Shown: piece after piece, positions 1 to 64,000 of the stretch
How positions within the stretch are numbered: the first letter of the stretch is position 1
Layout of the letters: every line of letters starts with the position of its first letter
Assembly (NCBI RefSeq): GCF_010470675.1
Contig: NZ_VOIQ01000001.1
Location: forward strand, 124,001 to 188,000
DNA length: 64,000 nucleotides
Direction: 5' to 3'
DNA from: Desulfovibrio sp. JC010
Lineage (GTDB): Bacteria; Desulfobacterota; Desulfovibrionia; Desulfovibrionales; Desulfovibrionaceae
Notes under the pieces: generated by a model
Told to the model about the DNA's origin: nothing
Seen by the model: only the letters and a program-made list of their open reading frames with translations
Databases searched by the model: none
Translations under genes and position numbers: made by a program

Positions 1-69
1 GCAGGATTGAAAACAGGCAGATAACCGCCAGTAATCTGATGGTGGAAATATTTTTTTTCATTATTTTTT

Positions 70-1815
70 TTAAGGCTCAATGACCACGTCGCTGAAACGC
101 CCTACTCCGTACTCGCGTCTTCTGAGGAATTTATCCGGGCCGGGACCGATAATCTGCAGTTCACGATGGCGACGCTGCACGTCCTGGGCAATGTGCATTT
201 CCTTGGTACAACCTGTGGAGTAGGTAGCATCCTTACCAGCCCAGACCGGGGGAACTTTTTCGCCCATTAATTCAAAACTGGCTTCAATATCGGCATAGGT
301 CTGAAAACGCCAGATGGTAATAAACCCGCTGCGCTGTACCTTTTCCCACATGAACATGAGATCGTCAGCATCCATGCCTTCTTCAAAATGTTCCGCCGGG
401 TTGATGATGTAGGTATCGGCCAGCCTGTCACGCAGATGGCCCACAAAAGTGTTGAGCACCTTGATGGCCGTATCCACCTGACCGGGAATACTTCCCACGA
501 TGGCACTGTAAAACATGACCGCCTTGCGTTCACTGCGGGCCTGCTGCATCTCGGCGATGATTTCATTGGCCTTGGCGGAAATCCCCGCTTCGGTGAACTT
601 GCTGACCTTGGGCGACTTGGGTTTGAATTCAAGTTTAAACTCACCTTCAAGGTTACGGTAAAAACTGATGATGTCGCGGGTGAACAGGTTGCTGTTGCCG
701 ATAAGCCTGCGCCGATTGCCCCAGCCCTTAGCCAGAATAAGGTCCGACTCTTTCCAGGCCCGGGCAAAAGTCACACTGCAGCGGATCAGGTTCAACCGCT
801 CCCTTGTACCGTCGGAAATTACGACAAAAGGATTCTCCCGCAGGTTGGCAAGCAGATCATTTTTGGAAATACGTTCTTCAGAAATAAACAGCGCGTCCTT
901 GAGGGCCTCGGCCAGCAGATGGTTATTTTCCCGGTCCCAGAAGGTCGGTGAATCAAACCAGAAACCTTCCTTCAAGGCGAGGACAACACTGTGTCCCTGC
1001 CGCAGCAGGGATTTGATCATCAAAAGATCGGCCATCAGCCCCCCGGTTTCATCCGGGATGAACAGGATTTTCAACCCACCGCCATTGCCATGAAAAACAT
1101 CGCGTACGGCCCTGAAATCAACCTCATCGCGTCCATACATCTTTGAATAAAGCTTGTAATCCTCGCTGAACAGGGCCTGACTCCACTGATCGGGCAGACT
1201 GGAAAGGCGAAAGATGCGCTCCAGCTCAATCATATCCAATTCAAAACGCATGTCCGCAAGATTTTCACAATCCGGCACCGGATAAGGGCAGGACTCCATG
1301 GCCTGCTTGAAGAAATCACTTTCCACGTAAGCCTTGCCCCTGCTGAAAAGAAGTTCCTTGCGATTGCGATAGGGGTCATCCAGACCGCTGCGGGAAAGAA
1401 ATATGGTGATCATGTTCTTAAGCAGACGCAAAGGAATCATGATGGAAGAATCAAGGGCCTGCTTGAATTTGTGGCGGCAGAGATTAAGAATCAGCCTGCG
1501 CTGGTAGCGGTCGGAAACGTGGTTCTTGACCAGCTTGACCAAAGCCCGCCAGACAAAAACATAAACATCCAGCAGGTCCTGCTCCAGTCCCGGAGTAACC
1601 AGCCTGTTGAACTGCCAATCCGAACAAGGCGCGAAAACCTGATTCTCATCCAGCGCAACCATAAACCGCAACTGCTCAGGCGATGCATTCTTGACCGGAT
1701 CGATAATGGATTCCAGATGATTGGCTGTCATGAAATGAAGAAGCCAGGCGTCAAAAACCGGGTCTTCACCGTACTTGAGATCTTTAATGGATGTAAAATC
1801 AGGCAGGTTGCTCAC
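70..1815 (-). CDS. DUF89 (ARMT1-like) domain protein
   Basis: Protein of 581 residues with a GTG start, 8 bp downstream of nadK and probably co-transcribed; a GGAG lies at the nadK stop. The N-terminal half (about 1-245) is helical and unrecognised. The C-terminal half resembles the DUF89 metal-dependent phosphatase fold: a segment beginning ILFIPDETGG followed by DLLMIKSLL matches the family's D-N-x-G-E-x-x-x-D-L pattern only loosely, and ISDGT and LILAKGWGN segments follow in the expected order. DUF89 proteins are damage-control phosphatases acting on misphosphorylated metabolites. The D-N to P-D-E change in the metal motif makes activity uncertain. The assignment is by motif only. Confidence 0.6.
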   Translation of the reverse strand: MSNLPDFTSIKDLKYGEDPVFDAWLLHFMTANHLESIIDPVKNASPEQLRFMVALDENQVFAPCSDWQFNRLVTPGLEQDLLDVYVFVWRALVKLVKNHVSDRYQRRLILNLCRHKFKQALDSSIMIPLRLLKNMITIFLSRSGLDDPYRNRKELLFSRGKAYVESDFFKQAMESCPYPVPDCENLADMRFELDMIELERIFRLSSLPDQWSQALFSEDYKLYSKMYGRDEVDFRAVRDVFHGNGGGLKILFIPDETGGLMADLLMIKSLLRQGHSVVLALKEGFWFDSPTFWDRENNHLLAEALKDALFISEERISKNDLLANLRENPFVVISDGTRERLNLIRCSVTFARAWKESDLILAKGWGNRRRLIGNSNLFTRDIISFYRNLEGEFKLEFKPKSPKVSKFTEAGISAKANEIIAEMQQARSERKAVMFYSAIVGSIPGQVDTAIKVLNTFVGHLRDRLADTYIINPAEHFEEGMDADDLMFMWEKVQRSGFITIWRFQTYADIEASFELMGEKVPPVWAGKDATYSTGCTKEMHIAQDVQRRHRELQIIGPGPDKFLRRREYGVGRFSDVVIEP

Positions 1816-1822
1816 TGGTGTG

Positions 1823-2674
1823 CTACTCCGTAAGGAAGCCCTTGCTTCTTAATTTTTCAAAAAAAGTATTGCTGCGGATGCGGGCCAGCATAAGATCATT
1901 TTTATGACGGGAAATAACAACGCGGTAGCCTTCACTCAAAGGATAGGGAACCCGCCCGTCTTCGGTGAGATACACATCCCCTGAAGCCTCGCCGACGTCG
2001 ATGGTCAGCGGAGTGTCCACAGGCAGGACCATGGGCCGGATACCATTAAGAAAGGGACAGACCGGGGTCAAACACATTGCTGCGAGCTCGGGATGCACCA
2101 GCGGACCTCCGGCAGAAACATTATAGGCCGTGGATCCGGTCGGGGTGGAAACAATCAGCCCGTCCGCGCGCAGATTTTTTATCCACTGGCCTTTCTGGCC
2201 GATATCAAGGGAAATAATTCTGGCCACGGCACCACGGGAAATAACCAGATCGTTAATGGCAACACCTCGGGCAACAATGCCGTTTCCGCGCTGCACTTCG
2301 TAATCGAAAGCGGTTCTGGGGGAAATATCAAGTTCATTGCTGAAAAAATTCTCCAGCGCGGTTTCCCAGTCCTCAGGAAGAACTTCTGCCAGAAAGCCCA
2401 CCCGGCCATGGTTGATACCCAGCACCGGAACTTTCCAGTCAATGACGTTTCCGGCAACACTGATAAATGTTCCGTCCCCGCCGAGAACAAGCACCAGCAT
2501 GGTGTTTTCCCGGTAGGCGGCTACATTTATGCGTGCCGGGGGACAGGGGTGCTCCACAATATCCGAATCCACACCACGCAGGCTGAGCCAGCGTGCGATA
2601 TCGCCGCCCAGATCTGCTGCGGTTCCCCCGCCGGACTTGGTAACAATTAAAACAGAACCTTGACTATCTGACAT
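1823..2674 (-). CDS. nadK: NAD kinase
   Basis: Phosphorylates NAD to NADP using ATP or polyphosphate in the cytosol. The protein has 283 residues, normal for the family. GGDGT (65-69) is the nucleotide motif, followed by GINHGRVGFL (86-95), the conserved ND pair (141-142) and TPTGSTAYN (177-185). The ATG at 2674 was chosen because AGGAG lies 7 bp upstream; the reading frame stays open ten codons further but without a better ribosome site. It is the first gene of a two-gene unit with the DUF89 protein. Confidence 0.95.
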   Translation of the reverse strand: MSDSQGSVLIVTKSGGGTAADLGGDIARWLSLRGVDSDIVEHPCPPARINVAAYRENTMLVLVLGGDGTFISVAGNVIDWKVPVLGINHGRVGFLAEVLPEDWETALENFFSNELDISPRTAFDYEVQRGNGIVARGVAINDLVISRGAVARIISLDIGQKGQWIKNLRADGLIVSTPTGSTAYNVSAGGPLVHPELAAMCLTPVCPFLNGIRPMVLPVDTPLTIDVGEASGDVYLTEDGRVPYPLSEGYRVVISRHKNDLMLARIRSNTFFEKLRSKGFLTE

Positions 2675-2857
2675 AGATAACTCTCCTATTAGAAAGAAGC
2701 CCAAGATTCAACTGTTTGCTGCCTTAAAAAAAAGAATAAAAAATAATCTGACGCCACTATACTTTTTTTGGGACAAATTTTAAGCTTATTTTTCCAGCCA
2801 GCCGTAAACATCTGTAAAAAATATAAAATATTTTCTCATCTTCTTCTCTTTTTATCC

Positions 2858-2885
2858 TAAAGAATATATTGAAAGCTGCCGATAC
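2858..2885 (+). promoter_or_regulatory. sigma28 (FliA)-type promoter
   Basis: TAAA at 2858-2861 and GCCGATAC at 2878-2885 are separated by 16 bp. The enterobacterial FliA consensus is TAAA-N15-GCCGATAA, so this is one base longer with one mismatch. It sits just before the FlgM-associated gene and flgM, where late flagellar control is expected. The predicted start lies only about 18 bases before the GTG, next to the GAGGAGGA ribosome site. Confidence 0.5.
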
Positions 2886-2909
2886 AGGGTATGAGGAGGA
2901 TTATGTACC

Positions 2910-3326
2910 GTGGCTCACAACCCTGCTGAAATACGAAATATGCTGCAGACTTACGGAAAGCAGCTGACCAGTGCCAAGCGACTGGCCCGATTCAGGCGTG
3001 CCCTGAAAAGGTCCGAGTCTCCTGACACGGTCACTATTTCACGGCAGGCAAGGCGTCGCGAGCTTGTGGAAAAAGTTTCCCGGGAAATTATCGAAAATCT
3101 CATCGTCTCGGGTAATGAAAATCCGGTAGTGTCCGATATATTAGAACAGCTGGAACTTGATTTCGGTGACCGCTTTGTTTTCGAGTACCCTCTCGACGGC
3201 AGCGATGTGCAAGTTCTAAAAGAAACCCCGGAAGGTGTTTTTGACCTGCCGCGCGACGAAAAAGCGCAGGTCATGAACCGTCTTTGGGAAATCACACTGG
3301 ACAAGGTAGACCGGACCATGCTCTGA
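2910..3326 (+). CDS. FlgM-associated conserved protein (DVU0524-like)
   Basis: Protein of 138 residues starting at GTG with GAGGAGGA at 2893-2900. The N-terminal third is Arg/Lys-rich (AKRLARFRRALKR at about 22-34). A middle segment (SPDTVTISRQARRRELVEKVSREIIENLI) resembles FlgM-type pieces, namely a valine/serine strand followed by an amphipathic helix. It lies directly upstream of flgM, as does a conserved protein of unknown role in other Desulfovibrio genomes. It is probably a flagellar regulator or assembly factor; function is inferred from position only. Confidence 0.6.
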   Translation: MAHNPAEIRNMLQTYGKQLTSAKRLARFRRALKRSESPDTVTISRQARRRELVEKVSREIIENLIVSGNENPVVSDILEQLELDFGDRFVFEYPLDGSDVQVLKETPEGVFDLPRDEKAQVMNRLWEITLDKVDRTML

Positions 3327-3384
3327 TGCGTGCTGATCCATATAAACCTCAGATTATTGTAAATTGGTAACCCCGGAGGGGATT

Positions 3385-3684
3385 ATGAAGATTAACCAGT
3401 ATAGCCAGACCCCTCTCAAGGCCTACTCTGAAAACCGGGTGAAGGACGCTGCCGACAAGGCCCAGAGCCAGCAGAACACTTCAGCCCCCAGCCGGGACTC
3501 TGTAAATGTTTCGTCCCAGGCAAAGCTTCTCGGAACCGCACGGCAGACCGCCACCGAGAGCCCGGACACCAGAGAACAAAAGGTAAGAGAGCTTAGGGAA
3601 CAGGTGCGTTCAGGTACTTACAAGCCGGATATTCGTAAGACGGCTATGAATCTTGTACGCGATGAAGTTGATTTTTTACGCTGA
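3385..3684 (+). CDS. flgM: anti-sigma28 factor FlgM
   Basis: Protein of 99 residues that would hold sigma28 inactive until the hook-basal body can export FlgM. The family features are visible: a disordered Ser/Ala/Gln-rich N-terminus, a DSVNVSSQAKLL stretch (about 38-49), then the sigma-binding helices with EQKVRELREQVRSGTY and a following helix ending FLR. The ATG at 3385 is preferred over an upstream GTG-type start because GGAGGGG lies at 3375-3381. It faces the fliW-csrA end of the flagellar operon, so two post-initiation regulators meet here. Confidence 0.88.
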   Translation: MKINQYSQTPLKAYSENRVKDAADKAQSQQNTSAPSRDSVNVSSQAKLLGTARQTATESPDTREQKVRELREQVRSGTYKPDIRKTAMNLVRDEVDFLR

Positions 3685-3796
3685 ACATAACGTAAAAAAA
3701 ACGGTGAAACCCGGTTAAGGATTCCACCGCCTGCCAAGCTGAAATATATGGGAGTTTTCCCGCACTGCTGACCCGGCAACGCTTCCACAAGGAAGA

Positions 3797-4240
3797 TTAA
3801 TCGTTGGCCGGGCGGAAGTGTGTCGGATATTTGGAGTCTACCTGCGGCACCTGCATACCGCGCCTTGCCTCGGAGTTGATGATGATGGGACCACCAAGGT
3901 TCAGGGTGGTCTCATTCGGTCTTCCCGGGGGAATTGTCACCGTAACCAGCACAGCCATCTGGCGGACATTTTCCACCCTCAGAATTCTCTTCTCAGCTTC
4001 ACTAAGACGGACTTCGTAGTCATCCATAAAGCTGTACGGATCAGCCACCAGCAGACCGAGACCTGGGTCTTCGACACTCTGCAGCAGGAGAAACGGAGAA
4101 GCATCGCTAAGTTGAATCAAAGCGAATTCCCTTTTATCGTCAAAGCCGATCAAACCACGGGAGAAGTAGATGATACCTTCTTCGGTAATCTCTCTTTCCC
4201 CGATACGGGTCCTGATTATTTTTTTTCTTTCTTTTGCCAT
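3797..4240 (-). CDS. fliW: flagellar assembly factor FliW
   Basis: FliW binds flagellin and antagonises CsrA, so that flagellin translation follows secretion. The 147-residue protein shows the family pattern: a [14 protein letters not shown] segment (about 29-42), [22 protein letters not shown] (about 48-69) and [19 protein letters not shown] (about 85-103), ending with a [10 protein letters not shown] strand. Its start lies inside csrA, with a 25-base overlap, so the two are translationally coupled. This fits the known FliW-CsrA partner switch. Confidence 0.93.
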
Positions 4241-4455
4241 AACTCGGTCGCAGCAAGAAGGTCCTGCTCTGTGTTTTCAAGCGCCAAACGGTTCTGTTCT
4301 TTAATCTTGAGGTAAACCTCTTCCCTGTAGACAGTAGTCTCAGCCGGTATTTCAAGGCCCAGCTTAACTTGGCGGCCTTGCACACTTAATACCGTGATCT
4401 TTATGTTGTCATCCAGGTATAGGGCTTCCCCCGGTCTCCGGGTCAAAATAAGCAT
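4216..4455 (-). CDS. csrA: carbon storage regulator CsrA
   Basis: RNA-binding post-transcriptional regulator that recognises GGA in hairpin loops. The 79-residue protein has the N-terminal [12 protein letters not shown] and the VKLGLEIP beta-strand with the downstream arginine (V-Y-R-E-E-V) used for RNA binding. It has a longer charged tail than the 61-residue E. coli protein, typical of FliW-partnered CsrA. No good Shine-Dalgarno sequence precedes the ATG; a small ATCC-AAAA-GGAT hairpin lies about 20 bases upstream. It ends inside fliW. Confidence 0.95.
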
Positions 4456-4600
4456 ATCAATATGTGTGTAAATAATCCTTTTGGATCGTTTCTGCTTTGT
4501 TTAAAAACACACCCCACTGTGGAGCGAATTTTCAGCACTGAGATTGTCTTAGCTCAAGAAAGCCCATACGGGCAAGCACAACTATCTACATTTAATAAAA

Positions 4601-6172
4601 TTATACATAATTAAGCAGATTCATCTTCATGATCATGGATGAACTCTTCAGCACGGCCTCGTAAACGATCTGCTGCTGGGAGAGCTTGGTCATGAGTTCT
4701 CCGACATCCACGTCTTCAATATGCGAGATACGGTCCTTCTCGTTCAGTTCAAGACTGGAAAGAACCCTGTCCGCCACAGCAAGCCTGTTTTCCCTGCCGC
4801 CCACATCGGCAGCCTTGGTCAGCACGTGCTTCTGCGAAGCATTCAGATCATCAAGACACTGCTGGACACCAGTCTGATTGTTGGTCTCCAGAAAAGCCAC
4901 GAGATTACCCATGGTTTCAAACATGTTCTGGGTAACGCCGCTACTGCCGTCCATGAGCATACTATTACCGTTAAAAACTACACTGGCCGCGCTATCACCG
5001 GGCCTCTGGTAAACACCGCCGAAAAGATCCTTACCTATATCATTTATACGTACAAATTCATTTTCCTGAATCTGAACATCAATGGCCGCAGTATCGGGAT
5101 GAATCAGAAACTGGTCGCCGACAGCCAGCACACCGCCGTTATCATCCAGCGTAAAGGTTCCATCGGGAAGGGCGAGCACTGCGGAGGAACCTGCAGCACC
5201 TGCTGGCTTCACATTACCTTCATTCCAGGTCACTCCACCGTCAGAACTGTAGGAATAAGTGATTTCATCATCCACGTCACCGGTAGTGGCATCAATCCTG
5301 ACCACCACATCCTCGGTAAAGGCACCGGCGGCAGAAACATCAGCTGTGGGGAAAGCACCACTCATGCGGACAACATTGATCTCGTCCGCATCATCTCCGA
5401 CATATTCGGCAGTGGGCCTTACCCACAGCCATGTACCGGAAGTGTCGTTGGTATTGTTGGGGTCATTGCCGACCACAGGAATATTGACCGCAGGAGTACC
5501 GAGATCAAAATCCAGAGTCACCCCGTCCAAATCCAGTGTGGTAGCACTGGCAGCAAGGGTCTTGGTAGTGAAGGTATTCCCGCCGTCCTTGGAGTAGCGG
5601 TACTGGATAGGATCAGCATCCCCAATGTCATCGGTATCGAGAAACTGTACCAAGATAGTTTTTTCTGAACTGCCGGCAATGGTAAAATCACGAGAAGAGA
5701 CATTGGAATCGTTGGTGGTCATCCAAAGCTTTTCAACAAAGGCGTTATCTTCCACCTTGTGACCGGCGTAGATGCTCTTGCCTTCGTATTCTGTATTGGC
5801 AAGGGAGACCATCTGTTCGAAAAGCTGGCGGGCTTCATAACTGATCTGCTCCCTGTTGTCAGCACTCAAAGTTCCGGACGCCCCCTGCTCGGCCAGTTCC
5901 TTGGCACGGGTCAGGATGGTGGAAACCTGAGTCAGGGTGGTGTCGGAAAGCGAGAGCCAGCCCTTGGCTGTATCAATGTTATCCCGGTACTGCTGCACAG
6001 TGGCGAGAGTTTCACGGTGATCCAGAATACGGGCCATGCCAACAGGATCATCGGAAGGCTTGTTCACCTTCTTCTGAGTCTGCGCCTGAATATTGGTCTC
6101 CACCAGATCGGTAAGAGACGTATTCATATTGGACACGTATGTGTTAAAAAGCATTTGCTGTGATACTCTCAT
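4601..6172 (-). CDS. flgL: flagellar hook-filament junction protein FlgL (HAP3)
   Basis: Second hook-filament junction protein, secreted through the flagellar export apparatus. The N-terminal helix region (MRVSQQMLFNTYVSNMNTSL, then NKPSDDPVGMARIL) and the C-terminal coiled region ending LNLLNYV are typical of FlgL. At 523 residues it is much longer than the 300-residue enterobacterial form. The extra length is a central surface region with two related modules at about 172-235 and 285-362, each carrying a Y-S-x-D-G-G motif; the second ends with GDQFLIHP. Related sequence occurs in FlgK. It follows flgK by 33 bp. Confidence 0.93.
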   Translation of the reverse strand: MRVSQQMLFNTYVSNMNTSLTDLVETNIQAQTQKKVNKPSDDPVGMARILDHRETLATVQQYRDNIDTAKGWLSLSDTTLTQVSTILTRAKELAEQGASGTLSADNREQISYEARQLFEQMVSLANTEYEGKSIYAGHKVEDNAFVEKLWMTTNDSNVSSRDFTIAGSSEKTILVQFLDTDDIGDADPIQYRYSKDGGNTFTTKTLAASATTLDLDGVTLDFDLGTPAVNIPVVGNDPNNTNDTSGTWLWVRPTAEYVGDDADEINVVRMSGAFPTADVSAAGAFTEDVVVRIDATTGDVDDEITYSYSSDGGVTWNEGNVKPAGAAGSSAVLALPDGTFTLDDNGGVLAVGDQFLIHPDTAAIDVQIQENEFVRINDIGKDLFGGVYQRPGDSAASVVFNGNSMLMDGSSGVTQNMFETMGNLVAFLETNNQTGVQQCLDDLNASQKHVLTKAADVGGRENRLAVADRVLSSLELNEKDRISHIEDVDVGELMTKLSQQQIVYEAVLKSSSMIMKMNLLNYV

Positions 6173-6205
6173 AGCCCTTCTCCCTCTGCCTTCTTACAGC
6201 TCACC

Positions 6206-8293
6206 TTAGTTCTTCATTCCCAGCAGGGTCTGAAGCATCTGGTCGGCGGTTGTGATCAGCTTTGCCGCAGCAGTATATGAGTGCTGGTACTTGATCAGGT
6301 TACTCATTTCTTCATCAATATTCACACCCGACACAGCCTGCTGCTTGTCATTAAGATCGGATGCAAGTGTCGTCTGGAAATTTTTGTTGAACTTGGCGGT
6401 TCCGGTATCAGCACCGACAACTGCAACAGTACCGTCATAATATTCAATCAAAGTCTGCTTGGTTGTTCCGTCAAATGAAGTGGTTATTTCCAAATCGGTC
6501 ATACCCATTTCTTTCATTTTCAGGGCATTGGTATTGTCACCTTCATTGTATTCCCCTGCACCATTGACGTGTCCTGCATTGATAAAATCAATATCCCCGT
6601 TGACGGAATTATTCACCCCTATATCCGAGGCATTTGAACCTTCAAAATAGGTATTCAGTCCGAGAGCTGCATACACCCCGGAAGTATCGGTACCCAGCTG
6701 GAATTCATGGTTGCCATCAGTCGTGATCTGTAACTTGTGATTTTCAATTGTAGCGGAAACCCCGGTCAGTGCATCGATGGCATCCCGGACATCTTCCAAT
6801 GTATCAGTGGCCGGATCAAAGCTGATGGTATTGGTAGAATCAAGAGCACCGGTAGTAGAATCGTAAATGTAAAACATGCAATTTCCAGACTGAAGTCTGT
6901 CCGCAAAAGGCAACCCGGAAGAACCGCTTCCCAGTGCTACGGTATCGGCTGCTACCGCGTAAGTCCCTTCCATGGAGTTATGGGCCTTGATCCCCGCTCC
7001 CTGAGAATGGATACGGTTGGTCTGCCAGATTACTTCCTTGGTCAGGGCGTCCATGCGCTCTTTGTATCTGCCCACAGCGTTGTCGCGAAAGTTGAAAAGC
7101 CCCGCAAGCGAACCGCCGGTAAGCCTTCTGGTGTCATCCTGCCCGGCAAAGTTGATCTGCGGGGTGATGTTCTCCTTGGTGGAGGTGTTCTCAACCCAGT
7201 ACAAAGCACTCTTTGGTACGATGGAAAACTTATCACCAACTGAAATGGGGTTAGCGGGAGTTGCAGTGGAATCAGTCGGAGTACCGAACCAGATTTTCAG
7301 GTCACCAACCTGAATAGGCCCGCCATCACCACTGGCGGAAAATTCCTTGATGGTCCCGTCATCATTCTTCAGCCAGGTGGTTCCGCCGTCGAGGGAAACC
7401 CTGTATTTGGCTGCAGTGGCACCACCGCTTGTATCCCCGCCAGAGGTACATTCCAGAGTGTATTCAAACTCGCTGGAACCGTCGAAGTAGGCCTTGCCGT
7501 CGAAAGTTGAAGACGGGTCCAGATTATTCGTGCTCTGCGGGCCGTCATAGGAAATGCTGAAATGCTTATCGCCGTCCACCAGAGTCTGTCCGGCACCGGT
7601 AAGCAGGGTGATGTTGCCCTTACCGTTGTCAATAAACTTGGTATCCATGATCTCGGAAATTTCCCGGATCAGGGTGGACCGTTCATCATAAAGGGCGTTG
7701 GGATTGTTCTGGCCGTCAACCTGCTGGGTGTTGATCTGCTGATTGATCTCCGCGATACGGGCCATGATATCGTTGGCCTTGGTCACATCCTGCTTGATGT
7801 AATCTTCAACCTGCTGCTGATAGCGGGTCAGGTCGTTTTCCATGGAGTGCAGAGAGTTGACAAGGTTGGTGGTATCGCTGAGCAACTGCTGACGGGAAGC
7901 AGCGTCGTTAGGACGCTGGCTGAGATCCTGCCAGTCATTGAAAAATTTGGTCAGGCTGGAGTTGAGCCCATAGCCTTTTGATTCGTTAAAAAGGGATTCA
8001 ACACTGGTCAAAGAATTGTACAGGTTATCCCAGCGCTCACGCATGGTGGCTTTATCGTTGTAACTGTTCTCCACGAACTGGTCGAAATTGCGATAAATTT
8101 CAGCAGCACGTACACCGGTGCCGATCTGGCCCGGATTGTAGTTGATGCTCATCTGCTCTTCGAGACGAACATTGCGGCGGGAGTAACCTTCAGTGTTAAC
8201 ATTCGAAATGTTATCACCGGTTACGGAAATCGCCGACTGCGATGCAAAAAGGGCCCCTGTGCCCAGATTCAGGAGAGAGTTAACACCGGGCAT
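6206..8293 (-). CDS. flgK: flagellar hook-associated protein FlgK (HAP1)
   Basis: First hook-filament junction protein. The 695-residue protein has the N-terminal rod/hook motif (SAISVTGDNISNVNTEGYSR at about 20-39) and a C-terminal helix with MSNLIKYQHSYTAAAKLI and a closing QTLLGM, as in the flagellin-like axial family. A variable middle holds a module at about 275-362 with VSLDGGTTW and VGDKFSIVP, like modules in FlgL. Its ATG overlaps the flgN stop by one base (TAATG), implying translational coupling with its likely export chaperone. Confidence 0.95.
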   Translation of the reverse strand: MPGVNSLLNLGTGALFASQSAISVTGDNISNVNTEGYSRRNVRLEEQMSINYNPGQIGTGVRAAEIYRNFDQFVENSYNDKATMRERWDNLYNSLTSVESLFNESKGYGLNSSLTKFFNDWQDLSQRPNDAASRQQLLSDTTNLVNSLHSMENDLTRYQQQVEDYIKQDVTKANDIMARIAEINQQINTQQVDGQNNPNALYDERSTLIREISEIMDTKFIDNGKGNITLLTGAGQTLVDGDKHFSISYDGPQSTNNLDPSSTFDGKAYFDGSSEFEYTLECTSGGDTSGGATAAKYRVSLDGGTTWLKNDDGTIKEFSASGDGGPIQVGDLKIWFGTPTDSTATPANPISVGDKFSIVPKSALYWVENTSTKENITPQINFAGQDDTRRLTGGSLAGLFNFRDNAVGRYKERMDALTKEVIWQTNRIHSQGAGIKAHNSMEGTYAVAADTVALGSGSSGLPFADRLQSGNCMFYIYDSTTGALDSTNTISFDPATDTLEDVRDAIDALTGVSATIENHKLQITTDGNHEFQLGTDTSGVYAALGLNTYFEGSNASDIGVNNSVNGDIDFINAGHVNGAGEYNEGDNTNALKMKEMGMTDLEITTSFDGTTKQTLIEYYDGTVAVVGADTGTAKFNKNFQTTLASDLNDKQQAVSGVNIDEEMSNLIKYQHSYTAAAKLITTADQMLQTLLGMKN

Positions 8294-8772
8294 TACAGCC
8301 TCCCGTTAATTAATGAAGCCTGAGGCTTGGGATTGAAGTAACGTCCACGCGCGGAATAAACATTCTGTTCCTTGGGTGTAATTTCCTTGTGCAGAAAATC
8401 CAGCATGGAAGAAGACTGCTCCAGCAGGGCCTGAGCCAGCTGATGGTTCTTGGTGGCCTGCACACCGCATTTCTGCTCATGCTCATCAATCCTTCCCAGC
8501 AGCTTTTCAATATCCTTGCGCTGTCCGTCCTCGATGGCGGGAAGTACCTGTCCCAACCTCTGGGCCGCAGGGTCAATTTTTTGAATGAAGGACTTCAGAG
8601 ACATACGCTCTGCTGAAATCTGGCGCATAAGCTCCTGAATTACCAGTTCTACTCCGGTAACTCCCTGCGGATCTTTATTCATAAGCAGGGAAAATTCTTC
8701 CTGAAGAAGCATAGAAAGCAACAAGACCGCCTTTGACTGCCTGTCAAGATTTGCCTTTATGAGCTTGATCAT
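8293..8772 (-). CDS. flgN: FlgN-type flagellar export chaperone
   Basis: Protein of 159 residues, predicted all-helical with long Leu/Gln/Glu-rich heptad stretches. It has the size and position of FlgN, the chaperone that keeps FlgK and FlgL export-competent. A C-terminal segment with SARGRYFNP resembles the Y-x-x-x-G tail seen in many FlgN proteins. It is coupled to flgK by a one-base overlap and has a strong GGGAGGAGAGG ribosome site. FlgN sequences diverge strongly, so the call rests on position, length and helical content. Confidence 0.75.
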   Translation of the reverse strand: MIKLIKANLDRQSKAVLLLSMLLQEEFSLLMNKDPQGVTGVELVIQELMRQISAERMSLKSFIQKIDPAAQRLGQVLPAIEDGQRKDIEKLLGRIDEHEQKCGVQATKNHQLAQALLEQSSSMLDFLHKEITPKEQNVYSARGRYFNPKPQASLINGRL

Positions 8773-8850
8773 CTTTCCTCTCCTCCCTACCTAACAGCTT
8801 GTTTTTAATGCTTTTTTATATTTTTCTAATATTTCTTAACAAAATCTTAT

Positions 8851-9573
8851 TTATATACCAGCAAGTTTCCTGCCAATTTCTTCAGCAGTTACCCCCTGTA
8901 CATAAACTTTTGTGTCATGCTTCTGCTCAATGCTGCGTGCAAGCTCTTCAATTTTAGCCATGGCCTCGGTCCTGCTCAGGGGAACCTGCTCCTTGGATTC
9001 TGCGGCAGCATTGCGACTCACCTGCCGCTCAACACGCTGCTCAAAAGAGAAATCCTCATCTTCAAGAGAAATTCCCGGTTTGGGCAGAGGGATTCCCGGC
9101 AGTCCGTTGGAAGATTTGTTATTGACGGCAGTCAGATGGGCACCGTGCACGGAACCCTGACGACCGACTTCATCCAGAGTCTTGAGCGCAGTGGAATTAC
9201 CGGTACCCGGCAGGGTGGACTTGCTGGCTTTATCCAGCTTGGAGCGCAGCTGGTCATAAAGCATGTCTCCCAACCCGATACCGCCGCCCTCGGCCAGCTT
9301 TTCGGAAAAATCCTTATCAAACATGGCCGTGTACTGCTTTTCATACTTGTTGGACAGATAGCCGCCATCAGGCACGTTCTTACGCATCTGCTGCCAGATC
9401 TTGCCCATGAAGACCGCTTCAAACTTCTTGCAGGCATCACGCAAGGCTTTTTCCTGCTCATTCCCGCCGGAAAGACGGTCGTTAAGAGAGGTAAGTTTAC
9501 GTTTGAACCCCTGCAATTCCCTGCTTTCGGCATTAGCCTGTGCGTTGGCTGCACTCATTGCGTTATCGATCAT
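8851..9573 (-). CDS. flgJ: rod-binding protein FlgJ (no muramidase domain)
   Basis: Protein of 240 residues. The N-terminal rod-binding domain is clear at about 42-110: ALRDACKKFEAVFMGKIWQQMRK, then Y-x-x-M-F-D-K-D-F-S-E-K-L-A-E-G-G-G-I-G-L-G. The glucosaminidase domain of enterobacterial FlgJ is missing. In its place is a low-complexity linker and a C-terminal charged helix with RTEAMAKIEELARSIEQKH, which partly resembles FlgM-like C-termini. A separate peptidoglycan hydrolase would be needed for rod passage. It sits between flgI and flgN. Confidence 0.88.
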   Translation of the reverse strand: MIDNAMSAANAQANAESRELQGFKRKLTSLNDRLSGGNEQEKALRDACKKFEAVFMGKIWQQMRKNVPDGGYLSNKYEKQYTAMFDKDFSEKLAEGGGIGLGDMLYDQLRSKLDKASKSTLPGTGNSTALKTLDEVGRQGSVHGAHLTAVNNKSSNGLPGIPLPKPGISLEDEDFSFEQRVERQVSRNAAAESKEQVPLSRTEAMAKIEELARSIEQKHDTKVYVQGVTAEEIGRKLAGI

Positions 9574-9753
9574 TTTTGTTTCCTCCAGTTAGTGAACGGT
9601 CCCGGCATCAATTCAGTCGGGACCATTGTCTAACCGTTCAAAGCAATTAGTGTACCGAAGCTTAGCAGACCTTTATTTACAAGCATTAAGTAATTCAGCA
9701 CAATCACATCAACTCAAGACTCTGACCGATTTTTGACCACCCTCCGCAAACGC

Positions 9754-9785
9754 AAAAAAGCCCGGCAGATGAGTGCCGGGCTTTT
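9754..9785 (-). terminator. intrinsic terminator after flgI
   Basis: On the reverse strand a stem of AAAAGCCCGGCA against TGCCGGGCTTTT with a 6-base loop is followed by a T run. It lies 26 bp past the flgI stop, splitting the flagellar run into flgF-to-flgI and flgJ-to-fliW transcripts unless read through. Confidence 0.8.
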
Positions 9786-9810
9786 CCATATTATTCGGAT
9801 TTGATTCTGA

Positions 9811-10944
9811 CTAGATCACTTCCAGCTCCGCATGCAGTGCCCCTGCAACCTTCATGGTTCTCAGGATGGAGATGAGGTCACGCGGGGTGGCACCTATGGC
9901 ATTAAGTCCGTCAACCAACTCCTGCAGGGTGGCACCCTCAACAAGCATCAGCCTGTTGTTGTCTTCTTCAACCTGAAGATCGGTTTCCGGGGTGGCCACT
10001 GTCTCAGCACCTTCGGGGGCGAACGGTCCGGGCTGGCTTACGTCGGCACCTTCAGCAATGACCACCTGCAGGTTGCCGTGGGCGATTGCGACCTTGGTAA
10101 GGCGTACGTTGCGTCCCAGAACCACTGTTCCGGTCTTTTCGTCAACCACGACCTTGGCCTTGGTGTCCGGTGAAATTTCAATATTTTCAAGGGCGGCCAT
10201 GAGCGGAACCATGTTGCCCCGGAAATGTTCGGGAATAGCCAGATCAACGGTAGAAGCATCCACCGCATTGGCAAAAGAACCGCCCACAACATTATTGATT
10301 CTCTTCACAACCTGCATGGTGGTGCCGAAATCGGAAACACCGAGATTGATGGTAATCTTCTGCTGACGGTTGAAATCAAAAGGAACAGAACGTTCAATGG
10401 TGGCACCGGAAGGAATACGGGCCACGGTAACCACGTTCTTGGAGGCTGTGGCCGCTTCGCCGCCTGCGGAAAAACCGCCTACGGTGAGCGCGCCCTGCGC
10501 AAGAGCATAAACCTTGCCGTCAATACCTTTCAAAGGAGTCATGAGCAGCACTCCGCCGAACAGGGACTTACTGTCACCGATGGATGAAACAGTTACATCA
10601 AGGGGCGCACCGGGTTTGGCGGAGACAGGCATTTTAGCGGTGACCATAACTGCGGCTACGTTCTTGGGCTTGATGGAAGCACGGTCAACCTGAACACCCA
10701 TTTTTTCCAGCATGTTGATCATGGAGGTGATGGTGAATGCGGAGTTGGTTCCGTCCCCCGTTCCCGAGAGACCGACAACCAGACCGTAGCCGACCAGATC
10801 GTTGTCTCGCACGCCGCTGAAAGAGGAAATATCCTTCAGTCTGACCGCTTCCGCGGACTGCGCGCTCATGAGTACGATAAACAGGGGCATCATGGCTGCC
10901 GCAAGCCCTGCTGATATTCTGTTCATCCTGTTAGCGAATTTCAT
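9811..10944 (-). CDS. flgI: flagellar P-ring protein FlgI
   Basis: Periplasmic P-ring subunit around the rod in the peptidoglycan layer. From the ATG at 10944 the protein has 377 residues and a signal peptide ending near [12 protein letters not shown]. The hallmark region [22 protein letters not shown] follows at once. The reading frame stays open upstream into a palindromic repeat, but GGAGG lies just before 10944, so that start is preferred. The upstream extension is an artefact of the repeat. Confidence 0.96.
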
Positions 10945-10960
10945 TCTTTCCTCCATGTGT

Positions 10961-11056
10961 GCCTCTGGCAGCCTCGCGGGGCGCCCTGCCGGGGGCCTTA
11001 AACCCTTTTGCAAAAGGGTTTAAGAATCCCAAAACCTTTTATTATGGCTTCGCCGT
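10961..11056. repeat. palindromic intergenic repeat, copy A
   Basis: Between flgI and flgH. The core palindrome is CTTAAACCCTTTTG (10997-11010) followed by its exact reverse complement (11011-11024). It is flanked by a GC-rich CTGCCGGGGG side and an A-rich side with CCCAAAACCTTTTATTATGGCTTCGCC. Subfamily 1; same elements as copies B, C and F2. Confidence 0.85.
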
Positions 11057-11093
11057 TTGTATTTATAAACTTTTAATAAAACCAGTTCAAACC

Positions 11094-11792
11094 TTAGAAA
11101 GGCCAGACGTTGTCGAGAATTCTGGAAAGCCATCCGGGTCTCTGCTTGTCAGCAAGAATACCGCGCCCGTAGACTTCGATATGCGCATCAGCAAGATAGC
11201 TGGATGCCACGGTGTTGCTGGGGCCGATATCGCGCTGACGAAGCAGTCCGCGCACAACCAGCACCTGAGTTTCATCATTGATGCGCACCTGACGCGCACC
11301 TTCCACCTGCATCACGTTGCCCGGAAGAACCCGAACCACCCTGCAGGCCACTGAAGCGGTGAGGGTTGACTCGTTTTTGGTCTCACCGGTACTTGAAAAT
11401 TTGTTTGAAGTTGCTGAACCGATCAGCGGAGTATCTCCGGCACCGCCTTTCATATTAAAAGGATCAACAGCAGTGGCGATACCGGCACTGAATGCTGTCA
11501 CCGCCAGACTGGTATCGTTTGTTTTCTCTGCCTTGGAGTCAGAGGTGTGCTTGGCTTTGCTGGTCTCGGAAACAGTTACCACAACGATATCACCGATGCG
11601 CCGGGCACGGTTGTCATCAAACAGATACTCGGAATCGGTAGCCGCAAAAAGGGAACCGGGATTATTCATGGGTTCCGGCTCGTATTGGGCAGGCGGAGTC
11701 ATGACCGGCATGGGGGTCGGAGCCTGCTTGGCAGGGGAACACCCCGCGCAAATGGCCGATAAAAGCAGTACTGCCAGCATTGATTTTTTCAT
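11094..11792 (-). CDS. flgH: flagellar L-ring lipoprotein FlgH
   Basis: Outer-membrane L-ring subunit. The 232-residue protein has a lipoprotein signal with lipobox SAICAGC (Cys 18). Family motifs follow: YLFDDNRARRIGDIVVVTVSE (about 55-75), then STGETKNESTLTASVACRVVRVLPGNVMQVEGARQV in the middle and SSYLADAHIEVYGRG near the end. It lies between flgA and flgI in the reverse flagellar operon, with a palindromic repeat separating it from flgI. Confidence 0.95.
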   Translation of the reverse strand: MKKSMLAVLLLSAICAGCSPAKQAPTPMPVMTPPAQYEPEPMNNPGSLFAATDSEYLFDDNRARRIGDIVVVTVSETSKAKHTSDSKAEKTNDTSLAVTAFSAGIATAVDPFNMKGGAGDTPLIGSATSNKFSSTGETKNESTLTASVACRVVRVLPGNVMQVEGARQVRINDETQVLVVRGLLRQRDIGPSNTVASSYLADAHIEVYGRGILADKQRPGWLSRILDNVWPF

Positions 11793-11813
11793 TTTATTTA
11801 TTCCTCCGCTTAC

Positions 11814-12818
11814 TTACTTGACCTGAACTGTCTGGGCATTGACGACTGTCGCAACCACTTTACGCTTACTTTGCAAATTACGGACCGTAATAGTCTGCCC
11901 GACTCCGCCGTCTTCAAGGGCTTCCACCGGGACGGTCAGCTTCAAGCTTCTGCTTCTAAATACGAGGGTAACCTTCTCACCCCTTGCGATAACCGGGGCA
12001 GGTTCAATGGATGAACGCATGATCGGCTGTCCCGTTCCCACGGGAACCTTAACCCGCCACGGACCGCCCTTTCCGTCCCAGACACGGTTGCCCAGATGGG
12101 CCATATTTTTACTCTTCCAGGTGATTAAATCAGGGGTTACCAGCTCTTTGCGGTTAATGGGCCGCACCGGACAGGGCACAGGCTTCCAGAGATCAACAAA
12201 TACCGACCCGGCAATCTGCCGCAGCACCCGTCCGTCCACACTGACAACTTTCATTTTAATACTGTTGCTACCCGGTCTGAGGGCCCGGGGGATCTGGACC
12301 CTCAAACTGTCCATGGAATCTTTAAAAAACAGATGGGCAGGCAGCTTGTAATCTCTGAACTTGTAATCTCCGCCCATGGCTTCTGCCTGAGGGGTCAATA
12401 CTTTGACAACCGCTCTTTGCAGCTCTTCCTGCGACATTACTTTGCCGCCGGTCTGCATGGTCAGAGTAGACGGGATAATGCAGTTGCGAACCATTTCGCC
12501 GAGATAGTGCTGCAGGATGACCCGCAGTTTATTGCGGTTCACCCGAACGGGCTTGCGGCTGCGGGACGGGGCATTCCAGAGCTCAACCGCGGAAAGATCC
12601 GCTCTGGTCTGCTCCGGAAGATCGCCGTAAAACTCGGCAATATCACCCAGAGTAACCCTTGGACCGTTGACCACGGCGGCAGACTTGATCTTGATCCGCC
12701 AGTCGGTGTTCTGCTTGGAAGCCGAAGCCGGAGCAGCCACGAAAGCAGCCATTCCCGCAGCAACCAGAAGCAGCAAAGCCACTCTACGAATCGTATAAAT
12801 AAAATCTGCCTTAGTCAT
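11814..12818 (-). CDS. flgA: P-ring assembly chaperone FlgA
   Basis: Periplasmic chaperone for P-ring polymerisation. The 334-residue protein has a signal peptide (hydrophobic 10-32, ending APASASK). The C-terminal SAF-type region is recognisable: NRKELVTPDLITWKS, then VGTGQPIMRSSIEP, GEKVTLVFRSRSLKLTVPVEALEDG and a final TITVRNLQSKRKV strand. It is longer than the 219-residue E. coli protein, with an N-terminal extension found in other deltaproteobacteria. It is followed by flgH, 22 bp downstream. Confidence 0.9.
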   Translation of the reverse strand: MTKADFIYTIRRVALLLLVAAGMAAFVAAPASASKQNTDWRIKIKSAAVVNGPRVTLGDIAEFYGDLPEQTRADLSAVELWNAPSRSRKPVRVNRNKLRVILQHYLGEMVRNCIIPSTLTMQTGGKVMSQEELQRAVVKVLTPQAEAMGGDYKFRDYKLPAHLFFKDSMDSLRVQIPRALRPGSNSIKMKVVSVDGRVLRQIAGSVFVDLWKPVPCPVRPINRKELVTPDLITWKSKNMAHLGNRVWDGKGGPWRVKVPVGTGQPIMRSSIEPAPVIARGEKVTLVFRSRSLKLTVPVEALEDGGVGQTITVRNLQSKRKVVATVVNAQTVQVK

Positions 12819-12885
12819 GATAAACCGTCCTTACTGCTTAAGACTACTCCCCAACTAGGGAGTGCAGAGGAGCTTAGCCCCTTTG

Positions 12886-12930
12886 CCCGCCGGAGGCGAA
12901 ATCACTTGTCAAAAGCGCGTCAGCGCATCA
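12886..12930. repeat. partial palindromic repeat, copy G (tail module)
   Basis: Between flgG and flgA. Only the tail module is present: CCGCCGGAGGCGAAATCA, then TCAAAAGCGCG and AGCGCATCAA. The same module follows the core hairpin in copies C and E. The central hairpin is absent, so this is a truncated or independent half-element. A separate ACTCCC/GGGAGT hairpin lies at 12846-12863. Confidence 0.65.
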
Positions 12931-12931
12931 A

Positions 12932-13714
12932 TTATCTCTTAACGTTAATAGCGGTCTGGAGCATGGAGTCGGAAGTGGTGATGGCTTTGGAGTTGGTCTC
13001 GTAAGCCCTCTGCCCGACGATGAGTCCGACCATTTCGTCAACCAGTTCGACGTTGGAGCCTTCAAGGTAACCCTGTGCAAGGGTACCGAAGTTATCTTCA
13101 CCCGGTGTACCCTGAATGGCTGCACCGGAAGCTTCGGTTTCAACGTAGAGGTTCTTACCAACTGCGTTCAGACCGGCTTCGTTGATGAAGTCGTAAATGG
13201 TAATGTCCGCACTGGAAAGCTCGGTTCCATTCTTGTCAAGGGCTGCAATGTGTCCGTCTTCAGAGACAACCACGTTCACCGCTTCCGCAGGAACAGTGAA
13301 TTCAGGCTGCAAGGGATAGCCGTTAGAGGTTACCAGACGCCCGTCACTGTCGAGCTTGAAAGCCCCGGCACGGGTGTAGGCGTCTTCACCGTTACGGTCT
13401 ATGAGAAAGAACCCGTTACCTTCGATAGCGACATCCAGCGGGTTCCCGGTGCTTTCAAAAGATCCCTGACTAAAGAATTTGTGAATGCTGACCTCTTTTA
13501 CACCCATACCGATCTGCATACCTGTGGGCAGCCTGTTGCCGCCTTCGGTTTCAGAACCGGCAATTCTCATGGTCTGGTACATGAGGTCTTCAAATTCGAC
13601 CCTGCTTTTTTTGAACCCCTGAGTGTTCACGTTGGCAAGGTTGTTGGAAAGAACATCGATGTGAGTCTGCTGGGCAACCATCCCTGTGGCCGCGGTCCAG
13701 AGTGAACGCATCAT
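12932..13714 (-). CDS. flgG: flagellar distal rod protein FlgG
   Basis: Distal rod subunit, 260 residues, the usual length. The N-terminus MMRSLWTAATGMVAQQTHID then LSNNLANVNTQGFKKSRVEF is the axial-family signature. GNPLDVAIEGNGFF follows (about 90-103). The C-terminus holds YLEGSNVELVDEMVGLI and YETNSKAITTSDSMLQTAINVKR, both typical. It lies 24 bp after flgF. Confidence 0.96.
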   Translation of the reverse strand: MMRSLWTAATGMVAQQTHIDVLSNNLANVNTQGFKKSRVEFEDLMYQTMRIAGSETEGGNRLPTGMQIGMGVKEVSIHKFFSQGSFESTGNPLDVAIEGNGFFLIDRNGEDAYTRAGAFKLDSDGRLVTSNGYPLQPEFTVPAEAVNVVVSEDGHIAALDKNGTELSSADITIYDFINEAGLNAVGKNLYVETEASGAAIQGTPGEDNFGTLAQGYLEGSNVELVDEMVGLIVGQRAYETNSKAITTSDSMLQTAINVKR

Positions 13715-13738
13715 AATTATATCCCCCTGAGTTATAAA

Positions 13739-14503
13739 TTACATAGTACGACCGACCTTCTCAATGACCTTCTGGTCAAGCGTGTCGGTGGTGGTAATCA
13801 TTTTCTGGTACATTTCAAAAGTGCGCTGACATTCGATCATGGAAACCATTTCATTGACGACCTGCACGTTGGACTTTTCAATGTAGCCCTGCGCGATTTC
13901 GCCTTCTGCGGGAATTTCCCCGCCTTCATTGATGAAAAGGTTCTCACCGTCTTTTTTGAGGGCCCGGGTATCTGCGGGCTGCACAAAATCCAGCCGGCCC
14001 ACTTCCTGACCGTCGGCGTAAATGACGCCTTCGCCGTCAACGGTTACGGTGGATCGGGGCGGAAGGTTCACCTCTCCGCCATTGGCCATGACCGGATAGC
14101 CCTGTTCGGTAATAAGGGTCCCTTCAGGAGAAAGTGTGAACACACCGTTTCTGGTGAGGTACTGTCCGCCGTCCTTCTGGACTTTGAAAAATCCGTCACC
14201 GCGGATAGCAAGATCAAGAGGGTTTCCGGTTTTCTGGAAAGACCCCTGCGACATGTCGATAACTTCTTCGGAAAGTCTGGGACGGGCCATGATTTTTGCT
14301 TCGGGGAGCAGATCCTTGTCCCTGAGATAGGGTTTGGCATCGGCCACATAGTCGTGGGCGAATCTTACAAACGTGTCCTGAAACGCGCAGTTGTCACGTT
14401 TGTAGCCGGTAGTATTGACGTTCGCCAAATTATTGGCGCTGATATCAATCCGGTGTTCGTTGGACATGGCCCCGAAGAGGGCACTGAAAATACTGGATCG
14501 CAT
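13739..14503 (-). CDS. flgF: flagellar proximal rod protein FlgF
   Basis: Proximal rod subunit of 254 residues. The axial-family N-terminus (ANNLANVNTTGYKRDNCAFQD at about 25-45) lacks the FlgG pattern, and GNPLDLAIRGDGFFKV follows near 97-112. The C-terminal YIEKSNVQVVNEMVSMIECQRTFEMYQKMI is present. It is the first gene of the reverse flagellar operon, with AGGAGAAAAAG before its ATG and a sigma54-type promoter 54 bp upstream. Confidence 0.93.
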   Translation of the reverse strand: MRSSIFSALFGAMSNEHRIDISANNLANVNTTGYKRDNCAFQDTFVRFAHDYVADAKPYLRDKDLLPEAKIMARPRLSEEVIDMSQGSFQKTGNPLDLAIRGDGFFKVQKDGGQYLTRNGVFTLSPEGTLITEQGYPVMANGGEVNLPPRSTVTVDGEGVIYADGQEVGRLDFVQPADTRALKKDGENLFINEGGEIPAEGEIAQGYIEKSNVQVVNEMVSMIECQRTFEMYQKMITTTDTLDQKVIEKVGRTM

Positions 14504-14556
14504 GTCTTTTTCTCCTGAAAGAGGATTTACTTCGCATCAGTTGTTGAGTCGTTACT

Positions 14557-14572
14557 TGCAAAGTACAGGCCA
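14557..14572 (-). promoter_or_regulatory. sigma54 (RpoN) -24/-12 promoter
   Basis: On the reverse strand the sequence reads TGGCCTGTACTTTGCA. GG and GC are separated by exactly 10 bases, as required, against the consensus TGGCAC-N5-TTGCA (two mismatches in the -24 half). It is correctly oriented about 54 bp before flgF, so it should drive the rod/ring operon with an enhancer-binding protein. Confidence 0.7.
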
Positions 14573-14587
14573 AAAAGACAACAGCAT

Positions 14588-14623
14588 AAAAAAATCCCGA
14601 CCAAGCAAATACTTGGCCGGGAT
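14588..14623 (-). terminator. intrinsic terminator of the 90-residue repeat protein gene
   Basis: On the reverse strand ATCCCGGCCAAG pairs with CTTGGTCGGGAT (one mismatch) across a 6-base loop and ends in a run of seven T. It separates the small repeat-protein gene from flgF. Confidence 0.88.
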
Positions 14624-14647
14624 ATATTCAATTCTGGCAGATGATTA

Positions 14648-14920
14648 TCAGGCGGAACAGTAAACAATCCCCCCCACCCGCATTTCGGGAACTACTCCCT
14701 GTGTTGCGTCAGGAGTCATAAAACCCATGGTGGCGTCGGAGACCTCAAAAGCAACAGTGGCATCAACGCTGCGCACACCCTGCGTAGCCGGCAGTGTGTC
14801 CACATGCCCTGCCGGACCGGGAACGGTAGCCCCGGCCGGACCTGCGGTAACATGACCTGCAGGACCTGCGGTGACATGACCAGCGGGACCTGCGACTATA
14901 TTATCAGTAAGTACCGGCAT
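14648..14920 (-). CDS. small repeat protein (AGPAGHVT repeats), unknown function
   Basis: Not recognised. The 90-residue protein begins MPVLTDNIV, then carries an 8-residue repeat AGPAGHVT twice and two degenerate copies (AGPAGATV, GPAGHVDT). At DNA level this is a 24-bp tandem repeat near 14830-14895. The second half has three D-A-T motifs (VDATVAFEVSDATMGF, PDATQGVV) and ends in a beta-like VGGIVYCSA with one Cys. AGGA lies 7 bases before the ATG. It has its own promoter and a good terminator, so it is a monocistronic expressed unit. No signal peptide or membrane segment is visible. Confidence 0.7.
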   Translation of the reverse strand: MPVLTDNIVAGPAGHVTAGPAGHVTAGPAGATVPGPAGHVDTLPATQGVRSVDATVAFEVSDATMGFMTPDATQGVVPEMRVGGIVYCSA

Positions 14921-14956
14921 TTTTTTATCCTGTTTTAATGTGTTCCGTATAACTTA

Positions 14957-14984
14957 ATGATAAATCCGGAACGTGATAAGTCAA
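14957..14984 (-). promoter_or_regulatory. sigma70-type promoter of the small repeat protein
   Basis: Reverse strand: TTGACT (14979-14984), 16-bp spacer, TATCAT (14957-14962). An inverted repeat GTTCCG (complement of 14967-14972) and CGGAAC (complement of 14942-14947) flanks the -10 and may be an operator. Confidence 0.5.
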
Positions 14985-15031
14985 ATCTACCTGCATGAAC
15001 AGATAAAGTCAAAGAGTGTCGGGCTTGCGGG

Positions 15032-15040
15032 TGTTATAAT
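15032..15040 (+). promoter_or_regulatory. extended -10 promoter for the rimP leader
   Basis: TGTTATAAT is a perfect TG-N-TATAAT extended -10; a second TATAAT overlaps at 15040-15045. No good -35 is seen. The predicted start near 15047 gives a leader of about 300 bases before rimP. Confidence 0.5.
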
Positions 15041-15046
15041 ATAATG

Positions 15047-15345
15047 ATACTAATCAATCGACCTGCAACTGGGGATTCCCCGCTATTTTCCGCTCCCTGC
15101 CCCAACACTCATTCAGTACTTGACATTGATCCGGGTTATGCCTAAGTTGCTGAACTCGGTGCGGGTGTAACTCAGTGTTCCCAACGGGTATGCATCTTGA
15201 CTTTTGAAGTTTCAGGCAAACCTCATACACACGCATCGGCCTCAATTTTATAACCTTTCGTTGGGTTAAGATGCTGAGGTGGGCCTTTTTCAGGTCCACT
15301 TTTTTTTGTTTTATCAGCCTGAAAATCATATACACGGGGTAAGTC
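15047..15345 (+). promoter_or_regulatory. structured rimP-nusA leader with terminator/antiterminator
   Basis: This 300-base stretch has no convincing gene. It contains a hairpin built from GTTG/CAAC and GAAC/GTTC arms (about 15146-15195), a hairpin CCTCA...TGAGG (15240-15279), and an intrinsic terminator at 15279-15307. GGCAAACCTCA (15215-15225) can pair with TGAGGTGGGCC (15275-15285) at 9 of 11 positions, which would disrupt the 5' arm of the terminator. That arrangement is typical of attenuation. NusA, encoded downstream, is itself a termination factor, so autoregulation is plausible. A free small RNA ending at the terminator is the alternative. Confidence 0.5.
15279..15307 (+). terminator. 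intrinsic terminator in front of rimP
   Basis: GTGGGCCT (15279-15286) pairs with AGGTCCAC (15292-15299, one G-U pair) around loop TTTTC and is followed by eight T. It ends 38 bp before the rimP GTG. Confidence 0.85.
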
Positions 15346-15813
15346 GTGGAACAGGGCTCATTAGCCAAAAAAGTAAGCCAGTTCGTGGAGCCGTCCATTG
15401 AATCAATGGGGCTGACCCTCTGGGGTGTGGAAGTCACTTCCGCAAATCGCCCTGCTGTCATCATTTATATTGACAGTGAAAAAGGCGTAAGCATCGACCA
15501 GTGCGCAGAAGTAAGCAGAGACATAGGTCTCATGCTTGAGGTTGAGGAAATCATCGACAGCGCATACGTCCTTGAAGTCTCCTCCCCCGGGCTGGAAAGA
15601 AAATTTTTCACTCCGGAGCAGATGTCCGCATACATCGGTAAAAAAGTGGACGTCGCCCTCGTATTTTCCATTGAAGGCCGCAAGAAATTCAAAGGCCTTC
15701 TTCAGGAAACCGACGAGGAAGGGCTCCTGCTCAAGCTCGAAGATCAGGAAGATCCCATCAAAATAGAATGGGACAGAATAAAGAAAGCAAAACTCATCCA
15801 CGAGTTTAAATAA
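15346..15813 (+). CDS. rimP: ribosome maturation factor RimP
   Basis: Needed for 30S subunit maturation. The 155-residue protein begins at GTG with GGGGTAAG upstream. Typical features are LTLWGVEV (about 24-31), VIIYIDSEKGVSIDQCAEVSRDIG (about 40-63) and the signature YVLEVSSPGLERKF (about 78-91), then the C-terminal Sm-like domain with LLLKLEDQEDPIKIEWDRIKKAKL. It is first in the rimP-nusA-ylxR-infB cluster, the order widely conserved in bacteria. Confidence 0.95.
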   Translation: MEQGSLAKKVSQFVEPSIESMGLTLWGVEVTSANRPAVIIYIDSEKGVSIDQCAEVSRDIGLMLEVEEIIDSAYVLEVSSPGLERKFFTPEQMSAYIGKKVDVALVFSIEGRKKFKGLLQETDEEGLLLKLEDQEDPIKIEWDRIKKAKLIHEFK

Positions 15814-15888
15814 AAATTAATTAGGCAGTCATTCGGCACTCCGGCACCACCCATGTGTCAGTAAATTGAGCCGAAGCGGAGGAGCGAT

Positions 15889-17262
15889 ATGGGTTCTGAA
15901 CTCAAAAAGGCGATTGACCAGATCAGCAAGGACCGTGGGATCGACAGAGACCTGCTCATCGATACCCTTGAAGAAGCGGTACGTTCTTCTGTGGCCCGCA
16001 AATACGGCGACGCCATGGATATCGAGGTCAACTTCAATGAAGAAGCCGGTGAAATCGAAGTCTACCAGTTCAAGGTAGTTGCAGAAGAAGTTGAAGACGA
16101 AATCAGCGAAATCACCCTTGAGGAAGCAAAAGAACACGATCCCAACGTCCAGATCGACGATGAAATGGGCTTCAAGCTCAAAGTCGAAGACCTCGGCAGG
16201 ATCGCCGCCCAGTCCGCCAAGCAGGTCATCATCCAGCGCATGCGCGATGCGGAACAGGAAATCATCTACGATGAATTCAAGAACCGCATGCACGAAATCG
16301 TCAGCGGCATCATCCAGCGCCGCGACCGTACAGGCTGGATCATCAACCTCGGCCGCACCGAAGCAGTTCTGCCCAAGAATGAGCAGATTCCCCGCGAAAG
16401 ATACAAACGCGGTGACCGCGTCCAGTCTTTCATCATTGATGTGCAGAAAGAATCCCGCGGTCCCCAGATCGTGGTTTCCCGCTCACACCCGGACTACATG
16501 AGCGCACTTTTCAAAAGGGAAGTCCCCGAAGTGGACGACGCCACTGTTAAAATCATGGGTGTTGCCCGTGATCCGGGCCTGCGTGCCAAAGTGGCTGTGA
16601 ACTCCCTTGACCGTGATGTTGACCCTGTTGGCGCATGTGTCGGTATTCGCGGTTCCCGCATCCAGAACATTGTTCAGGAACTTCGCGGCGAACGCATCGA
16701 CATCGTCGTCTGGAGTCAGGATATCGCTAAATACGCCCAGAACGCCCTCTCCCCTGCGGTGATCACCAGAATCGCAGTAGATGAAGAGGAAAAGACCCTT
16801 GAAGTCGTGGTTCCCGATGATCAGCTCACCGTTGCCATCGGCCGCAAAGGACAGAACGTAAAGCTGGCTTCAAGACTGCTGGGCTGGAAAATCGACGTCT
16901 TCACTGAAAGCCGCTACGGCGAAATGAACGCCGCCAGCAAGGGCCTTGACCAGTTGGCCAGCGTTGCTGAAATTCCGGTAGACAATTTCCTCTCCGCAGG
17001 ATTTGAAACCGTCAGCCAGGTCGCCAATGCTTCTGAGGAAATCCTCATGTCCATTTCCGGCATGACTTCCTCCAAAGTATCCGACATGAAGTCCGCGATC
17101 ATGCTGCTGGGCATAGGTGATGCTGAAGAGGATGCAGTTGAAGAAGAAGTTGCAGAAACAGTTGAAACCGATGCTCCCGTTGAAGCGGAAGAGCAGGTTG
17201 CGGATGAAACCGCTGAAGACGCAACAGACGAAGAAGCAGAAAAAGCTTCTGACGAAGAATAA
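15889..17262 (+). CDS. nusA: transcription termination/antitermination factor NusA
   Basis: Binds RNA polymerase and nascent RNA to control pausing, termination and antitermination. The 457-residue protein has the N-terminal RNAP-binding domain (1-125), S1 domain (about 133-200, RRDRTGWIINLGRTEAVLP), KH1 and KH2 (GVRD-like VACVGIRGSRIQNIVQEL and IGRKGQNVKLASRLLGW), then one helix-hairpin-helix segment (about 365-410). It ends with a very acidic tail of about 45 residues rich in Glu, Asp and Ala. GGAGGAGCG precedes the ATG. Confidence 0.97.
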   Translation: MGSELKKAIDQISKDRGIDRDLLIDTLEEAVRSSVARKYGDAMDIEVNFNEEAGEIEVYQFKVVAEEVEDEISEITLEEAKEHDPNVQIDDEMGFKLKVEDLGRIAAQSAKQVIIQRMRDAEQEIIYDEFKNRMHEIVSGIIQRRDRTGWIINLGRTEAVLPKNEQIPRERYKRGDRVQSFIIDVQKESRGPQIVVSRSHPDYMSALFKREVPEVDDATVKIMGVARDPGLRAKVAVNSLDRDVDPVGACVGIRGSRIQNIVQELRGERIDIVVWSQDIAKYAQNALSPAVITRIAVDEEEKTLEVVVPDDQLTVAIGRKGQNVKLASRLLGWKIDVFTESRYGEMNAASKGLDQLASVAEIPVDNFLSAGFETVSQVANASEEILMSISGMTSSKVSDMKSAIMLLGIGDAEEDAVEEEVAETVETDAPVEAEEQVADETAEDATDEEAEKASDEE

Positions 17263-17301
17263 TACACTCCGGGGGAAACCCCGGAGTCTCAATAAAGGCT
17301 A

Positions 17302-17547
17302 TTGTATTTGACCGGAAAGGACAGCACAGAAAAACATGTACCCACAAGGTCATGTGTCATTTGCAGGCAGCGTTTTGCCAAGGAAGAACTGTCCAGGTTC
17401 GTTGTGGGCAAGGGGGCTTCCGACAGCGGACTTATTCCGGATGAGAAAAAGGCAATGCAGGGTCGTGGATATTATGTCTGCGGCAACGAAAAGTGCCTTG
17501 AAAGATTTAAATTTTTTCGGCCACGGAAGAAGAACTTCAGGGGGTAG
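17302..17547 (+). CDS. ylxR: YlxR family RNA-binding protein (DUF448)
   Basis: Small RNA-binding protein found between nusA and infB in many bacteria. The 81-residue frame has the family motif P-T-R-S-C-V-I-C-R-Q-R-F (15-26) and the GRGYYVCGNEKCLERF stretch (about 54-69). The start is uncertain: TTG codons lie at 17302 and 17308, and the spacing from AAAGG at 17294 fits 17308 better. It ends 6 bp before infB. Confidence 0.88.
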   Translation: MYLTGKDSTEKHVPTRSCVICRQRFAKEELSRFVVGKGASDSGLIPDEKKAMQGRGYYVCGNEKCLERFKFFRPRKKNFRG

Positions 17548-17553
17548 TACCAT

Positions 17554-20457
17554 ATGGCTTCAAAAATCAAAGTAAAGGAATTGGCCGCCGAGCTCGGGGT
17601 CAATGCCAAAGACATCCTTCAAAAGCTCCGCGAACACGGCGTGCAGGCGAAAAGCACTGTAGCCGCCATTGAAGCGGAAGAGGCAGATGCCGTCCGCAAG
17701 GAACTTTCCGGCAAGTCCGGCAAAGTGGAACAGCGCGAGGTTCAGCCCGGCGTTATCGTTCGCCGTCGTAAAGGCGGACGCAAAAAAGCGAAAGAAGAAG
17801 CGGAAGCAAAAGAAGCTCCCGTAAAAGAAGAGAAGCAGGAAACCCCTGCTGAAGAAAAACAGGAAGCTCCTAAAGAAAAGGCTCCTGAAAAGAAAAAGCC
17901 CGCCAAGAAGGCTCCCGCCAAAAGCGAGAAGCCCAAGGTAAAAATTATCAAGCCTGAAGAACTGGAAAAGAAAGAAGAAGCCCCCGCAAGCGAAGAACCC
18001 GCAGCTCCCGAAGCGGAAACGCCCCCCGCCGCCAAGGTAGCTAAAGAGAAAGAAGCCGTGAAGGAAGCTCCTGCTGAAGAAAAACAGGACACTCCCAAGG
18101 AAGAGGCTCCTGAAGCACCCAAGGCCGAAGCCAAAGCAAAAGCTGAGAAAAAGCCTGCGGCAGAAGGCGAAAAAGCCAAAGAGGCTGAGCCCAAGAAGAA
18201 AAAGCGCAAGAAGAAAAAAGAAGTAGAAGCGCCCAAAGTAAAAATTATTTCCAGACCTGATCCCAACCTTCAGGCTGCACAGCGTGCTGCAGAAGGTCCG
18301 GGCGGAGCAAGACGTCGTCCCGGCGGCGACGGACCTTCCGATGACCGTCGCGGTGGAAGACCCGGCGGTGGTCGTCCCGGTGGAGGCCGTCCCGGCGGCG
18401 GTAGACCCGGTGGTGGTCGTCCCGGCGGTCCCGGTGGTGGTCGTCCCGGTGGTCCCGGCGGCGGAAGGCCCGGTGGCGGCGGTGGAAGACCAGTTCCCGG
18501 TGCACCGGCTCCCGGCAATGATCAGAGCAAGAAGAAGAAATTCAAGAAAGACAAGCGCGTTGTCGAATTCGGTAAGGATTACCGCAAAAACGACAGCGAA
18601 AGAGAACTTGAAAGCAAGTTTCGCGGCAAGAAAAAAGGCAAGAAAGGCAGGAACCGCGTTGAGCAGACTCCTGTTGTTCAGAAGCCCCTCAAGGCCGCCA
18701 AACGTAAAATCAAGTTCAACGAGGCCATCCGTCTTTCCGACATGGCCCACCAGATGGGACTCAAAGCTCAGGAACTCATCAAGACCCTTTTCGGTCTCGG
18801 TGTAATGGCAACTATCAACCAGTCTCTGGATCTTGATACAACCACCCTGCTTGCTGCAGAGTTCGAATACGAAGTAGAAAACGTATCCTACTCCGAAGAA
18901 GAGCTGCTTGTACCTACCAGCGAAGCGGATAAGGAAGAGCACCTGAAACCCCGTCCGCCCATCGTGACCATCATGGGTCACGTTGACCACGGTAAAACAT
19001 CCCTGCTGGATGCCATCCGCCACAGTGCGGTTACCGACGGCGAGGCAGGCGGCATCACCCAGCATATCGGTGCGTACCACGTTTCCACCGACCGCGGCGA
19101 AATCGTTTTCCTCGATACTCCCGGTCACGAAGCGTTTACCACCATGCGTATGCGCGGAGCACAGGTTACCGATATTGTTATCCTCGTAGTAGCTGCGGAT
19201 GACGGCGTCATGGATCAGACCCGTGAAGCTATCTCCCACTCCAAAGCTGCAGGCGTACCCATCGTTGTTGCTGTCAACAAGATGGATAAGGAAGGAGCCA
19301 ACCCCGAACGCGTACAGCGTGAACTGGCTGACTTCGACCTCGTTCCCGAAGACTGGGGCGGCGACACCATGTTCGTTCCCGTATCTGCTAAAATGGGTAC
19401 CGGTCTGGACAACCTGCTCGAGATGGTTCAGCTGCAGGCTGAAGTTCTCGAACTCAAGGCCAACCCGGACAAGGGCGCACGCGGTAACATCGTTGAAGCC
19501 AAGCTCGACAAGGGCCGTGGTCCCGTGGGTACTGTCCTCATTCAGGAAGGTACCATCAATCAGGGCGATCCCTTTGTCTGCGGTCTCTACCACGGTCGTG
19601 TACGTGCCATGTTCGATGACCGCGGTCGCAAGATCAAATCCGCAGGTCCGGCATTCCCGGTCGAGATTCAGGGTTTTGACGGCATCCCCGAAGCTGGTGA
19701 CGAGTTTATCTGCGTAGCTGACGACAAAGTGGCCCGCCGCATTGCTCAGGAACGTAAGCTCAAACACCGTGAACGCGAACTGGCAGGTAAATCCAAGGTT
19801 ACCCTTGAATCCTTCCTCGCTTCCAAGCCGAATCAGGAAGTGCAGACCCTCAACGTTGTGCTCAAGGCTGACGTACAGGGTTCACTTGAAGCGATCAACG
19901 AAGCCCTTGCCAAGCTGGCTACCGAAGAGATCAAGGTTGAAGTCATCCACGGCGGTGCCGGTGCGATCACTGAATCCGACATCCTGCTGGCTTCCGCTTC
20001 ACAGGCGATTATCATCGGCTTCAACGTAAGACCGACTGTGAAGATCAAGGAAATCGCAGAGCGCGAAGAAGTGGAAATCCGCTTCTACGACATCATCTAC
20101 AAGCTGGTCGGAGAAATCAAAGACGCCATGGGCGGCATGCTCTCCCCGGATATCAAGGAAGAGTACCTCGGTCAGGCAGAAGTCAAGCAGACCTTCTCCG
20201 TACCCAAAGTCGGTGTTATCGCCGGTTGTTACGTGGTCGATGGCAAGCTGACCAGACATGCTCAGGTTCGTCTGCTGCGTGACGGCGTAGTTATCTACAC
20301 CGGAACCCTGACTTCCCTGAAACGCTTCAAAGATGACGCCAAGGAAGTGGCCAAAGGCTACGAATGCGGTGTCGGTCTTGAGAAGTTCAACGACATCAAG
20401 GAAGGCGACTTCATCGAAGCCTTCGAGGTCGTGGAAGTAGCAAGAACACTCGAATAA
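17554..20457 (+). CDS. infB: translation initiation factor IF-2
   Basis: GTPase that brings initiator tRNA to the 30S subunit. The 967-residue protein starts with an IF2N domain (1-50), then a long Lys/Glu/Ala/Pro linker (about 70-235) and a Gly/Arg/Pro region (about 267-316) built of RPGGG repeats. A second IF2N domain lies near 385-435. The G domain has GHVDHGKT (475-482), DTPGHE and NKMDKE, followed by the C-terminal beta-barrel and fMet-tRNA-binding domains. The linker repeats are direct at DNA level (15-bp period, about 18355-18490) and may be length-variable. Confidence 0.97.
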
Positions 20458-20467
20458 GATAAAAAAC

Positions 20468-20503
20468 ATCAGAGACGGAAGCACTGCTTCCGTCTCTGAT
20501 TTA
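20468..20503 (+). terminator. hairpin after infB
   Basis: A perfect 15-bp stem (20468-20482 with 20486-20500) and a 3-base loop, followed by TTTAAAATT. The stem is strong but the U tract is poor, so it could be a partial terminator or an mRNA processing/stability structure before the DUF503 gene. Confidence 0.65.
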
Positions 20504-20512
20504 AAATTAGAT

Positions 20513-20800
20513 ATGATCATCGGCGTACTCTCACTGGAATTCAGACTGCACGGAAACAGATCACTCAAGGGGAAACGCAAAATATCCCTCAGCCTGAAGC
20601 AGAAGCTTCGAAACAAGTTCAACCTCTCTGTATCCGAAGTTGAAGCAATGGACTCTCACGAAAGGCTGGTACTCGCCGCAGTGACTGTCGCCAATGAAAC
20701 CCGCAAGGTGGAAAGCAGGCTATCCAAGGCTCTAGCCATGATTGAAGCCATGGCCCCGGCCGAGCTTATCCACTGCGAAACAGAAATTTTCAGTTCCTGA
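20513..20800 (+). CDS. DUF503 (YlxP-like) protein
   Basis: Protein of 95 residues with the family pattern MIIGVLSLEFRLHGNRSLKGKRK, then LKQKLRNKFNLSVSEVEAMDSHERLVLAAVTVAN. YlxP proteins are co-encoded with infB and rbfA and are thought to take part in ribosome biogenesis. The function is not settled. The stop codon lies inside a terminator-like hairpin. No Shine-Dalgarno sequence is visible before the ATG. Confidence 0.88.
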   Translation: MIIGVLSLEFRLHGNRSLKGKRKISLSLKQKLRNKFNLSVSEVEAMDSHERLVLAAVTVANETRKVESRLSKALAMIEAMAPAELIHCETEIFSS

Positions 20801-20826
20801 TCTTTATGATCAGGAATATTTTTTTA
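20794..20826 (+). terminator. intrinsic terminator between DUF503 gene and rbfA
   Basis: TTCCTGATC (20794-20802), loop TTTAT, GATCAGGAA (20808-20816), then TA and a T run. The stem covers the TGA stop of the DUF503 gene, so translation to the stop would oppose its folding and could modulate read-through into rbfA. Confidence 0.78.
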
Positions 20827-20839
20827 GAGGATATACAAA

Positions 20840-21193
20840 ATGAAAACTTCTACATCACGCCGCTCTGTAAAAATGGGCGACCAAATCATGCGCGAAATCG
20901 CCACCATGCTCATTGAAGAGATCGGTGACCCGCGTCTGGAGATGGTTTCCATCAGCGGAGTGCGTATGAATAAAGATAATAAAATCGCCGAGGTGATGTT
21001 CACCATGGCCGGGGACAAGGACAAGATTGCCGCTGCTGTAAAGGCACTGGACAAAGCCAAAGGCTTCATGCGTTCCAAGCTCAGCAAACGTATTCGCACC
21101 CGCCAGATTCCCGAACTCAGGTTCGTGCACGACAACTTCCTCGAGGAGATGGTTTATGGAAGCTCGACTGAAAGAGATATGTCGGATTCTTAA
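20840..21193 (+). CDS. rbfA: ribosome-binding factor A
   Basis: Cold-shock 30S maturation factor. The 117-residue protein has the usual RbfA pattern: R-R-S-V-K-M-G-D-Q-I near the start, then GDPRLEMVSISGVRM and a second half with KSKLSKRIRTRQIPELRFVHDNF (MRSKLSKRIR here). GAGGATATAC precedes its ATG. The last 38 bases overlap nrnA in another frame, so the two are coupled. Confidence 0.93.
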   Translation: MKTSTSRRSVKMGDQIMREIATMLIEEIGDPRLEMVSISGVRMNKDNKIAEVMFTMAGDKDKIAAAVKALDKAKGFMRSKLSKRIRTRQIPELRFVHDNFLEEMVYGSSTERDMSDS

Positions 21194-22121
21194 AGAAGAA
21201 GACGACTTTCTCGTAGCAGCGCACTTCAATCCGGACGGGGATGCCCTGGGTTCCACCGCTGCCATGGGATACATTCTTGAAAAGCTTGGAAAACGCTACA
21301 GGTTATACAACCAGAGCGGCATGCCCGAAGCCATGGAATGGTTCGAGACTCCCGCACCTATTCTGACCGAAATCCCTAAAGGGTTCGAGGGCTGGTACAT
21401 CATCCTTGATTGCGGTGATGCGCCGCGCATGGGCGAAACGCTCATGAACGCCATGGACCCGGAAAAATCCATCAATATCGACCACCACATGGGCAACTCC
21501 GGCTTTGCCGCCGTGAACTGGGTGGATACCAACCGCCCGGCAGTAGGTGAAATGGTCACCCTCATTGCCCGCGAACTGAAAATTTCCCTTTCCGGCAGGC
21601 TGGGCGAGTCCATTTACCTGTCCATTGCCACGGATACCGGTTTTTTCACCTACAACAACACCAAGCCCGAGACCCTTGAAATCATCGCGGACATCATCCG
21701 CTACGGTCTCGATCTCGGTGAGTTTGTACCCAAAATCCGCAACCAGTGGACCATGAAACGCATCAATCTCTGGGCCACCGCGCTGGGCAAGATTGAAATG
21801 CACCATGACGGACAGACCGCCATGCTCTTCATCCCGCAGGAAATGCTCGATGAAGCAGGTGCAGCAGGTTCGGACTGCGAAGGACTGGTCAGTTTTATCC
21901 TGCGCATCAAGGGCGTACGCGTGGCAGTGCTCATCCGCGAGGACAGCCCCATGCGCTACAAGTTCAGCCTGCGTTCCCAGTCCCGCGACAACGTACAGGT
22001 TGTAGCCTCCCTCTTCGGAGGCGGCGGTCACAAGAACGCTTCCGGCGGCTTGATTGAGAATGCACCGGAAACCGTCCGCGAAAGACTTATCACAGCAATT
22101 GGCGATAAGGTCATGAATTAA
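21156..22121 (+). CDS. nrnA: DHH/DHHA1 phosphoesterase, NrnA-type nanoRNase/pAp phosphatase
   Basis: Degrades short oligoribonucleotides and 3'-phosphoadenosine 5'-phosphate. The 321-residue protein has the metal motifs of the DHH family: NPDGDALGS (25-33), DCGD (about 84-87) and DHHMGNS (about 109-115), and the DHHA1 substrate motif GGGGHKNASGG near 288-298. It starts inside rbfA with GAGGAG upstream. In a sulfate reducer, where the main activation product is APS, the nanoRNase role is the more likely one. Confidence 0.9.
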   Translation: MEARLKEICRILKEEDDFLVAAHFNPDGDALGSTAAMGYILEKLGKRYRLYNQSGMPEAMEWFETPAPILTEIPKGFEGWYIILDCGDAPRMGETLMNAMDPEKSINIDHHMGNSGFAAVNWVDTNRPAVGEMVTLIARELKISLSGRLGESIYLSIATDTGFFTYNNTKPETLEIIADIIRYGLDLGEFVPKIRNQWTMKRINLWATALGKIEMHHDGQTAMLFIPQEMLDEAGAAGSDCEGLVSFILRIKGVRVAVLIREDSPMRYKFSLRSQSRDNVQVVASLFGGGGHKNASGGLIENAPETVRERLITAIGDKVMN

Positions 22122-22130
22122 ATTTCACTC

Positions 22131-22212
22131 AGGCGAAGCCTCGATAAAAGGTTTTGGGATTCTTAAACCCTTTTGCAAAAGGGTTTAAGCCCGCCGGGAG
22201 GCTCGCCGAAGG
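22131..22212. repeat. palindromic intergenic repeat, copy B
   Basis: Between nrnA and truB. Core palindrome: CTTAAACCCTTTTG (22162-22175) and its exact reverse complement (22176-22189). It is preceded by GGCGAAGCC and AAAAGGTTTTGGGATT and followed by CCGCCGGGAGGC. Subfamily 1, opposite orientation to copy A. Confidence 0.85.
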
Positions 22213-22223
22213 CATTAGTTAAT

Positions 22224-23156
22224 ATGGGAAGAAAACCAAAAAAAAGTCCATTCCAGAAGCACGGCGTTCTGGTTCTTAATAAGCCCAGCGGCCCCACTTC
22301 TGCTGATTGCCTCAATTCCATCAAGCGCGAATTGAAGCAGTACAAAATCGGCCATGCCGGGACCCTTGATCCTCTGGCGGAGGGCGTACTGCTGGTCATG
22401 CTCGGTCAGGCCACAAAGTTAGGGCCTTATTTACTCGGACATGATAAAGTATACACTGGCAGCTTAAGTATCGGTAGAACTACAGACACTTACGATATTC
22501 AGGGAACTGAAACATCCACCGGAGACATTTCCGAAATTACGGAAAAAATGGTGGAAAATGAAATTTTACACTGGAATGACTTGACTAGTCAGGAAGTTCC
22601 TGCCTATTCGGCTGCAAAGCATAAAGGCAAACCGCTCTATGAACTGGCCAGAAAAGGGGAAGAAACCCCGGTCAAGATCAAGAGCATTGAAATATTTGAC
22701 GCAGAACCGCTGGAAGTGACTCTGCCACTGGCCCGTTTCCGGGTTGGGTGCTCTGCCGGCACCTATATTCGCTCCCTGGTCCATAGCTTGGGGTCGCGGC
22801 TCGGATGCGGCGCGGTAATGGAATCACTTAGGCGTGAAGAAAGCCGACCTTATCGGCTCAGTGAAGCGCACAACCTCGACGAGGTTCTTGCCGATCCTGA
22901 AGGATTCGAGGCACGGATTATTCCCCTTGCGGATGCCCTGCCCCACTGGCACAGGTTTACCGTTTCGGAAGACATGTCAGGAGCCATCAAGAACGGAACA
23001 AGAATCCCTGTCGCGGATATTGCTGCTGATCAGGAAATTATCGAAGGAGAAAGGGCAATGTTCCTTGAACCTGACGGTACCGCTCTGGCTCTAATGGAGA
23101 CAAAGCAGATCGACGATAAGCTTCTCTGGGTAATTCTTCGCGGCCTGTGGGGCTGA
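22224..23156 (+). CDS. truB: tRNA pseudouridine-55 synthase TruB
   Basis: Makes pseudouridine 55 in the T-loop of tRNAs. From the ATG at 22224 the protein has 310 residues. The catalytic motif HAGTLDPLAEGVL (44-56, Asp 49) and GVLVLNKPSGPTS near the N-terminus are clear, and SCSAGTYIRSLVHSLG-like sequence (GCSAGTYIRSL) follows in the middle. An in-frame TTG in the upstream repeat would add 17 residues with no homology; the MGRKPKK start is preferred although its ribosome site is weak. Confidence 0.94.
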   Translation: MGRKPKKSPFQKHGVLVLNKPSGPTSADCLNSIKRELKQYKIGHAGTLDPLAEGVLLVMLGQATKLGPYLLGHDKVYTGSLSIGRTTDTYDIQGTETSTGDISEITEKMVENEILHWNDLTSQEVPAYSAAKHKGKPLYELARKGEETPVKIKSIEIFDAEPLEVTLPLARFRVGCSAGTYIRSLVHSLGSRLGCGAVMESLRREESRPYRLSEAHNLDEVLADPEGFEARIIPLADALPHWHRFTVSEDMSGAIKNGTRIPVADIAADQEIIEGERAMFLEPDGTALALMETKQIDDKLLWVILRGLWG

Positions 23157-23194
23157 TTCCCCCGCGGGATTATCAACTTCCGGCACAACTAAAC

Positions 23195-23214
23195 ATTCGC
23201 GTTTAAACGCGAAT
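23195..23214 (+). promoter_or_regulatory. inverted repeat in rpsO 5' leader
   Basis: ATTCGCGT and ACGCGAAT surround TTAA, forming an 8-bp hairpin that ends 1 base before the GGAGG of rpsO. S15 is known to control its own mRNA at the ribosome site, so this is a candidate regulatory hairpin. Confidence 0.5.
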
Positions 23215-23228
23215 TGGAGGATAACGCT

Positions 23229-23498
23229 ATGGTTATGACTGCTGAAGACAAGGCAAAAGTAATTGAAGAATACCAGACCAAAGAAGGTGACACCGGTTCC
23301 CCTGAAGTACAGGTTGCTCTTCTTACCGCAAGAATCAAGTACCTGACCGACCACTTCAAGAGCCACAAAAAGGATTTCCACTCCCGCACCGGCCTGCTCA
23401 AAATGGTCGGCCAGCGCAGAAACATCCTGAAGTACCTGAAGTCCAAAGACATTCAGCGTTACCGCGATCTTATTGCAAGACTTGGTCTGCGCAAATAA
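23229..23498 (+). CDS. rpsO: 30S ribosomal protein S15
   Basis: Primary 16S rRNA-binding protein of the platform, 89 residues. Typical segments are [15 protein letters not shown] (about 22-36), [18 protein letters not shown] (about 39-56) and the closing RRNILKYL...[17 protein letters not shown] sits 8 bases before the ATG. It lies upstream of pnp, the usual rpsO-pnp order, with a strong terminator between. Confidence 0.98.
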
Positions 23499-23507
23499 GC
23501 AGTTTCC

Positions 23508-23534
23508 GGGGAGGGTTTACCCTCCCCTTTTTTT
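23508..23534 (+). terminator. intrinsic terminator after rpsO
   Basis: GGGGAGGG, loop TTTA, CCCTCCCC and seven T (23528-23534). Confidence 0.92.
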
Positions 23535-23616
23535 ATAGATATTCACACATTTGTGTTTTCATCTGACTTTACATCATATAGATGGTAGTTAGATTGAATC
23601 GAACAGTGGAATCCGT

Positions 23617-23748
23617 GCTCTCCTGCAATGGATTTTTAGTTGGCTGAGGAAGGGGTTCATCCCCGTCTATGAAATCCTCCCTTAGCCGGCTGGAAAATTC
23701 GGACAGCACCGGGTTCCGACATTACAACTTATTTAATGAGGAATCTAA
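23617..23748 (+). promoter_or_regulatory. structured 5' leader of pnp
   Basis: GGCTGAGGA (about 23652) can pair with TCCTC and AGCC (about 23687-23700) around an inner GGGG/CCCC hairpin, and a second hairpin has TCGGA/TCCGA arms (about 23698-23720). pnp mRNAs in other bacteria are autoregulated through a leader stem cut by RNase III. A similar role here is inferred. No clear promoter was found. Confidence 0.4.
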
Positions 23749-25989
23749 ATGTTAGTACCTTTTGAACCCACTTCCGTATCCGGTCAGGTCGGTAATCTCG
23801 ACATCACACTGGAAACCGGACGTATGGCTAACCAGACCAACGGAACCGTACTTATCAAGTCCGGCGGCACCGTTGTTCTCGTTACTGCCGTAGGCATGGC
23901 CGCAGACGGCCCGCGCGACTTTTTTCCCCTGACCTGCAACTACCTCGAAAGAACCTACGCAGCAGGCCGCATCCCCGGCGGTTACTTCCGCCGTGAAGTT
24001 GGTCGTCCTTCCGACCGTGAAACCCTTGTTTCCCGTCTTATGGACCGCCCCATCCGCCCCATGTTCCCCAAAGGATACCGCGACGAAGTTCAGGTTATCG
24101 CAACTGTTCTTTCCGCTGATACCGACACCAACCCCGATGTCCTGGCCATGACCGGTGCATCCGCAGCCCTGCACATCTCCGACCTGCCTTTCAACGGTCC
24201 TGTTGCTGCAGCCCGCGTCGGCTACGTCAATAACGAATTCGTACTCTACCCCACCTACAAAGGTGTGGCTGAGCAGTCCGAACTCAACCTCGTCTTCGCC
24301 GCTACCCGCGACGCAGTCATCATGGTTGAAGGCAGTTCCCAGTTCCTGTCTGAAAACACCATTGCTGAAGCACTGGAGTGGGGACACGAGCAGATGGCTC
24401 CCATGTTCGACCTGCAGGACGCACTGCGCGAAAAAGTAGGCCGCCCCAAAATGGAAGTGGCTGAACCAGTTAAAGACGAAGAAGTTATCACCCTCGTTAC
24501 CGAGAACTTTTCTGATGACCTCGACAAGGCACTTTCCATTCCCGCAAAGATGGAACGCAGAGATGCCAAGTCTGAAGTTAAAGCCAAAGCCAAGGCACTG
24601 GTTGAGGAAAAATTCCCCGAAGAGCCTGCCAGAGTAAAAGCTGTCGGCGATGTCATGGGCGATCTTGAAAAGAAAATCGTTCGTAAACGCATTGTTGACA
24701 ACGGCGTTCGTATTGACGGTCGTGACCTGACCACCGTACGTAATCTTTCCATGGAAGTAGGCAGCCTGCCCATGACCCACGGTTCCGCCCTGTTCCGCCG
24801 CGGTGAGACTTCCGCTCTCGCTGTCTGCACACTGGGTTCCACCCGTGATGAGCAGCGTTTTGAAACCCTCATCGGTGAAGACACCAAACGTTTCATGCTG
24901 CACTACAACTTCCCTCCGTACTGCGTTGGTGAAGCAAGATTCCTGCGTGCACCTTCCCGCCGTGAAATCGGCCACGGAACTCTGGCTGAACGCGCTCTTA
25001 CTCCGGTACTGCCCGCAGCAGAAGCATTCCCCTTCACCATGCGTGTAGTTTCCGAGGTAATGGACTCCAACGGTTCTTCCTCCATGGCTTCCGTATGCGG
25101 CACCACCCTGTCCCTCATGGACGCAGGTGTACCCATCAGCGCGCCTGTAGCAGGTATCGCCATGGGGCTTTGCCAGGAAGGCGACGAGTACTACGTTCTC
25201 ACCGACATCCTCGGTGATGAAGATGCTCTCGGCGATATGGACTTCAAAGTTGCCGGTACTGAAGAAGGTATCACTGCAATTCAGATGGATATCAAAATCA
25301 GCGGTATCCCCGCAGAAGTCCTGCGCAACGCGCTCGGTCAGGCAAAAGAAGCCCGCCAGATCATCCTCGATGACATGAAGCAGGTTATTGCCGAACCCAG
25401 AGCTGAACTTTCCGTGAACGCTCCCCAGATGGAAGTACTGCAGATCAACCCCGAAAAGATCCGCGATCTCATCGGACCCGGCGGTAAAAACATCAAGGCG
25501 ATCACTGCTGAAACCGCTGCCGATATCGACATCGAAGATTCCGGTAAGGTTTCCATCTTCGCACCCACCCTTGAGTCCCTCAAGACAACTGTGGAAATGG
25601 TTCAGTACTACGACCAGACCGCAGAACTGGGTAAAAACTACGTGGGTACCGTTAAAAAGATCCTCGAAATCGGCGCGATTGTTGAAATCCTGCCCGGTCT
25701 TGAAGGTCTGCTGCACATCTCCCAGATCGACGTTGAGCGCATCGCTGAAGTTACCGATGTTGTACAGCTCGGTCAGGAAATCACCGTTAAAGTTGTTGAA
25801 GTACAGCCCAATGGCCGTATCCGTCTCTCCCGCAAGGCATGGCTCATGGAGCAGGCCGGACAGGAAGTAGATCTTGAGAAATTCAAGATGGGCGGCGGAC
25901 GCCCCGGTGGCGGTCGCGGCGGACGTGACGGCGGTCGCCGTGATGACAGACGCGGTGGCGGACGTCGTGACGACAGACGCCGCAGATAA
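23749..25989 (+). CDS. pnp: polynucleotide phosphorylase
   Basis: 3'-to-5' phosphorolytic exoribonuclease of the degradosome. The 746-residue protein has two RNase PH domains (about 1-215 and 310-540), a KH domain with IGPGGKNIKAIT (about 576-587) and an S1 domain (about 620-690, GLEGLLHISQID). The C-terminus adds about 36 residues rich in Arg, Gly and Asp with RGG-like motifs, longer than in E. coli and likely to bind RNA or partners. Ribosome site GAGGAATCTAA. Confidence 0.97.
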   Translation: MLVPFEPTSVSGQVGNLDITLETGRMANQTNGTVLIKSGGTVVLVTAVGMAADGPRDFFPLTCNYLERTYAAGRIPGGYFRREVGRPSDRETLVSRLMDRPIRPMFPKGYRDEVQVIATVLSADTDTNPDVLAMTGASAALHISDLPFNGPVAAARVGYVNNEFVLYPTYKGVAEQSELNLVFAATRDAVIMVEGSSQFLSENTIAEALEWGHEQMAPMFDLQDALREKVGRPKMEVAEPVKDEEVITLVTENFSDDLDKALSIPAKMERRDAKSEVKAKAKALVEEKFPEEPARVKAVGDVMGDLEKKIVRKRIVDNGVRIDGRDLTTVRNLSMEVGSLPMTHGSALFRRGETSALAVCTLGSTRDEQRFETLIGEDTKRFMLHYNFPPYCVGEARFLRAPSRREIGHGTLAERALTPVLPAAEAFPFTMRVVSEVMDSNGSSSMASVCGTTLSLMDAGVPISAPVAGIAMGLCQEGDEYYVLTDILGDEDALGDMDFKVAGTEEGITAIQMDIKISGIPAEVLRNALGQAKEARQIILDDMKQVIAEPRAELSVNAPQMEVLQINPEKIRDLIGPGGKNIKAITAETAADIDIEDSGKVSIFAPTLESLKTTVEMVQYYDQTAELGKNYVGTVKKILEIGAIVEILPGLEGLLHISQIDVERIAEVTDVVQLGQEITVKVVEVQPNGRIRLSRKAWLMEQAGQEVDLEKFKMGGGRPGGGRGGRDGGRRDDRRGGGRRDDRRRR

Positions 25990-26015
25990 TCTCTGCCACG
26001 CAAAGTATATTAAGA

Positions 26016-26046
26016 GCCGCCCGGTAATTCACCGGGCGGCTTTTTT
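26016..26046 (+). terminator. intrinsic terminator after pnp
   Basis: GCCGCCCGGT, loop AATTC, ACCGGGCGGC, then six T. A very strong stem that closes the translation/RNA block. Confidence 0.93.
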
Positions 26047-26105
26047 AATGCCAAACACTGCGCATATATAATTCCTTCACTTGCTTGACGTCGCCCTCTT
26101 CAAGC

Positions 26106-26124
26106 GATAATGATTTTCATCCCC
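26106..26124 (+). promoter_or_regulatory. Fur/Zur-like operator over the metal-uptake promoter
   Basis: GATAATGATTTTCATCCCC matches the first half and centre of the Fur box consensus (GATAATGAT...TCAT). It overlaps the -10 region of a promoter with TTGACG at 26085-26090 and TAATGA at 26108-26113 (17-bp spacer). Binding would block transcription of the metal-uptake operon. Confidence 0.55.
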
Positions 26125-26148
26125 GATATCACATCAACAGGAAACATT

Positions 26149-26781
26149 ATGAATAAACCACCCCGGCAACTGGTTTCACCTTCAGGTAAAGGCAAGGAGA
26201 CCATGTATGTCCTGCTCGCTGCCCTGCTGGTAGGCATAACCTGCGCCACGCTGATTTTTATCAATCAAAAGCAGTCACAAGTCGCTGATCTGGCAAACTT
26301 CCAGATCAGGGCCTTCTCTGATCTCAATGATAAAGAACTGGCCGTATTCAACGGATTGTACACTGCTGCGGTTGAAATCAATGAAATCCACAATGAAGGA
26401 GAGGAATGGCTCACCGTGCCGCAGCTTGAAGAAGAATTCATGCCGCCTTTTACCAGAGACGCTTCGTGGAAAAAAAGCGGACGCTTCAGCTGGAACAGGG
26501 AACTGCGTCCGGCAGGCTCCATGGATATCGCACTATATACCGGACATCCGGGCCAAGGCGAATCAACAGGTTCATTTATCCTGCTTTTCCTCCACGACCA
26601 CAAAAAGAAACAGGGCAGTGCCAGAACCGGACCGCGCCATGCCCCTTATGAAATCTGGTACCACACTTCCGCAAACAAACCTGCCCCGCAGGTCGCTACC
26701 GATCAGGGATTTATCGCCGCAGGCTGGAAAGAAGTCATCGCCTACAGCGGAGAAGATGAAGTTAAAAGGATAAAAGGTTAA
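26149..26781 (+). CDS. single-pass membrane protein of a metal-uptake operon (DUF6162-like)
   Basis: Protein of 210 residues with one N-terminal transmembrane helix (about 18-40, YVLLAALLVGITCATLIFI) and a periplasmic domain with conserved-looking EEWLTVPQLEEEFMPPF and ALYTGHPG segments. Similar small proteins precede zinc-type ABC uptake genes in other proteobacteria and are annotated as DUF6162; I make that link from size, topology and position. ATG at 26149 with AGGAAAC upstream. It is followed 3 bp later by the substrate-binding protein gene. Confidence 0.6.
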   Translation: MNKPPRQLVSPSGKGKETMYVLLAALLVGITCATLIFINQKQSQVADLANFQIRAFSDLNDKELAVFNGLYTAAVEINEIHNEGEEWLTVPQLEEEFMPPFTRDASWKKSGRFSWNRELRPAGSMDIALYTGHPGQGESTGSFILLFLHDHKKKQGSARTGPRHAPYEIWYHTSANKPAPQVATDQGFIAAGWKEVIAYSGEDEVKRIKG

Positions 26782-26784
26782 ACC

Positions 26785-27723
26785 ATGTCACGCATAAAAA
26801 TTTTCATACTGGCCGCACTGCTGGTTATATCTGTTGCCGCACAGGGCTACGCTCAAGAGCAGGACCGCACTGAAGGTCACAAACTGGTCATCGGCACCAC
26901 TCTGCACCCCTACTACAGCTTTGTAAGCAACATCGTAAAGGACCGGGCTGTTGTGCAACCTCTTATCGGTGAAGGATTCAACCCGCACAACTACCGTCCC
27001 CAGCCGGAAGACATCAAACGGGTAATGAATCTGGACGTACTGGTGGTCAACGGCATCGGTCATGATGAATTTGCCATGGAAATCCTCGCAGCGGCCCGGA
27101 TGAAAGGTAAAATCCCGGTCATCTTTGCCAACAAGGATGTCTCGCTCATCCCGGTGGCCGGGAACATTGACGACCTTAAAATCGTCAACCCCCATACTTT
27201 TATATCGGTGACCACCTCCATCCAGCAGATATACACCATTGCTGCCGAGCTGGCTGAGATAGACCCGGACAACGCTAAATATTATAAAAAGAATGCGCGT
27301 AAATACGTGCGTAAGCTGCGCAAACTCAAAGCAAAATATATGCAGCGCATTGCAGATCTGCCGGATGTGGAATTCCGCTGCGCCACCATCCACGGCGGTT
27401 ATGACTATCTGCTGCAGGATTTCGGCCTTCAGGTCACCGCAGTAATCGAACCCAACCACGGACTCAAGCCCACTGCCAACCAGCTCGCCAAGACCATCAA
27501 GAAAATCAAGGCCCTCAAGGTGGATGTCATTTTCACTGAAATGCATTTCCCGGACAAATACGTGGACACTATCCATGAAGAAACCGGAATCCGCATCCGC
27601 CATCTTTCCCACCTCACCGGAGGCTCATACGCTGCTGATGATTTTGAAAAGGGTATTGAGAACAATATGAAAGCCCTGACCGATGCCCTCATCGAAGCCC
27701 ATGAAATCAAGGCAGGGGAATAA
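26785..27723 (+). CDS. znuA: zinc/manganese ABC transporter substrate-binding protein
   Basis: Periplasmic cluster A-I metal-binding protein, 312 residues with a signal peptide (cleavage near QGYAQEQ). Metal-ligand histidines stand at the expected places: FNPHNYRPQPEDI (about 70-82), VNPHTFISV (about 133-141) and ATIHGGYDYLL (about 196-206), with a further acidic/His motif EMHFPDKY near 255. It lacks the long His-rich loop of E. coli ZnuA. The ATPase gene follows immediately after its stop. Zinc is the likely substrate, manganese or iron possible. Confidence 0.85.
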   Translation: MSRIKIFILAALLVISVAAQGYAQEQDRTEGHKLVIGTTLHPYYSFVSNIVKDRAVVQPLIGEGFNPHNYRPQPEDIKRVMNLDVLVVNGIGHDEFAMEILAAARMKGKIPVIFANKDVSLIPVAGNIDDLKIVNPHTFISVTTSIQQIYTIAAELAEIDPDNAKYYKKNARKYVRKLRKLKAKYMQRIADLPDVEFRCATIHGGYDYLLQDFGLQVTAVIEPNHGLKPTANQLAKTIKKIKALKVDVIFTEMHFPDKYVDTIHEETGIRIRHLSHLTGGSYAADDFEKGIENNMKALTDALIEAHEIKAGE

Positions 27724-28452
27724 ATGAATACCATGCTTGAAACTAAATACGGCCCGTCCATCAGCTTTAATGACGTAAGCCTTACCTTGGGCAACACGGA
27801 GATTCTTAAAAAACTCAATTTTGAAATTTACTCCGGGGCCCTGCACTGCATCATCGGTCCCAACGGCGGCGGCAAAACATCCCTGCTGCGCTCCCTGCTG
27901 GGGCAGATGCCCCATTCCGGGGCCATCCACATTGACTGGCAGGAGAATCGGACCATCGGCTATGTGCCCCAGACTCTCAATTACGACACCACCCTGCCCG
28001 TCACCGTGGAAAATTTCATGTCCATGACCTGCCAGAGCAGACCCGCGTTCATGAATCCTGCCGCTAAGGATCGTGAAACAATTAACTCCGCCCTTGAACG
28101 GGTCAATATGGCCGAAAAATCCAAGCGCATTTTCGGGCAGCTTTCCGGGGGGGAAAGACAGCGTGTGCTGCTGGCTCAAGCCCTGCTTCCCGACCCTGCC
28201 CTGCTCATCCTAGATGAACCCACCACCGGGCTGGACAAGGCCGGGGCGGCCATCATGCGCGGGTTGCTGCAAGAGCTCAAAGCCAAAGGAGTAACCATCC
28301 TGATCATCCACCACGATCTCATGGAGGTGAAAGAAATCGGCGATTGCGTAACCTGCATCAACCGCGAGGTGCTTTTCTCCGGCTGCCCCACGGAAGAACT
28401 CAGTGCCGAGCGCATCCTGAATATCTTCAGCTCCGCAAGGCAGGCAGCATAA
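27724..28452 (+). CDS. znuC: metal ABC transporter ATP-binding protein
   Basis: Protein of 242 residues energising metal import. Walker A GPNGGGKTS (45-53), Q-loop region VPQTLNY, signature LSGGERQR (about 140-147) and Walker B LLILDEPTTGLD (about 159-170) are all intact, with the H-loop in HHDLMEV. Its ATG follows the znuA stop with no gap, and its TAA overlaps the permease ATG by one base. Confidence 0.9.
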   Translation: MNTMLETKYGPSISFNDVSLTLGNTEILKKLNFEIYSGALHCIIGPNGGGKTSLLRSLLGQMPHSGAIHIDWQENRTIGYVPQTLNYDTTLPVTVENFMSMTCQSRPAFMNPAAKDRETINSALERVNMAEKSKRIFGQLSGGERQRVLLAQALLPDPALLILDEPTTGLDKAGAAIMRGLLQELKAKGVTILIIHHDLMEVKEIGDCVTCINREVLFSGCPTEELSAERILNIFSSARQAA

Positions 28453-29357
28453 TGGAACTCATCTACGATCTTATCAGAACCCCGCTCATGGAAATGGGCA
28501 GAAGCGGCACCCTGCCCGACTACTTCCAGTACGCTTTCGTCATCAACGCCCTGATCTGCTCCCTGCTGGCCGGGCCCATCCTCGGCGGAATCGGAACCAT
28601 GGTGGTTGCCAAACGGCTTGCTTTTTTCTCGCAGGCAGTGGGACAGGCCGCACTCACCGGTGTGGCTCTCGGCATTGTCCTCGGCGAACCGTACACCGCG
28701 CCCTACGTATCCCTATTCGGTTTCTGCATCCTTTTCGGGCTGCTCATGAACTACACCCGCAACCGGACCCGTATGTCCTCGGACACGGTAATCGGGGTAT
28801 TTCTATCCATATCCTTGGCCGTGGGTGCCTGCGTGCTGCTCTACGTAACCGGGAAGGTCAACATGCATGTGCTGGACAACATCCTTTTCGGGTCCATCCT
28901 GACCGTGAACAACACCGACATCAACGTGCTGGCTATCATCTGCCTGCTCTGCGTGGCTGTCTGCCTGCCCATGTTCAACAAAATCCTGCTGGCCAGTTTC
29001 AACCCCAGCCTTGCCCATGTACGCGGTATCAATGTGAAGCTGGTGGATTACATGTTCATCCTCATCATCACAGTAATTACCGTGGCGGCACTGAAAATCG
29101 TCGGTGCGGTGCTGGTGGAGGCGTTGTTCATCATCCCGGCAGCGGCTGCGCGCAACATCAGCAAATCCATGCGCGGATTTTTCTTTTACAGCATGTTCTT
29201 TGCCACACTGAGTTGCCTGCTTGGGGTAATCATTCCCATGCAGTACGAAATACCCGTGCCTTCCGGCGGGGCGATTATTATTGTTGCTGCTGTATTTTTT
29301 GCACTGACTTCGCTATTGCGTGCAACTTTGCCCGCTTTCAGGGAAGCCGCTGTTTAG
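28452..29357 (+). CDS. znuB: metal ABC transporter permease
   Basis: Inner-membrane permease of the ABC-3 family, 301 residues with about eight or nine hydrophobic helices. The signature region NILFGSILTV and the loop with LASFNPSLAHVRGINVKLVDY are typical, followed by KIVGAVLVEALFIIPAAAARN. The ATG overlaps the ATPase stop (TAATG). A longer upstream frame is open but overlaps the ATPase gene by over 100 bases and is not used. Confidence 0.9.
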   Translation: MELIYDLIRTPLMEMGRSGTLPDYFQYAFVINALICSLLAGPILGGIGTMVVAKRLAFFSQAVGQAALTGVALGIVLGEPYTAPYVSLFGFCILFGLLMNYTRNRTRMSSDTVIGVFLSISLAVGACVLLYVTGKVNMHVLDNILFGSILTVNNTDINVLAIICLLCVAVCLPMFNKILLASFNPSLAHVRGINVKLVDYMFILIITVITVAALKIVGAVLVEALFIIPAAAARNISKSMRGFFFYSMFFATLSCLLGVIIPMQYEIPVPSGGAIIIVAAVFFALTSLLRATLPAFREAAV

Positions 29358-29428
29358 TGAGCTGATAAGACCCTTTGGAATCCCTTTTATTGCCCTTCGG
29401 GCAAGGGGTTAATTTACAGGATATTGAT

Positions 29429-30349
29429 ATGAAAAAAATATTGCCCTTAATCATGCTGCTTTGCCTGCTCGGTTGCGCCAAGCAGTCTACTACCCAACCC
29501 CGAACTTCGGGCATGCAGATTCTTACTTCACTAAAAGCAACAAAGCTGCTCACCCAGACTCTGACCGCCGATACCAGGATTCAGACAATCCAGACTGTGC
29601 CATCGACCTATTCTATGAATTCGCAAGCCCGCTATTTCAAAAAACACGCTCGTGAATTCAACGAGCAAGCCATGGGTGCTGCTGCCTGCGTGACCATCCG
29701 TTCCATCTGGAATCGCGATGATCTCTACCCCTACGCCCGTCGCGCCAATGTGCGCATTGTTGAAATTGACGGCTCCGCCCCGGTGGATAAAACACAGGCC
29801 GGGGTAAAATTGATCAAGGAAAAAACCGGCGGCAATGTCTCGCCCTTTATCTGGCGTTCCCCCGGAAACCTGACCAAAATGGCAGACTTCATCGCCAAGG
29901 ATCTCATGGCCCTATACCCGGATCAGGCCGCAGTAATCGACAACAATCTTAAATCATTGAAGCAGCAGCTGTTCAAGCTGCGCACAAAATACGAATTAAA
30001 ATTCATTGATCTGGAATCAATGGACGTAATCAGCCTGACCGGAGATTTCGATTATCTCATTTCAGAATTCGGAATCGAGGTAGTGGACAGTTTCCTGAAG
30101 CAGGAAATAGACTGGAACGATGCGGATGTTGCGGCACTTGCGCAGTCCATCCGCGAGAATGAAATCAAGACCGTGCTCTGCAACCGTATGCCGCAGGGTA
30201 AAATATTTGAAGCAATAGTGAATAACGGCGCGCACCCGGTGGTACTGACCACACTGGTCACTGCCAATGATCCGCATCTACCGCCCAAGCAAAGACTGCT
30301 TGAATTCTATTCGGAGAATCTGGAAAGGATATATGGTGGGTTGGAGTAA
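29429..30349 (+). CDS. ZnuA-like lipoprotein lacking metal-binding histidines
   Basis: Protein of 306 residues, last in the metal-uptake operon. A lipobox LCLLGC gives Cys 16. The fold order matches metal-binding ZnuA proteins: SPFIWRSPGNLTKMADFIAKDL, then GDFDYLISEFGIEVV, and DPHLPPKQRLLEFY near the end. At the places where ZnuA has His (before the W-x-x-P and before the F-x-Y-L) this protein has Phe and Gly. It therefore probably does not bind metal in the same way and may act as an accessory or a binder of a chelate. ATG at 29429 with AGGA upstream; a small TTGCCC/GGGCAA hairpin precedes it. Confidence 0.7.
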   Translation: MKKILPLIMLLCLLGCAKQSTTQPRTSGMQILTSLKATKLLTQTLTADTRIQTIQTVPSTYSMNSQARYFKKHAREFNEQAMGAAACVTIRSIWNRDDLYPYARRANVRIVEIDGSAPVDKTQAGVKLIKEKTGGNVSPFIWRSPGNLTKMADFIAKDLMALYPDQAAVIDNNLKSLKQQLFKLRTKYELKFIDLESMDVISLTGDFDYLISEFGIEVVDSFLKQEIDWNDADVAALAQSIRENEIKTVLCNRMPQGKIFEAIVNNGAHPVVLTTLVTANDPHLPPKQRLLEFYSENLERIYGGLE

Positions 30350-30350
30350 A

Positions 30351-30386
30351 AAAGCGGGGATGTCCAACAACATCCCCGCTTTCTTT
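30351..30386. terminator. bidirectional terminator
   Basis: AAAGCGGGGATGT (30351-30363) pairs with ACATCCCCGCTTT (30370-30382) across a 6-base loop, with T-rich sequence on both strands. It serves both the metal operon and the convergent CoA-ligase gene. Confidence 0.88.
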
Positions 30387-31675
30387 TATCTTCTCTCATC
30401 AAACACACGCTTGGTCTTAGCGAAACTTCTGGGCAGCAGGCCGGGCTTGAGAATTTCCACGTTGGCCCGCACAAGGATGAATTTCCTGATCTCATCACAG
30501 ATGGCTCTGGCGAGGTTTGTGTCATTCTCTGCGGAAACTCCGACCTTGCGTTCGACCTTCACGGACATGTGATCCAACCCTTCGCGACGCTCAAGATAAA
30601 TCTGGTACTCGGAACTTGCTTCAGGGAAAGATTCCAGCACAGATGCGATCTGGCCGGGATAAATATTCACGCCCCGGAAGATGAACATGTCGTCACTGCG
30701 TCCGGAAATAGTATCGTGACGGGGCATGGTACAACCGCAGGAACACTCACCGGGAATAATCCGGGTCAGGTCGCGGGTGCGGTAACGGACCAACGGAGAA
30801 GCTTCCTTGTTCAGGGTAGTCACCACCAGTTCGCCAACTTCACCGTCAGGCACGGGCCTTAGGGTCAGCGGATCAATAATCTCGGCGATGTACTCATCGC
30901 CCCAGTAATGAATGCCGTCATGGGCGTTACACTCGACCCCTGCTCCGGGACCGTAAAGCTCGGTCATACCGGTAATATCGTAGCTTCCTTCAAGTCCAAG
31001 GGCTTCTTCAAACTGCTTGCGCATCTTGGGTGAAGCAGCTTCACCGCCGAAGATACAACGTTTGAGCTTCAGCCGCTCCACAATACCGGCCTTACGGGCC
31101 TCTTCCCCCAGCAACAAAGCCATGGAAGCTGTGGAACAGAGGCAGGTTGCGCCGAGATCTTCCATGATCTGGAGCTGGATTTCAAGCATCCCCGGTCCCA
31201 CGGGCAGGGTCATGGCCCCGAAATGTTCTGCGCCGAGTTGGAATCCGGCCCCGGCAGTCCACAAACCGTACCCCACACAGACCTGAACCCGATCAAGGGT
31301 GGTCAGGCCCGGAAGTTCGTAACAGCGGGCGAACATGTTTTTCCATGTCTCGATATCATTGCGGGTGTAAGAAAGAATCTTGCGTTTCCCGGTGGTTCCG
31401 CTGGAACCGTGGATACGCACCACATCTTCTTCAGGAACGGAAAGCAGCGGCAGCGGATACCCTTCCTTGAGATGGTCGGCCGTAGTGAAAGGAAGTTTCT
31501 GCAAATCTTCAAGGGATTTGATGTCGCCGGGCTCAACTCCCTGCTCCTTGTACTGCGCCTGATAAAAAGGGCTGTTGGCAGCAGTATGCTCCACTGTCTT
31601 TTTCAATCCCTGCAGCTGTTTATCAGCCAGTTCCTGCGCACTCAGTTCCGGTATAAATCTATATTTGCCGCCCAT
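30386..31675 (-). CDS. phenylacetate-CoA ligase family enzyme
   Basis: ATP-dependent acyl/aryl-CoA ligase, 429 residues, the normal PaaK length. The AMP-binding loop HGSSGTTGK (about 89-97) is followed by the PaaK-like Y-G-L-W-T-A-G-A-G-F-Q stretch (about 131-141), the ITGMTELYGPG motif near 237 and the C-terminal GRSDDMFIFRGVNIYP hinge. GGAGACCAGGA lies before the ATG. No phenylacetate degradation genes are nearby, so the true substrate is unknown; such ligases are multicopy in sulfate reducers and may act on aromatic acids from protein breakdown. Confidence 0.85.
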   Translation of the reverse strand: MGGKYRFIPELSAQELADKQLQGLKKTVEHTAANSPFYQAQYKEQGVEPGDIKSLEDLQKLPFTTADHLKEGYPLPLLSVPEEDVVRIHGSSGTTGKRKILSYTRNDIETWKNMFARCYELPGLTTLDRVQVCVGYGLWTAGAGFQLGAEHFGAMTLPVGPGMLEIQLQIMEDLGATCLCSTASMALLLGEEARKAGIVERLKLKRCIFGGEAASPKMRKQFEEALGLEGSYDITGMTELYGPGAGVECNAHDGIHYWGDEYIAEIIDPLTLRPVPDGEVGELVVTTLNKEASPLVRYRTRDLTRIIPGECSCGCTMPRHDTISGRSDDMFIFRGVNIYPGQIASVLESFPEASSEYQIYLERREGLDHMSVKVERKVGVSAENDTNLARAICDEIRKFILVRANVEILKPGLLPRSFAKTKRVFDERR

Positions 31676-31782
31676 TCCTGGTCTCCGTAGAAAGCTTGTT
31701 CAATTATCTGATGTGTCGTATCCACGTATGGATCAATTGTTTTGCACAAGCACCCTAAATCTTCAAGTTATCCAAGGTCAAC

Positions 31783-32565
31783 ATGCATCTGATTTCCATA
31801 AATATATTTCATATTGCCGCCGCAGCCCTCATCGGAGCGGTTCTGGGGAGTTTTTACGGCTGCGCGGTGTTGCGCTACATCAACGGTCAGACCCTGACCA
31901 ATCCGCGCCGTTCCACCTGCCCCCAATGCGGTCATACCATCCGCTGGTTTGAAAACATCCCGCTTATCAGCTACCTGCTGCTGCGCGGCAGATGCTCATC
32001 CTGCAAACAGAAAATCAGCCCCATGTACGCTGTAATTGAGCTTGTTTCCATGGCCTGGGCGGTGCTGCTAATGCTCACCTTCGGCCCTTCGGTGGAATGG
32101 CTGATCTACATGTTTTTCGGCGGGCTGATGATCGTGGCCTCATTTATTGACCTGCGCACCTTCATCCTTCCGGACATCATCACCATTCCCGGTTCAATCG
32201 CAGCTGTCCCCTGCGCGGCCCTGTTTACTCCTGTGGGCTGGGAAGGGGCATTGCTTGGTGCTGGAATCGGCGGAGGGCTGTTCTGGTCCCTGCGCCTACT
32301 CTACCGGGGGCTCAAGGACGTGGAAGGATTGGGACTGGGGGATGTTAAAATCATGTTCATGATCGGCGCGCTGGCCGGGCCGCAGAACCTGCCGCTGGTG
32401 ATCACGGTTTCGGCCTTCACCGGACTGCTGGCAGGCTTAATCATGATGGTGGTGGATAAGGATCAGGAATACGGTTCAATGATCCCCTTCGGGCCGTTTC
32501 TGGCTCTGGGGTCCATGCTGACCATTTTATACGCCGATCCGTTCTGGAACTGGTATTTAATTTAA
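31783..32565 (+). CDS. prepilin peptidase (A24 family)
   Basis: Membrane aspartic peptidase that cleaves and N-methylates type IV prepilin-like proteins. The 260-residue protein has the N-terminal methylase zinc motif C46-x2-C49...C71-x2-C74 and about seven to eight membrane helices. The two catalytic aspartates lie in FIDLRTFILPD (Asp 123) and GLGDVK (Asp 187). FGPFLALG closes the family pattern. No pilin genes are next to it. It diverges from the CoA-ligase gene. Confidence 0.92.
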   Translation: MHLISINIFHIAAAALIGAVLGSFYGCAVLRYINGQTLTNPRRSTCPQCGHTIRWFENIPLISYLLLRGRCSSCKQKISPMYAVIELVSMAWAVLLMLTFGPSVEWLIYMFFGGLMIVASFIDLRTFILPDIITIPGSIAAVPCAALFTPVGWEGALLGAGIGGGLFWSLRLLYRGLKDVEGLGLGDVKIMFMIGALAGPQNLPLVITVSAFTGLLAGLIMMVVDKDQEYGSMIPFGPFLALGSMLTILYADPFWNWYLI

Positions 32566-32600
32566 AAAAAAGGAGGATGCGGGCAAAGCATCCTCCTTTA
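32566..32600. terminator. bidirectional terminator after prepilin peptidase
   Basis: AAAGGAGGATGC (32569-32580), 7-base loop, GCATCCTCCTTT (32588-32599), with A-rich sequence before and T after. It also lies downstream of the convergent 86-residue gene. Confidence 0.82.
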
Positions 32601-32626
32601 TACCCATCAAAGACGGGAAAAAGAAC

Positions 32627-32887
32627 CTAGATACCGAAAGGACCGAACTTCTTGACGTATTCCTGAAGTTCTTCCCAGAGGTGCTCGGAAAAGTTGTCGT
32701 ATTTTTCAGCAGCACTGTCGTAGCTTTCCAGCTTTTTAACAACGTTTGCAGCTTTTTCATAAACAGATTTGAATTCTGCTTCGTCCATGCCTGCCATTTC
32801 CATGGCTTCTTCTTTGGAAAGGTGACCGGTATGGGCAAAAACCCCGGACAGAACGCCCATCATATTTTTTACGTTCTTTTGAGCCAT
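32627..32887 (-). CDS. small conserved-looking helical protein, unknown
   Basis: Not recognised. The 86-residue acidic protein begins MAQKNVKNMMGVLSGVFAHTG, has a Met/Glu-rich middle (KEEAMEMAGMDEAEF) and a C-terminal amphipathic helix with HLWEELQEYVKKFGPFGI. No Cys, signal or membrane segment is seen. AAGGAGTAATACTC precedes the ATG. It lies alone between two genes on the other strand, with its own terminator. Confidence 0.75.
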   Translation of the reverse strand: MAQKNVKNMMGVLSGVFAHTGHLSKEEAMEMAGMDEAEFKSVYEKAANVVKKLESYDSAAEKYDNFSEHLWEELQEYVKKFGPFGI

Positions 32888-33125
32888 TGAGTATTACTCC
32901 TTAATAAATGAAATTTTTAGAAAATACCTCACTACCTTTGCCTGAGATAACACTATTTAATCCATCATTGCAAGCAGTTCCCCGCTTCAACTCTTTCTGA
33001 GACTGTTATTAACGCTACAAAAGAAATAGCCATGGCCGACATTGCTTTTTGAAGACCGCAAACGTACTATCCCGTTTTACAATACCAAAACACATAGGTT
33101 TTTTAATAATATAAGAGATAAAAAT

Positions 33126-34253
33126 ATGAACATTAAAAATAACAGCATCTGGATCAACGCGGGCGAAGCTTCCGGCGACATGCACGCAGCGAGGCTCGCT
33201 AAAGAGCTCATGGTACGCGACCCCGGCCTGAAGGTCATGGGCATGGGCGGATCGGCCATGGAAAAAGCAGGCTGCAACATCCGCTACCCCATGCAGCTGA
33301 TTTCGCTGGTGGGTTTGACCGAAGTACTGCCCAAGCTGCCCCGACTGCTCAAGCTCTTCGGCCAGATCGAAGACATCCTTAAAGCGGAACGCCCCAAGGC
33401 CATCATCCTCATAGACTGCCCGGACTTCAACTTCCGGCTGGTCAAGATCGCCCGTAAGCTGGATATTCCGGTCTACTATTACATCACTCCCCAAATCTGG
33501 GCATGGCGGCAGGGCCGGGCAAAATTCCTGCAAAAACATGTGCGCAAAATCCTGTGCATCCTGCCATTTGAGCAGCAGTTTTTCAAAGATCGCGGGGTGG
33601 ACGCCCAGTACGTGGGCCATCCCCTGCTGGATCTCATGCCCCTTGATGAACTTGACGCAATCGACCCGGACCCCAATCTGGTGGGCATTCTGCCGGGCAG
33701 CCGCAGCAAGGAAATTTCATCCCTGCTGCCCGAATTCGCACAGGCAGCCGAGCGGCTCTTAAAAGATTTCCCGGAACTTAAATTTTCCATTGCCCGCGCA
33801 CCGGGAGTAAAAGAAGAAAAACTGCGCAACTTCTGGCCGGAGCACATTCCGGTAACCATCAACCAGCCTGAAAACAGATACCGCCTCATGCGCAACTCCA
33901 ATGTGATCATGGCCGCTTCCGGCACTGCGACCCTGGAATGCGCCCTCATCGGCACCCCTACTCTGGTGGCCTACAAGATGTCTCCCATAAGCGGCTTTCT
34001 GGCAAAAAAAATCCTCAACATAAAGTATGTCAGCCTTGCCAATATTATCCCGGATAAATCCATCCTCCCGGAATACCTGCTGGAAAACGCCACTGCGGAT
34101 AACTTTTACAAACAGATCCGTCAGTGGGTGGGCTTCCCTGAATCAGCACAGAATGTTAGAGCGGAGTTAAAAGAGTTGCGTGAAATGATCGGCGAACCAG
34201 GCGTGGCCGCACGCACCGCCGAGACGATTCTACAGGACCTTAAAAGCCTGTAG
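33126..34253 (+). CDS. lpxB: lipid-A-disaccharide synthase
   Basis: Makes the beta-1,6-linked lipid A disaccharide from UDP-diacylglucosamine and lipid X at the inner membrane. From ATG 33126 the protein has 375 residues. Family segments are INAGEASGDMHAARL (about 10-24), GMGGSAMEKAG (about 40-50), the LIDCPDFNFRL strand (about 99-109), ITPQIWAWRQGR and VGHPLLDLMP. C-terminal ASGTATLECALIGTPTLVAYKM is the nucleotide-sugar-binding loop. It is first of a two-gene run with a lipoprotein. Confidence 0.95.
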   Translation: MNIKNNSIWINAGEASGDMHAARLAKELMVRDPGLKVMGMGGSAMEKAGCNIRYPMQLISLVGLTEVLPKLPRLLKLFGQIEDILKAERPKAIILIDCPDFNFRLVKIARKLDIPVYYYITPQIWAWRQGRAKFLQKHVRKILCILPFEQQFFKDRGVDAQYVGHPLLDLMPLDELDAIDPDPNLVGILPGSRSKEISSLLPEFAQAAERLLKDFPELKFSIARAPGVKEEKLRNFWPEHIPVTINQPENRYRLMRNSNVIMAASGTATLECALIGTPTLVAYKMSPISGFLAKKILNIKYVSLANIIPDKSILPEYLLENATADNFYKQIRQWVGFPESAQNVRAELKELREMIGEPGVAARTAETILQDLKSL

Positions 34254-34288
34254 CCACATAACCGGAAACCTGAACCCCGGATATCGAT

Positions 34289-34999
34289 ATGAAAAAAACA
34301 ATCCTGCTCATCACTTTGCTGGCAACACTCATCCTCTGCGGATGCGTGGCCCGTAAAATTCCCGGCAAGCACGGCTTTTATTCCACCAAATCACCTACCC
34401 TGACCGTAAAATTCAATGGTCTGGAATATCAGGGTGAATACAAAGAGAGCAAAGGCAAAGCCAATGTGCGCACCTATTTCTATGCTGACCGGGACGGCAC
34501 AAATGGCGCATGGGTGGAAATCCTCGACGTAAGACAGGGCTGGAATGTCCGCTCCAAGCAGGTTCCGGGAGGCAAGTTGCCCAACACCGGCATTTACACC
34601 CGTGAAATAGCGGGAGAAAGCTACTATTGCCGCACCTTCCTGATCCCGCCCGGCTCAGGCAAAAGCGAGCTGGCCTCCCTGCCCGATTATACGGCAGTGC
34701 GCATCTGCACAAAACTAATCTCCACCGAGCAGAAAATCTCCATCGGCTTTGCCGGGCAAGTGAATAAAGAAATCGCTGAAAAATTGTTCAGCTCAGCAAA
34801 TTACGGAGAACTCAGTCAGGCGCAAAAAGATTTCTTTGCCGCCTTTGACCAGCGGGCGGAGACAGTACTGATCATGGATAAATTTGAGCAGGGTGATGTG
34901 GATGAAGAGATAAAGTCAGCTGAGATAATTGATAAACCCTGGTATCGGTTTACGGATTTTATTTCTTTGCAGCGGTTGATCGGGAAGGTTCAACGGTAA
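34289..34999 (+). CDS. hypothetical lipoprotein (possibly DUF4851)
   Basis: Protein of 236 residues with a clear lipobox: hydrophobic ILLITLLATLILCGC gives Cys 19. The mature part has alternating strands (TLTVKFNGLEYQGEYKES, AWVEILDVRQGWNVRS) and no known enzyme motif. It follows lpxB by 35 bp and could share its transcript. A family of lipoproteins of similar size annotated DUF4851 occurs in Desulfovibrio; I suggest membership only tentatively. It lies convergent to dsrC across a terminator. Confidence 0.7.
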   Translation: MKKTILLITLLATLILCGCVARKIPGKHGFYSTKSPTLTVKFNGLEYQGEYKESKGKANVRTYFYADRDGTNGAWVEILDVRQGWNVRSKQVPGGKLPNTGIYTREIAGESYYCRTFLIPPGSGKSELASLPDYTAVRICTKLISTEQKISIGFAGQVNKEIAEKLFSSANYGELSQAQKDFFAAFDQRAETVLIMDKFEQGDVDEEIKSAEIIDKPWYRFTDFISLQRLIGKVQR

Positions 35000-35060
35000 G
35001 AAAGGAAATCTGACATATCACTCTCGCCAAAGAGTTCATTCAGTCTAGAAAGTGCCAACA

Positions 35061-35093
35061 AAAAAAACCCCGGAGCCGATCCCCGGGGTTTTT
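35061..35093. terminator. bidirectional terminator between lipoprotein gene and dsrC
   Basis: AACCCCGG (35066-35073) pairs with CCGGGGTT (35083-35090), with A run before and T run after, so it can end both converging transcripts. Confidence 0.85.
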
Positions 35094-35164
35094 CTGACTT
35101 TGGACTCGCTGTGAAGCAATCACCGTGACTGCTCCACAATTCACAAACTGATTTACTTATAAAA

Positions 35165-35482
35165 CTATACGCAGCCGGTAGGCTTGGGCAGACCAGCCAT
35201 TTTACAAGCTCCCTTACCGGGACCGGAGGGGAACAGCTCATAAATGTGCTTGAGTTTGAATCCGGTAACCTTGGAAAGGATACGGACCATGGGTGCGATA
35301 CCGTTCTTCTTGTAGTAGTCCTGCAAGAAGTCGATAACTTTCTGGTGCTCTTCGTTCAGTTCTTTGATGCCTTCGCTTTCTTTACAGAAATCAACCCACT
35401 CGGGGCACCAGTCTTCGAACTTGAGCAGGAAACCGTCTTCGTCTACGTCAAAGCTTTTTCCCATGAATTCAACGATTGCCAT
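35165..35482 (-). CDS. dsrC: sulfur carrier DsrC
   Basis: Small protein that takes sulfur from dissimilatory sulfite reductase as a trisulfide and passes it to the membrane DsrMKJOP complex, central to sulfate respiration. The 105-residue protein has both active cysteines, Cys 93 and the penultimate Cys 104, 11 residues apart, in the C-terminal arm GACKMAGLPKPTGCV. The ATG at 35482 has AGGAGG 6 bases upstream. It is monocistronic, away from dsrAB. This gene is the strongest evidence for a sulfate-reducing host. Confidence 0.96.
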   Translation of the reverse strand: MAIVEFMGKSFDVDEDGFLLKFEDWCPEWVDFCKESEGIKELNEEHQKVIDFLQDYYKKNGIAPMVRILSKVTGFKLKHIYELFPSGPGKGACKMAGLPKPTGCV

Positions 35483-35891
35483 GTAAAACCTCCTAAAAAA
35501 AATTACTCGTAAAAGCGCGCTCGGCACTTTAACAACAGGTTATAGTGAATTTCCCGAAACCCAGTTTCGGAGAAAATTTCTCACTCACCCAAAGAGCCAA
35601 TTAAAACCTTGGCAAGAAAAATTCAAGAAAAATATTGTACGAGTTTGCATATTTCACACAATAATGTCCAAAATCTTTGCTGCCGGACATGACACACCGC
35701 AATATTCCCCATACAAAATTAATTCCTTCTTTAGAAAAAAGCGGAAAATCTTTACACTTCTTTTCACTTTCCTCGATTTCGAATACGGAATTTTTGTCCG
35801 CAACACTAAAAGTAACACCCTACAATAAAACATTTTTTATCGGGCGGAACAGTTCATGCTTTCTAATTTCCATAAAATCAGGAGGATTCAA
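35483..35891. other. 409-bp AT-rich divergent intergenic region
   Basis: Holds the upstream regions of dsrC (reverse) and a 94-residue protein gene (forward). For dsrC a TATAAC lies at about 35540 on the reverse strand, and an inverted repeat is at 35554-35570. TGTCC...GGACA arms occur near 35667-35690. No open reading frame with coding character was seen. Confidence 0.5.
35554..35570. promoter_or_regulatory. inverted repeat upstream of dsrC
   Basis: CCGAAAC, spacer CCA, GTTTCGG: perfect 7-bp arms, 72 bp before the dsrC start and just upstream of a -10-like TATAAC. It could be a regulator site for sulfate-reduction genes or a leader hairpin. Confidence 0.45.
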
Positions 35892-36176
35892 ATGGAAATC
35901 AGTTTTGTTAACGAATCAATAAAAACACCTGTCAGAAATGAAAATTCCGCGCCCCCTGCACAGGCCAGCGTCACCCGCGAACAGAAACTGGATTCGGTTT
36001 CCGGAAACATCAGAGCCGGGCTTAATTCCGCTGAACAGAACCCGGAACAACTGCTGGAACAGACCGTGGAAGCCAGTGCTCAGGAAGGCGCCATTGACGG
36101 AGCGCATGATTTCAACATGGCCAGAATCATGGAACTCCTTTCCGACCCCCTGCTGCAGGAAGATGTACCGGAATAA
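35892..36176 (+). CDS. small hydrophilic protein, unknown
   Basis: Not recognised. The 94-residue protein starts MEISFVNESI with AGGAGG before the ATG. It is Gln/Glu/Ala-rich, probably largely disordered at first, with helices in the second half (NMARIMELLSDPLLQEDVPE end). The style of its N-terminus (short strand, then proline-rich linker) recalls small flagellar-type accessory proteins such as FlaG, but there is no motif to support that. It has its own strong terminator. Confidence 0.7.
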   Translation: MEISFVNESIKTPVRNENSAPPAQASVTREQKLDSVSGNIRAGLNSAEQNPEQLLEQTVEASAQEGAIDGAHDFNMARIMELLSDPLLQEDVPE

Positions 36177-36232
36177 AAAATTACAACTGCACCAAAAACG
36201 ATTTTCATTGAACATAAGTGTTCGTTTTTTTG

Positions 36233-36277
36233 AAAAGGCAAAGCCCCGAAAACATTGTTTTCGGGGCTTTGCCTTTT
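36233..36277. terminator. long perfect-stem terminator
   Basis: A perfect 21-bp inverted repeat (36233-36253 with 36257-36277) and a 3-base loop, GC-rich in the middle and with A4 and T4 ends. It follows the 94-residue protein gene by 56 bp. Confidence 0.88.
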
Positions 36278-36336
36278 CAGTAGCAAAATGGTAATAGAAG
36301 GAAGTTTCAGCCAACAACTGTTTGCAACAGCTTTCT

Positions 36337-36996
36337 ATGAATAAAACCAGCTTGATAAAAACCCCGGACAAACCCACCCCCGGTTACCCGCCCATGGAGT
36401 CCACCCTGATTCCACCTATGCCTGTAACTATTGATCCGGCATGGGGTGTCCCTTCCGCCGAGCAATGCATCGCGTGGTGGGATGATTACCAGATGTTTGA
36501 AAACATCAAAGCCCACAGCATGCTGGTGGCCAAAGTGGCGGTTCAGGCTTCCACACTTGCTGCGGAAGCCGGGATAGATGTTGATATACCCACCATTCAG
36601 GCTTCGGCCCTTCTGCATGACATTGCCAAAAGCTACTGCATTCTCCACAGCGGCAACCACAGCCAGATAGGTGCCGCATGGGCCATGCAGCTGACCGGAA
36701 ATCCGGCCATTGCCATGGGCGTGCTGCATCACGTATTCTGGCCCTTCGAGCCTGAGGCTGACAAATATTTCCTTCCGTTGGTAATAAGTTACGCCGACAA
36801 ACGCGTGATGCATGACTCATTCACCACACTTGAAAAAAGATTCAATGATTTGAAGGTCCGCTACGGCAAGACCGAAAAAATCAAACAAAGAATTCATAAA
36901 ACATTCGAGCAGGCCCTCGTCCTTGAGGACAGACTCGGCAAACTTATCGGAGTTGATCTGAATGCATGTTCTCTTGATTGCGGGCGGCTGGTCTGA
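36337..36996 (+). CDS. HD-domain phosphohydrolase-like protein
   Basis: Protein of 219 residues with an HD-type metal site: HSMLVAKVA (His near 59), LLHDIAKSYC (His-Asp pair near 91) and later H-x-x-Q-I-G and VLHHVFWPF. The pattern resembles small HD proteins acting on nucleotides. The start is uncertain: ATG at 36337 is used, TTG at 36322 is possible; neither has a clear ribosome site. Its last 35 bases overlap ddl, so it is coupled to peptidoglycan precursor synthesis genes. The substrate is unknown. Confidence 0.8.
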   Translation: MNKTSLIKTPDKPTPGYPPMESTLIPPMPVTIDPAWGVPSAEQCIAWWDDYQMFENIKAHSMLVAKVAVQASTLAAEAGIDVDIPTIQASALLHDIAKSYCILHSGNHSQIGAAWAMQLTGNPAIAMGVLHHVFWPFEPEADKYFLPLVISYADKRVMHDSFTTLEKRFNDLKVRYGKTEKIKQRIHKTFEQALVLEDRLGKLIGVDLNACSLDCGRLV

Positions 36997-37870
36997 TGAA
37001 CGCGAAGTGTCCCTGAGCGGTGCAAAAGGTATCGAAAAAGCACTGCTGGAACTCGGACATGATGTTGAATTTGTTGACCCTGCAAAAGACTTCAAAAACA
37101 TTCTGCTTCTTGCTGAACATGCTGATTTCGCCTTCATCAACCTGCACGGTTCTCCGGGCGAGGACGGCCTGATTCAGGCCATGTTAAATCAGGTCAATTG
37201 TCCCTATCAGGGCGCAAAACCGGAAAGCTCTTTCCTGACCCTGAACAAAGGGGCCACCAAAACCGTTTTTGACCACCACGGAATCCGCACCCCGAAATGG
37301 GAGCTGGTCTGCCCTGCCGAAGGCTGCAAGGGACTGGAAGAACTAGAAGTTCCGGTTTTCATCAAGCCCAACAACGGCGGTTCCAGTCTGGGTATGACCT
37401 TTGCCCGTACTCAGGAGGAGCTTGAAAAAGGAATCGAGACTGTATTCAGCCTCGGCGACAGTGCTCTTGTGGAAGAATATATCGAAGGCGTGGAAGTCAC
37501 CTGCGGTATTCTCGACGGTGAGCCGCTGCCCCTGATCATGATCAATCCGCCCGAAAATGCCGAATTCTTTGATTATCACAGCAAATACGCCCTTGACGGG
37601 GCGGAAGAGATATGCCCCGCCCCCATCGCCCCGGAACTGACTGAACAGATTCAGCAGATCACGGCCAAAGTCCACAAGCTGCTGGGCTTAAGCGATTACA
37701 GCAGGGCTGATTTCATAATTTCTGAAGGAGTCCCCTACCTGCTGGAAGTTAACACACTCCCCGGCATGACTCCCACAAGCCTTGTCCCGCAAGCCGCTCA
37801 GGAGGCAGGCTATCCATTCAACGAGTTGATCGCAAAACTCATTGAACTGGGACAAAAAAAGCGGAAGTAA
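36962..37870 (+). CDS. ddl: D-alanine--D-alanine ligase
   Basis: Cytosolic ATP-grasp enzyme that makes D-Ala-D-Ala for peptidoglycan. The 302-residue protein has GGWSDEREVSLSGA at the start (about 8-21), LHGSPGEDGLIQAML (about 60-74), the ATP-grasp lysine region VFIKPNNGGSSLGM (about 131-144) and the C-terminal metal motif LLEVNTLPGMTPTS (about 260-273). It is near the short end of the family. It starts inside the HD gene. Confidence 0.95.
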   Translation: MHVLLIAGGWSDEREVSLSGAKGIEKALLELGHDVEFVDPAKDFKNILLLAEHADFAFINLHGSPGEDGLIQAMLNQVNCPYQGAKPESSFLTLNKGATKTVFDHHGIRTPKWELVCPAEGCKGLEELEVPVFIKPNNGGSSLGMTFARTQEELEKGIETVFSLGDSALVEEYIEGVEVTCGILDGEPLPLIMINPPENAEFFDYHSKYALDGAEEICPAPIAPELTEQIQQITAKVHKLLGLSDYSRADFIISEGVPYLLEVNTLPGMTPTSLVPQAAQEAGYPFNELIAKLIELGQKKRK

Positions 37871-37907
37871 CTTTTTTCAAACGGAACGGAAACGTCAGGA
37901 TCAACAC

Positions 37908-39182
37908 ATGTCAGTATCGCTCAAACTCAAAGCTGTATCTTTTCTTTACGGTCTCGGCTGGAAGGCCGCCATCCCTTTTCTCAAGAAAAATGACAGGTTA
38001 AGGGAAGGATTCGACCGCAGAACCCTCAAACACAGCCTGCCGCCCCGTGCGGATGTCTGGATTCAGGCCGCTTCAGCCGGTGAAGCCAAGATAGCTTCCC
38101 GAATCATGGAAAATATCTCCATGGCCGGCCCGACCAAATTCCTGCTGACCACCAATACAGCGCAGGGAATGTCCGAGATAGAACGGACTGCATACAGACT
38201 GAGCCCCAATCCGCGCAATGTTTCCGCTGCCACAACCTATTTTCCCTTTGACAGCCCGGAGATCGCCCGCAAGGCCCTTGAAGCTGTGCGCCCCAAGCTG
38301 GTAGTGCTCATCGAGACTGAAATCTGGCCCGGCTTCCTTTCCGCCTGCAAAGAGCTCGGCGTAAAAGTGATCATTGTCAACGGACGCATGACCACCAAGA
38401 GCCTTGCCGGATACATGGCCCTGCCGGAATTTTTCCGTTCCGTGGCTCCGCAGGAAATCCTCGCCATTTCCGAAGACGATGCCACCCGCTTCAAGACCCT
38501 TTTTGAGATCGAAAAAGTCTCAACCATGCCCAATGTCAAGTTTGACAGCACCGGAACAGCAGCGGCAGTGCCCTACACCGCCAACCCGCTTTCCTCCATC
38601 TTCCGCCCCAAGACCCCGTTCATCATTCTCGGCTCGGTGCGCAAGGAGGAGGAATCACAGGTGCTCAAGCTGGCTGAGGGACTGAAAAAAGAACGCCCCA
38701 AGACCGTGATCGGTCTTTTCCCGCGCCACATGCACCGTATTGAGGCATGGAAGAAGATGCTTGAAGACGCAGGTCTGCCGTGGGTGCTGCGCTCAGAAAT
38801 AGAGAGCACCGTACCCTTTGGCCATGTGGTTCTCTGGGATGTGTTCGGTGAAATGCAGTCCGCGTTCTCCCTTGCCCGTGCGGCCTTCATCGGCGGATCG
38901 CTGGCCCCGGTGGGCGGACAGAATTTCCTTGAGCCGCTCATGCACGGCGTGACCCCGGTCATCGGACCCTACTGGTCCAATTTCACATGGATCGGCGAAG
39001 AAATTTTCGAAAAGAAACTGGCCCGTCAGGAACAGGATTGGCAGGGAGTGCTTCAAGGCCTCCTTGACATCAGCAAAAAAGCCTTCAAGCCTGAAAAGGT
39101 CAAAAAAGATTTCGAAAAATATCTCGCAGACATGCGCGGCGGAACTGACGCTGTTTGCGAAGCTATTAAAAGGAACATTTAA
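37908..39182 (+). CDS. waaA: 3-deoxy-D-manno-octulosonic acid transferase
   Basis: Adds Kdo from CMP-Kdo to lipid A precursor at the inner membrane. From ATG 37908 the protein has 424 residues. Family segments are DVWIQAASAGEAKIA (about 46-60), TTNTAQGM, YFPFDSPEIARKALEAVRPKLVVLIETEIWPGF (split, about 108-142) and the C-terminal GGQNFLEPLMHGVTPVIGPYWSNF region. It is separated from kdsB by a palindromic repeat, so CMP-Kdo synthesis and transfer genes are adjacent. Confidence 0.94.
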   Translation: MSVSLKLKAVSFLYGLGWKAAIPFLKKNDRLREGFDRRTLKHSLPPRADVWIQAASAGEAKIASRIMENISMAGPTKFLLTTNTAQGMSEIERTAYRLSPNPRNVSAATTYFPFDSPEIARKALEAVRPKLVVLIETEIWPGFLSACKELGVKVIIVNGRMTTKSLAGYMALPEFFRSVAPQEILAISEDDATRFKTLFEIEKVSTMPNVKFDSTGTAAAVPYTANPLSSIFRPKTPFIILGSVRKEEESQVLKLAEGLKKERPKTVIGLFPRHMHRIEAWKKMLEDAGLPWVLRSEIESTVPFGHVVLWDVFGEMQSAFSLARAAFIGGSLAPVGGQNFLEPLMHGVTPVIGPYWSNFTWIGEEIFEKKLARQEQDWQGVLQGLLDISKKAFKPEKVKKDFEKYLADMRGGTDAVCEAIKRNI

Positions 39183-39237
39183 TGCCTTCGGCGATTAAAA
39201 TGCAGAATTATTGCTAACTTCAAAACTAAACAACTGA

Positions 39238-39326
39238 AACGTTTTGGGATTCTTAAACCCTTTTGGAAAAGGGTTTAAGCCGCCGGAGGCGAAATCAGTT
39301 AATAAAAGCGCGTAGCGCAGCAAATA
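39238..39326. repeat. palindromic intergenic repeat, copy C
   Basis: Between waaA and kdsB. Core arms CTTAAACCCTTTT (39252-39264) and AAAAGGGTTTAAG (39267-39279) around GG. The tail module CCGCCGGAGGCGAAATCA follows, then AAAAGCGCGTAGCGCAGCAA. Subfamily 1. Confidence 0.85.
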
Positions 39327-39340
39327 GGTCTTTTTAGTAA

Positions 39341-40084
39341 ATGAGTATAACTTACGGTTGTTATGGAATAATTCCCGCTAGATATGACTCTAGCCGCTTT
39401 CCGGGCAAACCCCTGGCAGATATCTGCGGCAAGCCCATGTTCTGGCATGTCTGGAACCGCGCTTCAAAATGCCCGGAGATGGACAAGGTTGTGCTGGCTA
39501 CGGACAGCGAAGTCATCATGGAAGCGGCGCAGAAACACGGTGTCCCGGCAGTAATGACCAGATCCGACCACAGCACCGGAACAGACCGGGTGCTGGAGGC
39601 GGCCCGCAAGCTTGATTTGCCCTCTGATTCCGTAGTGGTCAATATTCAGGGCGATGAACCCTGCCTTGAGCCGGCAATGATCAGCGAACTGGTCTCGCCC
39701 TTTGCCAAAGACGGGGTCCGGGTGACCACACTGGCCGCTTCAATCAGTGCACAGGAAGCCCAAAGTCCGGACCGGGTAAAAGTAGCACTTGCAAAAGATG
39801 GCCGGGCGTTATACTTTTCCCGCTCACCCATTCCATTTTCCCATCAGGGTGACGGGGATTACCTTCTACATATCGGCCTTTACGGTTTCCGCATGGAAAC
39901 CCTTGAAACCTTTGCCGGCACGGACGCTTCGCCTCTGGAAAAAAGAGAGCGGCTGGAACAGCTCCGACTGCTGGAAAACGGAATACCCATCCATGTCACC
40001 ATCACCGAGCACTCCTGCCACGGGGTGGACCGTCCCGAAGACCTGGATACAGCCATTAAGATTCTTGAGAGGGAGAAAATATGA
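39341..40084 (+). CDS. kdsB: CMP-Kdo synthetase
   Basis: 3-deoxy-manno-octulosonate cytidylyltransferase, activating Kdo with CTP. The 247-residue protein has [17 protein letters not shown] (about 9-25), [22 protein letters not shown] (about 76-87) and [13 protein letters not shown] (about 100-112), all typical. No clear ribosome site is visible. Its TGA overlaps the carA ATG by four bases. Confidence 0.95.
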
Positions 40085-41205
40085 AAGCCATACTGGCACT
40101 TGAAGACGGCACCTATTTCGAAGGAACCTCCTTTACCGGCCCCGGCGAATCCGGCGGCGAAGCCATCTTCAATACCGGCATGACCGGATATCAGGAAGTC
40201 CTTACCGACCCCTCCTACACCGGACAGATGGTCTGCATGACCTATCCGCTTATCGGCAACTACGGCATCACCAAAGAAGACATCGAATCCGCAAAAGTCC
40301 ACGTTGCCGCCTTTATCGTTAAAGAATGCTGCAAGCATCCTTCCAACTGGCGTTCTGTAATGTCCCTGCCCGACTACCTCAAGGAAGCAGGAGTCATGGG
40401 CATTGAGGGCATCGACACCCGCGCCCTGACCCGCCATCTGCGCCTGAACGGTGCCATGCGCGGCATTATTTCCACCGAAGAACTCGATCCTGCCAAACTG
40501 GCAGAAAAAGCCAGGCAGCTGCCCACCATGGAAGGCCAGAACCTTGCCGACACCGTAACTTCCGAAAGCTGCTACGTATGGGAAAACGGCAAGCCTGTTC
40601 CGGTTGAAGTTCTTACCGGCTACAACTGGAGCAACAAAAAACCCCGTCTTGTGCTTATTGATTACGGTGTGAAATGGAACATCCTGCGTCTGCTGGATGA
40701 GCAGGGTTTCGAAGTCCTTTCCGTGCCCTCTCACTACAGCGAAGAACAGGTCCGGGCACTTGAACCTGACGCAATTTTCCTTTCCAACGGTCCCGGCGAC
40801 CCGGCAGTTCTCGATCAGGCTGTGACCAACGCAAAGTCCTATTGTGAAGACTTCCCCGTAGCGGGAATCTGCCTCGGTCACCAGATTCTGGGGCAGGCTC
40901 TCGGAGGTAAAGCCTTCAAGCTGAAGTTCGGCCATCACGGCTGCAACCACCCTGTTATGGACATGGAAAGTAAAAAAATCGAAATTTCTTCGCAAAACCA
41001 CGGCTTTTGCGTTGACATTTCCGACTGTTCCGATCTTAAAATCACCCACAAGAACCTTAACGACGAAACTCTGGAAGGCTTTGCTCACAAAACCAAGCCG
41101 ATCATCGCCATCCAGTTTCACCCGGAAGCAGCTCCCGGCCCGCACGACAGCTGCTACTTCTTCGCCAGATTCCGTAATCTGGTAAAAGAAGCAACCGGTA
41201 AATAA
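40081..41205 (+). CDS. carA: carbamoyl-phosphate synthase small subunit
   Basis: Glutaminase subunit supplying ammonia to CarB for arginine and pyrimidine synthesis. The 374-residue protein has the N-terminal CPSase domain ([11 protein letters not shown], then [17 protein letters not shown]) and a class I amidotransferase domain with the catalytic triad: [10 protein letters not shown] (Cys near 263), and [12 protein letters not shown] (His/Glu near 345). carB is not in the window. The overlap with kdsB suggests co-transcription with a Kdo gene, an unusual partnership. Confidence 0.96.
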
Positions 41206-41232
41206 ACAGCGCTAAACACGTCGGAGACAAAT

Positions 41233-42033
41233 ATGTCCGGTGAACTGACCACTGCCAGAAAAAAACTGGCAACCGTATCTTCCCTGCTCAAGCAGCAGAA
41301 GGCCATGCCTGCGGTTCAGGCAACCTATGATGCAGTTGTAATTATGCTCAAAGGCGGCCTGATGAAAGCTGAACGAGAGGAATTTCAGGAGCTGATCGAC
41401 AGCACTGTACACATCCTCAACAGCGATAAAAAGCTTCGGGAAGATTATCCGCTCATCATCAACTACGCCCCCGGCGGAGAAAAAGAGCTTCTGGAAACAC
41501 TGCGCGAGCTTCTGCAGGAATTGCAGAAAAAGGTCAGTGACGGTGCCCAGTTGATGCTGGCCGCCATGGAGAAGCGCAAAAGGGAGCAACTGGAAAAAGG
41601 TCAGGCTCTTATTGAAGAGGGCAAAACCGACGAAGCGCAAAAACTCTTTGATGCCCTGATCAGGGAATTCAAGGACGATACCGAACTTCGTGCTGACATA
41701 GCAGATAAATTCATTAAAGCCGGACTGTATAACGAGGCTCTTGGATACCTTGAAGAGGCACTCAAAAACGATCCCAATGCGATTTTTCTCTATAACCGTA
41801 TCGGAATTGTACTGCGCAAAATGAAAGACTTTGAAGCAGCTGAAAAATACTACCTCAGGGCTTTGAAGATTAATAATAAAGACGAATATCTCTACTTCAA
41901 CACCGGTCGCCTTTATTACGACTGGAAAAACTGGGAAAAAATGGGCAAAGCCGCTAAAATGGCACTCAAAATCAATCCCAACTTTGCCGAAGCAGAGAAG
42001 ATGCTCAAGTTTGCCAAGAAGAAACTGAGTTAA
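41233..42033 (+). CDS. TPR-repeat protein
   Basis: Protein of 266 residues, all helical, with no signal peptide. The C-terminal half carries at least four tetratricopeptide-like repeats (about 115-245): LEKGQALIEEGKTDEAQKLF, IADKFIKAGLYNEALGYLEE, IFLYNRIGIVLRKMKDFEAAE and LYFNTGRLYYDWKNWEKM. The N-terminal half is a Lys/Leu-rich coiled region. It is likely a cytosolic protein-protein adaptor. It follows carA by 27 bp. Function is unknown. Confidence 0.8.
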   Translation: MSGELTTARKKLATVSSLLKQQKAMPAVQATYDAVVIMLKGGLMKAEREEFQELIDSTVHILNSDKKLREDYPLIINYAPGGEKELLETLRELLQELQKKVSDGAQLMLAAMEKRKREQLEKGQALIEEGKTDEAQKLFDALIREFKDDTELRADIADKFIKAGLYNEALGYLEEALKNDPNAIFLYNRIGIVLRKMKDFEAAEKYYLRALKINNKDEYLYFNTGRLYYDWKNWEKMGKAAKMALKINPNFAEAEKMLKFAKKKLS

Positions 42034-42035
42034 AA

Positions 42036-42126
42036 GATGCCTCCGGCGGCCCTCCGGGGGCCAAAGAACCCTTTTGCAAAAGGGTTCTCTGGACTCTCCC
42101 AAAACCTTTTATTACGCTTCGCGACT
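42036..42126. repeat. palindromic intergenic repeat, copy D
   Basis: After the TPR gene. Core arms AGAACCCTTTTG (42065-42076) and CAAAAGGGTTCT (42077-42088). GCCTCCGGCGG precedes, and GGACTCTCCCAAAACCTTTTATTACGCTTCGC follows in the opposite sense to copy E. Subfamily 2, with GAACCC/GGGTTC in place of AAACCC/GGGTTT. Confidence 0.85.
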
Positions 42127-42157
42127 AGCGCGGCTGGGCGTCATTTTAAATAAATTC

Positions 42158-42190
42158 AAAAGGAGGACTGTTTTCAGTCCTCCTTTTTTT
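42158..42190 (+). terminator. intrinsic terminator just before gmhB
   Basis: AAAAGGAGGACTG, loop TTTT, CAGTCCTCCTTTT and a T run to 42190. The T run ends 13 bp before the gmhB start, leaving almost no room for a separate promoter. Confidence 0.88.
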
Positions 42191-42203
42191 GATGGAAATA
42201 CAC

Positions 42204-42743
42204 ATGAAGTATATTTTGCTGGACCGTGACGGAACAATCATCGTTGATAAGCATTATTTAAGTGACCCTGAAGGTGTGGAACTTTTCCCGAACACCGCAC
42301 AGGGGCTGAAGATCATGCAGGACGCCGGATACGGACTTCTGGTAACCACCAACCAGTCCGGGATCGGTCGCGGGTATTATTCGGAAGCGGATATGCATGC
42401 GGTGAACGCGCGTATGGCAGAGCTTCTGGCCGGGTACGGGATCGAATTCAAGGAAGTCTATTTCTGTCCCCACGCACCGGATCAGGAATGCGACTGCCGC
42501 AAACCCGCGACGGGCATGTTTGATCAGGCCATTGCCGAATTCGGCCTGAATCCCGAAGAATGCTATGTTATCGGAGATAAACTCTGTGATGTGGAACTGG
42601 GCATGGCCCGCAAGGCTAAATCCATTCTGGTCCGCACAGGCAAGGGACAGAAGGAAGAACCGAAATGCATCGGCAAGGCGGACTACATTGCCGATGATCT
42701 GCTGGATGCTGCGGAGTTTATCAAAGGAACTGCAAATGAATAA
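42204..42743 (+). CDS. gmhB: D-glycero-manno-heptose 1,7-bisphosphate 7-phosphatase
   Basis: HAD-family phosphatase in ADP-heptose synthesis for the LPS inner core. The 179-residue protein has DRDGTII (about 6-12), VTTNQSGIGRG (about 51-61), the zinc motif C-x-H...C-x-C (CPHAPDQECDCRKP, about 92-105) and GDKLCDVELG (about 127-136). A start at 42192 would add four residues but sits against the terminator T run. It overlaps the next gene by eight bases. Confidence 0.88.
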   Translation: MKYILLDRDGTIIVDKHYLSDPEGVELFPNTAQGLKIMQDAGYGLLVTTNQSGIGRGYYSEADMHAVNARMAELLAGYGIEFKEVYFCPHAPDQECDCRKPATGMFDQAIAEFGLNPEECYVIGDKLCDVELGMARKAKSILVRTGKGQKEEPKCIGKADYIADDLLDAAEFIKGTANE

Positions 42744-43167
42744 AATTCTTACCCTGAAACAATTTCAGGACCTTGCGCTTGAAATGATATCCCTTGAACC
42801 GCATGTGGAAGTTACTGCTGAAAATTTCCATATGGGAGACGAGGACAGGGGCATTGAAAAAGTTGCCGAGGTTTATGGATTCTCCCGCCATGGCAAACCG
42901 GGCTATGAGATTATTTTCGACTGGGTAGCCAAGGGCAATCTGGACGGATTCCTCATCGATATGTTCGATTTCAGTATTGAAACATACAACAAGGGTGACT
43001 TCTGCCCGACCTTCAAAGGCGCGGTGGTACTGGACGATTACAAGGAACCGTTCGAAGGACACGAAGTAGCCCAGAAAATCATGGAACTGGTCACCCCCGA
43101 ACAATGGACCAAATGGATCGTGGAATATCTGCCGGAGCCGAGAATGCTGGTAGACATGGATGATTAA
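42736..43167 (+). CDS. hypothetical protein coupled to gmhB
   Basis: Not recognised. The 143-residue acidic protein starts inside gmhB with AAAGGAAC upstream, so it is translationally coupled. It has alternating helices and strands and an aromatic- and acid-rich second half (GFLIDMFDFSIETYNKGDFC, WTKWIVEYLPEPRMLVDMDD). No signal or membrane segment is seen. A role near LPS heptose synthesis is suggested only by position. Confidence 0.75.
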   Translation: MNKILTLKQFQDLALEMISLEPHVEVTAENFHMGDEDRGIEKVAEVYGFSRHGKPGYEIIFDWVAKGNLDGFLIDMFDFSIETYNKGDFCPTFKGAVVLDDYKEPFEGHEVAQKIMELVTPEQWTKWIVEYLPEPRMLVDMDD

Positions 43168-43189
43168 ATCTCGCTTCCGGTCACACCTT

Positions 43190-43333
43190 GGCGAAGCCTT
43201 ATTAAAAGTTTTGGGAGAGTCCAGAGAACCTTTTTTCAAAAAGGTTCTTTGGCCGCCGGAGGCAAAATCAAATTATCAAAAAGCGCGATAGCGCATCAAA
43301 ATCAAGCCCCCGGCAAGGCCGCCGGAGGCTTTA
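43190..43333. repeat. palindromic intergenic repeat, copy E
   Basis: Core arms AGAACCTTTTT (43225-43235) and AAAAAGGTTCT (43238-43248). Upstream GGCGAAGCC and AAAAGTTTTGGGAGAGTC; downstream CCGCCGGAGGC, AAAAGCGCGATAGCGCATCA and a second GCCGCCGGAGGC. Subfamily 2 with a complete tail; the longest copy, near 140 bp. Confidence 0.85.
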
Positions 43334-43343
43334 ATTGGTTCGA

Positions 43344-44360
43344 CTAAAGTTTCTGAGCCGATACCAGCATGATGCCTTTGCTGGAATCACTCCACGTGCG
43401 GCGGAAATTTCCGAACCCGCAATCGCGTAACTCACTTTCCAGTACATCCGGTTCAATAAAGTGAGAGAAGTACCCCGCGAAAGTGGTGATAACTTCCAGC
43501 GAGGCAATGGTCTGGGTAGACATAGGACTTCCGGTCTTGGCGTAATGGTTGGCGCAGAACCAGCCTCCGGACCGGATGGAACGCGCGATCTTTTCCAGCA
43601 GCGGTTTCATATTTCCCTGGCAGGCATAAAGCACGTGCGAGGCAAAGATAAGGTCAAAATCCTTTTGCGGAAGCTCGTCTTCACGCATATCAAGCCCCAC
43701 TGCGCTGATCCGCCCCCCGTAACCTTTTTCGCGGCAACGCTCCTCTGCCAGAGGGACAACATGAGGCAGATCCAGAATCATGCCGTCCATCTTAGGGTTA
43801 CGGGCCAGAAGCGACATGGTGTAATTACCGTGATTGCCGCCCAAATCTCCCATGAGCCGGAAATCCTCAAAACCCGGCAGATTGCTGATGGCATATATTG
43901 TTTCATGCAGTCCGCTGCTTAATGATTCCTGCGCTGTTCCTTCCATGGCTTCAGCCGCCCCCCAATTGCTGTCACTTTCGTCCCGCTTATTGGCCTTACC
44001 TTTAAGCAGATCCCCCATATCCCGGTTCACCGCAGCGCAGAAATCCATGGTCAGCCCCATAGCCAACCCCTGATAAAGCGGCGAACTGCTGACCAGATAT
44101 TCAGTTGAAAGATGAGTATTGGAAAACAGGCCATCCGCACTCTGCACCAGATCGCAGGCCTGCAACAGATCCAGCATGGCTCTGAGCTTGAGTTCATCAA
44201 ATTCAAAATATTCAGCCAGCTCTTTCGCTGTTGCAGGCTTCATCTCAAGAGCGTCAAAAAGCTTGAATTTTACGGCCTCAATTATGGCCTGTGAAGTCAC
44301 GCCGCGAATAATCAGGCCGTGTACCGGTGAAAAATCCTGTTCAGGTATGGGATAGTTCAT
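43344..44360 (-). CDS. SAM-dependent methyltransferase (O-methyltransferase type)
   Basis: Protein of 338 residues with an N-terminal winged-helix dimerisation domain (about 10-90, AVKFKLFDALEMKPATAKELAEYF split) and a Rossmann methyltransferase domain: LMGDLGGNHGNYTMSL (about 168-183, the glycine motif), MILDLPHVV (about 192-200) and DLIFASHVLYACQG. This is the build of hydroxyneurosporene/caffeate-type O-methyltransferases. GGAGG precedes the ATG. A palindromic operator shared with the adjacent marR lies 14 bp upstream. The substrate is unknown. Confidence 0.85.
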   Translation of the reverse strand: MNYPIPEQDFSPVHGLIIRGVTSQAIIEAVKFKLFDALEMKPATAKELAEYFEFDELKLRAMLDLLQACDLVQSADGLFSNTHLSTEYLVSSSPLYQGLAMGLTMDFCAAVNRDMGDLLKGKANKRDESDSNWGAAEAMEGTAQESLSSGLHETIYAISNLPGFEDFRLMGDLGGNHGNYTMSLLARNPKMDGMILDLPHVVPLAEERCREKGYGGRISAVGLDMREDELPQKDFDLIFASHVLYACQGNMKPLLEKIARSIRSGGWFCANHYAKTGSPMSTQTIASLEVITTFAGYFSHFIEPDVLESELRDCGFGNFRRTWSDSSKGIMLVSAQKL

Positions 44361-44373
44361 AAAATCCTCCAGA

Positions 44374-44394
44374 AGTGTTTAGCAACTAAACACT
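44374..44394. promoter_or_regulatory. MarR-type operator 1 (methyltransferase)
   Basis: AGTGTTTAG, spacer CAA, CTAAACACT: perfect 9-bp arms, between the methyltransferase start and the marR stop. The same dyad occurs in front of marR at 44873-44893. Confidence 0.75.
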
Positions 44395-44407
44395 ATCGGT
44401 AAAAAAA

Positions 44408-44866
44408 TTATTTTAGATAGTTATCCATCCATTCATTCATCTTGCTACAGATATCGTCGAACACTTGCAGCTCCTTATCATCCATAGCTTGCAGGTAGGC
44501 TATGAATTCACGGTCATGATCCAGATGAAACTTGTAATGGTTGTCGCTGGCTTTTTTGCCCAGCTCGGTCAACTGTAATACCACCTTTGATCCGTTTTCC
44601 GGGTCCGGTTCTTTAACCATCAGCCCTTTCCTGACCAGCTTGCTGACCAGCTGTGAAGTGGCACCCTTGGTAACCCCGGACTCGCGGGCCAGTTCGGTAA
44701 CTCCGCATCCTCCCAACCGATCCACAGCTGAAAGGGTATGTATTTCCGAAGGGTAAAGCTTGATACCGATACCGAAATCAAAAGCTTTACGCTCGATCAT
44801 GTTGTACTTGACCAGCACACGCCCGCATTCACGCATATGGGGAATTATTTCTTCTATGGTTCTCAC
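44408..44866 (-). CDS. MarR-family transcriptional regulator
   Basis: Winged-helix dimeric regulator of 152 residues. The wHTH region is GVTELARESGVTKGATSQLVSKLVRKGLM (split here by position about 55-83), and the wing follows with DPENGSKVVLQLTELGKK. It has an identical-type dyad at its own start and one before the neighbouring methyltransferase gene, so it likely represses both. The ligand is unknown. Confidence 0.9.
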   Translation of the reverse strand: MRTIEEIIPHMRECGRVLVKYNMIERKAFDFGIGIKLYPSEIHTLSAVDRLGGCGVTELARESGVTKGATSQLVSKLVRKGLMVKEPDPENGSKVVLQLTELGKKASDNHYKFHLDHDREFIAYLQAMDDKELQVFDDICSKMNEWMDNYLK

Positions 44867-44872
44867 AATTTC

Positions 44873-44893
44873 AGTGTTTAGCTGCTAAACAGT
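44873..44893. promoter_or_regulatory. MarR-type operator 2 (marR and divergent gene)
   Basis: AGTGTTTAG, spacer CTG, CTAAACAGT: the same dyad as operator 1 with one mismatch in the arms, ending 7 bp before the marR start. It may also affect the divergent alpha/beta hydrolase gene. Confidence 0.72.
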
Positions 44894-44945
44894 TTTCTGT
44901 CAACCATGAATTTACAAACAATATGACTATTGCTACATATACTCT

Positions 44946-46241
44946 ATGGAAAAAGTATTTAACGGGCCGGGGAAAAAAACCTTATTTTTGTTTTATGTGC
45001 TGCTGCTGTTCATGGCCTGCATGAACACTTCGGCACATGCCGAAGTAACGCAGTTTCCCATTGCCGATCCCTACAAAGCTACCATTTTCGGCACCCCGCC
45101 GGAATTGATGTATAAATTAAAAGAACCGACCAGCCCTGATGAATGCGAAATACTCATTGAAGAACGCAGGATTCCGAACATTTTCTGGTATGATGAAAAA
45201 TTTTATTACTCCACGGCAATGCAGGATGAAGAAGCTCCCCTGCTGTTCATTATTGCCGGGACCGGATCGGAGCATGATTCCGCTAAAATGCGCTTCCTGA
45301 CCCAGCTTTTTTATGAAGCCGGATTCCATGTGGTGGCTCTTTCCTCGCCCACGCATATGAATTTCGTGGTCAGTTTTTCCAAATACGGTGCTCCCGGCTA
45401 TGTCCCCCATGATGTGGAGGACCTGTACCGGGCCATGAAATGGATCAAGGCCGACCTTGAAGAAGATCACTCGATCAGAAATTACAGTATCACCGGATAC
45501 AGTCTGGGGGGTATGCATTCGGCCTTCCTCGCCAAGATGGATGAGGAACGCAAGGATTTCCATTTCCGGCGGGTGCTCATGCTCAATCCCCCGGTCAGCC
45601 TGTACACTTCCGCATTGCGCTTTGATTCATGGCTCAGCCCGGAGAATCTCGGCAACAAAACTCCCCGGCAGGTCATCGACGAACTGATCGAGGCTTTCTC
45701 CGAAATCTACGTTCATTCCAATGTTGTGGACCTTGATGACAACTTCCTTTACGCCCTCTCGCAGCACACCAATTTTTCCAACATGGACATGAAGGCCATC
45801 ATTGCCGCCGCGTTCAGGATGTCTTCATCAAGCATGATTTTCAGTTCCGATGTCTGTCTCAATGCCGGTTACGTCGTCCCGGTAAACAGGCATCTCGGTG
45901 TAGGCGATAATCTTATGCCCTACCACCGCACTGCTGCGGCCATTACCTTTGAAGATTACATGGATGAATACCTGCTGCCCTACCTGCAATTTCTCAAACC
46001 GGGCACCACCAAAGGCGAGCTGGTAAAAAACTGTGACCTGGACAGCATCAGGGAATACCTGAACACATCAGAAAAAATATTCGTGCTCGGCAATGAAGAT
46101 GACATCATTCTGGATAACGCGGACTTGGAGTTCCTGAAAAAAACATTCGGTTACCGGGCCACTTTCTTTCCCCGTGGCGGGCATTGCGGGAACATAATGT
46201 TCGGGCCATATGCCCGTAAAGCGCAGGAGCTGATCAAATGA
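44946..46241 (+). CDS. exported alpha/beta hydrolase paired with MlaA
   Basis: Protein of 431 residues with a signal peptide (hydrophobic 12-26, cleavage near SAHAEV). The alpha/beta hydrolase nucleophile elbow GYSLGGM (Ser 186) and a late FPRGGHCGN (His near 416) are visible, with PLLFIIAGTGSEHDS as the oxyanion strand. It overlaps mlaA by four bases (ATGA), so it probably works in outer-membrane lipid handling as a lipase or esterase. No Shine-Dalgarno sequence is visible and TACATA lies only five bases before the ATG, so a leaderless transcript is possible. Confidence 0.75.
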   Translation: MEKVFNGPGKKTLFLFYVLLLFMACMNTSAHAEVTQFPIADPYKATIFGTPPELMYKLKEPTSPDECEILIEERRIPNIFWYDEKFYYSTAMQDEEAPLLFIIAGTGSEHDSAKMRFLTQLFYEAGFHVVALSSPTHMNFVVSFSKYGAPGYVPHDVEDLYRAMKWIKADLEEDHSIRNYSITGYSLGGMHSAFLAKMDEERKDFHFRRVLMLNPPVSLYTSALRFDSWLSPENLGNKTPRQVIDELIEAFSEIYVHSNVVDLDDNFLYALSQHTNFSNMDMKAIIAAAFRMSSSSMIFSSDVCLNAGYVVPVNRHLGVGDNLMPYHRTAAAITFEDYMDEYLLPYLQFLKPGTTKGELVKNCDLDSIREYLNTSEKIFVLGNEDDIILDNADLEFLKKTFGYRATFFPRGGHCGNIMFGPYARKAQELIK

Positions 46242-47122
46242 TGCGTAGACTTTTCAGCTTCATGCTGCTCCTCCTGCTGCTTCAAGGCTGCGCCACCATC
46301 AGCAGGGAAGACCCCTCGCTTACTTTGAAACCGCAAGGTTTTATAGCTCCGGTCTCCCGCGCTCCGCTTAAGGGGATGACCAAGAGCAAAGAAGCAAACC
46401 TTGATTTCCTTGATGTCTACGATCCGTGGGATTCCATGAACCGCCACATCTATTCTTTCAACGCCCGCTTTGACCGCTCCATTTACCTTCCGGCGGTGGA
46501 TGTTTACACCACGGTGCTGCCCTCTCCCGTACGCAAGAGCGTGACCAACGCGGTCAACAACCTCAATGAGGTAAAATCCTTTACCAACGGCATCCTCCAG
46601 TTCAGCGGAGACAAAACAGCGCGGGCCTTTACCCGCTTTGTGATCAACTCCTCCATCGGGCTGCTGGGCATATTCGATGTTGCTTCCATGTGGGATTTAA
46701 AAAGCATGGAAACAGGTTTCGCCGACACACTCGGAGTCTGGGGAGTACCGCCCGGACCATACGTGGTCCTGCCCTTGATGGGACCGTCCAGCGTGCGTGA
46801 TACAGGCGGCTCTCTGGGAGATTTCGCCCTGCTCTGGTACGAAATGAACTGGGTTTACGACCTTGCCGGAGTCACGGACGGACGCACGGCCATCGGAATC
46901 GGTGAATCCACCGTTCGCGGCTTGAACCTGCGCGCCAATGTGCCCTTTCGCTACTACCAGACCGGATCGCCCTTTGAGTACGATATGGTCCGCTTTCTTT
47001 ACAGCAAAAAGCGCGAGCTTGATATGCAACGCGAAGAACTGGGAACCACCCCGCCGGGCAAGCCGTACATGAAAAAGAAATTTGATACGCCCCGTAAAAA
47101 CCGGGAGCCTGAGAAGAATTAA
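46238..47122 (+). CDS. mlaA: MlaA (VacJ) outer-membrane lipoprotein
   Basis: Removes phospholipids from the outer leaflet in the Mla lipid-asymmetry pathway. The 294-residue protein has a lipobox LLQGC (Cys 18), then the family core: DPWDSMNRHIYSFN (about 67-80), FTNGILQFSGDKTARAFTRFVINSS (about 112-136) and GLLGIFDVAS with FADTLGVWGVPPGPYVVLPLMGPS. It has an N-terminal extension of about 45 residues after the lipobox and a Lys-rich tail. No mlaBCDEF genes are in the window. Confidence 0.94.
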   Translation: MMRRLFSFMLLLLLLQGCATISREDPSLTLKPQGFIAPVSRAPLKGMTKSKEANLDFLDVYDPWDSMNRHIYSFNARFDRSIYLPAVDVYTTVLPSPVRKSVTNAVNNLNEVKSFTNGILQFSGDKTARAFTRFVINSSIGLLGIFDVASMWDLKSMETGFADTLGVWGVPPGPYVVLPLMGPSSVRDTGGSLGDFALLWYEMNWVYDLAGVTDGRTAIGIGESTVRGLNLRANVPFRYYQTGSPFEYDMVRFLYSKKRELDMQREELGTTPPGKPYMKKKFDTPRKNREPEKN

Positions 47123-47128
47123 TTTAAA

Positions 47129-47213
47129 GGCCTCCGGCGGCCCTTCGGGGACCAAAGAACCCTTTTGAAAAAGGGTTCTCTGGACTCTCCTAAAACTTTT
47201 AGTAGGGCTTCGC
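47129..47213. repeat. palindromic intergenic repeat, copy F1
   Basis: Core arms AGAACCCTTTT (47156-47166) and AAAAGGGTTCT (47169-47179). GCCTCCGGCGG precedes and GGACTCTCCTAAAACTTTTAGTAGGGCTTCGCC follows. Subfamily 2, same orientation as copy D. Confidence 0.85.
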
Positions 47214-47257
47214 CGATTAGAACGAAAAATTGTTGCTCACGATAAAATCAAACAACT

Positions 47258-47330
47258 AAAACGTTTTGGGAATCTTAAACCCTTTTGGAAAAGGGTTTGA
47301 GGCCCCCGGCAGGGCCGCCGGAGGCATATC
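47258..47330. repeat. palindromic intergenic repeat, copy F2
   Basis: Core arms AAACCCTTTT (47277-47286) and AAAAGGGTTT (47289-47298), preceded by AAAACGTTTTGGGAATC and followed by GGGCCGCCGGAGGC. Subfamily 1, inverted relative to F1 and only 78 bp from it, so the pair forms a larger inverted structure. Confidence 0.82.
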
Positions 47331-47331
47331 T

Positions 47332-48168
47332 TTAATGACTATCAATCTTGGGCCTTTTGCGCTCATTGGGAACTTCAAAAACCAGTGTAGCGGTCTTCTT
47401 TTCCTGCAGAAAATCAGGGCTGTCCTTGATGGGCTTCTTCTTGGTAAAGAAACGCACGAACCAGCGTCCGCTTACGTCGATGGGCAGCTTGATCTTTCCA
47501 TCATAAATTTTCTCGCGTTGGATATACATATCTTCGGCCTGAGTGGAGAACCCCATGTAGGTGGCGTCCCAGTAGCCGTCCCCCTTGTATGGTTTGCCGT
47601 CCATGTAGACCTGCATTTCAAGCACATCTCCTTTCTTGAGCATGGATACATCCCTGGCCGGAACCAGCTCCATGGGCATACCTACTATTGCCGGGAAAAC
47701 GGCAGAAGGATTTTCGCAGACCACGTAAGTCTTGGTCCACTGGCTGCTGCGCAGGCTGGATACAATCTTTGAAGCCCGGTCCGCAACGCTGCTCATGGGT
47801 TTGATGGAATGACGCTTGCGGTCTTTCTTGTCCATCCAGGTAGTGAAATGACCGGGATTGGTGGCTGCGGTAAGAACATATGTTCCGGGCATATCATAAT
47901 TGATTACATAGGAATGCAGCGATTTCTCATCGCGGAGTTTCACATCGTAGCTGTTGGAATCGGGTTTGATGACAGTCACGTGGTTGAGCTTCTTCATACG
48001 TACAGCATCATCCACCGGAATATGATGCCCGTAGCAGAAAAAGAGCGGGGAATTCTTACCTTCGGAAACATGATAACGCCCGGCCTGAATATACAGGGAG
48101 TGGGCCGACGCCACCGCAGGCAAGAATACGGCCAAAGCCATAAAGAGAGAGAACATTTTTTTAAGCAT
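47332..48168 (-). CDS. DUF4198 periplasmic protein
   Basis: Protein of 278 residues with a signal peptide cleaved near ASAHS, which exposes an N-terminal His, as is usual in this family. The DUF4198 pattern is visible: HSLYIQAGRY, FFCYGHHIPVDD, then a beta-rich domain ending with DVSGRWFVRFFT. Such proteins are linked to periplasmic metal (nickel, cobalt, iron) handling. A Fur-like sequence lies upstream at 48220-48238. The gene stands alone. Confidence 0.8.
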   Translation of the reverse strand: MLKKMFSLFMALAVFLPAVASAHSLYIQAGRYHVSEGKNSPLFFCYGHHIPVDDAVRMKKLNHVTVIKPDSNSYDVKLRDEKSLHSYVINYDMPGTYVLTAATNPGHFTTWMDKKDRKRHSIKPMSSVADRASKIVSSLRSSQWTKTYVVCENPSAVFPAIVGMPMELVPARDVSMLKKGDVLEMQVYMDGKPYKGDGYWDATYMGFSTQAEDMYIQREKIYDGKIKLPIDVSGRWFVRFFTKKKPIKDSPDFLQEKKTATLVFEVPNERKRPKIDSH

Positions 48169-48219
48169 CTGGTGATCCTTTTATGTCGTTACAATTAGTT
48201 GAGGGTTACGAGAGGTAAC

Positions 48220-48238
48220 GAAATTCGTTTTCATTTTC
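48220..48238 (-). promoter_or_regulatory. weak Fur-like box upstream of DUF4198 gene
   Basis: Reverse strand GAAAATGAAAACGAATTTC agrees with the Fur consensus at about 11 of 19 positions, 52 bp before the start. Suggestive only. Confidence 0.35.
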
Positions 48239-48281
48239 AAGCAATTCCGATTTATTTATATTTTGGCAATAAAACTTCAAC

Positions 48282-49259
48282 TTACTCCATTCTGCTGAAA
48301 CGAGTGCGGTATTCGCGAGGACTCAGCCCGGTCATGCTCTTAAATAAACGCCGAAACGACGAGGGGTTGTCGTAGCCTACACGGGCTGTAATTTCTTCCA
48401 CGCCTTTGGAACTTACTTCCAGCAGATGACGGGCAGCCTCAATGCGTAATTGCTGAAGATAATTATTGGGAGTCATGCCCGTGGCTTTCTTGAAACGGCG
48501 CAGGAATGTGCGTTCACCAAGGCCCGCCTTTTCAGCAAATATCCGTGTGGATGCCGGAAGATGGTAATTTTCCTGCATCCATTCCTGCACCCGGCCAATC
48601 TCTTTATCTGTAAAACTGCTCTCTTCGGTCTTATTGTCGAACATGAAATAAGGAGTCTGCACATCACGGGTGGAATCCATGACCAATATTTTTGCACAAT
48701 CAGCAGCCACTTCACGCCCCATAAACCGGGCCACAATATGCAAAGCCAAATCCTGCCAGGCCATAGCCCCCCCGGCACAGATATAACCTCCGCCGTCAAT
48801 GAGCATGCGCCGGGGCTGCAAATCCACCTCCGCAAAACGGGCGGAAAAATCCGGGGCCAGCTTCCAATGGGTGGTGGCCGGCTTACCGTCCAGCAGACCG
48901 GCCCGGGCCACAAGAAATGATCCGGCACAGGCTGAAGCAAGAATGGTCCCCTGCCCTTCCAGTTCCGCAATGCGTGCGATGAACGGCTCATTCTCCAGCA
49001 ATACATCTATGGGGCCGAAAACCGGAGGAATGACCAGAATGTCTGGCCGGATATCCATAATACTCCCGCACACCTGCAAGGGAATCCCCACATATCCGCT
49101 GATATTTTTCCCGTCCGGGCTGACAATCTTCAGCCCGGCAAACAAATCCTTAGCAGAGGATTCCGAGGTGAGGGTATTGGCAATGCTAAAAATCTCCAGC
49201 ACCCCGGAGACAGCACTGACCAGACAATCATCATAGGCTAAGACTGCAACGTTTTTCAT
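48282..49259 (-). CDS. GlxA-type regulator (DJ-1/PfpI-like plus AraC domain)
   Basis: Protein of 325 residues. The N-terminal class I amidotransferase-like domain (1-200) has the elbow ASACAGSFLVA (Cys 111) and GGYICAGGAMA. The C-terminal AraC domain has two helix-turn-helix motifs: STRIFAEKAGLGERTFLRRF (about 233-252) and GVEEITARVGYDNPSSFRRLF (about 283-303). GlxA proteins regulate nitrogen, quaternary amine or stress genes. It is divergent to the isochorismatase-fold gene, a likely target. Confidence 0.92.
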   Translation of the reverse strand: MKNVAVLAYDDCLVSAVSGVLEIFSIANTLTSESSAKDLFAGLKIVSPDGKNISGYVGIPLQVCGSIMDIRPDILVIPPVFGPIDVLLENEPFIARIAELEGQGTILASACAGSFLVARAGLLDGKPATTHWKLAPDFSARFAEVDLQPRRMLIDGGGYICAGGAMAWQDLALHIVARFMGREVAADCAKILVMDSTRDVQTPYFMFDNKTEESSFTDKEIGRVQEWMQENYHLPASTRIFAEKAGLGERTFLRRFKKATGMTPNNYLQQLRIEAARHLLEVSSKGVEEITARVGYDNPSSFRRLFKSMTGLSPREYRTRFSRME

Positions 49260-49372
49260 CTGCGCATTGTCATTTACAGCACGCTTATTGTCAATATCGC
49301 CACTTAAAAATCAGTCTGATTCTGCCAGAATGAGCTCAACTTAAACACAAAACCTCAACAAGGAGCATAAAA

Positions 49373-49918
49373 ATGGGCAAGAGAGCATTGATCATCATCG
49401 ACATCCAGAACGACTATTTCCCCGGTGGTAAATTCACCCTTGAGAACAGCGAGCAGGCCGGGGCAAAGGCCGCACAGGTCCTTGAGTTTTTCAGGAAAAC
49501 CGGACAGCCGGTAATCCATATCCAACACATTTCCGTACGGGAAGGCTCTTTCTTTTTCCTGCCGAAAACCGCAGGGGTTAAAATCCATGACTGCGTAGAG
49601 CCGCTTGAAACTGAAACCGTGATCCTTAAAAACTTCCCCAACAGCTTCCGGGAAACCTCACTTCAGGGCGAACTGCAAAAACTGGACGTGGATGAACTGG
49701 TCATCTGCGGCATGATGAGCAACATGTGCGTGGACGCCACCACCCGCGCTGCTGCAGATATGGGATACAAATGCACAGTAGTGCATGATGCATGCTGCGG
49801 TGCAGCCCTTGAGTTCGACGGGGTTAAAGCCGGGTCCGCAGAAGTCCATGCCGGATTTATGGCTTCGCTGGGGATGTTTTATGCGCAGATGATCAGCGCG
49901 GAAGATCTGCTCGGCTAA
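49373..49918 (+). CDS. isochorismatase-family cysteine hydrolase
   Basis: Protein of 181 residues with the cysteine-hydrolase triad Asp 10 (IIIDIQNDYF), Lys 86 (VILKNFPNSF) and Cys 119 (MMSNMCVDATTR). The family includes nicotinamidase, isochorismatase and N-carbamoyl hydrolases. The zinc-binding D-x-H of nicotinamidase is not evident, so the substrate stays open. AAGGAGCATAAAA precedes the ATG. The last four bases overlap the convergent exporter gene. Confidence 0.88.
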   Translation: MGKRALIIIDIQNDYFPGGKFTLENSEQAGAKAAQVLEFFRKTGQPVIHIQHISVREGSFFFLPKTAGVKIHDCVEPLETETVILKNFPNSFRETSLQGELQKLDVDELVICGMMSNMCVDATTRAAADMGYKCTVVHDACCGAALEFDGVKAGSAEVHAGFMASLGMFYAQMISAEDLLG

Positions 49919-50847
49919 CGCACATTCTGAACCCGGATGTAAAGCACCAGCCCGAGCATGGTCAGCCCAATGCCGGACCAGCCCAGCATGCCGGGCAACG
50001 CTCCGTGCAAAAGGACCACCTCTCCGGCCAAAGAAAAAAGCACTTCCATGGATTGGGTGCAATCTGCCGCGGCCAGTTCTGCCGCGCTCCGGGCCTTGTG
50101 CCGGGCGTAAAGAAACAGGCTGGTCGCGGCAATGCCTGAAAACACAGCCACCAACGCGGTATTGAGAATTTGACCGGACTGCGGAAGCGGAGGTTGGGTA
50201 AAGAGGATCAGCCCGACCCACAGCGGCAGGGAACCGAGGGTCAGCAGCAGCACGCGACAGAAGGGATCATCCATGGCCGGATCATCCAGAGCGGGGATGC
50301 GTCCGCTGCCGCCGTTACGGGCTTCCCAGACCAACTGATTGCCGAAAGGATAGGCAAAGGCGGCGGCAAAGACCGGGACAGCCCCCAGAAGCACCGCGTT
50401 CCACGAACTGTCTTCCACGCTCTCCAGATTTACCAGCAGCACCCCGGCAAAGATGATTAAAGTCAGCAATATGGCCCGCAAAGGCACTTTTTTGCCGAAT
50501 CCCAGCAGCACCAGCGGAGTGGCCAGAATGGTTGTCTGCCATGTGGCGGCCACCACCCAGCCGGGGGTATAGGATGCGCTGAAGGTGATCAGGGCATAGA
50601 AAACCCCGAACCCGACACCGCCCGCAAGAGTCCAGAATTTCAAGTGCTTCAGGTAAAGCCTGAATGAACCTGCCAGCAGATTGCGGCGAAAAATCCCCAG
50701 CCCGGCAAAAAGAAAAATCAGCATCCAGAAATAGCGCAGACTGGCCGACCATACCCAATGCCCGCCCTCTAAACTCATGGCCCGGTTGAGCACAAAAGTG
50801 GAACTGAAAAACAAAGCGGCCAGAACGCCGGTCAGGATGATCTTCAT
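49915..50847 (-). CDS. DMT-superfamily transporter (multidrug-type, EamA-like)
   Basis: Integral membrane protein of 310 residues with about ten hydrophobic helices in two related halves, as in EamA-type exporters. The start MKIILTGVLAALFFSSTFVLNRAM is typical, and the second half carries FSGIAATSLFLYARHKARS. The central loop (about 190-215) is longer and more acidic than usual. ATG at 50847 with GGAGAG upstream. The substrate is unknown. The glycosyltransferase gene ends up to 18 bp upstream on the same strand. Confidence 0.82.
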   Translation of the reverse strand: MKIILTGVLAALFFSSTFVLNRAMSLEGGHWVWSASLRYFWMLIFLFAGLGIFRRNLLAGSFRLYLKHLKFWTLAGGVGFGVFYALITFSASYTPGWVVAATWQTTILATPLVLLGFGKKVPLRAILLTLIIFAGVLLVNLESVEDSSWNAVLLGAVPVFAAAFAYPFGNQLVWEARNGGSGRIPALDDPAMDDPFCRVLLLTLGSLPLWVGLILFTQPPLPQSGQILNTALVAVFSGIAATSLFLYARHKARSAAELAAADCTQSMEVLFSLAGEVVLLHGALPGMLGWSGIGLTMLGLVLYIRVQNVR

Positions 50848-50864
50848 CAAACTCTCCAATCTCT

Positions 50865-51692
50865 TTATTTACATCCCGCCGCTCTGATCACATCAGACAA
50901 TTTGAGAAGTTCATCGGCAGTGGGAATATAGCCGCGCTGGAATGAAGGAGCATGTACGCGCCTGCGGAAATAATCCTGCGCCCACTGGACTACCGCCGGA
51001 TTAAAAAATCCGGGATTATTCAAAACAATGTACGCCTTGCCCGCGCCATCCTCTTTTTCCGCCTGATGGGAAAAATTGGATTCATGGATATGGTGGATAT
51101 ATAGAGGCTGGGCAATATGTTTAAATTTTCCCCCGGCCATCAAACATTGCACCCAGTAGTCCCAATCTTCGTAAGTCGTATTTTCCCGGTAACGGACCCC
51201 GGTATCCCATAATTCCCTGCGATACAGCGCACAGGGGGCAACGGTATTCTGGGTCCGCAGCTGGACCGGATTAAAATCAGGCAGAAAACGGTTGAATGAT
51301 TTATCCGGGGTGGTTTCAAGATAATCTGAATAAGACACTGAAAACTTGGGATTCGATTCCAGAACATCAACATGTGTTTCCAGAAACTCCGGCAGCAATT
51401 CATCATCGGGATCAAGGCTGAGCAGATATTTACCGGCCGCTTTTGCCAGCCCCGTGTTACGAACCGGGCCGGGCCTGCCGGTTCTGGGCGGGGTCAGAAT
51501 TTCAAAACTTCGGCACGCAAGTTTAGCTGCCCATTTCCGGGCCTGTTCAAGGGAATCATCACTGCTGCCGTCATCCACAAAAATTATTTCCACGTCTTTC
51601 AGCGACATGGTCTGACCTGCAAGAGAGCCGTAAAAACGGTCGGCAAATCGTCCGTAATTGTAATTGGGTATGATGATGGAAATCAGGGCCAT
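50865..51692 (-). CDS. family 2 glycosyltransferase
   Basis: GT-A fold transferase of 275 residues. ISIIIPNYNYGRF (about 4-16), EIIFVDDGSSDDS (about 36-48) and LLSLDPDDELLPEF (about 88-101, the D-x-D-like metal motif) are clear, with ENTTYEDWDYW (about 166-176) as the acceptor-side ED-W motif. The start at 51692 is favoured because the family signature begins there; the frame is open further upstream without a ribosome site. A role in surface polysaccharide or protein glycosylation is likely. Confidence 0.88.
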   Translation of the reverse strand: MALISIIIPNYNYGRFADRFYGSLAGQTMSLKDVEIIFVDDGSSDDSLEQARKWAAKLACRSFEILTPPRTGRPGPVRNTGLAKAAGKYLLSLDPDDELLPEFLETHVDVLESNPKFSVSYSDYLETTPDKSFNRFLPDFNPVQLRTQNTVAPCALYRRELWDTGVRYRENTTYEDWDYWVQCLMAGGKFKHIAQPLYIHHIHESNFSHQAEKEDGAGKAYIVLNNPGFFNPAVVQWAQDYFRRRVHAPSFQRGYIPTADELLKLSDVIRAAGCK

Positions 51693-51838
51693 GAGATGAG
51701 AAGTACACCACACAGCCATAACAACGCAAGCAGTCCGGCACAAGCATAGACAAATCAAGCATATTTAATTGCTAAGAATAGCACATTCATATAAAGACAC
51801 AAATAACAGAAGCAACATATTAACCCCCTACTTATAAA

Positions 51839-52771
51839 ATGCCAAAATTTTCATACTTAGTTAATAGATTAAATATTGTTGATTTGGATCTTCTTGAACA
51901 TAGTGGATCAAAACGAATTAGGACAGATGAAGATATAATCAAAATCCTTGGGTTAAGTGCGCAAGAACTCTACGACTCCCCACAAAAAGCAAAGAAAAAC
52001 AAATATGTTTGGTCAATTCGTGATGTCAAACATTTTCCGAGTGGGGTAGCTGCAATGTCTGAAATTGTGCTATTTAAACTGATAAAATCATTAACTGAAA
52101 AGGAAGGCGTGATCGTTACCCGAAACACAACAGAAGAAGGGATTTCTAGAACTCACCCACCTTCAGCTGATGCGATCGCACATATTATTGTGCATATGGG
52201 GAGGCATTTGGTTGCAATTGAAAATGTTCATCAAATCACAAATTCAGATGCATGGAAAACAAACTTCTATAACATCTCCAATAAAGCATCTACCAACAAT
52301 GGATATTGTTCCTATTTAGACTTTGAAGATAAACCTAGTGCCGATGAAATTTTTAAAGAATTTTCATTATTTGAGAAAATTACTAGACTTAAAATTGCCT
52401 TACGTCTCCCTAATCCAGAATGGAATATGGCAACAAAGGCATTGTATGAGAAGCTAAAAAAAGGAAACATCCGTGAGTATATGCAAGACATGAAAAGTCC
52501 TACGGGCCTTTCAAAAGAAATAACAGAACTTCCATACGCCAGCCTCGCAATGGCACAGCTAGGATACAAAGATGGAACTGTAACCCTTGAAGGGGTTAAA
52601 GACGGTAAGCTTGATAAAAAAATAACAGGTGCAAAGGCCGAGATTCGACACATTGACATGGAAAAATCTCTTACATCAAGTATGCTGAATTCTACTGGGA
52701 ATAGCCAACTTAGAGCTGTTCAGGCTATTTGTGAAAACCTTGAACAGGTAGACAATGAAAACAACAAATAA
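51839..52771 (+). CDS. AT-rich cassette, soluble protein (unknown, possible defence component)
   Basis: Not recognised. The 310-residue soluble protein has codon use unlike its neighbours (many ATA, AGA, TTA and AAA codons). It is mixed alpha/beta, with IIVHMGRHLVAIENVHQI and DAWKTNFYNIS in the middle, a charged helical region (about 200-235) and IRHIDMEKSLTSSML near the end. No catalytic motif was found. It overlaps a small multi-TM gene by 17 bases. Soluble-plus-small-membrane pairs of this size and order occur in lambda RexA-RexB and, in reverse order, Kiwa, but no sequence kinship is claimed. TATAAA lies at 51790-51795; no Shine-Dalgarno sequence. Confidence 0.75.
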   Translation: MPKFSYLVNRLNIVDLDLLEHSGSKRIRTDEDIIKILGLSAQELYDSPQKAKKNKYVWSIRDVKHFPSGVAAMSEIVLFKLIKSLTEKEGVIVTRNTTEEGISRTHPPSADAIAHIIVHMGRHLVAIENVHQITNSDAWKTNFYNISNKASTNNGYCSYLDFEDKPSADEIFKEFSLFEKITRLKIALRLPNPEWNMATKALYEKLKKGNIREYMQDMKSPTGLSKEITELPYASLAMAQLGYKDGTVTLEGVKDGKLDKKITGAKAEIRHIDMEKSLTSSMLNSTGNSQLRAVQAICENLEQVDNENNK

Positions 52772-53243
52772 AATAAGAACATACTTAAGCTCTTTAGTAC
52801 TTAGTATGCTCATAACATTTATAGCCATTAAATTTGGACTTGCTGCTTTAGTAATAAAATTCATTAAAAACAATACAATTCAATCCTCAATTTTCTGTGC
52901 ATCATTCCTCGCAGTCAACCTAACTATATACTATAAAACTATTGAGAAAATAAAATCTGGAGATTTTGCACAATGGCTCCGCTACAATAATGCACTGAGT
53001 TACATGCTAAATTCTTCATGGTTTCCAACTCTACCAACTTTAGCGTCTCTCATCTTAATCATATGTCTTCCATCTACAGCCACAACTGAATTCTTAGAAA
53101 TGACTACAATCTTTTTTATATCCTACTCCCTAGTTGAAACATTTACGTCAATCACGAACTTATCAGAGTTAATAAATTTAGAAGTCGCATTTACTACTGA
53201 GTTAAAAAAAGAAAAAAATATAACCTCCCAACACGAAAAATAA
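52755..53243 (+). CDS. AT-rich cassette, small multi-TM protein
   Basis: Protein of 162 residues with about four hydrophobic segments: about 10-30 (SLVLSMLITFIAIKFGLAAL), 40-57 (SSIFCASFLAVNLTIYY), 90-108 (PTLPTLASLILIICLP) and 112-130 (LEMTTIFFISYSLVETF). The loop between the second and third is basic/amphipathic (EKIKSGDFAQWLRYNNAL) and the tail is Lys/Glu-rich. Length and topology resemble RexB-type or KwaA-type membrane partners. Its ATG lies in the end of the upstream gene with AGGTAGAC before it. Confidence 0.75.
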   Translation: MKTTNKIRTYLSSLVLSMLITFIAIKFGLAALVIKFIKNNTIQSSIFCASFLAVNLTIYYKTIEKIKSGDFAQWLRYNNALSYMLNSSWFPTLPTLASLILIICLPSTATTEFLEMTTIFFISYSLVETFTSITNLSELINLEVAFTTELKKEKNITSQHEK

Positions 53244-53277
53244 ATAAAATTTAAAGAAAGACTCAAAACCAGAAAAC

Positions 53278-54378
53278 TTACTTGAATAACTTTAAATACT
53301 CACCGTAGCCTTGAGCCTCCAGTTCTTCCAGCGGGATGAACCGCAGAGCGGCGGAATTAATGCAGTAACGCAGCCCTGTAGGCTGCGGGCCGTCTTCAAA
53401 GACATGCCCGAGATGAGAATCGGCCTTACGGGAGCGGACTTCGATTCGGGCCATAAAAAAGGAACGGTCTTCCTTTTCAACCACTCCCTGCCCTTCAATG
53501 GGCCGGGTAAAGCTAGGCCAGCCCGTGCCGGAGTCAAACTTATCGCGCGAACTGAAAAGCGGCTCCCCGGAAACAACATCCACATAAATGCCCTCGCGAT
53601 GGTTATCCCAGAAATCGTTATTAAAAGCAGGCTCAGTGCCGTCTTCACGGACCACCTTGAACTGCAGCGGGGTCAGAGTCTCGCGTAGCGCAGCATCATC
53701 CGGGCGCGTGTAATCATCCCTCCCGCCGGAAGGAGGGGCTATATCCTGCTTTTTTTCAGCCCAATGCTCCTCCACAAAAGAATCCCTGCCGGACATGAAG
53801 CGGTACCAATTGTAACGCACAGGATTCTTCCTGTAGTAATCCTGATGATATTCCTCGGCCCGGTAAAACTTCGCAAAGGGGATCAGCTTTGTTGCCAGCG
53901 GCTGATCAAAAACACCGGACCCGTCAATTTCCAGCAGGACTTCCCCGGCTATCTTCTTCTGCTCTTGGTCATGATAAAAGATTGCCGAGGTATATTGTTC
54001 GCCGCGGTCATTGAACGAACCACCGGGGTCAGTGGGGTCATGATGCTTCATGAAAACCAGCAGCATTTCCCTGTAGCTTATTTTTTGAGGATCATAACGG
54101 ACCTGCACCACCTCAAGATGACCGGATTTTCCAGTGCTGACCCGCTCGTAAGTGGGATTCTCCACATGGCCGCCCGAGTAGCCGGAAACAACTTCGAGAA
54201 CTCCGTCCTCTTTTTCAAGGTCCGACTCTACACACCAGAAGCATCCCCCGGCCACAGTTGCGGTTTCAAAATTCTCAACTTTATTTTGCATCGTAATTTC
54301 TCCATTATTCGCGATTGCCAAAGCATGCCCGGTGAACATCACCAATATTAAGAATAAAAACGGCATCAATTTATTCAT
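53278..54378 (-). CDS. msrAB: bifunctional methionine sulfoxide reductase MsrA-MsrB
   Basis: Repairs both S- and R-methionine sulfoxide. The 366-residue protein has a signal peptide (about 1-22, GHALAIANN), so it acts in the periplasm. The MsrA domain has GCFWC (Cys 46, Cys 49) and [10 protein letters not shown]. The MsrB domain has [20 protein letters not shown] and the catalytic [11 protein letters not shown]. It lacks the zinc cysteines of many MsrB and has Thr in the S-G-x-G-W-P-S-F place where the Neisseria PilB-type enzyme has its recycling Cys. A thioredoxin domain is absent. Confidence 0.94.
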
Positions 54379-54395
54379 AAAAACACCTTACTTTA

Positions 54396-54408
54396 AATAA
54401 TTATCATT
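54396..54408 (-). promoter_or_regulatory. Fur-like box upstream of msrAB
   Basis: Reverse strand AATGATAATTATT matches 12 of 13 positions of the central Fur consensus AATGATAATCATT, 18 bp before the msrAB start. It would link oxidative repair to iron status. Confidence 0.5.
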
Positions 54409-54446
54409 ACTACTAAATAAAAATAAATTAGCTAAAGTCAATCGCT

Positions 54447-54479
54447 AAAAAAACAAAAACGCAGTCCCGAAGGACTGCG
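54447..54479 (-). terminator. intrinsic terminator after the D-Ala-D-Ala dipeptidase gene
   Basis: Reverse strand CGCAGTCC, loop TTCG, GGACTGCG, then TTTTTG and seven T. Confidence 0.9.
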
Positions 54480-54506
54480 CTGATCAAAGACACATTCTAA
54501 TCCCGG

Positions 54507-55202
54507 CTATTTTACCGGAAAATTGAAATATGTATCCGGGTATGGCTCATACTGAAGAGTAAAATGCCACCACTCTTCTTTAAGGGGCCTGAAGCCGTTG
54601 CGAACCATTGTTTCCCGCAACAAAGCGCGATTGGCGCGCACCTGTATGCCCATCTCTTTATTGGCAGGCCATGATTTAGGACCGAAATAATCAAAGCCCG
54701 TACCCATATCAAGTTCCTGCCCGGTCTTGAGGTCAATAATAGTCAGGTCCACGGTGGACCCTCTGGAATGCCCGGACTTTTCCGCAATATATCCATCCCG
54801 GAAAAGATTCTTTTTCTGCACATCAGGGTAGTAGCGGGCTTTCATGCGGGTATCATCCAGATCCTTTGCCCAGCGCACAAAATGGAGAACAGCATCCTGC
54901 GGTCGGTAGCCGTCAAAAATTTTGAGTCCCAGCCCGAAAGGCGCAAGGTCCTTTTGGACCCCGGCAAGGGCGGCAGCCGCATCGCGGCTCAGGATGATGC
55001 GCGGAACATGATAGCCGTCAATACGTTCACCGACAAAATTATCCGTCCCGAAATAGCGCACATCATAAACCGCTCCCGGAATAATCCGGTCCAGATAACA
55101 GAAATCCGCAGGCAAATTGTCTTCCCCGCAAAAAGCAGGAAATACTGACGCAAAAAATAATAACAAACTGGAACAGAAAATCATAATTTTCCTGATACGC
55201 AT
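54507..55202 (-). CDS. D-alanyl-D-alanine dipeptidase (VanX/DdpX family)
   Basis: Periplasmic zinc peptidase of 231 residues with a signal peptide (about 1-25, FPAFCGEDN). The metal/catalytic signature S-G-H-S-R-G-S-T-V-D (143-152) gives His 145 and Asp 152, and KEEWWHF gives Glu 210 and His 213. GYRPQDAV (about 98-105) carries the substrate arginine. Export fits a role in recycling cell-wall D-Ala-D-Ala (DdpX-like) rather than cytosolic VanX-type glycopeptide resistance. Confidence 0.9.
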   Translation of the reverse strand: MRIRKIMIFCSSLLLFFASVFPAFCGEDNLPADFCYLDRIIPGAVYDVRYFGTDNFVGERIDGYHVPRIILSRDAAAALAGVQKDLAPFGLGLKIFDGYRPQDAVLHFVRWAKDLDDTRMKARYYPDVQKKNLFRDGYIAEKSGHSRGSTVDLTIIDLKTGQELDMGTGFDYFGPKSWPANKEMGIQVRANRALLRETMVRNGFRPLKEEWWHFTLQYEPYPDTYFNFPVK

Positions 55203-55331
55203 GGAGCCTCCGCAAGATTAATCAATCCACACAACATGCAATGCAACTGATAAAACCAAAATAAATTGCGATATATTTAAATAGAAGATATTCATATTTA
55301 ATGGACTTGACCACATAAAAAACAAACAATT

Positions 55332-56354
55332 ATGCCAGAATCAAGATTCTTTCATACTTACACCTGCCGCACAACTATCATCAGATTTTCTGCTGCCCTT
55401 TTTCTGGTAGCATATTTACTGTGTTCCCCTGCGATAGGCCATGCCCAAAAAACAATCGTGGTCATCCCCAAAGCGACAATCCTTAATTTCTGGAAAATAC
55501 TCTGTGTCGGCGCGCATGACGCTATCAAGGGCCAAGACATCAATCTCATCTGGCGCGGCCCAAGAGTGGAAAACAAATCCAAAGCACAGCAACACCTGCT
55601 GAAGTTCTACACTGACAAAAAGGTAGAAGCCATTGTCATAGCTCCGGCAGATAAAGAAAAACTTAATCAGGATATTGAAGAAGCCGTACAAGCAGGCATC
55701 AAGGTAGTGATAATAGACTCCCCGGTAACTACAACAGCCCCCCAGACCTATATTGCAACAGACAATTACAAGGCCGGGGAACTTGGTGCCCAAATGCTGG
55801 CAGGAAAAATAAAGAGCACAGGTCCCATACTACTCATTGGTCATACCCCGGAAAACGGAGCTTCATTTTTACGGGAAAAGGGCTTTATCGACAGGATTAA
55901 TGAACTCTTACCGGGACAGTCCGTGATCAGGCTGCACATGGAAAACGGCAGCGAAAGGGAAACAAGAATCGCTGCGGGGGAAATTCTAAATGCCCTGCCC
56001 TCCATTGCCGGTATATTCGCAGTGAATGAACCGACATCAGACGGTGTACTCCATGTGCTCAGTAAACACCCGGATATCAGCATTCCTTTTATCGCTTTTG
56101 ACAATAACAAAAATCTGGTTCAGGGAATAAAAGACGGCAAAGTAAGTGGACTGATCGCCCAAAAACCGTATGCATTGGGTTTCTTTGGGGTTAACGCAGC
56201 CATTGACCTGATAGACGGGAAAAAAGTTGGTAGAACCATGGAAAGTCCGGTTACCGTAATAACTCAGGACAACGTTAACATATCCAGCACATTAAAATGC
56301 CTGCAAAAAATGACCGAAAGAGAAAAAGCGGTCTGCCCCATCTGCTTCAATTAA
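55332..56354 (+). CDS. orphan periplasmic sugar-type binding protein
   Basis: Type I periplasmic binding protein of 340 residues, with a signal peptide (about 18-38, cleavage near GHAQK). Segments VEAIVIAPADKEKLN, AGIKVVIIDSPV, TDNYKAGELGAQML and IFAVNEPTSDGVLHVL are typical of ribose/AI-2-type binders. No ABC permease or ATPase gene is near, so it may feed a signalling protein or an unlinked transporter. The C-terminus ends in CPICF, adding two cysteines to one at C-L-Q-K. No lipobox is present. Confidence 0.85.
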   Translation: MPESRFFHTYTCRTTIIRFSAALFLVAYLLCSPAIGHAQKTIVVIPKATILNFWKILCVGAHDAIKGQDINLIWRGPRVENKSKAQQHLLKFYTDKKVEAIVIAPADKEKLNQDIEEAVQAGIKVVIIDSPVTTTAPQTYIATDNYKAGELGAQMLAGKIKSTGPILLIGHTPENGASFLREKGFIDRINELLPGQSVIRLHMENGSERETRIAAGEILNALPSIAGIFAVNEPTSDGVLHVLSKHPDISIPFIAFDNNKNLVQGIKDGKVSGLIAQKPYALGFFGVNAAIDLIDGKKVGRTMESPVTVITQDNVNISSTLKCLQKMTEREKAVCPICFN

Positions 56355-56408
56355 AAAAAAGACTGACAAATAAGCCAGCCTTCAATTCTCAACCTATTGC
56401 TTTATTAA

Positions 56409-56771
56409 TTAACCGCCGAACCAACCGGGAGCCAGTACCTCCATGGCCTTGGTGTAATGCACGCGCAGATCTTCCAGCTTACCGGAAATAACTTTCTCCT
56501 GCTCACCCAGACTGGTGGGGCAGATTTCCTGCATCTGGGCAACAACCGCTTCAAGCTCTTTCATGGTGGACTTGAGCATCACGATCTGGTCTTTGAGAGT
56601 TTCAGATTTGTCGTCAGCCAGAACATCATAAAGCCGGGCTTTCCATGAATTAAGCTCCATTTCCAAACCTTTGCAATAATGGTTAACGGCCTGCTTCTTT
56701 GCTTCTTCTGTGCTGCAACCGTCAATACCGACACAACTGGGGCACGGGCCCGGATAATCCATATTCGCCAT
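56409..56771 (-). CDS. small helical protein with N-terminal Cys motif, unknown
   Basis: Not recognised. The 120-residue protein starts MANMDYPGPCPSCVGIDGCS, where C10-x2-C13-x5-C19 could bind a metal or form a disulfide. The rest is a long coiled-coil region (ELNSWKARLYDVLADDKSET, DQIVMLKSTMKELEAVVAQM). The ATG at 56771 is preceded by GGAGG. It is a single gene with no clear partner. Confidence 0.75.
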   Translation of the reverse strand: MANMDYPGPCPSCVGIDGCSTEEAKKQAVNHYCKGLEMELNSWKARLYDVLADDKSETLKDQIVMLKSTMKELEAVVAQMQEICPTSLGEQEKVISGKLEDLRVHYTKAMEVLAPGWFGG

Positions 56772-56952
56772 GATAAACCTCCAAAAAATAGATTTATAGG
56801 ACCTTTTCAGTATAGCACTCAATATCGCTTTAGGCATTGTTTTTTTAAAAAAATACAAACCCCGATAAAACTTCATGGTTCCAGACTATTGCAGCACAAA
56901 AAAGAGCACCCACTTACTTCTCTTTACAGGAAAGGGATTGCCGCTTTGCTGT

Positions 56953-58293
56953 TCAAGACCATTTTTTAATGTAGGCATCGACATCAAATTTGCGGCGGCA
57001 GCCCCGCTCATTCATATAGCGGATTGACCCGAACACGGGCCGCTTCTTCCAGCCCCTATCATGCAGTCCGGCCACGGACCAGAGCGACCCCGCATAGCCG
57101 TTGGGATCACGTCCATCCAACTGGTAACGGTCATTCAGGGTAATGATTATACGCAGTGCATCCTCAGGCGTTGGCGACCATTCCAGAATCTTCTTGGCCC
57201 AATACATGCGCATGTATCCGTGCATATATCCGGACTTGAGCAATTGCTGCTGGGCCGCATTCCAGAGGGCGGAATGAGTGCGTCCCTGTTCAAATTCGGT
57301 ATAGAAATACAAATAATCACGGCGGTCTGCAGCATGTTCCGTCAATGTTTTCAACGCCCACTGGGGAGCTGCATGTAACGAATCATAATCAGGGGTGTGC
57401 AAACAGAAATTCTCCGCCAGTTCGCGGCGGACGATCAATTCTTCAAGATATGAATCGACAGACTCACCTGCCTCACATTGTGCCACGGCAAGAGCCGCCC
57501 GCTGCGGGGCCAGCTGCCCGAAATGATAATAAGCTGAAAGCCGGGAAGTTGCTTCCGCATTGGGGTCGTTGCGTTCCTGCCCATATCTTTCCAGCCTGCT
57601 ACTCACAAAAAAATCCAAAGCAGCACGGGCCGCAGACTCGCCGGGAATCAAGTCCACCGGAGCGACGCTTTCATCCACATCGATCCACCGGCGCACCTCT
57701 TTCCAATCCACAGCAGGAAATTCATCGCTTCTACTCTGTGCAGGGAGAAGCTCCGGAAACTCTTCCAGAAATTCAGGAAGCAACCTGTGAATTTTCGGCC
57801 TGATGGTCCGTGCTGAATACTCACATTTATCAGTGGCAAAACGGGCCGGAACAACATTGTGCCCGTCCACTTCAATCAGCGGGACATCGATTTCACTGGC
57901 TACAGCCTTCTGCCATTGCTGCTTTATACGCAGAGGATCAAAGTCCGTGACTACGGCTCCGGCCCCGGTTTTGCGCACAAAACCGGGCAGGACTTCATCT
58001 GCCGCACCGCCCAAAAGAGCAAACGAATACCCTAAGCTACGAAGATCCCGCTCAACCTCTGCAAGCCCTTTAAGCATGAACTCATACTGGCGCAACGTCG
58101 CACCTATAAATGTCGGCACGAGACAGAAAACTACAATCAGCGGGCACTTATCACCGGCCAATTCACGGGCATGAAGCAACCCTCAATTGTCGCGGACACG
58201 CTGTTCGCGGCTCATCCAGTAAATTACCGGACCTGATGATTGCTCCTCCTCGTTCAGTTGCTTGATCCTTCTGAGGTCAACCTTGATCACCAT
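56953..58293 (-). pseudogene. phr: class II CPD photolyase interrupted by an in-frame TGA
   Basis: Reads as class II cyclobutane pyrimidine dimer photolyase from ATG 58293: VIYWMSREQRVRDN, then TGA at codon 37 (58185-58183), then GLLHARELAGDKCPLIVVF in the same frame. Class II enzymes have DNWALL here, so the stop replaces a conserved Trp; TGG to TGA is one base. Downstream the FAD-binding region (RRELAENFCLHTPDYDSLHA, YMHGYMRMYWAKKILEW, NDRYQLDGRDPNGYAG) is intact up to codon 446. An internal TTG at 58179 could restart translation. It overlaps the SDR gene end, in an operon with ybgA. Confidence 0.85.
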
Positions 58294-59836
58294 TCCCTCC
58301 CCTGCTTCCGGGAATACGGCAACGCGGGGCAGGTCCGTCCAGCAGTTCCGGACCTTCCATAATCCGGGAACCGCTTTTCTCAGCCAGTGACCGGGCCATG
58401 CCCTTAAAAACAACGGAATGCAGCGGATACACAGACCACCAGTAAAGTATACCGCCCAGCCCACGTGGCAGAAAACGGGCGGTCATGGTCAGTTCCGTAT
58501 CCCCGACCAAGGTATTTTCAAGGCTGAATTCCAGCAGTGCTTCACCGGGTAATTTCATTTCAGCCAGCAGGAGCAGCCGTTCGCCGGGCTGCACATCCAG
58601 CACCCTCCAGAAATCAAGAGCATCACCGACGCAGACTTCAGCCGGATGCCTGCGCCCACGCCGCAACCCCACACCGCCCACCAGTTTATCCATCCAGCCA
58701 CGCAGAGACCACAGGGAATCGCAGCAATACCAGCCCTCATCACCGCCGATGGAAACAACTTTCTCCCAGAGCCGCTCTGAACTGCCTTCCAGCTTGATGC
58801 GGTAGGCGGAATGGTAAACAGTTCCGCCGGAATACCCGGCATCCCCGCAGATTGCCCATTCCGGTGTGCCGAGGGTTCCGGCATCGGACCAACAGGTATC
58901 GACAACTTCCTGCTCCACCTTATTCAAAGCACGGCGGATGGCAGTGCGGCAATCAGTCAATTCACGGGGCATGATCTCACGGATGCGGAACTCTTTGCAG
59001 ACCACCCGATTGCGCAACCCCAGAACCAGCGGCACTGCCAGCGGCACAGGAACCGGGGAAACCAGTCCCAACCAGTATGATGAAAGCTTCGGAGAAATAA
59101 ACGGGACCGGAATGATCACCCTTTTGCGCAATCCGGCTTCCTGCTGGTAAATGCGGAATAATTTTTCGTAGGTTTCGATGAACGGCCCCCCGATATCATA
59201 ACTTTCCCCGGCAGTTTCAGGGTGTTCCAGACATCCGGCCAGATAGAACAACACATCGCGGATGCTGATGGGCTGGCTCTCGGTCCGCACCCAGCGCGGG
59301 GTGATCATAACCGGAAGCCGGTCCACAAGGTAACGCAGGATTTCAAACGAAGCACTGCCCGAGCCTAGAATTACCGCCGCCTTGAGTACTGTACAGGGCA
59401 CCTTTCCGGCAGAAAGGATCTCCCCCACTTCAGCCCGGGACTTGAGGTGATGGCTGATGTTGGGGTCATCGGGAACCATACCGCCGAGATAAATTATGCG
59501 CTCCACCCCGGCCTGTTCCGCGGCCTGCACGGAATTCTCAGCGGCCAGACGATCTTTCCCGGCGAAATCATTGCTTCCCGGCTGCATGGAGTGGACCAAA
59601 TAATAAACCGCGCAGCAATCCTGCAAGGCTGCACGCAGGGATTCTGGGTCAAAAAGGTCGGCCTCAACAATTTCACACTTCTCGTGAAAACTATACGGGC
59701 GGTTACGCAGTTTGGCCGCCGACCTGCCCACGGCCCGGACTTTCCAACCCTTTTCCAGCAATTGCGGCACAAGACGCCCGCCCACATATCCGGTAGCCCC
59801 CAGCACACAGACTATCTTATTTTGACGATCAGACAT
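58277..59836 (-). CDS. SDR-type NAD(P)-binding protein with DUF2867/SRPBCC-like domain
   Basis: Protein of 519 residues. The N-terminal atypical SDR domain has GATGYVGGRLVPQLL (about 14-28, dinucleotide-binding glycines) and ENSVQAAEQAGVERIIYLGG (about 102-121). The C-terminal part (about 330-490), with YHSAYRIKLEGSSERLWEKV and RGLGGILYWW, resembles the DUF2867 module, a START-like fold. It lies between ybgA and the photolyase with coupled starts, as in photolyase neighbourhoods elsewhere. The reaction is unknown. Confidence 0.85.
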   Translation of the reverse strand: MSDRQNKIVCVLGATGYVGGRLVPQLLEKGWKVRAVGRSAAKLRNRPYSFHEKCEIVEADLFDPESLRAALQDCCAVYYLVHSMQPGSNDFAGKDRLAAENSVQAAEQAGVERIIYLGGMVPDDPNISHHLKSRAEVGEILSAGKVPCTVLKAAVILGSGSASFEILRYLVDRLPVMITPRWVRTESQPISIRDVLFYLAGCLEHPETAGESYDIGGPFIETYEKLFRIYQQEAGLRKRVIIPVPFISPKLSSYWLGLVSPVPVPLAVPLVLGLRNRVVCKEFRIREIMPRELTDCRTAIRRALNKVEQEVVDTCWSDAGTLGTPEWAICGDAGYSGGTVYHSAYRIKLEGSSERLWEKVVSIGGDEGWYCCDSLWSLRGWMDKLVGGVGLRRGRRHPAEVCVGDALDFWRVLDVQPGERLLLLAEMKLPGEALLEFSLENTLVGDTELTMTARFLPRGLGGILYWWSVYPLHSVVFKGMARSLAEKSGSRIMEGPELLDGPAPRCRIPGSRGGNGDQG

Positions 59837-60791
59837 GATTCCTCAGCATGAGTTCCGCAGGGTACGGGTTGAGATAAATTTGTTCCTGTAAATAAACTTT
59901 ATCATACTTGCGCACGTAATGATTAAGCATGGTTATCGGGACAATCAACGGAATCAGCCTGTTATGGAACCGCTCAATCAGCTCCAGCATTTCCTGTTTT
60001 TCATCCCCGGAAATATTCTTTTTAAAATGTCCCAGCGCATGGGTCAGCACATTCACATGCTTTTTCAGCGTGGGCCTGTAAGTCAACGCTTTTGAGAGCA
60101 GTGCGGAATACTCCCCGGCAAGGTCATTGAGCTCAACACTTCCGGCTGTCGCCACCAATTTGCCAAGCTGACGGTAGACCACCTCATTATGGGACATAAC
60201 CAGCATTTTATGCCGGGTATGGAATTCCACCAGTTTCCCCGGAGTCAGACCTGATGAAATCGCATCCTTCCAGCGTTTGAAGGTAAAAATACGGTTGATA
60301 AAATTCTCACGGATGCCGTTATCATGCAGCCTGCCGTCATCCTCACAGGGCAGGTCCGGAAAATGATCCATGACCATACGGGCCCAGATTCCGGTGCCGG
60401 AATAAAAAATTTTCCCATCAGCACCGAAAACCTTCATCCTGCCCATGGCATTGGAGGGGGAGCCGTGTTTAAAGATATAGCCGCTGAGATTTTCCTTTTC
60501 CAACAGGGCCAGCTTTTTACGCCCCCATTCCTGCATGCGTCCGGTCCAGTCTTCTCCGGAATTCCTGCCTATAAGCCGCGGACTTTCAAGCTCCCCGACC
60601 AGCCGGACAGCTTCGCGGGGGATGCCCATTCCGCATTCCACTTCAGGACAGACAGGAACCCACTCCACATAAGGCCCCAGCACATCTCTTAGATAGCGGT
60701 TCAGCTTATGCGCGCCGTCATAGCGGACCTTTTCGCCCAGCAGACATCTGGCTATTCCCAACCGGATTCTATTCGTTTCAACATCACTCAT
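59829..60791 (-). CDS. ybgA: DUF523 plus DUF1722 protein (YbgA-like)
   Basis: Protein of 320 residues. The N-terminal DUF523 part (about 1-150) has GIARCLLGEKVRYDG and VPVCPEVECGMGIPREAVRL with three conserved cysteines. The C-terminal DUF1722 part (about 190-305) has FHTRHKMLVMSHNEVVYRQLG and PYPAELMLR at the end. E. coli YbgA lies next to its photolyase gene phrB, and the same pairing is seen here, with GAGGAG before the ATG. A role in light or UV response is likely but unproven. Confidence 0.9.
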   Translation of the reverse strand: MSDVETNRIRLGIARCLLGEKVRYDGAHKLNRYLRDVLGPYVEWVPVCPEVECGMGIPREAVRLVGELESPRLIGRNSGEDWTGRMQEWGRKKLALLEKENLSGYIFKHGSPSNAMGRMKVFGADGKIFYSGTGIWARMVMDHFPDLPCEDDGRLHDNGIRENFINRIFTFKRWKDAISSGLTPGKLVEFHTRHKMLVMSHNEVVYRQLGKLVATAGSVELNDLAGEYSALLSKALTYRPTLKKHVNVLTHALGHFKKNISGDEKQEMLELIERFHNRLIPLIVPITMLNHYVRKYDKVYLQEQIYLNPYPAELMLRNHV

Positions 60792-60971
60792 ATCCGGACT
60801 CCTCTATAAATTTTCCCACTTTAATACAAAGTACCCCATAAACAGACTGAAAACCAGAGTCATAATAAATCAGCTACGAGGGTTCATCATTTTTTTCATT
60901 CTTTGATGGAAAAATATAATTCTTTGACCTAGTATTATTATCCCTGCAACTGACTAAAAGTATTTTTTTTT

Positions 60972-63437
60972 ATGGAAGAACTGCTGAACAGATCACAATG
61001 CGAGCTGAAAGAAGCCCGGCAACAGGCAATTGATGCTGAAAAAAACATCAAGGCCCTTCTTGATGCCAACACCCAGTCCATTCTACTGATTGAAAAAGAC
61101 GGTACGGTCATCTACGTCAACCGTATAGTTGCCGAGATTCTGGAAACAACACCGCAGACTTTGACAGGCAAAAACATATTTAATTACCTGCCTCCTGAAC
61201 TGGCCGATTCGCGCCGCAAACAATTGCAGAAAGTGATAGAAACCGGGAAACCGGCCAAATTTCAAGACGTACGTGACGGAAGAACCATTCTCCATTCCCA
61301 CTACCCCATCTTTGACAACGGCGAAGTCAGCCGTGTTGCCATTTACGCCGAAGACATAACAAAAATCACAACCAAAGAACGGGAATTGAAACGGAGCAAG
61401 CACTTGCAGTCCGTACTCCTCCAGATCATGGGCCAGTCCAACTCCACAGGCAGCGTGGATGAACTATTGAGATCAATCCATGAAATTTTGCTCAAGGAGT
61501 TGAAAGCAAACAATTTTTTCATCGCACTCATAGACCAGCAACAGGAAAGACTAAATTTCACTTACTGCATTGATCAGGAAATTACTGAATATCCACCCAT
61601 TGAAAAAATATACGCTCCCTCCAACCAACGCATAAGCCTGCTGCCCATTCGGAGAAACAAGATTGTTCGCCTGACGCAGCAGGAAATCACGGATTCCATC
61701 AAAAACGGAACCATGGATATTATGGGCCGGATTCCTGAAATATGGATAGGGGTGCCCATGCGTATCCGCAGCAAAACCATCGGAGTGCTGGTAATTCAGG
61801 ATTACGAAGATGCCGATGCTTTTTCAGAAGATGATATTCGACTTTTTTCCGCCTGCTCCGACCAGATAGCCCATGCCATTGAGCGCAAAAAATTTGATAC
61901 GACCATCCGTGAAAGCGAAGAGCACTACCGGGCTTTTTTTGAAGACAACCATTCGGTCATGTTCATCATCGACCCGGAAAACGGAAGAATAGAGGATGCG
62001 ACAAAGGCCGCGGCCAGATTTTATGGTTACTCACGGGATGAGCTTAAATCAAAAACCGTTTTTGATCTCAACCAGTTGCCCCGCAAAGAAGTAATAGCAA
62101 AAATGAAGGAGGCAAAGCGGAGCAAGCTTGCCAGCTTCATCTTCCAGCACCGTATTGCAGACGGCGAAATAAGAGACGTTGAGGTATTTTCCGGTCCCTT
62201 TGATTTCAAAGGAAAAACACGGCTCATATCCATCATCCACGACATTACCCAGCGTTTGGAAGATGAAAGGGAACTTTCCAAGGCCAAAGAGTCTGCAATT
62301 CAAGCCAACAAGACCAAGGACGAATTTCTGGCCAATATCAGCCATGAAATAAGAACCCCGCTCAACGGCGTCATGGGCATGCTGCAGGTCATGGATACAG
62401 ATGATCTGAAGCAGGAACACCGTGACTGTATAAACGTTGCTCTGCAATCATCACGCAACCTGCTGCGCGTGCTTGATGATATTCTGGACCTCTCCAAGGT
62501 GGAAGTCGGCACCCTCGATCTTTACGAAGAATCCTTCTCACTGGACAGACTGCTCACTGAAAGTATGGATCTGTTCAAACTTCAGGCGGATGAAAAAGGA
62601 ATCAGCCTTTCATATACCGTTCATCCCGGTGTTGAAGACTGTTATCTGGGAGACGAAGGACGCATCAGACAGATCCTTTTCAACCTGATGGGTAATGCCA
62701 TAAAATTTACGGACCACGGTTCGGTGACGGTGAAAGTCGGTTCCGGGATTGATTGCGCAGGCGATAAGCGGCAATTAACTTTCACGGTAAAGGATACCGG
62801 AGTGGGTATACCGGAAAATTATCTGGAAAGCATTTTCGATTCCTTCACCCAGGTGGACGGTTCCCTCTCGCGCAAATACAAAGGTGCCGGTCTCGGACTG
62901 TCCATTGTCAAAAGGCTCATTGACCTCATGGACGGCTCCATCAGCATAAAAAGCACCCTCGGCGAGGGCACTTCAATTAATTTTGCAATCTCTCTTAAAA
63001 CATCAGCCCCGGCAACTAATGAAAACGACAGCCTGTCCGATATTCCGGTTGTGTCTTCAAAGCTCAAAGTCATGCTTGTGGAGGACGAACTGGTTAACAG
63101 GATGATGGCCCGCAGACTGCTTGAAAGAATGGGTCATGAGGTAATCTGTGCGGAAAACGGTGCTGAGTGTCTTGAAATGCTGGCGGACAACAAGATCGAT
63201 GCCATTCTCATGGACATACAGATGCCGGTGATGGACGGCCTTGAGGCCACTAGGACCATCCGTACCTCAAATGATTTCATAAATGTGCGCAGCATTCCCA
63301 TCATCGCCCTCTCCGCCCATGCCAATAAGGAAAGCAGGTACTCAGCCCTTGAAGCCGGGGTTAACGGCTATCTGTGCAAGCCCTTTGAAATGAAGGATCT
63401 CGAAAAGATACTGGCCGGATCTGTCCGCAAGAATTAG
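60972..63437 (+). CDS. hybrid histidine kinase (PAS-GAF-PAS-HisKA-HATPase-REC)
   Basis: Soluble hybrid sensor kinase of 821 residues with no membrane helix. Order: coiled start, PAS (about 28-140), GAF (about 160-300), PAS (about 310-430), HisKA with NISHEIRTPLNGVMGML (His 458), HATPase (about 560-685, NLMGNAIKFTD, DTGVGIP, GAGLGLSIVKRL) and a C-terminal REC domain (about 697-815) with VEDE and the phospho-acceptor Asp 748 in LMDIQMPVMDG. It senses a cytosolic signal. No response regulator gene is beside it. The ribosome site is weak. Confidence 0.93.
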   Translation: MEELLNRSQCELKEARQQAIDAEKNIKALLDANTQSILLIEKDGTVIYVNRIVAEILETTPQTLTGKNIFNYLPPELADSRRKQLQKVIETGKPAKFQDVRDGRTILHSHYPIFDNGEVSRVAIYAEDITKITTKERELKRSKHLQSVLLQIMGQSNSTGSVDELLRSIHEILLKELKANNFFIALIDQQQERLNFTYCIDQEITEYPPIEKIYAPSNQRISLLPIRRNKIVRLTQQEITDSIKNGTMDIMGRIPEIWIGVPMRIRSKTIGVLVIQDYEDADAFSEDDIRLFSACSDQIAHAIERKKFDTTIRESEEHYRAFFEDNHSVMFIIDPENGRIEDATKAAARFYGYSRDELKSKTVFDLNQLPRKEVIAKMKEAKRSKLASFIFQHRIADGEIRDVEVFSGPFDFKGKTRLISIIHDITQRLEDERELSKAKESAIQANKTKDEFLANISHEIRTPLNGVMGMLQVMDTDDLKQEHRDCINVALQSSRNLLRVLDDILDLSKVEVGTLDLYEESFSLDRLLTESMDLFKLQADEKGISLSYTVHPGVEDCYLGDEGRIRQILFNLMGNAIKFTDHGSVTVKVGSGIDCAGDKRQLTFTVKDTGVGIPENYLESIFDSFTQVDGSLSRKYKGAGLGLSIVKRLIDLMDGSISIKSTLGEGTSINFAISLKTSAPATNENDSLSDIPVVSSKLKVMLVEDELVNRMMARRLLERMGHEVICAENGAECLEMLADNKIDAILMDIQMPVMDGLEATRTIRTSNDFINVRSIPIIALSAHANKESRYSALEAGVNGYLCKPFEMKDLEKILAGSVRKN

Positions 63438-63563
63438 CCTCTCACAGCCTCCCGCTCAGGGAAAATCAGTACCGCAAGAGTTGACACAACACGGTTTTCA
63501 AAGCATCTAGTATTGCTTGGCGGATTACTCAAATAGACCAAAAAACAACTGACCGGAGTTATC

Positions 63564-63947
63564 ATGACTCAATATTCTGATATTTTTAATCAGGAAATGA
63601 TGAGCAACATTTTCCCCGAAGACAAGACCAACCAGTTCTTTGAGGCCCTTTTCGGAGACGCGGAAGAAGGCAGCTATGACATTTCACTGGCCTATGCCGG
63701 AGACAACGGAGATACTGTTCATTTTGAACTGCAGCTGCGTCAGCGTCCGGGCTGTTGTCTGGCCTGCAACCTGACTTACGGTCTCCCGCAGGTATTTTCC
63801 CGTCACCCCATCATCAACATACAGGGTGTTGCGGAAAAAGTGGGCGAAGCAGTTGGCAAGCCTGAAAATGTAAGCTGGCAGCTCGGCTCCACACAGGAAA
63901 AAAGCAGGGAACTGCACGTTATTCCTCTTGCCGTCAGCTTGAGCTAG
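63564..63947 (+). CDS. small conserved-looking protein with paired cysteines, unknown
   Basis: Not recognised. The 127-residue protein has an N-terminal acidic helix (NQEMMSNIFPEDKTNQFFEA), a beta-rich middle and the cysteine motif PGCCLACNLTYGLP (three Cys near 70-75). It ends with strand ELHVIPLAVSLS. CCGGAGTTATC precedes the ATG. A TTGACA at 63481-63486 may be its -35. It stands alone behind the kinase gene with its own terminator-like stem. Confidence 0.75.
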   Translation: MTQYSDIFNQEMMSNIFPEDKTNQFFEALFGDAEEGSYDISLAYAGDNGDTVHFELQLRQRPGCCLACNLTYGLPQVFSRHPIINIQGVAEKVGEAVGKPENVSWQLGSTQEKSRELHVIPLAVSLS

Positions 63948-63960
63948 CTGAAAAAAGACC

Positions 63961-63993
63961 AGACCCGTTTTCCGACCCCGGTAAACGGGTCTC
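63961..63993 (+). terminator. hairpin after the last gene
   Basis: AGACCCGTTT (63961-63970) pairs with AAACGGGTCT (63983-63992) across a 12-base loop, then CATTT. The stem is good but the T tract is short; the window ends here. Confidence 0.6.
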
Positions 63994-64000
63994 ATTTGAT

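Follow-up and report, generated by a model that had tools for sequence, protein, structure and literature searches.

Between a glycosyltransferase gene and msrAB, the 64-kb stretch of DNA analysed here (the window) carries two overlapping genes, P1 and P2, which the initial annotation had singled out as a defence-like cassette with the layout of lambda RexA-RexB or, in reverse order, of Kiwa. We asked whether the pair was acquired as a unit, whether its products have relatives, and what kind of system the two genes might encode.

A gene pair of foreign composition

The reading frames for proteins of 310 and 162 residues lie where the initial annotation had placed them; both are intact, and they overlap by 17 bp (Table 1). 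Its description of a sharply deviant base composition and codon use was borne out as well. The G+C content of 51839-53243 is 34.7%, compared with 50.5% for the window (z -4.5, non-overlapping 1405-bp pieces), and the lowest value in any stretch of equal length away from the cassette is 42.9% (scan starts outside 50400-54700). Among 56 non-overlapping window ORFs, with P1 and P2 included, GC3 averages 0.577 (sd 0.074); P1 (0.30) and P2 (0.28) have the two lowest values, along with the two largest codon-usage distances.

No hydrophobic segment was seen in P1, in agreement with its earlier description as soluble, and its single-sequence structure model was poor (pLDDT 31). For P2, Kyte-Doolittle analysis gave two hydrophobic segments at a strict cutoff and three at a looser one, and the single-sequence model was all-helical at low confidence (pLDDT 52), such that the "about four" membrane helices first suggested are plausible. 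As had been remarked, no Shine-Dalgarno motif was seen upstream of P1; promoter-like sites at the cassette were no more than expected by chance, and no Rfam match reached the gathering score in 48000-57500. Pfam identified the flanking genes as a family-2 glycosyltransferase and msrAB, and no tRNA was found in the 64-kb window; on these points the original account of the neighbourhood stands. No defence gene was noticed in the immediate flanks of the cassette.

Table 1. Coordinates in the window of the cassette, its genes and the adjoining terminator remnant
Feature	Position	Strand	Remarks
Whole inserted cassette	51740..53277	.	Left boundary approximate; right boundary marked by renewed homology to the sisters at the msrAB stop codon
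Remaining arm of the ancestral msrAB intrinsic terminator	51726..51738	-	Other arm replaced by the insertion
P1	51839..52771	+	310 aa, soluble; remotely related to DUF4747 proteins; suggested sensor/trigger (RexA-like role)
Best-matched part of P1	52337..52606	+	Residues about 167-256; contains the four columns of alignment A1 that never vary (P, N, G, G)
P2	52755..53243	+	162 aa, small membrane protein; suggested to act as membrane effector (RexB-like role)

Insertion of the cassette into the msrAB terminator

The presence/absence comparison suggested for this locus was carried out with 16 other genomes of the same genus. For P1, no match below E 0.57 was obtained in any of them. The glycosyltransferase gene was found in all 16, and in 15 it stands directly beside msrAB without the P1-P2 cassette; in the remaining genome (G002), msrAB was absent from the 10 kb fetched around the glycosyltransferase gene. 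The gap between the two genes measures about 0.05-0.23 kb in 14 of these 15 genomes.

In the nearest sisters (L025, L027-L030), the gap folds into a strong intrinsic terminator hairpin behind msrAB. The window retains one readable arm of this hairpin. The other has given way to the cassette, and the sequence matches the sisters again at the msrAB stop codon (53278); the cassette therefore entered the msrAB terminator. No terminator-like site is left in 51640-53400. A search for target-site duplications and terminal repeats found no direct repeat joining the two junctions, and the one long inverted repeat (51741-51769 paired with 51868-51896) is confined to the left end; no flanking repeats that would name the insertion mechanism were seen.

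In the fifteenth of these genomes (G011, L031 2952-3744), the same gap carries a different overlapping pair, in which an ORF of 83 aa is coupled with a DUF2335 membrane protein (Pfam E 4e-16); its G+C content is equal to that of its flanks. Small cassettes may land repeatedly in the glycosyltransferase-msrAB gap.

P1 as a remote relative of DUF4747 proteins

The annotation had assigned P1 to no recognised family, and direct searches agreed: neither P1 nor P2 had a credible match in Pfam, PADLOC, PHROGs or NCBIfam (E ≤ 10) or any sequence match in the PDB. The Pfam families DUF3349 (E 0.028) and xRRM (E 0.053) were set aside, both being under their own cut-offs, as were two weak PHROGs matches (E 0.17 and 7.1). 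No credible relative of P1 was found in plasmids and phages by tblastn, or in genome_contigs and viral_contigs by pattern scans, where absence is weak evidence since only close relatives are within reach. Nor was one found in 57 relatives, 347 other genomes of the order or 394 other genomes sampled from the phylum, and three genomes of another class gave nothing convincing; these genome sets overlap, and the whole-genome searches covered the window's own phylum. For P2, the search of plasmids, phages and viral contigs likewise gave nothing convincing.

Further P1 matches at E 0.007-1 appeared in the 57 relatives, the 347 order genomes and the three genomes of the other class. No second P1-like protein was found in the order, where one further match (E 0.007) lay inside a 1509-aa frame; L090 (E 0.007) was left outside the counts. 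After realignment or inspection, a Bacillus plasmid repeat protein and stretches of an Erwinia phage and a Vibrio phage were rejected as chance, as were ORFs in G448, G468 and G672, which by eye resemble other families. Loci L061-L064 were used only as control sequence.

The family to which P1 could be related is DUF4747 (PF15931). The Pfam model itself, with a cut-off of 27 bits, does not match P1 at E ≤ 10. It was found in 8 of 348 genomes of the order (P1, which it misses, not being counted), and two more members, L079 and L080, came from a phylum sample of 395 by way of the A1 profile, which contains P1; both are DUF4747 proteins by Pfam alone. We built the test profiles from DUF4747 proteins without P1, and the 8-member version without L079 and L080 as well. 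Against the 8-, 10-, 11- and 14-member profiles, P1 scored 19.4, 17.1, 22.0 and 21.0 bits, respectively, corresponding for one comparison to E 1.4e-7 with the 10-member profile and E 8.5e-9 with the 14-member HMM. With the 10-member profile, none of 1000 shuffles reached the score of P1 (best 8.6 bits), and P1 ranked first among 680 sequences (P1, P2 and 678 control ORFs, some of them overlapping copies because their loci had been retrieved twice), with 4.6 bits for the runner-up.

Comparison by hhalign with the 14 members gave Prob 75 and p 2.5e-5 for P1 115-257 on model positions 122-259; the best p among controls was 0.009 for 150 ORFs of 212 and 0.015 for 100 shuffles. The hmmsearch domain covers P1 167-255 on model 157-243. 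The match is collinear and spans four columns that are invariant in A1, and identity to the first row of that alignment is 16%. True DUF4747 members score far higher, 169-301 bits in leave-one-out comparisons, and for this reason P1 is, at the level of sequence profiles, a remote relative outside the family proper. The earlier statement that it belongs to no recognised family thus holds for the Pfam DUF4747 model and gives way where the profiles of local relatives are concerned. No solved structure credibly matched the DUF4747+P1 profile, the best being a PPR protein (E 0.049).

DUF4747 genes with small membrane-protein partners

We examined 14 DUF4747 genes (10 genomic, 2 from plasmids, 2 from viral contigs), and each of the 14 has, immediately downstream, a gene encoding a membrane protein of 160-211 aa with at least two strong hydrophobic segments. 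The distances between the paired genes range from -52 to +13 bp, compared with -17 bp for P1-P2, in which P2 likewise lies directly downstream. Repeats of loci already used (L078, L083-L089) were dropped before counting, and so were three viral loci: L102, whose contig is as long as that of the G675 locus and which was taken to be identical with it, and L105 and L106 (match figures as for L104). Eight of the partners scanned had no Pfam family above the cut-off.

All 10 genomic pairs have a G+C content below that of their flanks, by 0.10 to 0.29 in nine of them; the values for the L095 pair are 41.8% and 71.2%. As seen in L070-L080 and L091-L100, DUF4747 and membrane-protein genes recur as two-gene islands of low G+C, several of them with no mobility gene recognised nearby (crude ORF calls). 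For one cassette (L096), homology to two sisters stops 121 bp short of the cassette and is not regained in the 1.5 kb beyond it.

The neighbourhoods of the genomic pairs are mixed. A type I restriction system (hsdR, hsdM, hsdS) ends 47 bp before the start of one pair (L099 2860-9483), a second pair neighbours Mu-type phage genes and a third neighbours phage-type genes; beside the other 7 of 10, no defence or phage gene was recognised by the crude ORF calls, and for two of these seven, one flank is an ordinary gene by Pfam. A plasmid copy from Acinetobacter adjoins a RelE-type toxin-antitoxin pair. PADLOC recognised none of the four genomic pairs (of 10) that were scanned.

P1-P2 agrees with the DUF4747 pairs in the lengths of the two proteins, the order of their genes, the overlap or abutment of these and a G+C content below the flanks, and the sequence relation of the first protein is remote but collinear. 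It differs in that P1 falls far outside the family proper (about 21 versus 169-301 bits) and P2 is no recognisable member of the partner family. Against the partner HMM, P2 scored -2.3 bits, with 928 of 1000 shuffles equal or better and reversed P2 scoring as well or better; hhalign gave 0.2%.

A candidate RexAB-type abortive-infection cassette

Gene pairs of comparable make-up have been described in phages. In the Gordonia phage CarolAnn (gp44/gp43) and the mycobacteriophage Sbash (gp30/gp31), the first protein weakly resembles DUF4747 by HHpred and is paired with a four-helix membrane protein; the pairs act in phage defence, and an ion-channel mechanism has been proposed for them. For CarolAnn and lambda, the second protein has been proposed as the toxic partner, the first being harmless alone. 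Butters gp30/gp31 is also a defence pair that includes a four-helix membrane protein, and in it the HHpred match of gp30 to DUF4747 is weaker still (probability 69, E 140; PMC7542560). Only five RexAB-like systems, barely alike in sequence, had been described as of January 2026, according to PMC12894663; the membrane protein is the effector in all except Butters, and a RexAB-type pair of P. putida (RexABpp) was recognisable only via profile and structure comparison (PMC12894663). In addition, 17 "DUF4747/CarolAnn" operons are located behind capK-capS, among other immune operons (PMC13373217). Judged by title and the opening of the abstract, none of the papers retrieved for DUF4747 describes the pair studied here.

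Like P1-P2, CarolAnn and Sbash have a soluble first gene and a small membrane second gene, with an overlap of 26 bp in CarolAnn; however, their first protein is about 370 aa, the pairs are prophage-borne, and in our comparisons neither P1 nor P2 resembled the CarolAnn proteins in sequence. Lambda RexA-RexB (279 and 144 aa) shares the order, sizes and soluble-plus-membrane make-up, whereas P1-P2 does not adjoin a cI-type repressor. At E ≤ 10, P1 did not match RexA (PF15969) and P2 did not match RexB (PF15968). Pairwise and profile comparisons were also negative, so direct RexA membership of P1 was rejected, and P2 had no sequence match to CarolAnn gp43. Because neither RexA nor CarolAnn gp44 matched the DUF4747 profile in our own comparisons, the link between DUF4747 and RexAB depends on the published HHpred matches, which are weak. 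What survives of the likeness to Rex first remarked upon is the remote relation of P1 to DUF4747, along with the weak DUF4747 resemblance of published RexAB-type first proteins; kinship with lambda RexA is unsupported. The initial annotation had itself cautioned that kinship to Rex or Kiwa is not visible by sequence, and comparisons with RexA, RexB, KwaA and KwaB were indeed all negative.

P1-P2 is a real, acquired cassette and, on our best reading, a strongly diverged form of a type of system that is known but little described. We lean towards a RexAB-type phage defence that works by abortive infection and whose two genes arrived by horizontal transfer. Of the defence-like acquired cassette proposed at the outset, acquisition is supported by the insertion and the empty sites, and a role in defence is suggested by the published relatives. 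By analogy with these, P1 would sense a product of infection, either a phage protein or a DNA-protein complex, and would contact and act on or activate P2. As a small inner-membrane protein, presumably translated from the overlapping start codon, P2 would then permeabilise or depolarise the membrane; growth would stop before phage is made, and the infection would abort.

The main rival to this assignment reverses the roles. P1 would be a toxic cytosolic effector, as in a toxin-antitoxin or addiction pair, and P2 a membrane anchor that silences it until infection. Butters sets the precedent, with a RexA-like effector that is sequestered by the membrane protein (PMC12894663; PMC7542560), and the overlapping genes and small-cassette layout fit such an arrangement equally. 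We consider it unlikely, however, given that Butters is the exception among the five described RexAB-like systems (PMC12894663) and that P1 had no credible match to any family in the four libraries.

The cassette might instead serve no defence function, being a recently acquired orphan with another role, in stress or the envelope, or junk that is being lost. Such a reading would accommodate the absence of a close relative from every collection searched, the lack of a visible ribosome-binding site for P1, promoter-like sites not above chance and the seven genomic DUF4747 pairs with no recognised defence or phage neighbour. It is decidedly unlikely in view of the intact, overlapping frames and of the DUF4747 relation and family context, which point to defence.

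A Kiwa-like mode, in which the membrane protein senses injection and a KwaB-like P1 binds phage DNA, is highly improbable, and the comparison with Kiwa was dropped: similar sizes and the soluble-plus-membrane make-up are its only points of agreement (Kiwa as in PMC12904381), whereas the order is reversed relative to KwaA-KwaB (Kiwa order and sizes as given in the initial annotation), neither P1 nor P2 matched KwaA or KwaB (PF16162) in Pfam or PADLOC at E ≤ 10, and the genome itself has no KwaB by PF16162, a search that matched no control genome either.

Returning to the RexAB-type reading, we entertain as a tentative extension, on which we would not rely, that P1-P2 founds a separate subfamily, combining a highly diverged DUF4747-like sensor with an unrelated membrane effector. 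If so, the sensor and membrane modules would have been exchanged independently, and such systems would spread as bare 1.4-kb cassettes without a mobility gene, landing in intergenic terminator sites. P1-P2 was beyond the reach of four family libraries, and its link to the DUF4747 type emerged only from profiles of local relatives. This suggests a route to more members of a long-known type of abortive infection, namely a DUF4747-like gene with a small membrane-protein gene directly behind it and low G+C. The locus also provides a clean empty-site comparison for the entry of small cassettes into chromosomes.

Observations on the flanking genes

The msrAB terminator appears to have been destroyed by the insertion (51726-51738, 53244-53277), and msrAB transcription may consequently continue across P2 and P1, antisense to both, and on into the glycosyltransferase gene. 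The glycosyltransferase ORF as listed (50865-51758) has the start codon TTG. Matches in sister genomes start at residue 20-23 in 12 of 16 genomes and at residues 1, 2, 6 and 13 in the other four; since most begin at 20-23, the listed start may be some 20 codons too early, and the real one probably lies near 51695.
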